In this document: in pieces, positions 1 to 64,000 of the stretch
Layout: the number at the start of each line of letters is the position of its first letter
Position numbering within the stretch: position 1 is the first letter of the stretch
DNA from: Alligator mississippiensis
Taxonomy: Eukaryota > Chordata > Crocodylia > Alligatoridae
NCBI RefSeq assembly: GCF_030867095.1
Contig: NC_081825.1
Span: 48,164,501-48,228,500, forward strand
Direction of reading: 5' to 3'
Length of the DNA: 64,000 nucleotides
The notes under the pieces: generated by a model
Seen by the model: the letters and a program-made list of their open reading frames with translations, nothing else
What the model was told of the DNA's origin: nothing
Databases searched by the model: none
Made by a program: the position numbers and the translations under genes

Positions 1-1557
1 AAGCATGGCAGTTGATGATGATTTTAGAACTGCAATTAATACTCAGTGTGTGTGTGGAACCTAAACAAATTAACCCTGAAATGTGAAAATCTGAAAGTTG
101 ACACAGGAATCTTAAGAACTATCTTCAAACTGGCCTTTCTCTCTTATTGGAACAGAAAATCAGAACTAGTCTTCCCAGCAAGAAGACTACCACTACCTGG
201 GCAACTTCCATTAACTCATTGACCCATCTTAATTTCAGTAGAATCAGAGCTCTAAGGAGATATTGATTCTATTGGCTACTACCACTGAAACACTGGCAAC
301 AAATATGCTGTTCTTTACTAACCCAGCAAAATAATATAATCCTTTAATGATAAATAATGGATACAGTAGGATAGTAATGAGAATCTTCAAGGATAACATC
401 ATCATCAGAAGAAACACTACAACAAATCAATTCACACTCTCATTCATAGTAGAGGTCAATGTTCCCTCTACGGAGTAGCGATCTGTGAGCGTGCTGCTTT
501 GGTCCGATCCTGAACTGATTTCAAAGTTCTTCACAGTGTGTTTCTCTGAATAAAACCCCCCAAAAGAATAGGAATAAAGTTGGAAATCCCATCACATGCA
601 TCTCTCACCAATACACACACAAGTCAAATGACAAACCAATCCAAATGGTGGCTGTTAAAGAGCAGATTCGGTCAAATATTCTGATGTTGCAAAAGTTTGC
701 ATTTCCTTCATAAATGAAAGTTTGGGCAGGTAGGCCTCAGGGGAATGACACAATTTCAGTATAGGAAAAACACCTGCAAACTCCCAACATGCCATAAACA
801 TGGGATCTTTATCGCTCACTCAGCTTGGCACCACTAACCTTGCACAAAGCAGCTCCCCTTCCTGATTGCCACCAGTGCCTCGTGGGAGGAGAATCAGGTT
901 TCACTCGATTTATCCCTTCTCTTCTGAGATCATGTCAGAGCACCCAACCTGCAACCCCGGAATTCAAACGGTCTCACCCCATCAGCTCAGCATCCCACCA
1001 GCATCCCTGCCTCCTTGCTTCAGCCCAGAGCATTGTGTGACATTTGCAAGGGGGGTTCTTCCCCATCTGCATTCAGGACTCCCCAGCCCAAGCCCCCGTC
1101 CCCACCTCGGGGAGCAAGGAGGCACATGGCATCAGGCTGGGGAGTGGAGCAGTTCCTCGGAGCCAGTGGAGCTGGTTCTGCCCCTGTCCCTGCCCAAACC
1201 CCAGCCCCACCTCATCTCGGGAAGGAACTGCTGCCTGACCCACACAAGAAGCGAGCTTACCACCAGCAAGTGTCCTGTGCCAGCCCCAGTGCCTCTGCCG
1301 CGCTCTGCACCCAAAGTTTATAGGAAGCCACATCCCAGCTCTTCTCTGGGTGTGCAGCATTAAAGAGTTCCTGCACGGTAAGATTTTTTATTGTGTGGGG
1401 CTGTGCACACGCACAGCTTAGGGGAAACTTGGTAGAGGTTAATCTACTAGATTTACATCCCCCTCTTACAGAAGCCATAGGCAACACAAACACCATGCAA
1501 ACCCCTAGGTTTAACTTTGAAGAAAACCTCACAGGATTTCTTGGTGGCTAATATGTA

Positions 1558-2383
1558 CTAGAAGTGTGCAAAATGGGCCGTATTCAATCTGGATTTGGAT
1601 TCAACCCAAATTGGGGACAATACTTTGATTTGTTGAGTCAGATCACTGTCCTCAATTCGATTTGGCCAAATCCAAATCTAAAGATTCAATGCTGATTAGA
1701 CCAATCAGCAATTCAGGCATAGACACAGCTTTAGATGTTTTTTATATATACCTTGAGGTACCAGGTGTGGCTCGTGAATGCTGCGATATTGGGGTGGATG
1801 GAGTGTCCCACAGGAGTGTGTGTGTGTGTGTGGGTGTGTGTGGGTGGGGGGGGGGGGTCGCCCGCATGCTCAGTGGCGAATCCAGAAGTGGACTGAAAGT
1901 ACTTCTGGTCCACTTCCAAGTCTGCTGGGGAGCGTGGTGTCCCCCCCCCCCCCCCAGCTTGGCAATCAGCCACAGGGGGACCCCAGGTACCCCCCCAGAC
2001 CCAGTCACTGAGCCAGGGGGGGTGGGCCCACACACTCCCCGGCAGACCCAGAAATGGACAAGACGTGCTTCTGGTCCACTTCTGGGTCTGCTGCCGAGCA
2101 CACAGGGGACTCCCCCCCCCCCCATGGGATGCTCCATCTGCCCCACCATCTTAGCATTCACAAGCCCCCTGGTACCTTGAGGTATGTAGAAAAAACATTT
2201 AAAGCTGATCTATGTCCGAATTGTTAAATCTTTCCTAATCTCTCCAAATCGATTCAGAGGATTCCAATTTGACTTGGAGAGATTAAAAGGTCTCCTGATT
2301 CAATTCAGATTCAGAGATTTGACCACCGAATCATGTCAAATCTCTGCCAAATCAAATCAGTGACTGAAGCTTCGCACAGCCCT
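1558..2383. mobile_element. non-autonomous hAT-type DNA element, copy 1
   Basis: The element is bounded by a near-perfect 8-bp target duplication, AATATGTA at 1550-1557 and AATGTGTA at 2384-2391. Its right end reads CTTCGCACAGCCCT; the left end is an eroded inverted match (CTAGAAGTGTGCAAAATG). Eight-base duplications with short inverted ends are typical of the hAT superfamily. The interior has GATTCGATT/AATCGATTC-like repeats near both ends, a TG/G tract at 1815-1857, C runs, and the motif CTTCTGGTCCACTT at about 1908 and 2068 with its inverse at about 1880. There is no transposase. Copies at 8917 and 37003 share its termini. Confidence 0.75.
1815..1857. repeat. (TG)n / poly-G low-complexity tract
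   Basis: An interrupted TG repeat runs into a run of about 12 G inside the hAT-type element. C runs at 1941-1955 and around 2111-2122 lie on the other side of the element. These tracts explain the odd GVGVCGWGG-like peptides read through this region. Confidence 0.9.
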
Positions 2384-2589
2384 AATGTGTATATAAAGCA
2401 GAAGGCAGCAACTGCCCAAGCCACCATTTCCCTCTGCAGTATTCCCCGCCACAGACAGAGGCAGATAGTTGTGCTTTTAGACACACCACCCCATCCTATC
2501 CACAGCAATAGTTGGAAAGGCCAAATTCAGAAGCAATGAATTGTAGCACCTGCAATAGGGACAGAGATGGGAACAGATAGCAGGCTCTA

Positions 2590-2770
2590 GATGGAGGTGG
2601 TGCAGAGGGGACAAGCACCACAATGCACGGTGAAGATGACAGGCAGAGCTATGTGCCACTGAACTCTGGCCCTCCATTCCCACTGCCTTGTGCCATGCAA
2701 CTGTGAGATGAATCCACTCACTTTGCCAGCTGAATCCAGCCCATGGGCTGCAGGTTGCCAACCCATGCCA
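2590..2770. mobile_element. hAT-like MITE fragment
   Basis: The right part reads GCCCATGGGCTGCAGGTTGC followed by CAACCC, the usual outer end of hAT/Charlie-like elements in vertebrates (GGCCC...GGTTGCCAACCC). The left end is not resolved and no target duplication was found. Class assignment rests on terminal resemblance only. Confidence 0.45.
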
Positions 2771-3324
2771 TAGAACATGATCTGGTCCTAAATAACACCA
2801 AGTTCAGTAAACAGAGCATAGGGAGCTTACTTTTGTCAAGATTGTGCACTTCTGTATCTGACCAGTCATCAAGTAGAATTCAATTTTTGAACTAGCAAAA
2901 TAAAGCAGTTATGTCTGAAATACAATGATAAAAATGCTATTGTGTGGTTTCCAAGCAGTACTCTTTCAGTGACTGGCACAGTTTTATAAAGCAACAAGTA
3001 ATGCTTATAACATGAAAATTCAACTTAAGATATGAAAAGGCTATGTTCTTTGCACCTTCTACACACACAATAAAGATTCTTCTATTTAAACTTGCTGTAA
3101 ATGTACTATAGGTGATTATGCTTAAAATAGTAGCCCTATTGCCTCTGTTGTACTAACTGTATTAAAGAGTTTTTCTCTTTAAAGATGAAAATGCAGAGTG
3201 AACAGATATTGTGGAAGATTAGTATAAATAACATTTACTTATCTTTACTTAACTATTCTCTAACTAAGGAGGTTGCTGGAATCTAATAAAAGAACCCAGG
3301 GGCTGAGATTTACATGTTCCTAAA

Positions 3325-3470
3325 TTGTAATCCATCTTTGCCATTCTTCTGCTTTGTGAAGCCCACTTAATTTCCTGGAACTGTTATTTCTTCATCTATA
3401 AAATGAGGATAAATAATACCAGTCGCATGAGGCCATTGAAAGAATTATAGTTTGGTGAGATGTATGTAGA
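3325..3470 (+). repeat. MIR-like SINE relic
   Basis: The stretch CTTCATCTATAAAATGAGGA followed by TAAATAATACC at about 3390-3420 matches the diagnostic MIR core-to-tail segment (TCATCTGTAAAATGGGGATAATAATA). Preceding bases (CCACTTAATTTCCTGGAACTG) fit the same alignment loosely. MIRs are ancient tRNA-derived SINEs shared across amniotes. The copy is diverged and its ends are approximate. Confidence 0.6.
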
Positions 3471-4290
3471 AATAGGGCCTCAACATTTGTACATAGCTTG
3501 ATTACATTATTTTCTGAAGTGATAATACAACTTAGACAAACACTATTTATTCAACAGAAATTACAATTCCCTTATTATTTCAGCACATTTTATAAACAAC
3601 AAAAAATCAGCAGCCATTCGGATATTTTTACACAGTCTTCAGTTCTTATGAGCCTCAAACACGTAGTGCAAAACAGATGGAATATGTGATAATAGTCCGA
3701 GTACAAAGACATTCAAAGGTAATGCATTTTAAGTGAGTTAACATTAATTACAGAACATATATTTAAGTTAAATAATTTTGGCATTCAAATCATGTACATA
3801 TGTGAATGTATGTAGAAAATAGTAGAAGATGATTCCAGAGTCATAAGCAACATTAATTTAACTACAATTGAGGAGTAAATGTTCAGCTTTTATTTCCCTC
3901 CATGTAAACAATGTTACACTTTAATTTTAGTATCCTTTACAGCAATTGTACATATACCATACCACCTGCAAACTCCTTTCTAAATAAGGTAGGACTTTCT
4001 TGAAGTATTTAGTTAAGTTAAAATGGGAAAAGTTATTCTCTTATTTGGGTCACTCATCCCAGTGCACCTTATATTATTCTTTTAATTCCATTCATGGTAT
4101 AGGAGACATTCTGCATTGCGGTGACTCTCAGCCTTAGTGATGTAATACAAGATGGGCTGCAATTAGTGCATCATTTACACACCAAAAAATAATCTGAGAG
4201 TAAATGAATTATTGTAAACTGTGAATTCAGGAATAGCCTCAGACAGATAAAGTGAACACTTGAATATCTTCCCTGGAACAGAAGATATAT

Positions 4291-4375
4291 AAGCCCTGAT
4301 CCAGAAAAGCATTTAAGAATGTTCTTAGTAGCATTAAGCAATGGTTGTAGTCAACAAGACTTCAGTTCATGTTAA
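4291..4375 (+). repeat. relic of a palindromic MITE (GGCCCTGATCCAGCAAAGCA family)
   Basis: The sequence AAGCCCTGATCCAGAAAAGC followed by ATTTAAGAATG is one arm of a common sauropsid palindromic repeat whose arms read GGCCCTGATCCAGCAAAGCACTTAAG. Related relics are at about 21253-21337 and 22778-22890 in this window. The right arm here is eroded. Confidence 0.45.
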
Positions 4376-5310
4376 AAAGCTTTTTAATTACATTCCTTAA
4401 TAACTGAGAAGACCTGAATTGGTGCTAACACTACCACCAACAGTGCACTGGGAAAATAAGTGTGTGTAAACTTGCTTTCGATTGAAGAATGGGTCAGATG
4501 GTGCTTTAGTGCAAAGTGAGCAAGAGAAGAAGTCTTCACTATATTCCATAACACTATTAAAAATAAAACCACAATAAATATTGTAATTATTCAATATCTC
4601 TTTGCAGAATATGCAGATTACCAAGGACCTTTAGTACAGATGACAATTTTCTCCAAAATAATTTGTGCAGTGCTAAGCACCATAAGAAGTAACTGATATC
4701 ACAGCAGTTGTTGTGGCATCCATTAACATCAGTAAAAGGCAGCATGCAGATTTATATTATCACAAAATATTGTAATGGTTTAAAAAATGGGGGAGAAAAA
4801 TACAGAAATTAATTTTTCAATTTAAATGTTTCACTATTTCATGCTATCTATTTTGATGTCCCTCCAGTATTAATGGGTTCAGTGCTCATAAAAGATGCAA
4901 GATAGATAATCTAGGAAAACAAAGCCGCTCTTTAGCCTCTGAATAGGCTACAGAGGAGATTGAAGCATTTTAAGCTTTTAAAGTGCCTCTAAATCAGTGT
5001 ATTGTTCAACCTTGATTTGGTAGGACCCACCTCTAAAAGGTGAAAGGAGAGGTTATTTTCCATGCTTATTTAATTTTTTGGTTACTCTGTGATGGATGAA
5101 TTAGTGGCAATTTTATGGGTGTTTTTGTGACAGGACCATCTGTCCATTAGGAAATTTGTTTTGCTTTTGATTATAGAACAGCCATCAGGTAACAACCCGT
5201 GTCACTTGCAAAAGTAGCCACATCCAAAAGAGTGACTTTAGAGATGAAAGGTTGCACCCTCATGCTCCTAATTGAATAATCAACCCATCACCTAGAAAGT
5301 TTCCTTTCCA

Positions 5311-6115
5311 TTTATTTCAGTCTGCTGAGCAGAAAGAAGATACCATAAACATATACAGAAGTCAAGGTGAGTCTGCATGAAAAATTATCATTTGTCTCCT
5401 TTTGTTTTTATTTCTTCCACAATTTTCCCTTCCCTTACTTGTAAACAAACAACTTTGATATGTATTATAAAGAAACAGTTTAGAGGTACTAGAGCTAAAA
5501 CCTTGATTTCTTGTTGTTTTGTTTTACTGAGATGACTGTGTCAGATGCCAGGTGTATGTAAACAAATATACTTTATATTTTTACAGATACCTAAAATGCA
5601 TACAGTGTCATCAAATTTGATGGCATGTTACTTATTTTTATCTAGTGTTAGACAACTACAAAAAATAAAGTTCTTGGCTAATACAGTGCATTTTGGCCGC
5701 TCTTTCTTCCACTCCTCCCCCACTAAATTTTGTCTATTACTTCTCAGCCTAGAAACAGCATACACAATAGTTAAGAGTGCTTAAAATAATTACTCTTAAC
5801 TTAAATGCTGCGCTTAAAAATGATGAATGAAATCAAAGCATCTATCAAGTAAATGGAAAAAAAACATTCCAGCAGCTTCAAATTTGCACATTTCATTCAT
5901 GGAATTTTATAACTTCAAAACTTTCAAAAGCTCTTAATTTAAATCTATATTATATCGCACATCATCAACATAATTATCATTATTAAAGCAAGATCTGTGT
6001 ATAAACAACTGTATAGTCTCTACATTGTAGAAGTTGTACACAAACTTAAAAAATAAAAACACAGCTATTTGTTATATGAAATAATCAGGTTTTTGAAATC
6101 CAAGTCTTCGAAAAA
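5311..6115 (-). other. ARAP2: ARAP2 3' UTR, end estimated
   Basis: The 3' UTR begins after the TGA at 6116-6118. Two minus-strand AATAAA signals lie at a plausible distance: TTTATT on the plus strand at 5407-5412 and at 5311-5316. The latter is followed on the minus strand by a GU-rich stretch (GGTGATGGGTTG), which favours it and gives a UTR of about 800 bases. Further signals at 3889-3894 and 3546-3551 would give longer forms. The end is inference; only the signals themselves are seen. Confidence 0.4.
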
Positions 6116-6478
6116 TCAGATGTAGGTTTCTTCCGGAAGGACTTTGTTTTTCTGCAGAACTGTAGTTAGTTCCTGAATAACATCCGATGGTAATTTGTTA
6201 TCTGGTTCCAAATTAGATTTGTTTGTTTTGCTCTTCTTTTTCTTCACTGCCTTTGCCTCTTTAAAATGTTTTTGGTGAAAGTCAGTTATGTTGGCACCTG
6301 TGTCCTCAACGAAGATCAAGCTCCGATGCTTCTTTGCATGATTTTGCACTGTCTCCTCTTTTCGTTCCAGGCACTGTGCCACTATAGATGCTTTTTCTTT
6401 TAGGTTCTTTTTTTCTTCCATTAAGTCATTTTCATGTTGCTTATTGAGCTTTAGCTTTCCAGATTCCAATTTTATATC
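6116..6478 (-). CDS. ARAP2: ARAP2 terminal coding exon (exon 9 of 9 in window)
   Basis: The exon encodes the last 120 residues, from DIKLESGKLKLNKQ to the C-terminus LPEETYI, then TGA at 6116-6118. Its acceptor is TTTGTTCAG immediately upstream (plus-strand CT at 6479-6480), in phase 0 with the exon ending SAE at 12760. An open frame extends to 6616 but that part is intron, since it lies beyond the acceptor. The tail is strongly charged: a helical segment (LMEEKKNLKEKASIV, then AQCLERKEE), a Lys-run KAVKKKKSKTNKS, and a Leu-rich end (LPSDVIQELTTVLQ). These segments match the less conserved ARAP2 C-terminus in order. No catalytic domain lies here; a role in oligomerisation or localisation would be guesswork. 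Confidence 0.9.
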   Translation of the reverse strand, partial: DIKLESGKLKLNKQHENDLMEEKKNLKEKASIVAQCLERKEETVQNHAKKHRSLIFVEDTGANITDFHQKHFKEAKAVKKKKSKTNKSNLEPDNKLPSDVIQELTTVLQKNKVLPEETYI

Positions 6479-7230
6479 CTGAACAAACAAGGACAGAGAA
6501 ATAAAATGGTTCAAATTAACGCAGTATTCAATAATATTTAGATCGCAATTTTTGCTCATTAGGTTTACATAACAGCTTACAAGAAAATCAATTTTGTTGA
6601 AGAGCTGCAGCAGCATAGCTGATCGTTCTGAATTTCTACAATTTATGTTCTTATGATTTAATAGGCAGTTCTTACTTATTTTCCATGTAAATTATATATC
6701 TGAACGTGGAAGTAATCTTTAGACTACCAAATTAAACACACTGAATCAATGGAATATAGACATTTATTTTCAGATATTCAGAAAATCTGTTTTTCAACCT
6801 ACCATCTTAGATTCAATTTTAATGTTGTACACCAACAAAACCTGGCACACTACTTATATAACTTAGAAAGGCAGGCAGCTAATACTGATAATATTGCAAC
6901 AGCTTTGATTACTTACCAGATGATCCAGCTGCATACATATAAACATTTTTACATTTTTCAATGCCCCCCTTTTTAATGCCTTATTCTAATTCCTAAATTT
7001 AAGGAGCAGACTGAGTCAACTACTTGCATAAAAAAATCCACCAAGGACAAACTCTTAGAAAAAAGCTCTTTGTTCTTTTTAAGTACAAAAATCTCCCTGA
7101 TAATAGAATGAGCTGGATGTTTGTCACAAACCTTTTGGCAGAGGACCCCCAGAGCCCTAGGTTTGTCTCCTCTATTCTACCACTTGTCCCAAGGAACTGA
7201 CTGAGGTTGCCCTGGGATAGTTCCCTGAGC

Positions 7231-7498
7231 AGGGCCATCCCTGGAGGGGGGGTGCAAATTGGGGTGACTGCCCTGGGCCCCACACTTTGGGGGGCCCCAC
7301 AGAGCCGGGAGGAGTGGCTGCAGCCACTCCGCCACCAGCTTTGTGTCCAGCCACTCACCCTTCCCCCCCACCGCCACTGCCAATGGTGGTGGCAGCTTCT
7401 TCTGGTCCAGGCCATGTGGGATTGGGGAGGAGGAAGAGCTCCACATGGGCTGATTTGCCCTGGGCCCCACACCCTGCTTGGGTTGGCTCTGTCCCTGA
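7231..7498. repeat. GC-rich interspersed repeat, probably a DNA element
   Basis: An abrupt GC-rich island sits in AT-rich intron. It begins CAGGGCCATCCCTGG and ends near GGCTCTGTCCCTG, so the ends are loosely inverted. The phrase TGCCCTGGGCCCCACAC occurs twice inside, at about 7270 and 7458. The long overlapping open frames here, on both strands, follow from base composition. No target duplication was found and the class is uncertain. Confidence 0.4.
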
Positions 7499-8916
7499 GC
7501 CACAAACTTCAGCCTCACTGCCCTTATACTGGACCCAACAGCTGCCTACGCAGCTTCCCCTTTGGGTTGTGAAAAAAAAATATAGGTCCCTCTTTTCATT
7601 GAAAGGGCTAGCCTGTATTAGCACCTGGCCAAAGGTCACTCCGTTCACAGAAAACCAGTAAGGAGACAAAACAGCAAAAGAATTAGGATAGAAGAACAAG
7701 AAGATAGGATGGAAGAACAACAAGCAATAGAAGGTAGAAGAACTATACAAGCAAAACTCAGTATGTTTGAAGACAGAAAAACAAAATAAGCATAGCTTCT
7801 TACTCTCTCATCTTGGTTACACCCTAGGCTTCTGGAGAGTTCTGGCAGTGTTTTTAGAGATCAACCTTCCTGCTGATTCTACCAGCCATGGCTTAGGGCC
7901 TGGGACACTTCTACACCTTGGGTAAAACCTAAAAAACCATGATTCTGTCCTAGCTAGATTGTAATAAGCCTCCAAAGCTAGCACTCCTTGCTCCAACTCT
8001 TCAGCATTACTCTAATTGCTTGCAAATAACCAGAATCCTCCAATTTTTTTTTTGTTTCCCTAAGGTAAGGTAATCTCAAAATCCTCTGGCTGGCAGGTAC
8101 ACCTTTTCTATAGAGAACTTGAGTTTCCCATTACACACAAACAATGCCTTAGGTCTGTGCTCAATACCTTACTTGATAATCTTCTAGTTTCATCATAAAA
8201 TTACAACAGTAGATTTATATAAAATACTGTAATACATACAGATATGAAAATGACCAAACCAAATCCAGCTTCAGACTAGCTACAAATATGAGACTAAACA
8301 CCACAGAGTAAGTCTGATTTGGGAGAATAACTATGCATGCCACATGCTGAATCCTAGAGGTAACTCGGTTTTGGGGTGAATTTGTGACAGTGCTGCTATG
8401 TTCAGGCATAGGGCACAAAATCATATAATTCCTCAAATAAATACCAACATCTTTATTTTGTGACACTGGCCTCATTCATCTGGTCAGTTAACTGTGAGCA
8501 CCCTGCTAGCGGGAAGAAGAAGATGAGTGCACCACTTTCAACAGGACATACCTTGTGTCTCTGTTGCAATCTTCCAAAGGACCACAACCTTGATGTGGTA
8601 GAGGGCTTTGTGTGCTACCAAGCACCTTGAGTGATGCTGTCTACAGTCTTTTACTCCTGGTAGGGCAACTCATGGCAATAAGCTCATGAGTGAGATTTCC
8701 AGACTAATAAAGTTCCAAAACTAAAAATAAAAGTCCTCTGGAACTAGAAACCCTAGTCGCATGCTTACAAAGAGGTGACTGTGTATCCTTGTTTTGTACT
8801 TGGAACTGAGACAGGTGTGCAATTGGTAAATTGCTATCCTGACTGAGCAGACCCATTTAGGATCCACTCTGCGCGCCCCATATGGGGAAGGGGCTAGAAA
8901 AGGTGCCCTAAACAGT

Positions 8917-9590
8917 AGGGGTGTGTGAAACAGGTCGTATTCAATTTGAATTCAGATTCAACCTGAATCAGAGACAGTGATTCGATTAGTTGATTCAGAT
9001 CACTGTCCCGATTCGATTCGGCTGAATCCGAATCTAAAGATTCAATGCTCACTTGGAGAATCAGCAATTTGGCCATAGACACAACTTTAAATATTTTTTC
9101 TACATACCTCAAGGTATCAGGCGCATCTCGTGACTGCTGCAATGATGGGGTGGATAGAGCATGCTTGGCAGCGAACCCAGAAGTGGACATTCCAGTCTAC
9201 TTTCATTCCGGTCCACCACTGAGTATGCAGGGAATGCCCCATGCCCCCCCTGGCTTGGTGACTGGCGGCGGCGGGGTGTCCCCCCAGATCCAAGAGGCAC
9301 CAGTCGCCAAGCCAGGGGGAATCCCCCACATGTTCCCTGCAAGTACTTCTGGTCCACTTCCGGGTCCACTGCTGAGCATGCTGGGGACCTCCCCCCCACC
9401 CCATGCTCCCATGGGATGCACCATCTGCCCCAGCATCTCAGCATTCACAAGCCACCTGGTACGTTGAGGTATGTAGCAAATACATTTAAAGCTGTGTCTA
9501 TGTCCAAATCATGAAATCTTTCCCAATCTCTCCAAATCAATTCAGAGGGTTCTGATTTGATTTGGAGAGATTCGATTCAGACTGCTGTCC
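8917..9590. mobile_element. non-autonomous hAT-type DNA element, copy 2
   Basis: The left end AGGGGTGTGTGAAACAGGTC is close to the termini of the elements at 1558 and 37003. The following block (GTATTCAATTTGAATTCAGA) is shared with copy 1, as are CTTCTGGTCCACTTC at about 9347 and the closing TCTCCAAATCAATTCAGAGG near 9530. A minus-strand-like match (CCAGAAGTGGAC) near 9177 makes the interior partly palindromic. The right terminus is not recognisable, so this copy seems truncated or overwritten near 9590. Confidence 0.65.
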
Positions 9591-9865
9591 CTGTGCACTG
9601 GGATTGAGCCCTGGGGCCTGACACCCCTCCTCCTGGCCATGCACACTGAAATTGGAACCTGGGATCTGGCTCTGTGTGCTGGGATTGGTGCACTACCTAG
9701 CATTCAGAGACTAAGGCTCCCCATGGGTCCAGAAGTTTGGCAGTAGGGGAACAGTGCCACCACAACCCACTGCCAAATTTCTGGACCCATGGGAAGCCCA
9801 ACAGGTTGGATGACAAGGCTCCAAGGGCCAGATCTGGCCCACTGGCCATGGATTGAGCACCCCTG
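9591..9865. mobile_element. hAT/Charlie-like MITE piece
   Basis: The right end reads GGGCCAGATCTGGCCCACTG then GCCATGGATTGAGCACCCCTG at about 9828-9865, a typical hAT MITE terminus. The left part has two or three diverged copies of a phrase like GCACTGGGATTGAGCCCTGG (about 9596, 9648 and 9678). No left terminus or 8-bp duplication was found. It abuts the previous element, so one may have inserted into the other. Confidence 0.45.
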
Positions 9866-10060
9866 CTCTAGAGTAACAGAGCGGTGAATATGCGTGGTAG
9901 TCTGATACATGGGATAAGGTCACAATTGAAGCACAGGGCTAGAATTTTTTAATATGGCAATAAGCAAACCTTCAATTTCTATAATCTCTCACATATTAAA
10001 TTGTCAAATGTTCCATTGACAACAATTTCGTTTTTGTTGAAAATCTGCTCTTTGATCCCT

Positions 10061-10077
10061 CCCCCCCCCCCCCCCCC
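10061..10077 (+). repeat. poly-C run
   Basis: An uninterrupted run of about 17 C in otherwise AT-rich intron. It could be a slippage-prone site or an assembly-sensitive homopolymer. Confidence 0.9.
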
Positions 10078-11813
10078 ATAATGGACTACAAGTTATTACA
10101 TCATGCTATGTAAAGCATTCAGGTGTATAGGGGAATTAAGAAAATGTCCCAAAAATTGATGAGTTGGCTAGTTCCACTCTATCTAATATCTGTGGAGTTC
10201 ATTTTCATACATATTAAGAAATTCTTCCAAGTGCTTCTACAAGCAAAACAGTAATGAGAACAGCACTCATTAGTCACTTGTTTTCAATTAATAGTCATGA
10301 TGGCCCTGAAAATTTAACTTGTACATCAATATACGTAAAACAATTTTCATAGGATATTTCTTCGGGATCTTTAAGTATCCTGAGTATTCTGTTTTGATCA
10401 AATGCTGTAGTAATATGGTCTGAGTGCCTTTTAAACATCAGCAAGCCACAAAATGAATTTCAAGAATGCAATTTAAATCTAGGGAAATGCAGCTTTATTT
10501 AAAACATTTAGAAAACCATGTTTCAATGTTGCATCTTTTAACCTAAAATATTGTTTACCTTTCATATATATATATCTTTTGCTATACTGAGTACTGTGGG
10601 CTCTCTTTTTTCCAGAATTTCTCCACATGAACATGCAAATAGGCCTAAGGTAGCAATCACCTTTGAAAAGCATCTATTGCTCTGCAATAATTTAATATAT
10701 AATATACATTACACATGCGCTCACACACACACCCATGCACACACACACTCTTAAGCTTATTTTCTCATTACCTTTATATTTTAATTTAAACAAACATGTT
10801 TTAAACTTATTTTGTGCCACATCCTTTCGTAGTTCATGTAAGAATAAAAATTCCTTCAAGTAAAAACCAGTGAAATGTATATTATGCCCTCCAGTCTGTT
10901 TAGTGTATAATACTTAATACAGCCTTCTTTTTTTCCCATGGTTTTATAAGTTGGTCTAATGTCTCTTAGAAATCTGCTATAGAGTTGTTACACATTTTTG
11001 AACAATTTACATGTAACATACAGGAGGGGCCTAATTAAGCGTGCGTTGCTCACTGGACCTAATTGCCTCTTCCTCATCTTTTAACTTACACGTTTTCTGT
11101 TTATATGAAATGAGCCCCTCCCTCCACACACCCATTTTAAAGTATGCCTTTCTAATTTGTCCTGCAAATGAGGTTCATGGGCTTTTCAAAAGAAGTGTTA
11201 TAGTTATTTTTTATTCACACCTAATGACATTGCTTTCCAGTGCCTTAAGGCAGTCTTTTGCATTAAAAAAAAAGAAAGTCCATATTCCCAACAGCATATA
11301 TTATCTCCATAAGTTTGGTATTCAACCCCTCTGTTGGATAGATTTAAATGTTTTTTTTCAACACATCAGGCATCTATTATCAAAAGACAACTAATTTGGA
11401 TTCCAACAACTTATATAAAACAAGTGCTAGTGAATTTTTTCCACTATTTTGGTTTCTTTTAAGGCATTAAAGGAGTCTTTCTTAATAGCTATTCTTGGTG
11501 AAATATTAAAATCTGAAACCTACGCACAGGAATCTCTCTCAACGTTCTGAACATTAACTACAGATGTGCTAATCATACAACTCTCAGATGTTTGGCCTAA
11601 CACACTGGAGCCCCTGATGGAAGACTACTCCTCCCTTCCCAGCAAGACTGTCTAGGTAATATTTGAAGATCTAAGACTGAAGTTATGCATAGGATACCGA
11701 ATAGCAGAAACTACTCTCCTCCCCTTTGAAATTAACTGCTACTCCATGAACATTTAGGAAACCGTATCAGAATTGCCCAAACAGGCAGTATCATACATAT
11801 ATCTGCTGACATG

Positions 11814-12000
11814 TAGATTAGTGGAAAGACCACTGGCCTCAAAATAACTGAGCTGTATTCCCAACTCGGCTATTGGGTTGCTGACTGACCACATGAAATA
11901 ACTCCTTAAATCTCCTTGTGCCTGTTTTCTTAACTGAAAAATGGGTATAACAATGCTTCTCCCTTATGTAAAAAGGGATTGAAGAGTCATGTATTTTTAT
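11814..12000 (+). repeat. MIR SINE
   Basis: This copy keeps most of the MIR alignment. It starts GTGGAAAGACCACTGGCCTC, then CCAACTCGGCTATTGGGTTG, TGACTGACCACATGAAATAACT and CTTAACTGAAAAATGGGTAT. These correspond in order to the MIR head (CAGTGGTTAAGAGCACTGG), the TGACCTTGGGCAAGT core, and the TCTGTAAAATGGGGATAA tail. It is an ancient, diverged copy. Confidence 0.75.
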
Positions 12001-12759
12001 AAAGAGTAAATCCCACCTTGATATCTTCTCTTCCAATGTCTGTGCAGACAAGTACATTTATTATTATTTTTCTCAGCCGGAAAGTAAAGTTAATAGAAGT
12101 CCCTTATGATAAAAGTGCTCATATTGGTTCTAAGAGTTCATCTTAGAAGCTATACACATTAAAAGTGAGAAATGCTATTAGTCCCAAGAGTCTGTAGTAC
12201 TTGAGTAGTCACTGTAAAGAACCATTACTACTGTCACAGTGCTATTCCTCCATAAGCCTAATAATAGTTTAAAGGAAATATACAGCGGTTAATTCCACCT
12301 GAACTCGATTTGCAAATGGAATCCTTACTGGTAAAACTTCTAGTATTTATATCTAAAATTGTATCACTTATTTTGAGAGGAGAAGATATGGTAGAGTACA
12401 CACAAAACAAGGACTTCACTCAAAGGCTTTTATTAAAATAAAACCATAATGATGCAACTGCATTTCATGGTAAAAAAAAAACAAAACATTTAATTCTAAT
12501 GGGTAGCTCTTACTAAAAACTCCAGTGTTAAATTTATCGAACTACAATAGAATTGACACAAGGCTGGTCATTATATATTTAATTACATTATCCTAAATAT
12601 TCCTTTAATAGCAGAACAATACAAAGGATAAGATTAAAAGCCTCAATATCTTACATTTATTCAACTCCAAAGAGATAATTATGACTGGACTATCTAAAAA
12701 GGACAAAGAAATACAGAGTTGTAACTAGAGGTCAACACCAACTGTAACCATTACTTTAC

Positions 12760-12891
12760 CTCTGCACTTCCTCTGGTTTTAGGAGTAATTTTCTCTTGTT
12801 GAATAGGAATTAAAGGTAAGCCTCCAATCTTTGGATTTTTAGTCATAGACTGTTTTCTTGCTTTTCCAGCTGGTGGCCATATATCATTGTG
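12760..12891 (-). CDS. ARAP2: ARAP2 exon 8 (end of last PH domain and linker)
   Basis: The 132-base exon encodes 44 residues in phase 0: HNDIWPPAGKARKQ, then SMTKNPKIGGLPLIPIQQEK and ITPKTRGSAE. The acceptor TTTCTACAG precedes CACAATG at 12891; the donor GTAAAG follows GCAGAG at 12760. The segment sits directly after the PH5 C-terminal helix. The IWPP and GGLPLIPI elements are the family hallmark distinguishing ARAP proteins. The basic run KARKQSMTK could interact with membrane or be phosphorylated, but that is not shown by sequence. No open frame of its own is long enough to stand out. Confidence 0.92.
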
Positions 12892-12990
12892 CTGTAGAAA
12901 CAAAAATCCTTATTTTTGGTGTGCAATTTTAAGATGTACAATACTTCTTATGTGAAAAATGCTTCAATAAGCCTACATATCCTGCTGTAC

Positions 12991-12992
<2 letters not shown>

Positions 12993-13035
<43 letters not shown>
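12993..13035. repeat. (TA)n microsatellite
   Basis: About 21 uninterrupted TA units within intron 7, about 100 bases upstream (in gene orientation) of exon 8. Confidence 0.95.
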
Positions 13036-13038
<3 letters not shown>

Positions 13039-13473
13039 ACAGGATTATGGTACATATAATTATGTTGATGTTTCAGCAGTCTTGCTGGAGGACTGTAAAA
13101 TATTATGTGAAAAGAGCTTTAAACTCTCAGTACAATTTCTGTTTCAGACATTTTCCCTCCAAACAATATATCAAAATATAAAAGTACATACCCACCGTTG
13201 GGAATTGAAAAAAAAACAAAAACACACTATCGGGGAACAAAAATGTATCCATGGGTAATATCATGTTTAACTTAACACTTACTAAGTTCAGTTAAATGCA
13301 GATGCATGTTCAAGCAGTTTAGCCTGTGTCATGCCCTGTTGGTGTTGCAAAATTGGTCCCTTTCAGGTGACACTTACCTCCTTAACATTTACTCAATTGA
13401 ATGAGTCACACCATTCCAATGATGTGCAACTGTTGTAACTGAGCATCGGATAAGGCCCTAATTGATTTCTAAT

Positions 13474-13793
13474 TTTCACCAGGATCTGGGGGAACGATTG
13501 TTCATCAGAGCGCCCCAAGGGATGACAAGGTTGAACAGTTATAAACTCCTGCAAGACCGTTTCAGGCTGGACATAAGGAAGAATTTCTTCACTGTCCAAG
13601 CCCCCAAGGTCTGGAATAGCCTGCCATCAGAGGTGGATCAAGCACCTACACTGAATGCCTTCAAGAGAAATCTGGATGCTTATCTTGCTGGGATTCTATG
13701 ACGCCAGCTGACTTCCAGCCCCTCGGGCAGGGGACTGGACTTGATGATCTTCCAAGGTTCCTTCCAGCCCTAATGTCTATGAAATCTATGAAA
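13474..13793 (+). mobile_element. CR1 LINE, 3' end fragment
   Basis: The fragment encodes the CR1 ORF2 C-terminus (GERLFIRAPQGMTRLNSYKL, RFRLDIRKNFFTVQAPKVWN, then LPSEVDQAPTLNAFKRNLDA) and stops at CTATGACGCC. The short 3' UTR ends in TCTATGAAATCTATGAAAT, the typical CR1 terminal octamer repeat. Its 5' end is truncated, as usual for CR1. It is antisense to the gene. Confidence 0.9.
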
Positions 13794-14027
13794 TAATTCC
13801 AAAATTCTAAATTCACTTACAGGGTCCCAACCTGAACCAAATAAAAGAAATAAATGCAATAATTTGGCCCAAAATACAAATAAATATTAAAACTTAAAGG
13901 AACATACTTATTCCCAATTTAAACACTTACATAATCCAAAGTGACTATGGTTCTTTAAAATATTTTCAGTGCGGATTAAACTGCAGGTGTATGCATCTCA
14001 TACACACAAGACCAGGGTTTTTGTATA

Positions 14028-14403
14028 GCAGCATTTATCTGGTCCATACACATATCCAGCAAGCCTGAGAGGAAGACACTGGTGCGTAGGCAACTTAGTG
14101 CCTCCATATACACCGCCCAGGCTTTTGCACCCTGGAGAGGTCACTCTAGCTTCACTTTATCTTTCATGTTCAGTAAGCTGGGCCACTTTTACACGTGTAA
14201 GCGCCGCAATGCCAGGCACTTTGAAAAGTGCCCGGCGCGGTGCCACTTGCAGTTGTATAAGCCGCAAAATACATATTAGCATGAAGAAAATGGCAGCACT
14301 GCCATTTTCTCCACACTGCCGTTCATTTTCAGAGCAGGCTCAATTAACTGAAGGGTGGATCTCCGGTGTGTCTGAGAATTAAAAGTTATGTGTATAAATG
14401 CCC
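14028..14403. repeat. possible MITE with inverted ends
   Basis: The left border GCAGCATTTAT and the right border ATAAATGCCCC are inverted matches, and between them the sequence is GC-richer than the surroundings (GCGCCGCAATGCCAGGCACT and its near-inverse GTGCCCGGCGCGGTGCC form a local hairpin at about 14200-14245). No target duplication was found. Confidence 0.3.
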
Positions 14404-15099
14404 CGATGCCTCACTCAGCACAATTCTATTGTCTTGTGAGACAGACAGATGCCTACTATTACATGTCCAGAGTCTCTTCATACTCAAATGCAAGGGATTC
14501 TTCATGAGGTCTGAATGAAAAAGCAGGCAACCCTGCTAACTCTCTGCTGAAAGAACAATTTTGAAAGAGGCTCAAAAAGGAGCTTTCATGGAGGAATAGA
14601 TTAGTACTACTCTCTGATTAGTAAATAGGATTTTTAGTAACCACATTAACATTATATAAGAACAAGCAGGACAACACAGGATGCTGACAAGCTGAAACTG
14701 CAGCAAGATAAACCTTAGAAAAAGTGAAATAAGAAATATGCTTTAAATAACTGAATATTTTTGGACCATGGTTTGCTGAACCATCCATGGCAAGCAATAG
14801 CCCCTTTTCATAGATGTTTTACTTTATAATCAGAATTTGCTGAACTCAGCACAATATCTTTAAGGGGACAATATATTTAAGGAGTATTCAACCAGCCAAC
14901 ATTATTGAAGTCAGAATCAGTGATTTCAGATTTGAATGAACTATGATATTCTGACAACTGGACAAATGGCCAAACAGGTATCTGGAGTAGGTATTTCAGC
15001 CAAAAATGTCTTGGCCCTTAGATAGCTACATGAATGAACAGTATTGTATGGGATGTTCAATATCACTCTGGGAACCTGAGAAATTGGTGAAAAGACATC

Positions 15100-15715
15100 A
15101 AATCCTGTATTTACTTGAATCTAAGATGAGGCTCCCCCCCCCCCACACACCCTCAAATCAGCAGGGGAAAAAGCCCTTCATCTTAGATTAACATATGAAG
15201 TCAAATGGGAGGCAGACAGGCAACTGCTGTGGCTCTGACTCTGGCCCTGTACCCCGTACATTTGCCCACTGTAGCTTCTACCACCCGCTTCTGGCCCATG
15301 ACCCCCAGCCTGCCCATTACTGTCAGTGCAGCTTGGCTCCAGCTCAGGCTTGATTCCCTCCCCAGGCACAGAGGACATGAATCTCCCATTCCCTGCCTGG
15401 CAAATCAGCATGCCACTGCTGCTGCATGGCATGGCAAGGGCTGCACTTCCACATGCTGCACTTCAGGGAGGGAACAGAGACCAAGCACCATCTCATAGTA
15501 AGGTGGGGAGGAAAGGTAGAGGGAGAGACTGTGGGGAATAGAGGAGAAAGAGAGACAGACTGGGGAGAAACTAATTCAAGACAATCCTCCAATAATTAGA
15601 TTCTATACCTGAAAAATTATAACAAATTCATAAATTTTCCATATATCAAATATAATTCTTGGAGGAAAGGTTCTTAAATTCAGGGTAATTTTAGATTTGA
15701 GTAAATACAGTATGT
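15100..15715. mobile_element. DNA element with inverted ends (TGTATTTACTYGAATCTAA)
   Basis: The left end CTGTATTTACTTGAATCTAA is matched by the right end TTTAGATTTGAGTAAATACAG at about 15691-15711. A second, internal inverted copy, TCATCTTAGATT at about 15179-15190, pairs exactly with AATCTAAGATGA at 15118-15129. The interior is GC-rich with Pro/Ser-type chance frames. No transposase and no clear target duplication were found. It may be a small MITE carrying another insertion. Confidence 0.55.
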
Positions 15716-17756
15716 CTGAATCTAATAATAAAAATAAGACATTTTGTAATGATCCCACCTCCATATCTCCTTTAAACAAATGGTTCTTACATTTCATGGC
15801 ATACCTAATATCTAAGAAATGTATTATGAAAATTCCCTACCAAAGAAATGTTAGCTGTGATGGAACTTGACAGTGATCATCTTTGCCTAGGGACTGGTAG
15901 CTTGTTTAAAGTTTGCTAAGTTATCATTGACTTCCCAAAGTATAGAACCGTAAGAATTATTTCATATTGGTAGCAACATGCCAGAACTTAATAGATTTCT
16001 GCATATGGGCACTCAACAGTACACCTTCTCTTGTTTATGTCGGGGGTGGGGAACTGTTCAGGTAGCATGGCAATGGATGTGGTATAAAAACAGATATGGT
16101 ATAAGAACTGAAAGCACAAAAGTTCTAATGATGGTCATAACTAAAATGCTGGCTCAGTATGACAAAACCCAGCTAACACACCTTCACATTTTTTTCTGAT
16201 TTACAGACAGAGGTGATAAAGATTAGTTTCATTCCTGTGGAAAGTGCTGGCATGATACAAATAATATTGACTATCAGTGCCAAAAGCATTTGAACCCACG
16301 TGTTAACATGAAAAAATACATTTGTTGCATCTCATTAGCATTTCATGGCAAAATTCATTCATAAGGCTATGACCACTGCTAACTAGAAGAATGCTAATCT
16401 GAAAATGTCTAAAACAGCCTACTAGGTTTATACCTTATTTGTTGACAATTGTGAGTGATGAGAGGCAATTTTCAAAGTAAACTAGTTTTTAGAATACATG
16501 AAAGTTTAAAAAGTAACAAGAATACACAAATTTATTTAAACCCCCCCTGAGAAATTGCTTTGCTCAGTCTGGATGCTAGGTTTCTAGAACACATTTTGCT
16601 CCATATTTGCTAAGAACTTTTGTCAACAGGATTTGAACAGAGATATCAAGCTTTTGATTACTTATTTTTAAGCAACTTATAACAAATAACCTATTCATTT
16701 CAATACTCCTGTTCTACTCTTTCATTGTGATGTGATATTCCTTCATTGTGATATTTATGTTATCTTTCTGAGATGTATTTTAGGATTGGTGGCTGTTTCT
16801 GTTTGAACTGTAACAATTACTTCTGTCAAAGTAGAATAAGACCATTTTGAAAAGTCCTGTTGCTTTCGCAATACTTGTTATGTTCTTAATACCACCATTT
16901 AGCTCTCTTAGTTTTATGATTATGGAGCTCTATATTGCAAGTCTTGTGATGGTTCCTTATTCTGTGCTCAGTACACAAGCAGGATGACTACACATATCGA
17001 ATTGTAATAAAAAGTTAAATAAAGATGCAGCAATTATTATCACACAATCATAGTGAGCATCTAAATACTAAAACAACATAAAGGTTTAACGATTTAAGTG
17101 TATTTACTACAGTAAATTCTAGACTTGATGCTGTCTTCAGAATCATATCTCTTTGTACATATTCCACTGCAGTCTTTGGAAAACTGTAAAAACATATTCC
17201 AAAACTCACTGAAATCAATGAGTCTTTACAATGACCACTGGAGCAATTCCAAACTGCAACTTGGCAGGTCTTTGGTGAGTCTGGATGATCTCATTATCAC
17301 AAGAAGCAATAGCAATACTTCTTCTAGTCAATCTAGAGTTAATGGGTGAAATCCTATCATCACTAGTTTCAGTACAGTCAGGATTCCACCTATTTCTGCT
17401 AATTATGGGCAAGCAATCTGACTTTTTAATCTATTGTTTCTGGATCAAAGAAACCCCCCCCTAAAATGAGCCTTTTCAAAGGCAAGAATTTAAGTAGAGA
17501 ACACGAGCCATTTTTCTATTTCAGTACTAGTTGAAAGCCATCCATAAACTAGATGTATTTTCCTGCAACTTCTGATATCCAGTATTTCAGTAACTTCTTA
17601 GATTTATCCGTTTTGGTACTATACATAATGCGCACACAATTTATTCAAGGCATATATTTAAGTAAAAACTACTGGTCAAAATCTCAGAATGATAAATATA
17701 AAATACAGATTGTTTTCAAAGAAAAATCCGTCTCCTATGTGTGACTGAAGTAGTAC

Positions 17757-17820
17757 CTGTGCACTGAACATGCTGGTAAGCCACTCCATTTGTGCATCCT
17801 GTCCATCACAACACAGGCAC
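17757..17820 (-). CDS. ARAP2: ARAP2 exon 7 (PH5 C-terminal helix)
   Basis: The 64-base exon completes the split Trp codon (TG|G) and encodes CLCCDGQDAQMEWLTSMFSA plus Gln. The acceptor is ATTTCTAG before 17820, the donor GTACTA after 17757. The stretch is the last strand and the C-terminal alpha helix of the fifth PH domain; the Trp of MEWLTSMF is the near-invariant PH helix tryptophan. The preceding residues make a local cysteine cluster, W-C-L-C-C. Confidence 0.92.
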
Positions 17821-18362
17821 CTAGAAATACAATATACAACACAGTTAACATGAAGAAAAGAATAGAAAAGTTTCTCTTCGTAACTATGGTTTCCAATTTA
17901 ACATTAAATACACAATTTTATTTCCTGTTATTATGTATATCATTGTTATATACTCAACATATTTTATGTAATTATTTAAATCAATATAACGTATAGTGTA
18001 AACATTAACCATTTAGTTATACCAAATATATACAATAAAAGATAGAGCAACACAATTAGATTGTAGTTCAGCATGCCACTCCTATTCCATAAAGAATGCA
18101 AGTATGAGTTTAACATGAAGTATGCAAATGTCTCATGGATTTTCAAATTATAGTTTTAAACCCATGTTTAGATGCTTTCCTATTTTAAAGTCTTAAAGAA
18201 AGAACATACTTTCATCTAAAAGTTTCTAAAACAAATCTGTCAATACTTTTGTAATAACATGCATTACCACACACCTTACACATATTATGTTTTAAAATAT
18301 AGGGTTTTAAAAAACAGCTTAAATTAAATTGGCATGGTGTTCTTATGGTTTTGATTACTTAC
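17821..18362 (-). other. ARAP2: ARAP2 intron 6 (exon 6 to exon 7)
   Basis: A compact 542-base intron with donor GTAAGT and acceptor ATTTCTAG. It is AT-rich, with no recognisable repeat. It is the shortest intron in the window. Confidence 0.88.
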
Positions 18363-18398
18363 CAGTGGTGCTTTTCAGAATACACTGTAAGACCCCAT
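18363..18398 (-). CDS. ARAP2: ARAP2 exon 6, 36-base microexon (PH5 strands)
   Basis: The 36-base exon encodes WGLTVYSEKHHW with split codons at both ends: the Lys codon AA|A on the left and Trp TG|G on the right. The acceptor is a pyrimidine-rich tract ending TTTTTTTAG and the donor is a consensus GTAAGT. The peptide follows KKMKPPTK of exon 5, giving the PPT-x-WGLT-x-YSEKHHW order expected in the PH5 domain. Because both neighbours are in phase with it, skipping would remove 12 residues without shifting the frame. Confidence 0.9.
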
Positions 18399-20806
18399 CT
18401 AAAAAAACCCAAAGATTTTATTTACCAGAAACCAGGGATATATGAGAACAAAATAATAGTAAATTCAGGACTCTGCTAATATTTAATAAACCAAGTCATT
18501 TTAAATTATGCTTGCAATTCAAATTATTGCAATAAACATAAACAATATTCAGGGCAAACCTGCAAAAGAGACTCAGTTAAAATGGCACTGTAAGATCCAG
18601 TGTGTTCTCAGTGCATTCTATAACAATTATGCTCTCTTTACAAGTAGCAATCCTTCCAATTAGCAAACCTGAAAACAACTTGGTTTCTATCACTCCATCT
18701 AGTTTTGTTCATCTTATAGATCATCAAATCAGCAACGAAGTTCTGCAGGTCAGATTATCATATTTGGTATTTCTCTGCAACTCGATTGCACTCATCTTAT
18801 ACAGCATATTTGATCTTAGCTATGTAGGTTCCACTGCTGACAATTAAAAAAATAAGCACATTTTTGGCAATGAAGTGAAAAACTCTATGATTATACACAT
18901 ACACATACTATGCCAGTGTGTATGTGTAAAATATACACCACCTCATTATATTCTTATATGTATTGTGTGTGTGTGCGCGTGCATGCGCAGGTGTGTCTAT
19001 GTGCAGGTGTGCATGCATGCGTGCATTACATATGCACATAAACATGTATATCCAAGAATAAGAGGTGGTCTTCTGACATTATTTTCAAGGGAAGTGTTAA
19101 ATAATGTTCATGAATGACACTATAGAACCTTAGTTAAAACATTAAGATGAAACCAGACGTACCTAGGCCCAGGTTCATAGTTGGGTGCTTCCTTGTACTC
19201 AGCTGAGTTTCCTCCTGCCTAAGTCTCAAAGGGGCACTTCAAATGACTAAGCCTGCTGGAAGCCAAGGCTGGGATGGACAGCCCTGATGATCTCAGTCCA
19301 GACAAATGAGATATGAAGCAGGCAAGCCAGGTGGTGGGATCCACTAGAAACTGCACCCATGATGTGCTCAGTGGAGGGAAATACTCTGTCACACTGGTCA
19401 AAAAGATCAGGTATACACTGAGAGCAGAGAAGAGGAGCATAAGTCTCTTCACTTCCACAAACTGAGCAATGGAAGAACTTCCATTTGACCAGGGAGATAA
19501 ACTAGAGGACTGTTGAGGTCATTTCCATCCCTGGGATTCTATGCTATTCTATTCTGTTTCTAAAAGGAGTAGAATGGACATGAATTCTGTGGGGGCAGGC
19601 AGTGATGGGGACTTGATTTTTAGAATGGCCTGAGTATAATTTAAAACATTGCATCATGACATTTTGTGGGGGTGAGAGAAGGTTAAGGAGCTGAAAGCTT
19701 TCAAATGAGCCAGAAAGTTAATAGAAAAAGAGAAACAGGAAAGGAAGAAAGAAAAGGAGAAAAAAAAGAAAGGAGAAATGGGACTAAAGTTGGCCGAATT
19801 GAAAGACCTTGTTCTGACCCAGATCTCATTTGCAGGGTATGGACGTGCTGCTCTGCTCCTGAGGAAAAGACCAATCTGCAGCACCTCACTTTGTTTCCTC
19901 ACTGGGAATTAACCGAAGTACCTAGCATCTGCTGCTGGGTACCCAGGCTGACCTATTCTAGATCAGAATTTATCTACAACAAAGCCAAACCAGCATTACT
20001 ATGTCCTTAATTTTATCTGTACCTGCCCACATGTTTCTAGGGCCATAAATACCACACAGTTCTTTGTGCTGAGAAACTTAGTGAATAGCATCAACTGAAA
20101 GAGACCTTGTCTGTCCTTTGGGAGGCATTGTGTGAAGGGCACCAGAAGACTATTAGCATATCAATGATTTTGCTTTCATCAGCACTACTAAATAGGAGAT
20201 CTACAGCCCAAATTAAATTTTCAGCATAGGTTACATCTATACTCTGAACTGTATAGGCTAGCCAAGGTTTACAGCACCTCTACACCTAGGTCAGATGATT
20301 ATCTGAGGCTGGATGGAAAAGCCTGATAAGAGCCCAGCTTAACTATGCAGTAGACAAGCTTGGTCAAGAGTTCCATTTATGTTCTTAGGCACTAATAATC
20401 ATCACAGCAATATGAAATCCTCCACTGAAGGTCTTCAGGCTGACACCAAAGTTCATAATTAGTCTAGTCTTTGCATATTAAAGTTTGGCCCAATGCTAGA
20501 ATGAAGCATACATGCTCCAGGAGCAATTGAGCTAGTAACGAAAACATTTAGCAGAAATAATACATTTAAGATTAACAAAACCCAATCAATAAAGTAATTT
20601 CCTAGCACAGAAGATTTAAAATGGAATACAGCACCATAGATAGCAACACAAAAACTAATATTAGGTAGTTTAATTTAATTCAGGATAGGGGCAGATTCCA
20701 ATTCCTTTTTTGACTCCATCCTACAAATGTTTTATATTTCCATTTCATCAGAAAACTACAGTACCTTTATACACAATGCATAACTCATTTTCTTTTCAAT
20801 TCTTAC
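18399..20806 (-). other. ARAP2: ARAP2 intron 5 (exon 5 to exon 6)
   Basis: A 2.4-kb intron, donor GTAAGA. It contains TG/CATG-type low-complexity sequence at about 18895-19045, a probable CR1 tail at 19480-19558, and a purine-rich tract (AGAAAAGGAGAAAAAAAAGA-like) at 19730-19790. The rest is unique; I see no other exon. Confidence 0.85.
19480..19558 (+). mobile_element. CR1 LINE 3' tail fragment
   Basis: The sequence GACTGTTGAGGTCATTTCCA followed by TCCCTGGGATTCTATGCTAT and TCTATTCTG resembles the CR1 3' UTR (GAGGTCCCTTCCATCCCT...ATTCTATGATTCTATG). Only the tail is convincing; the 19150-19480 stretch might belong to it but could not be aligned. Confidence 0.55.
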
Positions 20807-20889
20807 TTTGTTGGTGGCTTCATTTTCTTTTTCACTCCAAGATAGACTTTCACTGAATTAAGAGACAACACTTTTTCAGGTTTGTTACT
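20807..20889 (-). CDS. ARAP2: ARAP2 exon 5 (PH5 middle strands)
   Basis: The 83-base exon encodes SNKPEKVLSLNSVKVYLGVK then KKMKPPTK, the last codon being completed by exon 6. The acceptor is ATTCACAG before 20889 and the donor GTAAGA after 20807. The pattern VYLGVKKKMKPPT matches the strand preceding WGLT in ARAP PH5 domains. The Lys-rich VKKKMK stretch is basic, consistent with a lipid-facing PH surface, though no binding residue is proven. Confidence 0.92.
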
Positions 20890-21252
20890 CTGTGAATGAA
20901 CATAAGATTCTAATTACCACATCAGAAATAAACAAAATAACAGGGTGATCCTTCAATAACATCCAACAATTTGTTTTACAAGTTCTGTGTAGACTTTTCA
21001 TTTTCAGGCTTTTCATGTATTTTTATTTTTTCTTCCATTAAAAAGTGATACCAAATCATTATCTTTAGGGGGAAAAATAATCAGCCACCTGAATAAATGT
21101 AGTAAAATGATATTCATTATGTCTGGCAGTGCCCACTTGGGGCTAGGAGACTGAAACAAACTTCAGGAATGTTCTACTAGAAGAAAGTGAGTCGCATGTG
21201 AATGCCTCATTCATGTAGGAATAATATTAATGTTTGTAGCTGACCACTTTCA

Positions 21253-21337
21253 GGCTTCCATTTAGCAAAGCACTTGAGCGCATGCTAAGTGTTAGTGCTT
21301 ATAGTTAAACACAAGAACGTGTTGATTCAGGGCCTCA
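21253..21337. repeat. palindromic MITE relic (second copy)
   Basis: TTTAGCAAAGCACTTGAGCG on the left and GTGTTGATTCAGGGCCTCAA on the right are the inner and outer parts of the GGCCCTGATCCAGCAAAGCACTTAAG family seen at 4291. The right end carries GATTCAGGGCCT, an inverted match to the family terminus. Confidence 0.5.
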
Positions 21338-22777
21338 ACTTCTACCTCACAAAATTTTAAAGTCACCCTAACCTTAACCTAGAGGAGTAAAAATAAAACA
21401 GTCTGATTTTGAGGAAACCAGTTCTTTGCGCACACAAAGAAAAATGTATCTAAAGGTACAGGGAGTTCTATATTTTTTCCATATATGAGTGAAGTGATAT
21501 TCTTCACATATAGACAAAAACATCTTAAAGGACAGCAGGCATTGGCTTGTTGCCAACATCAGCTAAACAAAAGGGAATCTTGAAGCTTATTTCTTTCTAA
21601 ATTCAGAATCCCAATATGATAGCTAAGTATACTGCTGCATCAGCAAAAAAGTACCTGGATAAAATACATTTCTGAAACTGTTCCATTAGAGTACAGTTTT
21701 CAAATACTGTTCCTAGAGAAAAAAACATTTCTTATCTGTGTGTGTGTGTGTGTGCGCGTCTTATCTGTGTCTTATGTATGTGTGAATTTTTTAATGACAG
21801 CATATTCATATAATATGAGACTTTCAGGAAATTGGTATAATATTGTAAATGAATGTAATATGAATACAATTATTCATGGTAACTTTTTTTCTTTTTTGGA
21901 TACATTAAGACTGAAATTAAACTTTAAATTAGCATTCTGTGGAGTGATTTCTCATCTTTAAAAATCTCAGCAAAATTTGTTGTTAATGAGCATTTTAAAA
22001 TTATATCTAATTAGCACATATGCTTATCTTAAATGCAGGTCTCCATCTGTAATATCAATTCCTTCAACTACTCTTTCCTAAATATGGCTTAAAAATGAAT
22101 TATAATAACTACAGGCATGAGGACAACTGTTAAATGACAGACAAATAAAAATGAGTTCAAGTTTGCAGTCAGAACTCCATAAAGCAGAAGTCAATATAGC
22201 ACTTCTCTTCTTTTAAAAAAAAACAAAAAATATAAAAACTTCACTTGAGTTTAGAAACATTTTGAAACTTTGTGAAACAGAATAGTTTAGCAGCTGGAAA
22301 AACAATGATTAAGGCAATTCACACTACTTCTATCATAAACTCTTGTTAAGGTGCTAATTAAGGTTTAGGAGCATTAATTTATTCTCACATACGTGCTAAT
22401 TTTAGTTTTTAGTGCTAAATAATTAGACATTACTTTTGACATCCTGAGGTCATTCTAATTAAGAAATATATCTATGGTCTCATAAAAAGACACATTTCTT
22501 TCACTATAATCTTATAGTAACTACTAAAGCATAAACGCTTCTCTAAGGAACAATATGGTCCTTTGAGTACCGTAAGGAAGGTCAGCATGCATGTATATGC
22601 TGTACAGAGAAAAATAGCATTGATCCAACTGAATAATATTGTCTTTAAAAGATAGTGTTTACCAGAAGCTAGCAAAGTTGGACTGAAAGAAAATAACTCA
22701 CACCTACTGTATAATATGTTATTTTATTTTATAATTTTGTATAAACTGCATCCATTCAAAAATATTATGCAAACAAT

Positions 22778-22890
22778 TAGGCCCTGAGCTCTTGAGGATC
22801 AATCCAGCAAAGCTCTCAACATATATTAACTTGGTCCCATTGAGTTAACTCATATGAGTAAAGGTTGATCACTAAATGAGATTCTTTCCA
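22778..22890 (+). repeat. palindromic MITE relic (third copy)
   Basis: TTAGGCCCTGAGCTCTTGAG then ATCCAGCAAAGCTCTCAACA and TGGTCCCATTGAGTTAACTC resemble the same sauropsid palindromic repeat. The family keeps a central CCCATTGAAGTCAATGGG. The copy is eroded and the ends are approximate. Confidence 0.45.
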
Positions 22891-23401
22891 GGATTTTGCC
22901 TCCCCCAGTAATACAGGTTCATTTTTCTTCTTTACAACTGACAAGTTGAACGATAGCTTTAGAATTAAGGGCTAGGGGCAGAGAAGGTTGTACCAATGGA
23001 ATGAAAAATTCTATTTTTCCCATCTTTTTCATTATGACAAAAAAGCCTGGAGACCATTTTTTTTTTTTTTTTTTTTTAAGGCCACGAGATCTTCAGGCAG
23101 ACCACAAGAAGTTTTCTAAACTCAAAAATACTTAGACCACAGCTCTATCTATAAAATAAAAGATCTTTAAAATATATACTTACGATACAAACTATTCTTA
23201 CTTTATAAACTTAATTTTAGGAAAACAAATATTTAAAGGGAAGCTTTTATTTCCTCATTGATTCCAAACTTAATTAACAGATCTAAAAGCTCTGTCATTA
23301 AAATCTCTAAATTGTGATAGACAAATGTAATAGAATTACTGATTTTCCTGTCACATTCTGCTCATCTTTATAAGCAAATAAGTCTAAGTTAGTGCTTATA
23401 C

Positions 23402-23541
23402 CTTCATATCCTTGTAAAGAAGTAGATTTCTCTCTCGTAAAACAAAATAACGGTCTTGAAATTTACTTCCAGACAGTAGCTTTGACGATTCTTCTTTGTA
23501 CTTCAGATAGCCTGCCTTCACACTTCCCTTTACATCACTCT
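23402..23541 (-). CDS. ARAP2: ARAP2 exon 4 (start of PH5 domain)
   Basis: The 140-base exon completes the Glu codon (G|AG) shared with exon 3, then encodes SDVKGSVKAGYLKYKEESSK, LLSGSKFQDRYFVLRERN and LLLYKDMK. The acceptor TTGACAG precedes 23541; the donor GTATAAG follows 23402. GYLKYKE is the first PH strand and KFQDRYFVLRERNLLLYKD the second and third, a standard PH signature with the basic KxnR pattern. Exon 3 splices directly here: phases agree and no additional exon was found in the 14.7 kb between. Confidence 0.93.
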
Positions 23542-23694
23542 CTGTCAAGACAGTGAAAAGAATTTATTCAGAGAATTTTTAAATACTAATCATTACTGAA
23601 TTTTAAATGACCCTATTATTATTGTATATCAACCCACTAAAACCAAAATGTGATTGCTCTCAATTCTGTCATTGTAAAACGTATTCTAAATATT

Positions 23695-25339
23695 CAGGCA
23701 ACCCCCGCTTAGCACTCTTAATCGGTTATGGAAAAACCGAGCGCTAAGCAAAACAGCGTTAAGTGAAACCAATTTTCCCATGGGAATGAATGTAAATAAA
23801 TATTATTTGTTTCCAGGCCCCCCCCCCCCTCATTCTATAAAATCACTTAAATCCTCACTAGAACTATGAAATCCCTATATTCAAACATCTAAATGAATGT
23901 AAATGCTTTATTTAAACGCTTTGAACTTTGAAATAATGTATAAAATTACAAAATAAAGTAATTAAGTATATGGCACAAATTCACTTTTTGCTCTTTGGGC
24001 TTCCTTCAGCACTCAGAATCAGGGCTATCAGGGTTTGTGTCAGTTTCAGGGGATTTTGAAGTGCTTGGCTGAGGATTTTTTTTGAGGGGTGGCTTCAGGG
24101 GCTGAAGCAGGAATTGTGCACTTCCTAAAGAAGGACTCCATTAATAGCTGCACTTTGGCTTCTTCTTTTAATTATAAAGCAGCCTGTAACAATTGACTTA
24201 ATTGTTAACTCCTCTTGCAAATGCAGAACTGCGCTGCATGTCAGGGTCATTCTCATCAAAGTAGGAAACAAAAGTTTCAAGATGTTTGAAAGCTTCAGTC
24301 ATGCCTTTGCTGGTTAAGGCCCTTGCTGGTTGAACATCTTCTTCAGCATCTTCCTCTTCTTCACGGCTTCTGTTATTCTATTTGAATGAGGTCCTCATTG
24401 CTCAATTCCTCCCTGTTGGAATCAATCAACTCCAGAATGTCCTCTTATTCAAATTCATCAAATCCAATTTTCCTTCCAAGATCAAAGGTATTGTCCTGAA
24501 TTGTCACCACTGGTTCCTCAAACTCTTGGGAATCCTGGACAGTCTTCCCAAAGCTTCACCAGATACCATTCACTGTTTTAGAAGCAACTTCATCTCAGGC
24601 ATGTGAAATATTATCTATTGCCTTGTAGATATTATAGTCCTTCCAAAATTCTTTTAGGGTTGGAGCACTCTCTCCATCTGTAGCCCTGACTCCCTGGGAG
24701 AATGTTTTCCTTATGTAATATTATGTATTTCTCAACTGCAGACCCTTAGCCTTCTTCTGAATAAGCAGCATACTCAAGAGCATATGATGTTGAGTTGTAT
24801 CCCCTATCCATACACTTAACAGCCTCTCCATTTCTAACATAATTGGAACCCTACTCCTAACTGAGTTTCAAAGCATTCAAAGAAGTTACCATCCTACCAT
24901 ATTCTTTTATTTTGTCTTTACTTTTCAATATGGTCCTAACAGTTGACCCAGCCAAATTTAACATTCTACAGACCTGATTCTGGCATTCCCCTGCTTCAAT
25001 TTGCTTCAGGACATCCAATTTAAGCTCCAGCGTTACACTTCTATGCCATTTTTAATCAGTACTTACAGTCACAGAGCTGGTTGCATGTTTCTGACCCATG
25101 AAGATTGATTTCAACACAAGTTCAAAAGATGAAGCAAGACAGCGACACAAGTACAGAGCATGAAAGTTTTTGACAAAGCAAGATGATGATGAGGCTGTGT
25201 GCCGCTAATGCTCTCTGCTTGATACCCATGAGCGTTATAGTGAAACTTGCTGAGCGCTAAGTGGAATCGGGTATTAATGTAAAATGAGCACTACAGCGAA
25301 ATAATGCTAAGCAAAAAAGCAGTAAGTGGGGGTTGCCTG
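23695..25339 (-). mobile_element. Tigger/pogo-like DNA transposon, degenerate
   Basis: The inverted ends are CAGGCAACCCCCGCTTAGCA at 23695 and AGTAAGTGGGGGTTGCCTG ending 25339. The right flank is TA; the left flank reads TT, probably a mutated TA. On the minus strand the first part encodes a helix-turn-helix head: LELKLDVLKQIEAGECQNQV then CRMLNLAGSTVRTILKSKDK, after MGQKHATSS and one stop. This matches the CENP-B/pogo N-terminal DNA-binding domain. Downstream frames (GEAVKCMDRGYNS, ILPGSQGY) are interrupted by stops and shifts. At 1.65 kb it is shorter than an intact Tigger, so the DDE part is partly lost. It cannot encode a working transposase. Confidence 0.85.
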
Positions 25340-26438
25340 TATCTTTGGTGGAAGATGTTACTGAAACACAGAAGGCTAAAATATATGCATCTACAAAAAG
25401 CAGGCAATATAGGCATAGGCAATTCAAGCTATGCTATATGACCAATGTATTTCTACTTGGACATAGAGAGACTAAAGATCTTTCATAAGAATGAAGGTGC
25501 AGTGCATTTCCAGAGTTTGTGTTGTTTTTCATTTCCCTGAGAATGCTATTCAAAAGTTATCAACTGCCATTGATTTTTGTGTCATGTTAGTACTAGAAGG
25601 GACTGTCAACTTGTTCTAGAGCAAGTAAAAAATGTATCTTAATTTTTATGCTAAAAAAAAATTAAAAGTTCTTCAGAATGAGCAGTGACATAAATTATTG
25701 CTTTGGAAACACTTCATTTTCTTTCAAAAACTTTGAGTTTTTAAAATATCAATTAAATATTTGAGATTTTTCATTTGTAAACACTAGGTTTTCAGTAAAC
25801 TGAGAATATGGCCTTTTGGATGTTATTCTTTTTGACAAAACAGCAATAAATAAAGTGTTGGGATTTTGGTTATTATTATTATTTTATTTAAGAAATATAG
25901 GTTTGTTTTAAACTGTAGAGAAAGAAGACAAATGCCAAAATTTGATGATTTTTTTTTTCTAACTTTGAACGAAGACTTTTGGCTTAAGTGGCGAATACTT
26001 CTTGTTGCAAATGATTATACTTACCATGCTAAATTTAAATGGCTTATTGAAAATACTGATCCAGATAGAATTTATTTATTTGACAAAAAAAAAAGAAAAA
26101 AAAGGAGTGGGATTTAGAATAGGAAAGCAAGAATCAGCTGTAGCTATTGCTATTTGCATTTGTCACAATTCCTACTGAAGGGCACAGAACCCAGCAGCAT
26201 CTGGAAGTATTAAATTATATTTTAGCTTCAGTTTTGGGTGACCAATAGCTAAAGTTAACTGCTCAAAGAAAACAGCAGCCAAGAGAAAAAAGTAGTTTTG
26301 CTCCTACATTCCAGGCTTTACAGTAACTCCAGTGAGTGTGTTACACAGAAGTAAAAAGTGCTAATAATTCTGTTGTTCTAAAATTCCACCAGCTGTAAAA
26401 TCTTTCATGTTTTTACGCATGCTCTTTTACCTAGCTTA

Positions 26439-28114
26439 TAGGCCTGTGCCAGTAGGCAGCTATTTGATTCAGCTTCGGATGCGACCGCTTCAGATGCCAG
26501 CGATCTGATCCAGAGCTCCAGACCGCGTTCCCGCTTCGATCCAGCCGAAGCAGCTCCGAAGCTGCCTCAGAAATCCAGCCATAGGGTATAATGGGGAAAT
26601 CAATGAAATATCTATAACTTTGTTGTTTTTTGTCAGATTTGGATGAAACGTACAGGGGTGGTAGCCTCTGCTGAGAGCATGAAGCCTGCCAAGCTTCAAG
26701 AGGATTGGTGCAGGGGTTTGGGGGAACTGCACCCCAAATTCTTGAAAGCAAAACTCATGTCACATGCATGTGTTACACCACATTGGGGTGAAAACTGCAG
26801 GGGTGGTAGCCCCTGGTCAGGCCATGAAGCCTGCCAAGTTTCAAGAAGATTGGTGCAGGGGTTTGCGGAGAACTGCACCTCAAGCTGTTGACAGGCAAAA
26901 CTTGTGACTGTGTGTGTTAAGGTGCAGCAGGCTGAAAACTGCAGGGGTGGTGGCCCCTGCTGAGGCCACAGAGCCTGCTAAGTTTCAAGGAGGTAAGTGC
27001 AGGGGCTTGGGGGGAACTGCACCTCAAGATGCGGACAAGCAAAACTTGTGACATGGGTGACACTGTGTTTGTTAAAGCACAGCAGGGTGAAAGCTGCAGG
27101 GATAGTAGCCCCTGCTGCGGCCACAAAAACTGCCAGCTGTCAAGGAGATAGGTGCAGGGGTTCTGGGGCCCTGCACCTCTAGCTGCTGACAGGCAAAACT
27201 TGTGACATAGGTGCTTGTGCAACTGACTGTGTCTGTCTCGGGGCAGTTGATTCTGTATTGATTCTTTCCTCTCCTCAGTGTGGGGTTTTGTAGGTGTTAA
27301 TTGTTGTTAATTAACTGGTTACATTAGCTAGCAATTGTATATTGAGCTGGTCTCTGAGTGAATTATGATTGATTGGTAACTGGTAACATAGTAGCTTAGC
27401 AGCCAGGCCTGCAGTAGTTCCCTGCAAGACAGAGACAGTCAGTTGCACAAGCACCCATGTCACGAGTTTTGCCTGTCAGTAGCTAGGGGTGCAGGGCCCC
27501 AGAACCCAGAAGCCTTGCACCTATCTCCTTGACAGCTGGCAGGATTTGTGGCTGCATCAGGGGCTACCACCCCTGCAGCTTTCACCCTGCTGTGCCTTAA
27601 CACACACAGTGTCACCCATGTCACGAGTTTTGCCTGTCAGCAGCTTGAGGTACAGTTCCCCCCAATCCCCTGCACTGATCTTCTTGAAATGTGGCAGGCT
27701 TTGTGGCCTCACCAGGAGCTACCACCCCTGCAGTTTTCACCCCTATGTTGTAATGCATATATGTGACAAGTTTTGCTTTCAAGAATTTGGGGTGCAGTTT
27801 CCCCTAAACCCCTACACCGATATTCTTGAAACTTGATAGGCTTCATGCTCTCAGCAGAGGCTGCCACCCCTACAAATTTCATCCAAATCAGACAAAACAC
27901 AACGAAGTTATAGATATTTCATTGATTCCCCAGTATACCCTATGGCCGGATCTCTGAGGCGGCTCTGAAGCTTTTCCGAAGTGCTTCTGAAGCTCTGAAC
28001 TGCTTCATAAAGCCTAAAAAAGCCAGCGCTTCAATCCAGACATGCTGCTTCAGACGCCGAAGTGTCCAAAGCTTCTCCAGATCTGAAGCACAGTCTGAAG
28101 CCTTGCATAGTCTA
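26439..28114. mobile_element. foldback hAT-type element with inverted tandem arrays
   Basis: A perfect 8-bp duplication CTAGCTTA flanks it (26431-26438 and 28115-28122). Its ends TAGGCCTGTGC and GCATAGTCTA are weakly inverted. Two long arms (about 26439-27245 and 27420-28114) are inverted copies of one another: GTCAGATTTGGATGAAACG-type sequence at about 26632 is mirrored at about 27878, and GTGCTTGTGCAACTGACTGT at about 27210 by ACAGTCAGTTGCACAAGCAC at about 27435. Each arm is a tandem array of a unit of about 145-155 bases built on CTGCAGGGGTGGTAGCCCCT ... TGCAGGGGTTTGGGGG ... GGCAAAACTTGTGAC. The left arm has four units (starting near 26645, 26791, 26935 and 27090), the right arm about three. 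A unique spacer of about 175 bases lies between. No transposase is encoded. Confidence 0.8.
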
Positions 28115-28175
28115 CTAGCTTAAACCTTTCTTAGCTATGTATAAGAGTTATTTAAGAACCACTACCAATTTAGAA

Positions 28176-28458
28176 CAGAGCTGTCCTACTTCTGAGTGGC
28201 CAGTGGCGACAAATCATATGAAAGCTATGTACATCCCAAAGCCATACACTGCTAGGACAGCCCATGTTGCACCATGCCCCAGTCTGCAGGCTCTTTCAGT
28301 ACCACAGACTGAAACAGTGGCAGTAAGCAGAAGCTGGAGGGAGGGGAAACCTGGAGACTCTAGCTGGTGCTGCAGCCAGAGAGACGGGAGAAATGATAGT
28401 CAGGCAGGAGCCTGGGCACCCCAAACGTAATCCCCTGAAGGCCAGTTGGACAGCCCTG
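28176..28458. mobile_element. hAT MITE with 8-bp target duplication
   Basis: The ends CAGAGCTGTCC and GGACAGCCCTG are inverted. They are flanked by ATTTAGAA (28168-28175) and GTTTAGAA (28459-28466), a duplication with one mismatch. The interior includes CAGTCTGCAGGCTC and GTGCTGCAGCCAGAG and has no transposase. Confidence 0.75.
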
Positions 28459-28964
28459 GTTTAGAAACTCTAAAACTACATTGCCCATTTGTTATAACAT
28501 CCTGTTTTTTTGTAGGAAAAAAATGCAGCCTGTTTTTGCATTGTAAAGTTTCATAAAATTAATAATTCATTAGCGTTCTTACAAATTTGATATAAATAGC
28601 ATCTTATAAAAAATTAAATGATATAAATATAAAAGTAAAGGAAACAAAATCTGAAATAATCCTTCACAGAAATCTAAAGAGAAATCATACTTTCATCAGT
28701 GTGTGAAAGTCAGCAACACAATAGAGATCTAATTTAAGTTCAAGAGTCATTTGCTTAAAAGGATCATCAAATTACACAGTGAAGCATAATTAGGAACTAA
28801 TGATTCCTACAATAAAATTATAATCAGAACTATCAACTACTCTGTGCTGATGCATTCCTTTACATGAGTAATCAATTGCTTACAATATGGCACAAAAATT
28901 TTATAGGTATTATACCTAATTCTGACTCATAGGCCCTAACACTTAATGTCTGAGAAAGAAGTGG

Positions 28965-29564
28965 GAACCTAGATGCGCTCCAACCCACACCTGCCCCACA
29001 CCTGCCAATGGCACCACACCCACTCTGGCCCTAGCCACCACATACAGCACTGCTGCTGCAGCCACCTGGGAAATGGTCAGCTCCCCCCACCTCCAGTGGT
29101 TCCCCCTCCTCTTGCTTCAGGCAGGGGTGAAGTTGCAGCCAGGCAGCTTCTGCCCTAGCAAATGGAGCTGCAGCTCCCAGCTGCCTTCCACCCACTCCTC
29201 CTGCCTGGCTTTATGAGCATAAGCAGCCACCTATGGGTGGGCAGCATGGACGAAGGTGGTTGGAAGCTAGAGCTGGAGCTTCACCCCTTCGAGCAGAGCA
29301 GGAGTTTTGTTATTGTCACTAGAGGCAGGGGGAGCTGAGCATTACCTGGGTGGCTGCAGCAGTAGTTCTGTGTGCATTGGCCACAGATGGGGGCTAAGGT
29401 GGTGCCGTCGGCGGATTCGGGGCAGTTGCGGGTGGTACAGGCAACCCAGGGTGGGAGTGGGCAGGTCTCATTCCCATGTGGAGCACTGTGGGGGCAGCCC
29501 AGACTGGATACAAATCAACTGGTGGGCAGGATGCGGCCCACGGGACATATTTTGCTCACACCTG
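28965..29564. mobile_element. GC-rich hAT-like element
   Basis: The right end GATGCGGCCCACGGGACATA then TTTTGCTCACACCTG is a common hAT terminus (GGCCCGCGGGCC...TTGCCCACCCCTG). The interior is GC-rich with Ser/Trp/Gly chance frames. The left end is uncertain and no target duplication was seen. Confidence 0.45.
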
Positions 29565-31002
29565 GACAAACAGAACCTCCAGTCCAACTAGATCTCCATT
29601 GATACTAACGGGGTCTGTAAAACCTGTACAAAATCAGCTTCAATCTTCATGAATTCCTAAAATTGTAATGAAATACTTGAGGGTTTTTTTCTCTGTATTT
29701 TGGAGGAGGGGCTTAATTCTGATCTGTTTGTTTATTTTTTGTGAAATTACTTTAATCCTTTATCTCCATCCTTTGTAGGAATGTGGTGAGATGGTGGATT
29801 TTTTCCACCTCCCTGACTTTAGCACTTGGTCATTTTTGGTTATGATTGCCTTACATAATGGACCACGCTAAACTGTATACAAATAAGTTTCAAGACCTCC
29901 AGCCTACTCTCATCACAATCATAGAGAGTAGAGAACCATTCCATTACAATTTCAGGAAGTAATGGAGATTCAATCCTTTCCCTTTCGATCTAGATCGAGT
30001 TATATATTTATAATAGTAGTAGGAATCAAAAGCAACTTAAATCCCCATACAATCAACTCATATTAAGATGAGATAAATTATCATAACTGCATGTATAACA
30101 AATATAGATTACACCTACTTCTTCTCCACCAACAGGATTCAAATTCATTATTACAATTGTTTTTCAAGCATAGTGGATTATAATACCTTATGTACACTAT
30201 TCATATTGATTTACTTTTAAATCACAAAACATTTCATTAACTTTATATTTCACAGGCATAAAACCCCAGGGAATTTTTCTGTACCTAGCCTCCAACACCT
30301 AAATCAGTGATGTCTTGACCATCAGCAATCTGCCAGTCTTTCTCATTTACACAAACTGATAGATACATTCAAAGCTCTTAATCTACATGTCTGGGAAAAG
30401 AGATTTCCTCCCCATAATTCACTTCATGGAAATCATTATTTTTGTTTAAATTCCTTTAATTAGGTCTTTTATGCTGCAATTAGATTTTTAAAAATTTCAG
30501 TTACAGTCCTAATCCCACTAATTTTGCAGATTCAAAACTATACATGGCAAAAACTATGAAGGATCTAACTACCTACATTTTAAAGGTTAAGTTTCAAAGA
30601 ACAACTTTCAGTCCTTGTTCTAAGAATTCAATGTTTCCCACTTACGTGACCCACTTGAGAAACTTTTAAAGACTTATATATGAGTTTGTTATCACATATC
30701 TTTCTGAAAGAAGAAACTTTAATATGGGAAATTCTCAGTTTAGAAGAAGAAATAGACTCTTGAAATACAAGTGAGCCACGCTGAATCTCTCAAGCAAAAA
30801 GAACTTAAGATACAACTCACACTTCACCCTCCCAACTGGTACTTGAAAGGCACTGCTTTGGTGACAGTATGAAAGGCTGTAGATCTTTTGAAAGTCAGAA
30901 TAATTAAAGATATAAAAATAACTGGAAAATGAGATAAAATGCAACACCAGATTACCAAAGACAGACCACACCAGACAAACCTAAAATATTTTTTGGGGAA
31001 GA

Positions 31003-31975
31003 TAACTGATTTTTTTAGACAAGAGAAATGTGGTAGATTTAATATATCTGGATTTTATTAAAGGATTTGCTGCAGTATCACATGGAAAATTGTCAGGACA
31101 GAAAAGATGGGATCACAACAAGAACTGTAAAGCAAATGAAGGTCTGGGTAGTGATGAGAAGGCAAATATGAGGCTAGAGTATTGTTACTGGTGGAGTTCC
31201 TCCATGAGCTGCCCTGGGACCACATATTGGGTGCATCTACACATGCACTTTACTGTGGAGTTGACTAATTAACTCCTCAGTAAAGTGTCACTGTCTACTC
31301 TTACACCAGTATTAGCGAGCAGTAAATTAACTCCACTGTAAGATAGTACAGTCTGTGACACTATTATCTTAGAGAAGTTACTCACTCCACCTATAGATGG
31401 TGACAGGAGCTGACTGGGGCACAAGGGTGCTAAACTTCAGGGGGCCACCTGCTGCAAAACTCCTCACTTTAGTATACTCGTGCCCCAGCCAGCCCCTCCA
31501 CCACCTGATGCATCACCCAGGGCGCAGAGCTGACCCCCCAAGCATGCTGCTAGCTCAGGGCTGCTCCACCCCACCTCAAACTGCTGTGGTCCTAGGCGCA
31601 TATGCATCAGAGTTTATTTCTTCATCTAAATTGCTTGTGTAGATGCACCAATTTAGTATCTTATCCCATTTTCTAACTTTGAGAAAACCACCACAAGAGT
31701 TTCTCTTCTGTAAACTAAAGATTTATTTGGAAGTAGGAAAAAGACTTGGATGTGTTAGTGGATTACCCTTAACAACCAATGTGATGATAAGTATGATAAG
31801 CTATTTCGAGTAGAAACTGGAAGGCATATTTCTCTTGTACAAAGCACTGAAAAGATCTTACCCTGAGTATTTTGATCATTCAGGTTCATGGAAAAAAGGG
31901 TCAAACAGCTATACAGGAGGACTCCTAAAATGAAGAGGGATACGAGAGAATCTCTTATAAAAAGATACTAAGGCT
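31003..31975 (+). mobile_element. old CR1 LINE fragments split by a MITE
   Basis: Two plus-strand pieces flank the MITE at 31229-31649. The first (31003-31228) reads RNVVDLIYLDFIKGFAAVSH, a decayed version of the RT palm motif IYLDFSKAFDTVSH, then the GPILGP-like CTGGGACCACATATTGGGT. The second (about 31690-31975) reads EKDLDVLVDYP, equivalent to CR1 EKDLGVLVDSKL, followed by a decayed LYKALVRPHLEY-type segment. Missing sequence between the motifs indicates internal deletion. The copy is much older than the CR1 at 34143. Confidence 0.65.
31229..31649. mobile_element. MITE with GGGTGCATCTACACA ends
   Basis: The left end GGGTGCATCTACACATGCAC and the right end GCTTGTGTAGATGCACC are inverted. 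Inside, GCTGACTGGGGCACAAGGGT (about 31410) faces ACTCGTGCCCCAGCCAGC (about 31479), forming an internal hairpin. It lies inside the CR1 fragment. The target duplication is not clear. The element at 36712 has related ends. Confidence 0.6.
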
Positions 31976-32987
31976 ATGTCTATACCAGTTCCTTGCTGAG
32001 CTTTCCACTGAGAAACCAACTGTACCTAATCATACTGGCTCCCATGTTTAGAAATAAGGCACAAGAGAGAAGCTTAGATGGGTCTTGAGAACATTATACA
32101 AACATTTTCTTTTTTTCCTTTTCTATAGAGTTTCACAGAAAACAATCTCTCAACACCATCCTTGGTCATGTATTCCCTGAAAAACACCATCATTCTTTGC
32201 AGGATGAAGAAATGAAACCCCTGAATGGCACAAGCAGCAATGGTAGGAAGCCATTTATCCAAAAGTCTCTATATCAAATTAATCTGCTACAAATTAACAC
32301 AGCTGGTACAGATTTTAAACAAAGGGAAGAAAATTAAAGAGATTCAGGGATGGAGAAGCCTTAAACTTTATTAACCACAACACTGGAAAAAAAAGAAAGC
32401 TAGAAACCCACACAAAATATTGGACACTCATTTGATCCTAGTCTGGTGTTGAATGGCCTTGTACCAAAATCCAAACAACTAATATTTAGGAGTAGCTAAC
32501 TTCAACCTAAATCCTAGGGCTTAGTTCATGAGGAGAACTAAGGGTACACATGAATCATACCTGGGACAGCAAAAGACTTGTTTCTCCCTTCTTCACCTAG
32601 GCTTACAGGGCATGATAGCCTCATAATTGTTAGTCTAACAACCTGTATATTCTGAGAGAGAAGACCTCAGAGCAGCCAAATCTGTCCCCGTCTTCCTCCT
32701 CCTCCTCTCGACACACCAGGAATTCTCTTTCCTTTGCTAGTCTAAACAAACATACAGACTCTCTGCTGCAGCCACCCTCCCAAAAGAGCTACTTGGGAAT
32801 GAAATCAGAGGCATTAACGAAGAAAGTGTTTTGGCTGCCAAGTTTTGCTTTTGTATTTTAGAAATATGTACATGTGGATTTAAATGCAAGATTTGAAATA
32901 TTTAATGCACAAATATTTGAAGTATACAAATATCAGCACACAGTTCATATTTAAGAAGGCTTAAACTTTAAAAAAAAGTATATATAA

Positions 32988-32990
<3 letters not shown>

Positions 32991-33035
<45 letters not shown>
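32991..33035. repeat. (TG)n microsatellite
   Basis: About 22 TG units, running into TATACACACACGG, so the 3' end could pair back on itself. Confidence 0.95.
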
Positions 33036-33038
<3 letters not shown>

Positions 33039-34142
33039 CACACACGGAAAACACTAACTGTATTTTACATAGTTCTGTTGCTGTTAAAAAAAATAGACAT
33101 GTAAAAATGCCAGCATCTCTCATTGCTTACATTGCTAATGTGTCAAATAAATTTTAAGGAACTAGGGTCTTTAAAATCCCTGCTAAATGACTCCTTTAAA
33201 AGCATTTTTCTTTGAAGTTTAAAGTCCTTAACTTCTTTGTCTTATTAAAATAAAAACCAATTACAGTTGATTATTTTTGTAACAAAGACACTGTCCCATT
33301 ATATATAAGACAAGAATATATAAAGAAAAGTATTCCCTCACATTTCTCTTTTTTGTGATGAACCACCATAAGCAAATATTTCTGAAAAGATGCCAGATCT
33401 GCAGGTAATAAATTGACGCTGTAATCACATTTGATTTACTTTCATTATTTCCTTTTTAGATCCCAATTTTAAGGTGTATTGGATGCAATGAATGGAGCAA
33501 TAATGTTGGGAGTTGGTAGTCATTGTGATTGATTTGGAAGACATTTGCTCAGACAGAGACAAAGTAAACAGAATATCTAACTACCCAAAATCTATCACTA
33601 AGTACACCCACATAAGCAGTATTTACGAGCTGTTGGATGCTGCAAGACACAAATTAAGGAGGGAAAAAACCTCAGGTTTTTAAGGATTAAAACTTACTCA
33701 CCAGGGAAAAGCTTCTTAAAATGACAAGTCTAAATTCAAGAATCGAACCAGCAGTAATGCAAAAGATTATTTAGCTGTGGGACTATTGACAAGATTGGGC
33801 CTTATATTAGCAACATGGCAGTAATATTTCTTTTAATTCAAAATGTGGAAGAATGCTGAGCAAACCTGGTTTCTAAATGCTTTTTATTATCCTAACACCT
33901 AAACGTGATTCTGAGCGTCTAACATTAATGTATATGATGCTTCTCGGTAAGTGCCTAAGAACACATTGTAGTTACACATCAATACGCAACATTAAAATGA
34001 AATGAAGAACTAAATATGTGGCCATCAAAAGCAAATGCTTGTGGGGGGAAGAATAAACTGGATAGTAATATAATGGACATCAATTTACAGTGTAATAGAG
34101 ATCAATTACAAGAGTAAGAAAGAAGGGGGAAGAAAGAAGGCT

Positions 34143-35595
34143 TTACAAGCGTTTGTGGTGCCCGGGCCAGGTGCCAGATGATTGGAAGATAGCCAATGTG
34201 GTCCCCATCTTTAAAAAAGGGAGGAGGGAGAACCCAGGCAACTATAGGCCTGTCAGTCTTACCTCAATCCTAGGGAAATCTTTGAGAAGCTCATCAAGGA
34301 GCACATCTGTGATGGGCCAGCATCGGGGATGATGCTCAAGGGCAACCAGCACAGTTTCATTAGGGGCAGGTCATGTCAAACCAACCTGATTGCCTTTTAC
34401 GATCAGGTCACAAAAGCACTGGATGCAGGTGTCGCCGTGGATGTAACCTTTCTGGACTTCAGCAAGGCCTTTGACACTGTCAACTACCCCATCCTCATTA
34501 AAAAACTAGGCAACTGTAGCATCTATGCCTACACAGTCAGATGAATTGCAAATTGGCTGAAGGGTCATACTCAGAGGGTGGTGGTGGACGGGTCATATTT
34601 GACCTGGGGACAAGTGGGCAGCAGAGTCCCTCAGGGCTCAGTCCCTGGGCCTGCACTGTTCAATTTCTTTATCAGCGATTTGGATGACGGGGTGAAAAGC
34701 AACCTGTTCAAATTTGCTGATGATACCAAAATTTGGGGTGAGGTGGGCACGTTAGCAGGGAGGGAAAGACTGCAGAAAGACCTGGATAGGTTGCAGGGGT
34801 GGGCTAACAAAAACAGGATGCGTTTCAATACTGACAAGTGCAGCGTGCTGCACTTGGGCAGTAGTAACCAGCAGCACACTTATAAGATGGGAAACTCCTT
34901 TCTTGAGAGCACGGAGGCAGAAAGGGATCTTGGAGTCATCATTGACTCCAGGATGAACACAGGCCGACAACGCGAGGTCACGGTCGGCAGGACTAACCGG
35001 ACTTTATCGTGCATCCACAGGTGCGTCTCAAATAGGGCCAAGGAGGTGATCCTCCCCCTCTACGCGACAGGTCAGGCTGCAGCTGGAGTGCTGTGTCCAG
35101 TTCTGGGCACCCCACTTCAAGAGGGATGTGGACAACATTGAGAGAGTCCAGAGGAGGACCACCTGCATGATCCGGGGACAGCAGGGCAGACCCTACAATG
35201 AGAGGCTACAGGACCTGAACCTGTTCAGCCTTCACAAGAGAAGGCTGTGGGGGGGACCAGGTGACCTTCTATAAACTTACTAGGAGGGACCAGAAGGGTT
35301 TGGGGGAGACCTTGTTTCCCCTAGCGCCCCCCAGGATAACAAGAAATAACGGCCACAAGTTGTTGGAGAGTAGGTTTAGATTAGACATCCTTAAGAACTA
35401 CTTCACAGTCAGGGTGGCTAGGATCTGGAACCAACTTCCAAGGGAAGTGGTGCTGGCTCCTACCCTGGGGGTCTTTAGAAGTGGCTTGATGCCTACCTGG
35501 CTGGGGTCATTTGAGCCCAGTTTTCTTCCTGCCCAGGCAGGGGGTCGGACTTGAAGATCTATGAGGTCCCTTCCGACCTACTTCTATGATTCTAT
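34143..35595 (+). mobile_element. CR1 LINE, 5'-truncated, RT-containing
   Basis: The fragment starts in the ORF2 region GARCQMIGR-like / VVPIFKKGRRENPGNYRPVS, continues through MLKGNQHSFIRGRSCQTNLI, FLDFSKAFDTVNYPILIKKL, VPQGSVPGPALFNF and the catalytic box KFADDTKIWG at about 34707-34736, and ends in the CR1 C-terminus (LPREVVLAPTLGVFR) and the tail CTTCTATGATTCTATAA. A 6-base direct repeat AAGGCT flanks it (34137-34142 and 35596-35601) and may be its target duplication. The CR1 reverse transcriptase belongs to the non-LTR class. It contains in-frame stops and frameshifts (near 34543, 35139 and 35270), so it is a dead copy. It is antisense to ARAP2. Confidence 0.92.
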
Positions 35596-36711
35596 AAGGC
35601 TGATACAAATGAACCAAAGGGAAAAAGCAAGGTATCAAAACAAACAAAAAGTTTTGAAATACTGAAATAAGTGGTAACCTAGACTCCAGCCGAAGCTATT
35701 AAAATGCTTTACAGTTCAAAATGAAACCACAGATGAAGATCGCCCACTTGGTGAATGTCACAATAGTTTACCTTGTAGCTGACAAAGCTGATTAATATAC
35801 ATCCTTCTCAAGCCCTGTTCACTTCCGACTGTCACAGCTTGAGGGTAAAGAGGTTTTTGCATTGATATTCTCAGATTTCAACTGGCTGAACTAGAACTAC
35901 TGTCTCCTACAAAGAACTGTTATAAATCAGAGATGGTGGTGGGGGAGAATAAAATTACTAAAAGCTGTGAATAGTGCATTTTATGCAGTTAATGAACTTC
36001 CTTGCATGGGAACTAAGGATGACAAGAAATGGTGATCTTGAGAACACAGTGCCATAACTTTCTCAGAATGTGATCAAGAGAGAGGCACACTGGGAAAAAG
36101 TTAAAATCTTCGTTTATTTGCAAGTGGCATGGGGAGGTGGGGGGGAGTTATTTATACTGAGATACTGCTAGTTAAAAAATGGTGAAATATGAAAGCCACC
36201 AGAAAAAAAATTCTTTAAGGTACTAAATCATAATAAAGTATCACTACTACGAAACTCTCTTCGTGTACCTTCCAGTAATCCCTAGTGGAGTGTTGTCAAC
36301 CTTTTTATATTACAAAGCCTCATATGTATTGACCCTTTCTTGAGCTCACATTTCAGGGAAAACAGGGGACTGGAAAAACACAGTACTTCATTACACAGAA
36401 AATGATATACCAGAATGAGATGATATTCAATGAAATGTGTGCAGCTATTAGATCACATCTTCCATTACACACCTGACTCATTCCTTTAACCTAACCGCTA
36501 AATCTCCTGTTCCTATTTGGAACCCCACTTCCTTATCTCCAAAAATAACTTTGCTGTGTAATTTCACTGTTTTCCATTTGTTCTAGCCTTCAAATTCAGT
36601 CTCATCAGATTTTTCAAGAGCTACAAAAGGTCTTTATTTTGTCTCATTTTTGTTGGTAAAATAAAATCTCCAAAATGCCAGCTACCTCTCAACTAGGCTA
36701 TAATTATCACT

Positions 36712-36959
36712 GGGTGTCTCTACACAAGATGCTGACTGAGCAATAGCTTGATATTACTGCACAGTTGTGTCACAGGGCAAAAACCGTGCTGAGATGCTAC
36801 TATGTAGTATTGGGTTACTGAACAATAATGTCACTTAGAAGGCATTTGCCAGCACTACTGTGCAGTAACTCCAGTTACTGTGTATTTATTACTTGTTTAT
36901 AGAGTACTGAATAAATGCGCAGTAACCACTACACAGTAGCGTTTATTGTAGACACACCC
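36712..36959. mobile_element. MITE with 3-bp target duplication
   Basis: The ends GGGTGTCTCTACACAA and TTATTGTAGACACACCC are inverted. The three bases on each outer side are ACT (36709-36711 and 36960-36962), which suggests a PIF/Harbinger-type 3-bp duplication. The interior has CAGTAA/TTACTG motifs in both orientations. The ends resemble those of the MITE at 31229. Confidence 0.65.
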
Positions 36960-37002
36960 ACTAAGCATCAAAGCCTGACAGAATAGTATCCTGGACTGCG
37001 TA

Positions 37003-37884
37003 ATAGGGCTGTGTGAAATTTCTGGTTGTAGCAGGGGCTGCAGGGCCTCTTGGCAGAGCGCCCCCATGCAGCCCCCACTCCCTGACAGCCCCACACCTGG
37101 CCCCAGCCGTCTGGGAATCAAAAAACCAAAAACCAAAAAAAAAGCTCCACACTCACTAGTTTTGGCAACGGTGATCAGCACCTCTTGGCACTCATGCCAG
37201 AGACCCCCCCCCCCCCCATACAGCGTGGGGCAATGGGGGGCAGCGGTGATTGTCCCCCCCCCCCCTTTGGTACCAGGGCAGCTCAGCAGGGTGCTGCATA
37301 CTGTCTGGGAGCTAAGGCGGTTTCAGCAGTCAGCCAGAGCCCAGCAGCGCTAAGGCCCAGAGGCCCCAGCTCCCAAACAGCATGCAGCACCCTGCCAAGT
37401 CGTGCTGCACCTATACCATTGGACAGCTGCCACGTGAGTGCCAGGCAGGAGGGCCAATCCCCGCTGACCCCCACTGCCCTGCACTCTGTGTATGTGTTGG
37501 GGGGCGGCCTCTGCCACAAGCCCTCAGAGGCCCTGATCGCCACTGCCAGAGTCAGTGAGTGCAGGGATTTTATTTATTTATTTTTAAGTGTTGGGCAGGT
37601 GATGGGGCTGGGCATGGTGGGGCAGCCAACTGGGGCCTCTCCCAGGGCTCCTCCCACCCAGGGAGATGCAGGCACAGCTGGAGGAGCCACAGGAATATAT
37701 GCAGCCACTGGGCTGTGCCTGCCTCTCCCCAGCTGATCCAAATCTCCGAAACAGTATTGAAACTCTGAAACAGATTTGGCCAAATTGAAATGGAACAGTG
37801 ATCCGAAACACTGAAATGAATCACTGTCCTCTGAAATGGCTAAATCTGAAATCGAAATGAGACATAGCCATTTCACACAGCCCT
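37003..37884. mobile_element. non-autonomous hAT-type DNA element, copy 3
   Basis: The inverted ends AGGGCTGTGTGAAATTTC and GCCATTTCACACAGCCCT are the best preserved of this family in the window. The flanks ACTGCGTA (36995-37002) and ACTGCCTA (37885-37892) form an 8-bp duplication with one mismatch. The interior is GC-rich with C runs (about 37204-37217 and 37254-37265), quite unlike the interior of copies 1 and 2. Near the right end there are repeated GAAACAGATTTGGCCAAATT and TCGAAATGAGA motifs. The open frames inside are chance. Confidence 0.75.
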
Positions 37885-38209
37885 ACTGCCTAGGCTCAAG
37901 TGATCAATACTAGGCTATAAATGACAGATGGAGCACTTTCATTTATGATGAAATTATGCTGTACTTTAATATCCAAATAGTGGACTTCATAGTTGGATGA
38001 AAACAACATGCATAAACCATTTGTTTAGATGAAGTTAATTTTGCTTTGACAGACCAGACCCTACTATGATTTTTACACTGTAACAATGCTTCAGAGCTTA
38101 TCAGATGGTGCTTTCAGGCTAATCACTGAAACAATTAAACAATTATTAAAAAGGTTTGCCACATTAATACTGTTTTATCGAACACTATTTTAAAAATAAA
38201 AATACATAC

Positions 38210-38338
38210 CACTGTAGAGTTTTATTGTGTCTGCTGTTAGAAACTTCTTTATTACTAGATATGCTGTTCCAGGCTCAGGTAATGAACTCCAGTGAAGAAC
38301 TTGTTCTAACACATTCTCTGTGTAGTGCAGTGGGCGCT
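38210..38338 (-). CDS. ARAP2: ARAP2 exon 3 (end of RA domain)
   Basis: The 129-base exon encodes (E)RPLHYTENVLEQVLHWSS then LPEPGTAYLVIKKFLTADT and IKLYS plus the first base of the next Glu codon. The acceptor CATCTTTCAG precedes 38338 and the donor GTATGT follows 38210. The peptide is the C-terminal half of the Ras-association domain of ARAP2, which is thought to have the fold of Ras/Rap-binding modules. RPLHYTENVLEQVL..W and AYLVIKKF are the conserved parts. Both splice phases match neighbours (exon 2 supplies G, exon 4 AG). Confidence 0.92.
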
Positions 38339-38596
38339 CTGAAAGATGTCAAAACAACAGATGTTGAAACAACAAAAACAAGACTGGAGGTCCTAGCAGG
38401 TTACAGGAGCCTACACATGAATGTGGATGCCTTCAAAATAAGACACTTAACTCTTCAGTAGTTCAAAGTGAATGCAACAATTAAAGCACTTGACTATTGA
38501 TCCTCTACAGTAACACCTTAGCTTATATGCTCTAAAATTCACTACATGCGATACTAGGTTGAGTAAGCAGCAGTCAAGTGTTTAACAAGAATGAGA

Positions 38597-38597
<1 letters not shown>

Positions 38598-38627
<30 letters not shown>
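38598..38627 (+). repeat. (AAAT)n microsatellite
   Basis: About seven units of the tetranucleotide in a row. Confidence 0.9.
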
Positions 38628-39539
38628 TAAACACCATTACTAGACCATTCTGGAAAAAACATATATAAACCTGTAAAACTGTACTGCATGCTACCTAACC
38701 CATAAAATTAGGAATTAACTAAGGCTGTATTTAGATACCATTAAAGATTTATACTGCAATAGCTGCTCTGGTCTCATTCTAGTTGAGCCTCATTGTGCTA
38801 GAAAATGTAATTTTGCAAATTGAAATTACAGCTTTTTGTAACAAAGATGTCAATATACTTATATTAAATGTCACTTACGACAAAGCATCCTTTGTTTGCC
38901 ACTACTACCATGATGCGTAATTTAACTTGCCCTCAACAAAAAAACACAAGTCTTTCATCCAGACGCATAGCCATTCTTTTACATTTATATAAAAACATAA
39001 TTATGGAACATTGTTTTATCAAGCCAGGTAAATATTCATAAAGGTTGAGGAAAATACCAAAAGGATAGGGTAAATCTCTATTACAAAAAGGACAGCTAGA
39101 TAATAGAAGATATATCCAGTATTGGTACATTTGAATCATCCCTAGCTGTTGAAACAGGATGCTGGGCCATCAAATAATCTTACAATAGAACAATCTAATA
39201 TTGTTTGTTTCATTCTATATACCACCTGGAGCCAATATGGCCATGGTTAATAAAGCCAAACTGTGCCATGCCCACATTTTTTTGAATCGCATGCTAAATG
39301 CAATTGAGCCAGATCTGACACGTATGTCCCATATTTATGAATGCTCATATGCTCATAGGTGTATACATCCTGATTCTTAGCCAGGCTGCTGTGGTACATA
39401 GTTAGCTTCATTAAGTATTCAAACATGATTCACAAGATAAACCCAGAGATTTCAAATAGTAATCCATTATGTTGAAAACATCTTGACTGATTGTGGTTTG
39501 AGTTGTCTGCAACATAATGTCCCTATTATTTTTCTGTAG

Positions 39540-39640
39540 TAAAAAAACAGTGAAAACTAAGAGCTGGCATTTTCTGAGGGAGCCTCAAGTCTAAAGAGGG
39601 GTGCCTCAAGTTTTAAAAAAAGCAGAGAACCACTGGTATA
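39540..39640. repeat. hAT MITE end
   Basis: GTGCCTCAAGTTTTAAAAAA then AGCAGAGAACCACTG is an inverted form of the hAT/Charlie end CAGTGGTTCTC. Only one terminus is recognisable. Confidence 0.4.
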
Positions 39641-40152
39641 CAGCATACTCCATATATATCCATACAGGATAAGCGCATCATTTGTTTACATGCATTACAT
39701 GATACCCGTCTCCCCCTTCTTGTTTTTGGTCTGCTACATGCTTAGTAACAAAAGCTAACTACCTGCATATTTGTTAAGTGCACAGAACTAGGACTTGGAA
39801 GACTCTTTGGCCAAGTTGTCTATTTTGGAATGTACTTGTACTTCATTTCACTACATCATTGGTGAAACAGACTAGCAGCCATCAATTACATGTCTTCTGA
39901 AGTAGGTTCAGTCAATTTCAAGTATGCCATTACAGGCATAAGGCATTCTGAGAAACAAGGTAATGATCCTTAATGAGGTGCAAAAAGCTCAGAACACGCT
40001 AAGTTATTGACTTCTGTTTGCATTCAGTTTGGGTGAACACATGGCCTTTTCTCAGTCCTGAAGATATGCACTTAAGACTACACCATACACACAACTCCCA
40101 GGAAAAAATTAACAAAATTTCATACAAAAAATAAGGTTAGTCAAAATAAATA

Positions 40153-42862
40153 TAGTGATTCATAGATTGTAGAGTTGAAAGGGACCACAAAGGATCGTTG
40201 TGTCTGACCCTCCCGCCCTTGGCAGAAAAGAGGACTGAGGTCAGATGACCCCAGCCAGGTGACTATAAAGCCACCTCTTGAAGACCTCCAAGTTAGGTGA
40301 TAGCACCACCTCTCTTGGAAGCCCATTCCAGATTCTGGCCAGCCTTACTGTAAAAAAATTATTCCTAATGTCTAACCTGAATCTACTCTCCACTAGTTTG
40401 CACCCATTATTCCTAGTTATTCCTAGGGGTGCTCTGGTAAATAGGGCATCTCCAATTCCCTGTTGACCTCCCTTGATATACTTATAGGTGGCTACAAGGT
40501 CTCCCCTCAGCCATCTCTTGTGAAGGTTGAAGAGATCCAGATCCCTCAACCTCCCCTCGTAGGGTCTTTCACAGAAGCCACTAATCATGTGAGTGGCCCT
40601 CCTCTGAACCCTTTCCAGATTCTCTGTGTCCCTCTTGAAGCGCGGCCCTCAAAACTGGACACATTACTCCAACTGTGGCCTGACCAATGCAGCATGGGGG
40701 GGAGCATCACCTCCCTCAATCTGTTGGTCGTGCATCTGCTAATGCATGACAAGGTGCAATTGGGCTTCTTGATGGCATCATTACACTACTGGCTCATGTT
40801 CATCTTGGAGTCAACTATGACTCTAAGATCCCTCTCAGCTGCTGAGCTGCTCATCCCCCAGCCTATAGGTGTGCTGGGGATTCCTCCTCCCAAGGTGGAG
40901 TATCTTGCATTTATCTTTGTTGAATTGCATCCTATTTCATTCTGCCCATTGATTCAACCTGTCCAGATTGGTCTGTATCTGCTCCCTGTCCTCCGGTGTG
41001 TTAACTTTGCCCCATAACTTGGTACCATCTGCAAACTTGGAGAGGGCACTCTCCACACCCTCATCCAAATCGCCGATGAAGATAATAAATAACACTGGTC
41101 CAAGGACCAAACCCTGTGGGACCCCACCACCCACTTCCTTCCAGGCCAAAAACAACCCGTCCACCACCATTCTCTGGGTGTGGTCCCTAAGCTAATTGGC
41201 GACCCACCTGACTGTGTAAGTGTCCACCCCACAGCCTGCTAATTTCCGTATGAGAATAGGATGCGAAACTGTGTCAATGGCCTCCTTCAAGTCCATGTAG
41301 ATGACACCAGCCTCAGCTCCTGTGTCAAGGCAGTGTGGGATCTGGTCATAAAAGGCTATAAGGTTTGTCAGGCAGGATCCACCTGCGATGAACCCATGCT
41401 GGTTTCCTTTCAGCATGGTTTCCCCTGCTGGGCCTTCACAAATGTGCTCTTTCATGATTTTTTTCCAGTATTTTTTCCAAAGGATAGAGGTAAGACTGAC
41501 TGGCCTAAAGTTACCTGGCTCATCCCTTCTCCCCTTCTTAAAAATGGGCAGCACACTGGCCCTTTTCCAATCCTCAGGGACCTGGCTGGAGCACCATAGT
41601 TTCATAGTTGGTAAGGTCGGAAGGGACCTAAGCAGATCATCAAGTCCGACTCCCTGCCATGGCAGGAAAAAGTACTCGGGTCAAATGACCCCAGCAAGGT
41701 GTTAGTCTAACCTCTTCTTAAAGACCCCCAAGGTAGGAGCCAGCACCACTTTGCTTGGAAGTTGGTTCCAGATCCTAGCCGCCCTGACAGTGGAGTAGTG
41801 CCTGCTGATGTCTAGTCTAAATCTACCCTCTGCCAGCTTGTGACTGTTATTTTTTGTCACTCCTGGCAGTGCTCGGGGGAACAGGGACTCTCCCAATGCC
41901 TGTTGGTCCCCTCTGACTAGTTTGTAACAGGTCACTAGATCCCAACTCAGCCTTTTCTTGTGGAGGCTGAACAGGTTCAGGTCCCTTAGCCTCCCCTCGT
42001 AGGGCCTGCCCTGCTGCCCGTTGACCCTCCTCTGGACCCTCTCAATGCTGTCCACATCCCTCCTGAAGTGCGGTGCCCAGGACTGGATGCAGTACTCCAA
42101 CTGCAGCCTGACCAGTGCTGCATAAAGGGGGAGGATCACCTCCTTGGACCTGCTTGAGATGCATCTGTGGATGCATGACAAGGTGTGGCTGGCCTTACTG
42201 ATCACATCCCCACACTGTCGGCCCATGTTCATTTTGGCATCAATAATGATTCCAAGATCCTTTTCTGCCTCTGCACTGATGAGAAGGGAGCTCCCCAGCC
42301 TGTAGGTATGCTGCTGGTTCTTCCTTCCCAGGTGCAGCACCTTGCACTTGTCAGTGTTGAAACCCATCCTGTTCTCATCCGCCTACCCCTGTAACCTGTC
42401 TAGGTCCAATTGCAGCCTATTCCTCCCTTCTAGCGTGCTCACATCCCCCCACACCTTGGTGTCATCAGCAAATTTGAATAGGATGCTTTTTACCCCCTCG
42501 TCCAAGTTACTGATGAAGATGTTGAAGATGAGTGCTTGAACAGCCATGCCAGAGGCTCAGCTATGACACTGTCTTAGATTGTTGTAGACAGCCTAAGCTC
42601 CAGCCCTGCCTTGGCCTGCTTAACTGATTCCCTGCAATAGTGCGCCAGGGAGGTGTATTCCTCCTTGGTGGCTGCTCCCTGCTTCCCCTACCTGTAAATC
42701 TCTTTCTTTGCCCCCAGTCTTTTCTGGAGTTCCCTGTTCAGCCAAGGAGGCTTTCTTATCCCCTTGCCACCTTTCCTGCGTAAGGGGATAGACTCGTTTT
42801 GTGCCCCAAGGATCACTCCCCTGAGAAACCTCCAACCCTCCTGGACCCCCATTGTGGTGACA
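40153..42862 (-). mobile_element. CR1 LINE A, interrupted by CR1 B
   Basis: Reading on the minus strand, element A enters at about 42862 with an ORF2 linker segment (KERDLQ-type frame; another frame reads PPWLNRELQKRLGAKKEI and YCRESVKQAKAGLELRLST), then IAEPLAWLFKHS. It is broken by CR1 B (41596-42535), and resumes with CSSQVPEDWKRASVLPIFKK, GRRDEPGNFRPVSL, MLKGNQHGFIAGGSCLTNLI, IYMDLKEAIDTVSHPILIRK and the catalytic box KFADGTKLWG (second Asp lost). It ends near 40153 with a tail whose plus strand reads AGTGATTCATAGATTG. About 350 bases expected between the linker and IAEPL are missing. It is dead and in the gene's own orientation. Confidence 0.88.
41596..42535 (-). mobile_element. CR1 LINE B nested inside CR1 A
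   Basis: This copy runs from within the RT domain (IFNIFISNLDEGVKSILFKF then ADDTKVWGDVSTL, intact ADD box) through MGFNTDKCKVLHLGRKNQQH, IIDAKMNMGRQCGDVI, KEVILPLYAALVRLQLEYCI and RFRLDISRHYSTVRAARIWN. It ends in a tail whose plus strand starts ATAGTTTCATAGTTGG near 41596. One frame is open for 221 codons at 41702-42367, interrupted upstream by a stop. That openness suggests B is younger than A. B splits A between LFKHS and CSSQ, which are adjacent in the CR1 protein. Confidence 0.9.
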
Positions 42863-43439
42863 ACCATCTATTTTCTACAATAAGAAAAATATTACATAAT
42901 ATTATTAGTTGGCTTTTATCACTAAGCTATTATATAAAAGTTTGAATCGGTGATTGACCAATTATGCAAATTACTCATTTGCAAGTGTCATTTCAAATAA
43001 AAGAAATCTAATAAAAGAACTCCTTCATTTTTTTATTACAATAAAATCTTACAAGATTTTTCTTCTTACTAGACTTCATACATTATTGAACCTTTATCCT
43101 ACGCTGTTTCCCAGAGGCTGTCCCTATGACTGGAGCACAAAACATGACTGATACTGTGAAAATGCAGGTGCTGCATTGGTCCCACACCCAAATGCCTCTC
43201 CCTTCTAGTAGAAAGTGCGTTTGATCAAACGGATAGATGGCCACTCAAGGTATGGTCAGAGGATGGACAGATTATTTTAATTAGAATTCCCCCTTCTCCA
43301 TCACATTCCTAGTTTTCTTTTGGTTTCCATATGGTGCTTAGATGAGAGCTAGACATTTATTTACCAAAGCAGCATCTACAAACACTGAACTTTGGGCACT
43401 TTTGAAAAAAATTCTCAATCAAGCAGAGTGGGCACTCAG

Positions 43440-45822
43440 TTCCTTGTTTAAGCAACTGCTGAGAGCAAGGGTTTCTGGATCATAGATTTGGAGGAACACT
43501 TGGCTAGGATGGATTGGTCATGTAGCTTCTTAACCTGTACTGAAGAGCTCTATCTGGAAGTGCAAGAGCCAACCAGAGGCAATGGTCTCCTAGACTTGGT
43601 CTTGGTCAAAGGAGCAACTTGAATATTGAGGGAAGCCTGGGCAAGAGCAGCCTTGAGATCATCATGCTCACTGTCTGCCACAAGGAAGACAAATCAATTA
43701 CCAGGATTCAGGTCCTGGACTTCAAAAATGCAAATTTCAACAGGCTCAGGGTAATAGTAGGGGAGGCAATGTGGGATCAGGGACTGAAGGTGAATGGAAT
43801 GTATGAAGGGTGGTTGTTTCTCAAGGACACGATACTCCTAGCACAAAAGACGACCATTCCCATGCAGAGGAAAGGCAGCAAAGGGGCTGGTAAGCCCTTT
43901 TGGCTTGATAGGGATATGATGGTCCTCTTGAAAAAGAAAAAGAGGCATACACACAATGGAAGCTTGGGACAGTCCTCAAGGAGAACTATAGAACAGTGGT
44001 ACGCACATGTTGGGAGGAGATTAGGAAAGCTAAGGTGGCTACTGAATTTAAGTAATCAACAGGAATCAAGGACAATAAGAAGTCCTTCTTTAGGTATGTA
44101 GGGAGCAGAAGGAAAACAAATGGAGGCATGGGGACCCTGCTTACCACCTCAGGACAGCTGGTAACCAGCACTCAGGAAAAAAATGAATTCCTGAATACCC
44201 AGTTTGCTTTGGTATTTCACTGGACCAAAGGGAAAAACATGCTAGACAAGGCTCACGGGGTAATGGTGGGAATGACCACCTTCCTACTGTTGACGTTGAG
44301 CTGGTGCGTGTGCAACTAGAAAAGTGAGACATTTATAAAGTCAGCAGGACCAGATGAACTCCACCCAAGAGTACTGAAGGAGCCGGCCGACGTTATTGCG
44401 GGACCCCTGGCCAAACTTTTCCAAAACTCGTGGAGCTCAGGGGAGATCCCTAAAGATTAGAAGAGGGCCAAGGTTGTGCCCAACTTCAAGAAGGGGAAGA
44501 GAAAGGATCCGGGCAACTATAGACCAATCAGCCAAACTTCTATCCCAGGGAAAATCCTAGGAAAAAAAAAAAAAACTCATCAAGGAGTTTATGTGCAATA
44601 TGTTTGCAGAAGGTAGGATTCTGAATGACAGCCAGCATAGCTTCACTGCGGGCAGGTCTTGTTTTACCAGTCTTATCTCCCTCTACAACCAGGTATTTTG
44701 CCACCTGAACAAGGGAAAGGAGGTCAACATTATATACATAGACTTCCAAAAGGCCTTTGATCTAGTATTCCATGATATCCTTGCAGGAAAGTTGGAAGAT
44801 TGTGTGCTTAACTACTCAATGGTTAAGTGGTTAGGAAACTAGCTGTGAGGTACAACCCAGAGAGTTCTTATGAATGGATCTGTGTAGTCCTGGTGAGAAG
44901 TGGTGTCCCTCTGGGGTCTGTACTTATCCAGTGCTTTTAAACATCTTTATCCATGATTTGGGTGTGGAAGTGAAAAGCTCACTGGCAAAGTTCATGGACA
45001 ACAAGTTATGGGGGAGTGTGGTCACGCCTGAAGATTGGCTGCAGATTCAGGTGGACCTGGACAGGTTGGCAAGTTGGGCGGATTGGAACCAGATGAAGTT
45101 CAACATCAAGAAATGTAAAGTGCTCCATTGGCAAACAATCCCCAACACGCCTACAGACTAGGTGGTGCCAATTTGACTATCACCATGACCAAAAGGGACC
45201 TAGGGCTAATAATCGATCATCGCATGAACATGAACCATCAGTGAGATGCTGCAGCCAGAAGAGCAAACAATTCTCCAGCATGCATCAACTGATGCATCTC
45301 ATGTAAAACCAAGGGGGTGATTCTTCCACCGTACTCAGCACTGGTGTGACAACAGCTGGAATACTGTGTCCAGTTCTGGGCACCACACTTAAACAAAGAC
45401 ATAGAAAAACTTGAGAGAGTCCAAAGAGCCACCCATATGATCTGAGAGTTGCGAGGCAAGCAATATGATAAAAGGCTGATGGACTTGGGTCTCTTCAGCC
45501 TAAAAAAGAGAAGCCTAAGAGAGGACTTGGTAGCAGCTTACCAATACATCAGAGCACCCTTGGGGAGTAATGGCTACAAACTCCTGGAAGCCCACTTCAG
45601 GCTCAACTCTAAGAAAAACTTCACAGTCAGGGTGTCTAGACTGTGGAATAAATTCCCCTCAGTGGTGGTGCAATCACCTACTCTGGAAATCTTCAAGAGG
45701 GGACTGGACGGCCACCTTGCTGGGGTCACCTGACATCAGTTGTCTTTCCTGCCTAGTGCAGGGGGGCTGGGCCCAATGATCTTGCAAGGTCCCTTCCAGC
45801 CCCTAACAATCTATGAATCTTA
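43440..45822 (+). mobile_element. CR1 LINE, longest copy (endonuclease end to 3' tail)
   Basis: The copy starts in the ORF2 endonuclease region: EPTRGNGLLDLVLVKGAT-like frame at about 43570-43620, then LGKSSLEIIMLTVC and IQVLDFKNANFNRLRVIVGE. It continues with the linker (KPFWLDRDMM), RTIS-like SAGPDELHPRVLKEP, the RT palm (YIDFQKAFDLVFHDIL), a broken catalytic region KFMDNKLWGSVVT, and the C-terminus (VSRLWNKFPSVVVQSPTLEI, FKRGLDGHLAGVT). It ends CAATCTATGAATCTT at about 45822. Multiple stops and frame changes, an A13 run at 44559-44573 and the loss of FADD show it is dead. It is antisense to ARAP2. Confidence 0.9.
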
Positions 45823-48169
45823 ACCATGAACTTAGGCATCTACAAGTTTTGTTTTAGGTACCCAAGTTTCTTTTGTTTTGGCTCTAAGTGCTTTAAAATT
45901 TTCTCCATGCTCTATAGAGAGACGATTTAAGAAAGACACTTTTATAAAAAACAAAAAAACAAAACTTTTGGTCATTTCTTCTTTAAGTATTTCTTTAAAA
46001 GATATTAATTATTTTTTAAATGTTAAGCTACTTTTTATGAAATGATTACTGAAAGATCTCCATTGGCACAATCATGATAATTTAATGAAATGAAGGTAAT
46101 ATATCTTATTAGAATTCAGGTACAAATAATTCCTGAGGCTAATTTGGGATGGCATGGGATTGGAGTGCATCTCTCAAAAACATTTTGGGCCCAAAAAAAC
46201 ACGGTGCCCACATTTTTTAAAAGCTCAGTGCCTAGAGCTAGATTTTTAAGACATGTTCAGGTCCCACTTAAGCACAAAAGAACACAGTCCAAATCCTGAA
46301 ACAGTTGGTTAGTCTATGTTGGGTGCTGAACTATTAAAAACAAAATGCTCACTTGTCAGTTAGACATTTGGTTCTTCCTAGTATCCCTTCTATAGAATCA
46401 CTAGCACTGTAGGGGAACATAATTTAGCCTTACATAAAAAGAAAAAAGAAGTTCTTTAGGGTATATTAATATAGTTATACACATATTTCTATTCATTTTT
46501 CAGAAATGATAATCAAGAGGCTTAATTTCAATATGCTTGCATAGTCAGTAATTCAATAGGTATTTTACAACTCTGCCTGAATAGAAATTTCTGTTTCACT
46601 GACCCCTTTTTAAATTTCTTCCTATTTACTTGGGAAAAAAAGAGAAGGCCCCTTGAGTGTAAAGTTAAGCTAATGGATACCTTTGAACAAGAGGTAAATT
46701 CATTCTAAAATAAAACTGCAAATGAAAGGCAGGAGAACCTGGCACATCACCATATTTTCCTAGAACGATAGTGCTCCCTGAGTAAACACCTACTGTTTTA
46801 TTTATAGTTACATTTAAGACCATCTGTCATAATTGATTATACGGTACATAAATCATCATGCTGGAATGCATTAGCTATTTTACAGGCAAGGTACCTCATT
46901 TATTAACTATCCATCACATATACATTACTAAAAAATAATATAGATCATACTTTATAATAGCATATGGTACTGTATAAAGTTAAATATTTTATCAATTATT
47001 TTCAACTGTTCTATATGTAAATAATTTGGTTGATCTTTAAGATTGCAATTTCAGTATCTGTAACATGTGGTTAACATACACTTCCAATTACTCTTTTACT
47101 AAGGTTATTACACATTTGCTGGTAAACATCCAGGAACAGTTATTTTAGCCTGAAACAGAAATAATCAGAAGGAAATTACTTTTTAGAAAATATAATATTT
47201 TAATTTTCTTGACTTCTTCAGGTTCATTTCCAAAATTGTCTTGGAAATTATTTGATAAGATATACTGTAAAAAAGTAGGGCTCCTCAGAGACTGCAAACC
47301 TGAGCATAATGAGCCAAATTTTACAATGCCCTGCCCATGTGCCAACAGGCCGGTATCATGACGTATGTTAAAATAAAATTTTTGTTCCATCAGCGGAAAG
47401 TCATGATCATCAGCATAATCTGAAGTGACCTTGTGACCAACATCCAGGTGTGCCAGTTTTATCTTATCTGTATATTTTAAACTGGAAGTTCCTTGGGGCA
47501 GAGATCACACTGTACAGAGCACATAAAAGGACACTTCTTAACAGAGACAAGGGTAATTTGGAGTAGATAAAATGAGGAGACTGTTGATTCATTAGTCCAG
47601 TCATTAGACCTCTGGACCCTGGACCTCTCAGACCTCTGGATCTGAGAGATGACATCCCAAAAAAACCCTAATCCTACACTCCCAACTCGGAAACAGTACC
47701 AAAGGAAAGATTAATGTAAAAGTTCTGAGTACCAACAACTCAAACTCAGGATCACCTGTAGAGTCAGATTAAGTAAGCTGCAGACAAAGCCATTCACAGG
47801 CTGCAAATAGACAACTTATTTGACACAGGTCAAACATCTCAGGCCTTAACCCAGATCAAAACAACAAGCATGGCAGCTGCTTACACACATCACCTTTCCA
47901 AGCTGCAATGCTATTCAGCGGGTGAGAGCACATAGGCCGGCTGGCTTGCCTTTGAAATGATGCTCGGAAACCTCAGATGCACACATAGCTACTTTATCCT
48001 GCATATTTCAGAGGGATTTAAAGAGAGACAGTGGATTCTGGGACAAAAGGCTGTCATAAAACAAATGCAATGACTATTTACAGCCATAGACTCTGAGTTT
48101 AAACCATTAATTCTACTCAATTACCCTTGAAGTGAGTCTAAAACACTGCCTGGATAAAGGCAAAATATA

Positions 48170-49900
48170 TCTTAGAGAAGTAGGACCGGAGGGGATCTAC
48201 ATAGATAACTTATTCCAACCCTCTGCCTCAGGCAGGATCATCTTTATCCAAACTATCCTATCCAAAGCCATTGTCTAATTTCTTAGCAAAACTATCCAAT
48301 CAACCCTGACACAACACAAGACATAACACCTTCACCTGCCATGGGTAATACAAGGGGATCATGGTGGCCAACATTCTGCTGCTGTAAAGGTTAATATACA
48401 CTTAAGAAATTCCAGGAAGGGGGCCATGGCCACCACTACAGAGAAAGGCAAAAACCAAACCCATTCAGATAGTGAAGAAAAATAGTGATATCCAATCTAA
48501 ACCTACTATGCTGCAACTTCAAGCAATTGGTCCACATCCTACTCCCTGCAACAAAAAAGAAAAGGTGTTTTCCCTCTTCTTAATGGCAACCCTGCAAGTA
48601 TACCCCTTCTTAAGTGCCTTGTCCGCTAGCTGAATATGCTTAGTTCCTTCAACATCTCCAGGTACAACTTAAATCCAAGCCCTGTCTTATTTCTGTCACC
48701 TGGCTCTGGACCCAGTTTAAATTCTACATGAATTTTTTTGAAAGTGTGGAGCCAAAACTGCTCACAGTACTCTAGATGAGGCCTAATTGGTGCCAAGTAG
48801 AGAGGCACTATCACCTCCTGTGTCTTGCATCTAAAGCTTCTACTGATACATCCCAAAACTGCATTTGCCTTTTGTGCAGCTGCATCATACTGCAGACTCA
48901 TATGGCATGTCCCCATGAATGGGAATGTGCGTTTCCCTTGGGACAGATGCAGTGGCACAACATGTGCCGCTGCTACTTGTTCCCAGGGGACCCCCACGCG
49001 CACACAATCTGAAGCGTGGCACATTGCCCCAGGTGGGATAGGGGAGGCTGGGACCAGCACCTGAGCTAGCCCCATCAGTCTTACTTGGAGTCTTGGGGGC
49101 TTCCAGGGGCCACAGCCGTAGCGATCCTGCAGCAGGGAGTCTGGCCAGTAGCTGGAGCATGGCTCTGGACAGGTAGGCTTCAGTTTCAGGCAGGGTGCAC
49201 TGCTGTCATGTGCGCCACCTCATCTTTTTTTGTGGGTTTTTTGACACTGGGATGCCCTGGTGTCAACCCTCTACCCCATGCTGAAATTTAGCAATGCAGG
49301 GAACACCTGCATGTGTGGCACGGCAGGTGCCACATACAGCACGTGTGCACTTTTCTGGTTGTACCATTGAGTCTGCAATCTAACAAGATTCCCAGATCCT
49401 TCTCTGTAGTGCTGCTATCCAGCCAGGTATCACCCATATTGTTTTCGTATTTTTTATTATTCTTCCTGAGCTGTAGCACTTTGCATTCATCAGCATTGAA
49501 CTTTATCTTGCCAGTTGCAGCCCAGTTTTCCAATCTGTTGAGATCATTCTGAATTGAACTCTTGTCCTGCAATGTGTTCATGATCCTTCCCAGTCTGTAT
49601 CATATGAAAAATTGCTCATGAAACTTCCTAACCCAGCATCCAAACCATTAATAAACACGTTGAACAGCTCTGGGCACAAGACAGACCCTTCTGGGACCCC
49701 ACTCCAAACTTCCTGCCATTCAACATGTAACCATTTATAATTACCCTTTGCTTGCAGCTACTGAGGTAGTTATCTACCCACCTTATAGTAGTTTTGTCCA
49801 GCCCACATTTCTCCAATTTGTTTATGAGAAAAATCAAGCAGGACCTTGTCAAACTCTCTTCTTAAGTCCAGATACACTATATCCACAATATTTCACTCAT
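48170..49900 (-). mobile_element. older CR1 LINE split by a GC-rich insertion
   Basis: On the minus strand: KCGLDKTTIRWVDNYLSSCK (RT thumb part, about 49800-49750), SIQNDLNRLENWAATGKIKF, NADECKVLQLRKNNKKYENN and TTEKDLGILLDCRL; then an interruption at about 48900-49360; then AAAQKANAVLGCISRSFRCK, EVIVPLYLAPIRPHLEYCEQ. The tail region reads to about 48170. The differences from other CR1 copies here (TTEKDLG, RCKTQEV, RPHLEYC) suggest an older subfamily. The missing catalytic box and frame breaks make it inactive. Confidence 0.85.
48900..49360. repeat. GC-rich element inserted in the CR1
   Basis: CR1 coding sequence stops after CATACTGCAGACTCATAT and resumes at GAGTCTGCAATCTAACAAG. The 460-base insert is CpG/GC-rich (CCCACGCGCACACAATCTGA; GGCACGGCAGGTGCCACA hairpin near 49317-49335). 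No target duplication was seen, perhaps because of a small deletion. A related-looking GC-rich unit is at 62342-63130. Confidence 0.55.
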
Positions 49901-50193
49901 CTATCCAGAAAGGCAGCCAAGGCTTGATATGAATTTACCAACAGATGGAGTATCCATTCAATATTATTCTTATTATTTCAATAAATGTTCTTATATCTGC
50001 ATCTGTTCAAAATCAAGATAATGTTGGACTTTTAGATGTAAATTTTTAGATATAAAGTATTAAATGTTAGCCTCCAGGACCTTAAATAATTTGCTCTTTC
50101 TGTATATTGTCATTACTTTTAGTGCAAATAAGAAAACCAAAAACAAATGTAATTACATTTGGAAAAGCTTAATTAAATTTTTAAAGAAAATTA

Positions 50194-50516
50194 CAGTAGA
50201 AGCTCTGACATCCGGCATCCCCCAGGAATGGGGGATGCCAGTTAATCAAATATTCCAGTTAATCAAATATGCACTGTCTGGTGCACTCCCTGGCGTCAGT
50301 GTGCCAGGGGATGGGGAGGGGGGCCCTGTGCAGGGTGCTTTGCCCTGTGCAGGCTGCTTTGCCCTGGGCTGTGGGCCAAAGAAGTGGCAAGAACTCTGCT
50401 TGCAGTGGTGGTGAAACCCCGAAGTGGTACTTCTGGTTTCACTTCTGCCCATCCCTCGGATGCTGGTTAACAGATTTTTCCAGCTAATAAAGTGCCAGTT
50501 AACACAGCTTTCCCTG
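50194..50516. mobile_element. Tigger/mariner-type MITE
   Basis: The ends CAGTAGAAGCTCTGACATCC and GCCAGTTAACACAGCTTTCCCTG are imperfect inverted repeats, each flanked by TA (50192-50193 and 50517-50518), the Tc1/mariner-type target. The subterminal CCAGTTAATCAAATA occurs twice near the left end and GTTAAC-type sequence near the right end. No transposase is present. Confidence 0.75.
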
Positions 50517-50999
50517 TAATAAGGCCAGAACGTTAATCTGAAGGTATAGTGAAGTGAAAAGAAATGAGACATTTCCATTCTTATCGCCTCTTTCCTCCTC
50601 CTTTCTACCTTTCAAGAACACATGCTTTTACAATTACTGCACAAGGAAAAGTATCCAGTATAAAGTTGCCCAACTGACATCCCATAGGTTGAGGGGTTAA
50701 TTTTTGGCCCCTGGGTTTCCACCCAGTTGCCACTCTCTGCATTTGTTTTTGGGCTCCTCTTCCCTTCTCTGGCTTCAACTTCCTACCCCTGCTCCAGGTG
50801 GCAAGGTGGCACAACCTACAGTGCTGAGTGAGCCCACGGCTGGGGACATAAAGATGGGGACCAGGACACATAACGAGTGGTATTATCACCAGAGAGATTA
50901 TAAGAAGTTAAGGAAATTCAGGATCATTTTAGGTGAAAAGGAATGAATCATTTGCATTGTGATTGTTGATGGCTAGAAAATGTAATTTAGAGGTTTGCT

Positions 51000-51845
51000 T
51001 TTGGGAACTGGCTTATAGGTAAAATAGAAATGCATTAGAATAATGGTCCAAGGCAACAGCAAGGGTTAACAGATTTCTAAAAAGCCTGTCTATGAGAAAG
51101 TTTCTTCAAGGTCCCCCATATCTGATACAGGCAAGCAATGAGAAGACACACAGGCTGGGAAAAGACATGTACCACACTATTCTATAACATGAGATAAGGT
51201 GGCACCAGGTCACAGTGCCCAACTACAGGGCCCTCAGGCTTTCCAGTTTTGGGGGAACAGACCAAATTACAAAGAGAACCAGTAAAGCCCAAATCAGGAT
51301 GTGTGCATGTGCTGGGTTTGTGAAACAAAGGATTGCGTTGACAGGACAGAACATGGACAGCATGATGATCACAGAGAGATCAATCAGCAATGCCTAAGAT
51401 GAAAAGTCATCAGAAGGAGAAAGAATACAAAAGGAGGGACTGCAGAGCATCAAGGGGTACCCGAGAGGGGAACCCGAGGCCACTATGGACAGACAGTTTA
51501 CCGCCAGCCTGTCTCATCCATCCCACTGAGGGGGTTGGGCCTTGGTCTCAGCCTCCAGTCTTCCCAAGCTGCTGACATCTCACATTCAAGAGAGAACCTT
51601 AGAGTGAAGCTCGTGTACTGGCCAGACGTACCTTGACTCTCTGCAGCTCTAGGACTGGTAGACATAGAAATGTTTGCATTATATATTCTTATCTGCTATC
51701 ACTGTGTATCAATACTTGCCTATTATTGAATGGAGAGGTCATGGTTGGTCTGAGGGTTTGGGACCTCCCGGAAGATGGTACCTGGGTCATAAAGTCAGTG
51801 CCAACAACTGCTGGCACTTGTTTGTCAGCAATATGCACGAAAGGA
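51000..51845. repeat. unclassified repeat, LTR-like in character
   Basis: The block is GC-moderate and distinct from the flanking AT-rich intron, with phrases such as GTACCCGAGAGGGGAACCCG, CCTCCCGGAAGATGGTACCT and GCAACAGCAAGGGTTAACAG. It ends exactly where a CR1 begins without its 3' tail. It could be a solo LTR, but no TG...CA ends, duplication or poly(A) signal were confirmed. Confidence is low. Confidence 0.25.
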
Positions 51846-51849
51846 AAAA

Positions 51850-52810
51850 AAAGACTGGATCCCAGCAAGATAAGCATCCAAATTTCTCTTGAAGGTGTTC
51901 AATGTAGGTGCTTGAACCATCTCCTATGGCAGGCTATTCCAGACCTTGGGGGCTTGAACAGTAAAGAAATTCTTTCTTATGTCCAGCCTGAAACGGTCTT
52001 GCAGTAGTTTATAACCGTTCGACCTTGTCATCCCTTGGGGTGCTCTGGTGAACAAACATTACCCCAGATACTGGTGGTCAGCCCTGATAAACATATAGGT
52101 GGCCATCACATCACCCCTGAGCCTGCACTTTTCCAGGCTAAAGAGCCCCATAGCTCTCAGCCTGTCATCATAAGGTCTGTTTTCCTGACCTTTGATCATG
52201 TGCATGGCTCTTCTCTGGACTCTCTCAAGCTTCTCCACATCCTTTTTGAACTGTGGGGCCCCAAACTGGACGCAGTACTTACTCCAGCTGCAGCCTTACC
52301 AAGGCCGAGTACAAGGGGAGAATGACATCCTGGGATTTGCTTGAGAAGCATCTATGGATGGAAGCCAGCATTTTGGTCGCTTTACTAGCCGCAGCATCGC
52401 ATTGAAGGCTCATGTTCATCTTGCGGTCGATGATGATCCCCAAGTCTCTTTCTTCCGTAGTGCTAGCCAGCGTAGCACTGCCAAGCCTATAAGGATGCTG
52501 CAGGTTTTTCCTTCCTAGGTGGAGAACCTTGCATTTTTCAGTGTTAAGCAGCATCAGGTTCTCATCCACCCATTTGCTGAGCCTGTCCAGGTCAGCCTGG
52601 ATCGCCCTCCTGTCTTCAGGTGTGGATTCTTTGCCCCAAAGTTTGGTGTCATTGGTGAACTTGGCCAGTTTGCTTCCGACTCCAACGTCCACATCATTAA
52701 CGAAGATGTTGAACAATATGGGTCCAAGGACAGAGCCTTGGGAGAACCCACTGTCACAAGGCATCATGACAATTGACTTCTGTCAATTACCACCCTCTGA
52801 GTCCAACCAT
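51850..52810 (-). mobile_element. CR1 LINE lacking 5' part and 3' tail
   Basis: On the minus strand it reads SQGSVLGPILFNIFVNDVDV, KFTNDTKLWGKESTPEDRRA (ADD box altered to TND), MLLNTEKCKVLHLGRKNLQH, TTEERDLGIIIDRKMNM, KSQDVILPLYSALVRLQLEY, and then the C-terminal QTSYKLLQDRFRLDIRKNFF-type frame to about 51870. It stops around 51850 without CR1's short 3' UTR and octamers, so the 3' end was removed by deletion or by the neighbouring repeat. One 162-codon frame survives; the copy is inactive. Confidence 0.88.
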
Positions 52811-53154
52811 TATATTCAAAATAAATCACTTTAGGAATGTCCATGGCAAAATTTGTCATCTCTACACCATTTTATTAATTGTTTTTAAAATTAAACATAC
52901 ACAGATATAAATGACTCCACATTTTACAACACTAATTACACAACACATTTCCCATGTCAGGCTATATGAGACAAAAGCAAAGCAAATTTAATGTAAAATT
53001 TCACTAAAGCTTATATGGAAAAGAAATATGCATCACATGTACTAAGTCTGTGTACACTTGCACATGTGAAAACAATGGTCAGTAAGTCAGTATGGCAAGG
53101 CTGCCTTCTTTCTTTTACTATATTTAATGTGTACCTTCCTTTTAACTACTTCTA

Positions 53155-53400
53155 ATATTAAAGTGCAAAGGGCCATAGTGGCAGAGCAGTTAAGATATCT
53201 TGCTAGAGGTTCAGAGTGGGACTTGTACCAAAGGCAACCTCACAGTCAACCCAGCAGCAGATGGGTACCAACTCATTTGAGTAAGGGAGTCAGAGCAGCC
53301 AGAAATGATGCAAGTCACATTCCAACATTGCTCCCTTGTGTGCCACTGACAATAGAATTTGAGATGCCTTAACCACGCTACCTGTATGAGCTGCTGGGCT
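53155..53400 (+). repeat. tRNA-derived SINE candidate
   Basis: ATAGTGGCAGAGCAGTTAAG resembles a tRNA A box (Ser/Leu-type GTGGCAGAGTGGTTAAG), and GAGGTTCAGAGTGGGACTTG about 30 bases on resembles a B box (GGTTCGAGTCC). The remaining 190 bases have no recognised partner and no A-rich tail. The spacing suits a pol III promoter. Without a second copy the SINE call is inference. Confidence 0.4.
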
Positions 53401-53799
53401 CAGGGGGAGTTTTAAGCTTGAATATCAAGTGCAAGTTTCAGCTTTAGAACCAACTTGGAATGCTTGGATTTTTCTTTACAGCTTATGAATTATGGTGTGG
53501 CTCTCTGCCCTTTATTGCTGTCAGCTTTAGAAATACGTTGACAGTAGTATTCCAGGACTTCATTATTTAGCTAGCAGACTAGTGTGGGAAATGCAAAATG
53601 ATACACCTTTTTCTCCCTAAGTCCAGTTATTTACAAAAAAAAAAAAAAAAAAAAATCAACTGATTGAAAAAAAATTAAGAGCAGTACATTTTCCAAGTAC
53701 TGCAAGCTTTTGTTGTATCCTTTCTCCAAAGAGCGCATTTTTGTAACCCAACCACCAATCATCTATTTAAGAGAATGTTGTTTGGATCCTTATGATCAG

Positions 53800-54200
53800 C
53801 AATGTAACTGGGGAGAAAAAGAGGGCAAGCGGGATGCCAGTCCTAGGTGCTGACTGAGAGGAGCACCAGGATCCCTTCTAGGAGTCTTTGCGACAGAAGG
53901 CCCAGCCCTGACTTGCTTGGCCATAGGAGCTAGGCAGCATAGCTCCACACCCAGCAATGTATCACAGGACAGGGGGCAAGTGGATTGGGTGCTCCCACCT
54001 GGGGAGTTTTTGCCACAACAGGAGCACCCATGAGCCTAGCAGCACACCTGGGGAACAAACAGGGAGCATAGAGCTGCTGACCATAGGGATGCTGACACTG
54101 CAGCAGCAGCAGAAGCAGCAGTCATAGCATTCAGTGTTCAAAAAAGCTAAGGGGAAGGTAAGATTTCCCTTCTCCTCCCTCCTGCACAACATGCCCCCTT
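53800..54200. repeat. unclassified GC-rich repeat
   Basis: A stretch rich in GCAGCAGCAGAAGCAGCA and CCCAGCCCTGACTTGC-like sequence inside AT-rich intron. Neither ends nor duplication could be set. I see no coding sense. Confidence 0.3.
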
Positions 54201-54409
54201 ATCTACAGTAGTAAACGTACCTACCCCATACCCGCCCCCCCAGCACTGAATGAGCTCTCTATACTTCTGAATAACTATAGTTATTTTTCTGTAACTAGAG
54301 GCCATGAGTAAATAAATAAATACATACACTGAAGACCAAGCTCCTGATAAGGACATCTATTATGTGCACAAAGGTTTGTTAGGCTTTCAACATCACCAGG
54401 GGTCTATAT

Positions 54410-55430
54410 GATTTAGGATGACAAAGGGTTAATTCCCCTGGACACTGGCCTGCAGCCTGGCCCCATCCAGAGGTATACCACTAGCAATGAAAATGTAACG
54501 CTAAGGCAAAGGTTAACAAGAATATATTATCAAGGTAAGTATTAAAAAACCATCAATAATGAATCTACAGTACAACAATGAACCAGTCAACAGAGAGTTA
54601 AGAGAACACTATATACAATAATAGATACAGGAAAGAACCAGTGCAGGCCTGTCACTGGAGGTGGCAGGCAAGATCACTCTAAAGCTGGCAGGCAAAATGG
54701 CCTGCCAACCTGTCACAGACTGCCTATTCCCTAGACGATTTCTATCTTTTCCTCACTCTCAGTGAGTATGCAGTCACTCCAAAGGGATGGGTGATACTTT
54801 ACCATCCAAAGGTATTCATGTGAATACAGGTGAGTAGAGGATGTCTGTCTATGAGTGTATACCTCTGTGAATGGATGGAGTTCAGTTACCCACTCCACTC
54901 AAGCAACTTTCATACTAATCATATATATGAGCAGGGTTCACACCACATGCTCATCAAGTGACTCCATTTCTCATAAGCTTTCAGTCCCAATCAGACACAA
55001 TGTGCACTGACACCAACTCAGTCTCTCTTCCAGGTGAGCACCCAGCCACTGCCCAGGCTCACGATGCACACAGACTCAATCACTTCCTTAGTAGCTCTCC
55101 AAGTGATAGTCCTGACAGGTTTTATAGTGTCAACCTCGTGTCACCCATCAATGATATGCCAGATCCTTCTATCATTCATCTGTCCACCACATTACTGACC
55201 AATCTGGAGAGTTGTTACCTCAGGTAAGTATTTCATGCCCCACTTTACATTAAAAACCTGTTTCTTCCAAATTCAACTTATATAATACAGGCTGATTGCA
55301 CATGCTTGTCAGTCCTATGTAGGTCAATGGACCCATAAGTTCAAGAGTTCACTCTCCTCCATCCGGGGTACTGCAGCTGGGGTTAACAACATATATACAT
55401 ACTACATTTTCTCCCACAGGGTTTGTACAT
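54410..55430. repeat. unclassified interspersed sequence, about 1 kb
   Basis: The block opens GACAAAGGGTTAATTCCCCT and closes GGTACTGCAGCTGGGGTTAA. It has a distinct base composition with many short CCAGTCA/CACTCC motifs. The paired GGGTTAA phrases at its two ends hint at one unit. It has no open frame beyond 89 codons. It may be an LTR or an old DNA element. Confidence 0.25.
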
Positions 55431-55646
55431 TTAAGACAGCTGATCAAATTAATTTTAATAAATCAGGCCAAAATAAAGGACCACTTTCTATCTGTGATAC
55501 CTGAACAGACAGGTAGAATGTAAGGATTATTGTTTAATGCATTTCACAGAAGTAACTTAAAGAGTTTGGGGTTTGTTAAGTTTCCACAAAGAGCCAAGAA
55601 GAAGAAGATAACATAATAAGTTTAAAAAAACCCAAATGTTACTAAC

Positions 55647-55764
55647 CTAGCTCTCCATTTTCAATCACTTCAAAAACAGCCCAGATATCATCCTTGTTGG
55701 GAATGATGTTTTTTATTCCTACTACATCATTAGTTAATTCTTCTGCCTCCATCAAAGGTGATAC
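55647..55764 (-). CDS. ARAP2: ARAP2 exon 2 (RA domain centre)
   Basis: The 118-base exon encodes VSPLMEAEELTNDVVGIKNI, IPNKDDIWAVFEVIENGEL and the first base of the next Glu codon. The acceptor TATCACAG precedes 55764 and the donor GTTAGT follows 55647. MEAEELTNDV and WAVFEVIENGELE are the conserved core strands and helix of the ARAP Ras-association domain. Phase 0 on the upstream side agrees with exon 1 ending IIIR. Confidence 0.93.
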
Positions 55765-56889
55765 CTGTGATACAGATTGTAACAATTAAGACTTTATTAA
55801 AAGTAGTTTATTAAGTACTAATGGTTTCTTCACAAAGTCTGTGTTCCAGTGATAGACAAATCATCATTTTTTATTATAAAGGAAACTGCAGGAATACCAA
55901 GTTTGTGAATCCACTAACTATTCCCTAAACTTTCAGCAAGTACATTGTCATTCACTGAATTATACTGGACTAAATTTATGCAGGTTAAAAAAAATAAAAC
56001 TCAAGAACTTTCTTCTCAGTCCTCCCCTCTTTCCAATGCTGAAGCACTCTAGTTCACACCTATCTGAAAGAATGAATGTTTACTAGGTTACCCCCCAAAA
56101 TTACAAAAAATAACTGTGTTTATATAGCACAGAGCTGTTTCACCTTCCCCCACCAATACAACACTGCTGTTTTCAGTCATGTCAAAAAGATTTTTCTTCC
56201 TGTGTCACTTGCAGCATAAAATCATAATGAAATGGAATCAGAGAACCCTAACAAAGATAATAGGTATCCTGCTAAAATTGTTTTTTTTTTCTAATCATAT
56301 CCATCCTTTGTTATTGCAGAAAGTTAATGTTTTTCTTTACATTTGAATAGTAGCACAGTACTGCTTAGAGCTCAGTGCCTTTCAGGAGTGCTATTAGACT
56401 CAAAGCTGGAAATCTCAATTATTGAAAGCGGTGAGTTTAGACTTCTCAGCACCCAAGCAAGGAAGATAGCCTCTGGCAGAAAGAGACATCAGGAAGAAGG
56501 TCATGTAAATGACCTTGCACTACTGAATAAACCCAGTAGTCACTATGCAATTGTTAATGTTCCTGTGTGCTGCAGGAGTGGCATCATGCCAGCGTGAGTG
56601 TTAATACTACTGTATCCTGCCATGGATGTCTCCTCTTTAAAATTATGCCATAGCCTTCTGCTTAAAAATGCATGAAGACTGCTCTTTATAAATTTTAATT
56701 AGGCAACAGCTCAAATGCAAAAAATAATTGTAATTTTAACAGTAAAGATAGCAGTAAGCAGACCAAGACTGTGCCTCTATGATCATAAAAACACATGTAA
56801 CTAGATTTGCTAAAATAATATATAAAAAGAAATGTTACATTTAAAAAGAAAAGTAATTATTTAAAGGTATATGATTTTTATATACTGAC
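55765..56889 (-). other. ARAP2: ARAP2 intron 1 of window (exon 1 to exon 2)
   Basis: A 1.1-kb AT-rich intron with donor GTCAGT and acceptor TATCACAG. I see no repeat or extra exon; an 84-codon open frame at 56343-56597 has no domain and no splice support. Confidence 0.88.
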
Positions 56890-56964
56890 CCTTATTATAA
56901 TACTTTGGTCTGGCTCCTTTCTTTCCACATAAACTTCAATTAACAAATCTCCAGCCTGGGAAAC
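56890..56964 (-). CDS. ARAP2: ARAP2 exon 1 of window (start of RA domain)
   Basis: The 75-base exon encodes exactly 25 residues in phase 0: VSQAGDLLIEVYVERKEPDQ then SIIIR. The acceptor TTATTTTAG precedes 56964 and the donor GTCAGT follows 56890. DLLIEVYVERKEPD is the first pair of strands of the RA domain that follows the RhoGAP domain in ARAP proteins. The upstream exon with the end of the RhoGAP domain is outside the window. Confidence 0.92.
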
Positions 56965-57234
56965 CTAAAATAAAATAACATAAAAACAAAAAATAACCCG
57001 ATTAAAAAAGTCACATAGCTTACAGGAATTCAAATATTTCTAAAACGTACCATTTAAAAAAAAAAAAGTGTACGTTCTTTCACATGGGAAAATACAATTG
57101 TTATTTTACAGGACTGCTTGAGCCCAGTTGTGAACAAACCTTCTTCCCCTTTGAGCTGTAGAGTGTCTTGACACTGACTTCAAGAGAAGGTGTTTTCTTT
57201 TCTACTTAATGAGAAGTCTGTACTCTAAGAAGGG

Positions 57235-58330
57235 ATCCAGACATGCAGGCATGTGTGGCTTGTGGCACTGCAAACCTCTTTGCAGCACCACAAACCATAC
57301 AAGTTGCACATTAATCGGTGCACAGTGCTGCTAATTTGCTGTCCTGGGGCAGGGCACTACCAGGATTTCCTGGTAGCAAAAAAATCTTGGAAAAAAAGCA
57401 GTACAACCCGTACCAAACTGGCATTTTAATTTAATTTAATTTAATTTTTTGCCTGCTCTCCTGTCTCCATGTGCTGTGAAGCCCTTCGGCTGAGGCACCC
57501 CAGAAGATAGGCTGGTTGATCCCCGGCCTCCGTGTGTCTCAACCAAGGGGCTTCACTGAGGAGCCCCCACACTGAAGCATGCTGCACCATTACTATTTGT
57601 GGGAACCCCCCTGCTGATGTGGACACAGTCAAAGGGAAGAAACAGATATTACTTGGTGGCACAAATAATGAACATATATTCACTCTGAGCAAATAGTCAC
57701 TCATAATGAGCAAATGGCCACTTCGCCCTTTATTGTACCACATCAGTGGCCATGAAAAAAAGGTAATATAAAATAGTGCTGTTTTACTGCAGTGGACATC
57801 TATTTACACAGTGGTGGGAGAGCGCAGGCAAAGCTGCCCACACTAACTGCCCCATGAAAGTGCTCCGAGTGCTTGAGAAGTTCATTCCGGTGCATCCTGG
57901 GAACTCCAGTGCAGGATTGGGCCTTTTTAGCCCCAGGAACACCAGCCTGCCTCTGCCTGCTAACAGAGATGAACCCTGGAGAATCTCAAGGTGCACCTCT
58001 TTATAAAATAGGAGTAAGTCCTGATTTCTTGCTTACTGAGACCTGCTTTGAGATCTCCAGGGATATGTCTTTGTAAGTAAAGAAAGCCCATGCAGGTCCC
58101 AGCATGGAGGCATGCAACTCAGGGAATCCCCAGCACCTTGTGCCTCCATGCTGGGACCTAAACTAGGTCCCATTCTTCATGCAGAGCCACAAGTTGGCAT
58201 GGGTACTGGCAAAGAGGCACAATGTGGTACAGGACTTTGAGGAATCCTGGTACCCCATGCCTGTGTAAGGAATGTGTTGGCATGGGATGCAGTGCAGGTC
58301 CTGGCAAGGAGGTGCAGGGTAGTCAGGGCG
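57235..58330. repeat. GC-rich repeat block with hairpins
   Basis: An inverted pair GTCCCAGCATGGAGGCA (about 58097) and TGCCTCCATGCTGGGAC (about 58141) faces across about 27 bases. Other phrases, CATGCAGGCATGTGTGGC (57241) and CATGCCTGTGTAAGGAATG (58256), are loosely inverted and might be outer ends. Overlapping open frames here are explained by base composition. Family unknown. Confidence 0.35.
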
Positions 58331-60365
58331 TCTGTTTTTATACCAACAGTCATAACTAATTCAGACAGAAATTTGAACTTCAGTAAAATAGATATCATCA
58401 TGTATGTCAAAACAAACATAAACCTTGCAAGCACAGATTCAGTGCTCAAAACACTAGTTAGACTACTATAGGTGGGCATCAAGGCTAAGAGACTCTGCTT
58501 CAGGAATCCATCCATGTAGTTCTCTGTCAGATCAGGAGAAAAGAAGGATTTCTTCTCCTTTCCCTACCACACATACACAGTTAAAGGCATTATTTATCAT
58601 TTCCATTTATATATCAAATATTGCCCTGCTAAATACATAGCAAACGTTGTGCTGCAATTATTAGAAGAATAAAATTGATAATATATAGAAATGCATGTGT
58701 GACAGGCAGTCAGAAAAAGTTGCTATTTTAACATGCCTAATAGCCATATACATTAAGAAGAATTGGATGAGTACAGGGAGAGTGGTAAAGTGAAACTAGA
58801 ATTTTAAAAATGATCAAAGAGAAAATAATAGGGTTGGAGTGTTTTTGTAGCTCTGATGGTCCAGGAAATGTCAAGACACAAAGCTTTTGGTGGTATTTTT
58901 TCCTGAACCAACTATATAGTTGGAAGAGCTGATGAACAAACTTTTGGGTATTAGGTTTTCTTCCTCAGGCCCCCATAAAATATGAACATTTCAAATATCG
59001 TCCCTTCTTTCCCCCCAGAAAACTACACATTTAGAATTCTCCACAGGACAATTCCAGTCATTTATTTGCCATAAAACTATCCATAAAGAAGAGTACATAT
59101 TTCACTGCTCCAAAGAGAAAATATCTGGTGACTTAATACTCTGGCTGAGTGTACACAACTTTTACCTGTAAGAAAATATTCATATGAAAATTTAAAAGAG
59201 TACAACTTGCTGCATTTCATTTTCTCTAATGGGACAGTTGTGCATGCTGAAGCAGGGATTCAAGGAAGATACAATATGACAGATTAAAACATGATGGAGA
59301 AAGAGGGAGATGAGTATTTATTTGGAAGAAAAAGTCAATCCTTCATTAGATGGAAATGTGGTCTAATGTCAAGATTAGTATCCAAATAGCTGGAGTCAAA
59401 TTTTGAGAAGGGAGGGTGTGTATACACATGTATGCGGATGGGCACACTAAATCATCTATGTTGGGAGAATGTATATGAGGATATTGAAGCAGAAAGGGAG
59501 CCTAGGAAAACTACCTTTTACTGATTTAGAAAAGCTAAAAAGTGTTTCTACTGAAAAGTAAATACTGGCACTCAATTTTAAGAACATTGATGTAATGAAA
59601 AAAACTCTAACTTGAAAGTTAGTTCAGCTTCTGAGAATAGGAAACTAATCGAAGCATTTATGAGGAAAAGCATTACAAAGCTGCTTTGAAGAAAGCTTAA
59701 TTTTAGTGGCACAGACTCAGAAAAGCTTATTTCGTGGCAAAACTTGCTTTTTAGATAATATTACAGGAAAAGGGTAAAAAAAGAAAGAAGTTGACATTTG
59801 ATTTCCACTGGGCTTATGTAAACAACAGTACATAGAGGGAATGTGCTGTAAATTACAGCAGCAAACAAAAACAGCTGGCAAAGTATTTGGTGGACAAAAA
59901 AAAAGAGTGATTAACAAATTGCCAACTGGAATGGAAAACAAGGTCATCACAAGAGACATTTCAGACCTAAAATTTCCTTGAGTTCCAAAAGAAACTAGGG
60001 CAAATTCATTTTTTTGCCTGAACAGTTTGAAATATCAGCAGCTCAGTGAAATCTTTACAGTGCTAACCTGCCCCCCAAATACTTTGTAAGTGTTTGCATT
60101 ATTGATTCCCTCCCTCCTATTAGGTAGGTTCATACATATATCTTGATCTAATAGCAACTCTACTTCCAAAAAGTAGAGTTCCTACTTTCAGGTCTTCACT
60201 AAAAGAAAATGTACACATGTAGGTTTAGTGTTAGACTGCAATATGACTTGCACAACAGGTCTGTGGCAACCAGCTGCCAGTTACATTTATAAGAAGCAAA
60301 AAGGAAGATTTTCAAAAGCATTCAACATTGGCCTAACACTGCTCCTGTTTGAAATCTACAGTTAA

Positions 60366-60367
<2 letters not shown>

Positions 60368-60407
<40 letters not shown>
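60368..60407. repeat. (CA)n microsatellite
   Basis: About 19 CA units. Right beside it TGGTTGTACTCCTTGGAGTACAACCA forms a perfect palindrome at about 60409-60434. Confidence 0.95.
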
Positions 60408-60410
<3 letters not shown>

Positions 60411-60574
60411 GGTTGTACTCCTTGGAGTACAACCACCGTGTCATCTTTAGAAAGAGCTCAGTTTGTGTCTTCTCCCCTCTATGCATGCTCAAGACCAATT
60501 TAAAGAGAAGAACATGAATGCATGCTACACAGTTTCAGAAAGCTAAACTGAGCTGGGACAGCTCTGAATACTAT

Positions 60575-60892
60575 AGGGGAAGAGCATCAAACATAAGGCT
60601 CATGGGCTGGATCCAGTCCACAGAAGTGTTTCTTTTGGCTTGCAGGGCTTCTTGGCAACCCTGAGAATATGGGGGCAGGACTAGCAGGTGAGGGGCTTCC
60701 TATAAAATCCAGGGCTACTGGGCACCTTTGGGTATGGTGAGCAAAGGCTGTGCTGACACAGCCCTGTTTGCCCTGCCGTCATTTCCAATGCTCTGTCACT
60801 GGCCCTGCTGCCACCACATCTGGATCCAGGCTGCAAAGAGGCCATGGTCCAGACAGATCCAACCTGGGTCATGGCATGAGCTTGACACCTCT
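60575..60892. mobile_element. hAT MITE (GGGTGTCAAACTCATGGGCC type)
   Basis: The left part GCATCAAACATAAGGCTCAT then GGGCTGGATCCAGTCCAC and the right part CAACCTGGGTCATGGCATGA then GCTTGACACCTCTG are the inverted ends of the widespread hAT MITE CAGGGGTGTCAAACTCATGGCCC...GGATCCGG. The left tip is altered and no 8-bp duplication remains. Confidence 0.6.
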
Positions 60893-61884
60893 GCTTTAGA
60901 ACCATTTAAGATAGCAAAAATTAGCCTGAGCTTCCTGTTCCCAAAACTTCTCCTGTTGTGCACCCATGAAGACTAATTCTAATTCAGAGGGTGAAAAAAA
61001 TGTTTCTTTGACAACTCACATGCCACATTTGGCAATCACCATCCTGGAATAATAATCAGAAGGACAATGTCAGGATGGGTCCTGTCTCACCAACAACAAA
61101 TTAAAGAGTAGAAAAGGAAAAAGTGGTGAATGATTTTCACTTAGATTTCCTTGCTCGAAATATACCAAGTTCAATTTAATTTGGATCACACACAAACTAT
61201 GTTGTGTATTCTTGAAAACAAAACTCAGTTTTTAATTAAATAGTAAAAAGTGAAATCTGCAATTGACAAGTATGATTGGGGTTTGTGTTTTACAAGGAAA
61301 ATGGCCAGAATATTTTCAAGAAACTATGGAGGTGATGAATAGTTAGAGCAACCATATACATAAACTTAGTGGAATCAGGCCTTGCTTTGCATCATAGTTT
61401 ATATAACTATATACATATAGTTTAACCAATATAAAAAAGTAGTTGCAACTCAGCAAGTATTGGCAATAGTTTTTAATAATACATACAGAGTATGCTGTGT
61501 TTTAAGTGGTCTCATATATATAAATCAATGGTTTCTTGAAAAGGGTAAATGACATGGGAGAAACAGATTTTAAAGTGAGTTCTATTGTGATGAGTTTGAC
61601 TATTATGGGGAAATGGATTGTTGGCTCTGTTTTTGCTGAAGAACCTCTTTTACTGATCTCATGGTACTAAATATTGAATGTAAGTGCCTACACACCATTA
61701 CTTCACACACAGCAGAATACAGCAGATATTGTTCTGCTCTACTACTATCTATCTATTATACTGGTGATTAACTACTAGGAAATTATTGGCACAGGAAAGA
61801 ATGCTGATCCATTCCAACAAGCAATTCTACTTTTGACTTCTTAATATTCCAATCATTTTTTACTTTACATTAAAAAAAAACGAA

Positions 61885-62300
61885 CAAACAGAATTTGGTG
61901 GGATAGCTCTTATGACTGGAATAATCAACACTTGTTTCAGAAGGACAGGACTGGGAGAAGAGCTGGTGTCGTCACCTTGTATGTTAAAAACACACACACT
62001 TGTTTCCTGGTTCAAGAGGAAGAAGACAGCAGAGCATAATGCATCTGGGTGAGGATGAAAGGTAAAAGATGTAATACCAATAAAATCATGGGCATATATT
62101 ATAGACCACTAAATGAGGAAGAGGAGGTAGATGAAGTACTCTTCAAGCTATGAGATGGTACTTTTGTGAGACACTGATTTTCTGGACATCTACTGGAAGA
62201 ACAATATAGCTAAACAAAATATCAAGCCAGTTACTAACTTGCATGGAGGACAACTTTCTGTTCCAGAAGGTTCAGGATACAACTAAAGAGATCCTATAAG
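61885..62300 (+). mobile_element. CR1 LINE endonuclease fragment
   Basis: Across three frames one reads GGIALMTGIINTCFRRTGLG (like CR1 GxSxxTGIIDHCFRRGGLG), then TLYVKNTHTCFLVQEEEDS and IMGIYYRPLNEEEEVDEVLF, which matches the CR1 endonuclease motif GVCYRPPNQEEEVDE. FLDIYWKNNI follows, equivalent to the FNHPDI-type strand. Stops and frameshifts mark an old copy. It ends before a GC-rich unit. Confidence 0.75.
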
Positions 62301-62341
62301 TATGCTGATAAGAAGAAAGACGAAGGAAACTGTGGGCCCAG

Positions 62342-63130
62342 CCTTAACTAGCTAGGGCAGGGGTTGTCTAGGGTACTTAAAAAGATTGTAGGGCATACGC
62401 GTGGGCAGGTGGGGACAGAGCATGCCTCAGGGTGTGGCAGTGGCATCTCCCATGGCACATTTGCCTCTTACCCGGTGGAGGGGGAGGAATGCACCAGGCA
62501 CCGGCAGCCCCACACGGCACACTGTGTGCCACCCCATGCCCTCCTATAGCAGAGCTGCAAGGGTCTGAATGTCAGAGGGGTGTGTGGCCGGGGGGGGGAG
62601 GAGAGGGAAGTAGTGTGTTTTGTGCCCGCCCAAGCGGTGCATGATTGGCTGGGCATGAGGCCTGTCTGCAGCCCACAGAGCCACGACCAGCTATGCTAAA
62701 GCAGCACAGCACCTGGCCAAGAAAGGAGGTAGCTGCGGTTGCGTGCAAGCCCCCTCATTCAACTTCCCCCTTCCAGCGCCACCGCTATGTGCACCCCATG
62801 GAGGACATGGGGGGGGGGGCAGCGTGTGCGTGGGGCAGGATGGGCTGTGGGCTACTATGGGCTGTTCCTGGTGGGGGTGTTGGGAGGGCAATGACAAATT
62901 TGGGGGGGCTTCAGCCCCCCCATAGCCCCATTCCCATCACCACCACTGCCTGCCCTGAGTGCAGACCACCCCACCTCTCCCCCCGTGCAGATCCAGGGGG
63001 CACACGCCACCCTCCTCCATGCCCTCTCGCCGCCCCTCCCCACAACTCAGTCCCACACCCTGCTCTGGTAGTGCAGCACCTGCCCTGGCCCCAGCCCCAC
63101 TTCGTCCCTCACCTCATCACTCCTTCAACA
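62342..63130. repeat. GC-rich interspersed unit
   Basis: A sharp rise in GC with G8-10 and C runs, and an exact local hairpin GGGGGGCTTCAGCCCCCC at about 62903-62920. It begins near GGGCAGGGGTTGTC, a hAT-like CAGGGGTTGTC end, but the right terminus is not clear. The 176-codon open frame at 62645-63175 is rich in Pro/His/Arg and lacks any domain, so I do not call it a gene. Confidence 0.4.
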
Positions 63131-63239
63131 CAGAGGCCCTTTAACTACTACTTTCTTTATTCTAAATATCATTAGGTCCTAAAGGCAATCATTCTTCAAC
63201 TCAACTATGAACCAGGAAATTTCAAATGAAGATTTTTTT

Positions 63240-63800
63240 TTTTTTTTAAAGGATGGTATAACCACAGGATCTGGCCATTTAAGGAAGGCACTTAGCCCTG
63301 GGCTGGAGCCCAGCTTTGAGGGGTTAACTAGCATTCTGAAGCCCGGAGAAACACAAGGGAACTCAAGCAAGGGAACAAGCAGTTTGTGGGCAGGAAGTAA
63401 ACTCAGAAGACCCTGCCTCCTCTCTGGCCGTCTTCTACCACCTGGACAAGAGCTGATTGATTTTTTTACTCATTCATTTGGTTGTTTTGTGTTTTCTGTT
63501 ATTATTCTGTGTTATGACGACTGGCTGAGGGGACCCCAAAGGAGCAAAGCCAGATAGCAAGTCTCCAGACACTCAAGCCCACTTGTGAACTATTGTTTGG
63601 ACTCTCTGAAAGACTCCTAAGGGGTCCACAGGCACATCAACCCTTGTACAGATGGGCTGAGGTGATGTGAGGACATAGCATTTAAGAAGACTGATATCTG
63701 GATGATGATAAGATCAAACCAAGGACTATAAACAGCAGTGGGTGTAACAATTATGTACAAACATCAATATTAAAAGGAAAATATTTGACTACAAAGTAGT
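63240..63800 (+). repeat. unclassified repeat, possibly LTR-derived
   Basis: It starts after a T15 run. CTGGGCTGGAGCCCAGCTTT is a short palindrome near 63299, and the block continues through GTTATGACGACTGGCTGAGG. The character resembles known sauropsid interspersed repeats but I cannot name the family. Confidence 0.25.
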
Positions 63801-63805
63801 AAAAC

Positions 63806-63898
63806 AGCTGGGATGATATAGTTGGGGATGGTCCTGCTTTGTGCAAAAGGTTGGATGTAATCCTGAGGTCCCCTTCCAACACTAATTTTCTATGATTT
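63806..63898 (+). mobile_element. CR1 LINE 3' tail
   Basis: GATATAGTTGGGGATGGTCC then TGCTTTGTGCAAAAGGTTGG, TCCTGAGGTCCCCTTCCAAC and ATTTTCTATGATTTTGTGAA follow the CR1 3' end (TTGGGGATTGGTCCTGCTTTGAGCAGGGGGTTGG...CCTGAGGTCCCTTCCAACCCT...TTCTATGATTCTATGA). It may be the 3' end of the CR1 whose endonuclease lies at 61885. Confidence 0.8.
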
Positions 63899-64000
63899 TG
63901 TGAAAAGTGGCCAAAAAAAAAAATCATAGCTAAGAAGTATTTGTGAGAAGCCTGGAGTCCCACAAATTAGTTCAGAAAGTTCAATCATACTTTCTGCAAA

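Follow-up and report, generated by a model that had tools for sequence, protein, structure and literature searches.

What is the 1,676-bp insertion that occupies an intron of the alligator gene ARAP2, by what mechanism did it arrive, and from what material were its long inverted arms built? To answer this, we analyzed the element, the window around it (the whole stretch of 64 kb, whose coordinates are used here unless a locus is named) and its relatives in a genome of 2.35 Gb in 195 contigs. The reading that we favor, with a probability of about 0.8, is that of a non-autonomous hAT transposon in foldback form, the arms of which are an inverted duplication of the 3′ tail of a BED-hAT transposon that took the place of the transposase gene.

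The insertion is flanked by perfect 8-bp duplications (Table 1), as the initial annotation of the locus had stated, and neither a third occurrence of CTAGCTTA nor its reverse complement was found within the 64-kb window. Four main inverted pairs join the arms (238 nt at 89% identity, 133 nt at 87%, 132 nt at 88%, and 81 nt at 94%). The description of the arms as inverted copies of each other holds for the good palindrome, from ~26552 to 27972, but not for the outermost 113 bp on the left and 142 bp on the right, which are mutual inverted copies only across a short imperfect terminal repeat (TAGGCCTGTGC on the left versus TAGACTATGCA on the right). Nowhere in the 64 kb are GAAGC/GCTTC motifs as densely clustered as at the two ends of the element (9 and 7 per 300 bp). 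Four tandem units in the left arm and three in the right, annotated as about 150 bases long, were recovered at ~145–155 bp (TRF on the arms reported 3.8 copies at period 144 and 1.8 copies at period 155), and the spacer, put at about 175 bases in the annotation, measures 188 bp. Most units between 26653 and 27874 are also predicted, in single-unit folds, to form small hairpins of their own, such as CAGGGG...CCCCTG. Long inverted arms with internal tandem repeats, one hallmark of foldback elements, are present in this element and its family, while arms extending inverted to the very ends, the other hallmark, are not. As the outer sequences differ beyond the short imperfect repeat, we describe the element as foldback-like rather than as a classical foldback.

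Table 1 Features of the focal insertion in window coordinates.
Feature	Positions	Strand
Left target-site duplication, CTAGCTTA	26431..26438	.
E5, left end: TAGGCCTGTGC terminal repeat and GCTTC/GAAGC subterminal repeats; resembles a hAT transposon 3′ end	26439..26551	+
Module A, left arm	26552..26652	+
Unit L1	26653..26796	+
Unit L2	26797..26940	+
Unit L3	26941..27095	+
Unit L4, innermost left	27096..27238	+
Spacer, 188 bp; reversed with respect to the ends in 6 of the 57 copies that could be scored	27239..27426	+
Unit R3, innermost right, pairs with L4	27427..27577	-
Unit R2, pairs with L2/L3	27578..27732	-
Unit R1, pairs with L1	27733..27874	-
Module A′, right arm	27875..27972	-
E3, right end: imperfect terminal repeat and GAAGC/GCTTC subterminal repeats	27973..28114	-
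Right target-site duplication, CTAGCTTA	28115..28122	.

Pairing between the arms follows unit position: L1 matches R1 (86% identity, tree support 0.991) and L4 matches R3 (91%, support 0.996), with R2 at 87% to L2 and 88% to L3. Hence the left and right arms share one array, which speaks against the annotation's proposal that the arms originated by tandem growth. R2 does not switch cleanly from L2-like to L3-like sequence at one breakpoint; the informative sites are mixed, with a 3′ part that is mainly L3-like, so we claim no simple deletion in this unit.

The insertion belongs to a dispersed family of at least 40 copies, itself included, found by scoring the best 40 of the 9,360 first-look candidates of a whole-element search. 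All share one common plan, which reads, where complete, end, A, units, spacer, inverted units, A′, end. With the spacer alone as query, 2,164 first-look candidates were obtained, and each of the best 40, which were scored, matched at 91% or more. Target duplications were evaluated in 35 of the 40 copies (five without an end were left out), and had no mismatch in 18, one in 6, two in 5, three in 1, four in 4, and five in 1. At most one mismatch was thus seen in 24 of 35 copies versus 0.17% of flanks mispaired between loci, with copy boundaries placed where duplication and terminal repeat together scored best, a choice that biases somewhat toward matches. The 11 copies with two or more mismatches count against our reading. 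The consensus of the hAT target preference is nTnnnnAn, and the family's sites fit it: of the 24 best duplications, 17 have T at position 2, 16 have T at position 6, and 20 have A at position 7. The focal CTAGCTTA follows it at position 2 (T) but not at position 7, where it also has T.

The annotation had named, as grounds for refuting it, orthologous loci whose flanks are not joined by a single duplication; at paralogous empty sites, a sibling copy (L010) that sits within another repeat passed this test. Its joined flanks match 38 places (all those scored, minus its own two flanks) uninterrupted across the junction at 79–83%, and a copy of the repeat in the window (31225-31596) spans this junction at 71%. 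The flanks of the focal copy have no full-length match elsewhere in the genome; beyond the flanks themselves, the search returned two side matches of 41–42 bp only. The sibling duplications and these paralogous empty sites, together with the BED-hAT 3′-tail homology described below, agree with the class first assigned, a foldback element with a hAT-type 8-bp duplication. Like hAT MITEs, the family is non-coding, with short terminal repeats, 8-bp duplications, and probably many copies; unlike them, it is ~1.7 kb in length, which is long for a MITE, and consists mostly of an internal palindrome of tandem units. The mechanism of the focal element is ordinary, hAT cut-and-paste, and its body is unusual.

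Three other hAT-like elements were noted in the window. The first (1559-2384) has terminal repeats TAGAAGTGTGC and (reverse) TAGGGCTGTGCGAA, a duplication ATATGTAC/ATGTGTAT that agrees at 6 of 8 positions, GAATC subterminal repeats at one end, and an internal palindrome of unrelated sequence (1709-2223 against itself, 65%). The second (8916-9572) is a related copy, matching the first in pieces at 78–84%; ten GAATC/GATTC motifs lie within its first 150 bp, and no far end was located. The third (37004-37885) carries TAGGGCTGTGTGAAAT at both ends, a duplication CTGCGTAA/CTGCCTAG (6 of 8), and GAAAC repeats at one end. The window also holds a short palindrome of 85 bp (9715-9798, 80% to its own complement), and repeats at 34156-45819 and 52117-52751, 64–78% mutually alike, whose frames resemble CR1-type reverse transcriptase.

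To identify the source of the arms, we turned to transposase genes. The one relative read end to end, L092 (the same locus as L049), is a hAT transposon (L092, 1297-5318) with terminal repeats at both ends, perfect TTAGACAA duplications on each side, and an open 847-aa frame with BED and hAT dimerisation domains, the protein of which matches Hermes (E 4e-15). Forty-six distinct loci matching its transposase C-terminus were compiled, 30 from a Pfam search and 16 as downstream regions. In ten of them, a unit and/or an A module lies 47–1392 bp downstream of the C-terminus, always (10/10) inverted relative to the gene; the other orientation never occurs downstream. Two further loci (L064 and L065) have family parts upstream of the C-terminus, those of L064 being a palindrome of its own. 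The other 34 loci showed no family part in the flank examined, which counts against our reading. The tail of L107, turned over, is collinear with focal bases 34–464 (81% over 442 bp, E 6e-119). This match covers one end only. L107 is itself decayed, and may be a family member that lost part of its length and happens to lie behind a decayed transposase. The 5′ end of L107 was not found in the 2.6 kb upstream, and no clear source for the spacer was seen in L107 or L109. Together, the inverted units downstream of transposases and the L107 match make the arms look like an inverted duplication of a hAT 3′ tail. One or two units are already present in the 3′ noncoding tail of transposase-bearing relatives, a second result at odds with tandem growth as the origin of the arms.

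A simpler route would be internal deletion, in which a parent hAT that already carried an inverted array at each end simply lost its gene to give the foldback element. Non-autonomous elements arise most often in this way, and the array units do belong to hAT transposons. However, in L092 the module is found solely 3′ of the gene, with none in the 5′ noncoding stretch, and the frame of L091 begins 33 bp after the terminal repeat. As no true GAAGC-ended parent was found among the loci read, simple deletion keeps some probability, though we regard it as unlikely.

The ends of these transposons also bear on the superfamily. The P/Galileo type, Sola1, and Novosib superfamilies make 8-bp duplications as well, and a foldback element from one of these would have an 8-bp duplication of its own. 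Galileo likewise has long, internally repetitive arms and duplications of 7–8 bp in the passages that describe it (PMC4168063). Yet the homologous transposases carry the BED and hAT dimerisation domains and match Hermes, and the family shares its TAGGSCTGTG terminal repeats with the hAT loci L091, L092, L052, L095, L107, and L108, which makes an origin in another superfamily barely credible. Within the hAT reading, 5′ ends start with TAGGGC in both cases available (L091 and L092), and 3′ ends start with TAGGCC in four of six (L052, L095, L107, and L108); the other two, L092 and L055 of the GAAAC group, start with TAGGGC. This terminal dialect would identify E5 as a 3′ end and E3 as a 5′ end. 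Among the loci read, none combined a transposase with an E5-like end and an E3-like end.

The consensus ends of the family are rich in GCTTCGG, where related elements have GAATC or GAAAC, one base different. BED-hAT proteins, including that of the crocodile hAT-19_Crp (Repbase), have DNA-binding motifs mostly with CGG that match their own subterminal regions, as far as the published description goes (PMC8097297). The family probably used a protein of this kind in trans. The one-base subterminal differences between GAAGC, GAATC, and GAAAC would offer a test of the co-evolution of transposases and ends.

Taken together, we propose that a BED-finger hAT transposase acting in trans would bind and cut the ends, at the short terminal repeat and the GCTTCGG/GAAGC repeats, and that the element moved by cut-and-paste, as the 8-bp duplications of its family show. 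Where such a transposon has its transposase gene, the element would carry that transposon's noncoding 3′ tail (module A and tandem units), duplicated in inverted orientation as its arms. Its left half is collinear with a hAT 3′ tail, and the right half would be an inverted copy of this tail joined to a second end, probably a 5′ end. Template switching during gap repair, as in the model for Galileo, would be the most likely route of duplication. From an ancestor with nearly identical outer arms, as the consensus indicates, the copies then came to vary in unit number, and recombination between the arms would have left the spacer in either orientation.

The ancestral state can be read from the copies themselves. 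Between the E5 and E3 sides, the outer-arm consensuses disagree at 5 of 245 columns (from 33 copies that have both), and the inner-unit consensuses at 7 of 147 (35 copies), whereas the mean identity between arms within one copy is 85.0% (outer) and 86.6% (inner). Since the side consensuses almost agree while the arms of single copies diverge, the ancestral arms were nearly identical and the copies have decayed since; non-CpG divergence from the consensus is 5.6–8.6% across the five parts measured. Strong gene conversion between arms after insertion was considered and rejected, as two arms are scarcely more similar when they come from one copy than when they come from different copies, and any conversion was slight at most. 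Outer units have an identity of 0.850 within a copy versus 0.841 between copies compared left to right (permutation p 0.001), left-left comparisons also giving 0.850, and inner units have 0.866 versus 0.862 (p 0.11).

Two features go beyond the initial annotation: an arm can hold anywhere from 2 to 5 units, and some copies have a turned spacer. Among the 27 full copies with an unturned spacer, left/right unit numbers were 3/3 in ten, 4/3 in nine, 4/4 in four, 2/3 in two, and 4/5 and 4/2 in one each; the five full turned copies had 4/4 (two), 3/3 (two), and 4/3 (one). These counts, which omit eight truncated copies, are not genome frequencies, because copies entered the sample in order of their similarity to the focal 4/3 copy. 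Six of the 40 copies have a spacer turned relative to the ends; of these, L011, L026, and L032 are complete with perfect duplications, L034 has two mismatches in its duplication, and L024 and L040 have four. A second sample, ranked by the spacer and read on one side, contained none among 17 scorable of 20 copies, and the figure in Table 1 pools both samples.

A turned spacer is what recombination between the inverted arms would produce, and such recombination is the plain explanation. Descent of all turned copies from a single turned source, with no repeated recombination of the arms, is a possibility that we consider doubtful. It would be in line with the clustering of L026 and L032 (support 0.911 for the spacer and 0.965 for ends plus spacer) and with the lack of turned copies in the spacer-ranked sample; against it, turned copies are no more like each other than like unturned ones (0.889 versus 0.890 for the spacer, 0.778 versus 0.786 for E5), and they are scattered over several places in poorly supported trees. 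We lean, at somewhat better than even odds, toward a vertebrate hAT family that built a near-perfect palindrome from the noncoding 3′ tail of its parent and amplified it, the arms then recombining repeatedly in the germ line. If this is true, palindrome instability has left its fossil record in the dispersed copies, as turned spacers and changed unit numbers.

The host gene and the transcript were considered last. With pieces of human ARAP2 as probe, minus-strand exons were found at 56964-56884, 55767-55648, 38339-38220, 23527-23402, 12906-12793, and 6484-6128 (E < 1e-8), with weaker matches at 18397-18362 and 17816-17757; neither the N-terminal nor the middle pieces yielded a credible exon in the window. 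ARAP2 is supported as the host named in the annotation, whereas intron 3 is not: the exons that bracket the element (38339-38220 and 23527-23402) place it close to the 3′ end of the gene. The folding check suggested in the annotation gave a predicted energy of -1129.5 kcal/mol for the plus strand versus -576.7 (sd 8.3) in 30 dinucleotide shuffles, which is beyond chance, with 492 of 687 left-arm bases predicted to pair with the right arm. The minus strand, which is ARAP2 sense, has a predicted fold of -1111.6, the shuffles being of the plus strand only. A transcript of the focal copy, which now decays in its intron, could by this prediction form a long hairpin. That the element is a selected source of dsRNA, for ARAP2 regulation or for silencing or editing, might be suggested by its intronic position and by the very stable predicted fold of both strands; but comparable folding would be expected of any long palindrome, the focal copy decays as its siblings do, and the tail module (75.7% over 181 columns, L092 versus L052) is no better conserved than the fourfold sites of the transposase (78%, L092 versus L091), so that no sequence constraint on the module was seen. 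We judge such a role very improbable.

A literature search returned no crocodilian foldback hAT among the matches listed, and no match for the 18-base unit core. The foldback elements that we compared, Galileo and Tetris, are from Drosophila, and the present family is from a vertebrate. In the passages that describe it, Galileo, of the P superfamily, has long inverted arms with internal tandem repeats, unequal in number between the arms of one copy as in our family, and internal sequence duplicated in inverted orientation (PMC3573991, PMC4168063). It differs in its superfamily, with a transposase described as THAP-type (PMC3688188) where ours is hAT, and in arms that are described as running to the very ends, where our element has dissimilar ends outside the palindrome. 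A turned spacer, present in our family, is not among the features given in those passages on Galileo (PMC3573991, PMC4168063). Tetris, of Drosophila virilis, is described as a non-autonomous foldback element with ~220 bp tandem repeats inside its inverted arms, the units of which also build kb-long satellite arrays (PMC4079207); the plan is the same, and units and host are unrelated. In the alligator, the arms have a traceable raw material, the 3′ tail of hAT transposons that can be identified, and arm length and spacer orientation are seen to change across dozens of copies. Scored genome-wide, the family could gauge the germ-line recombination rate of long palindromes. Its plan is as in Galileo and Tetris, and it is distinct by its vertebrate host, its hAT transposase, the traceable source of its arms, and its turned spacers.
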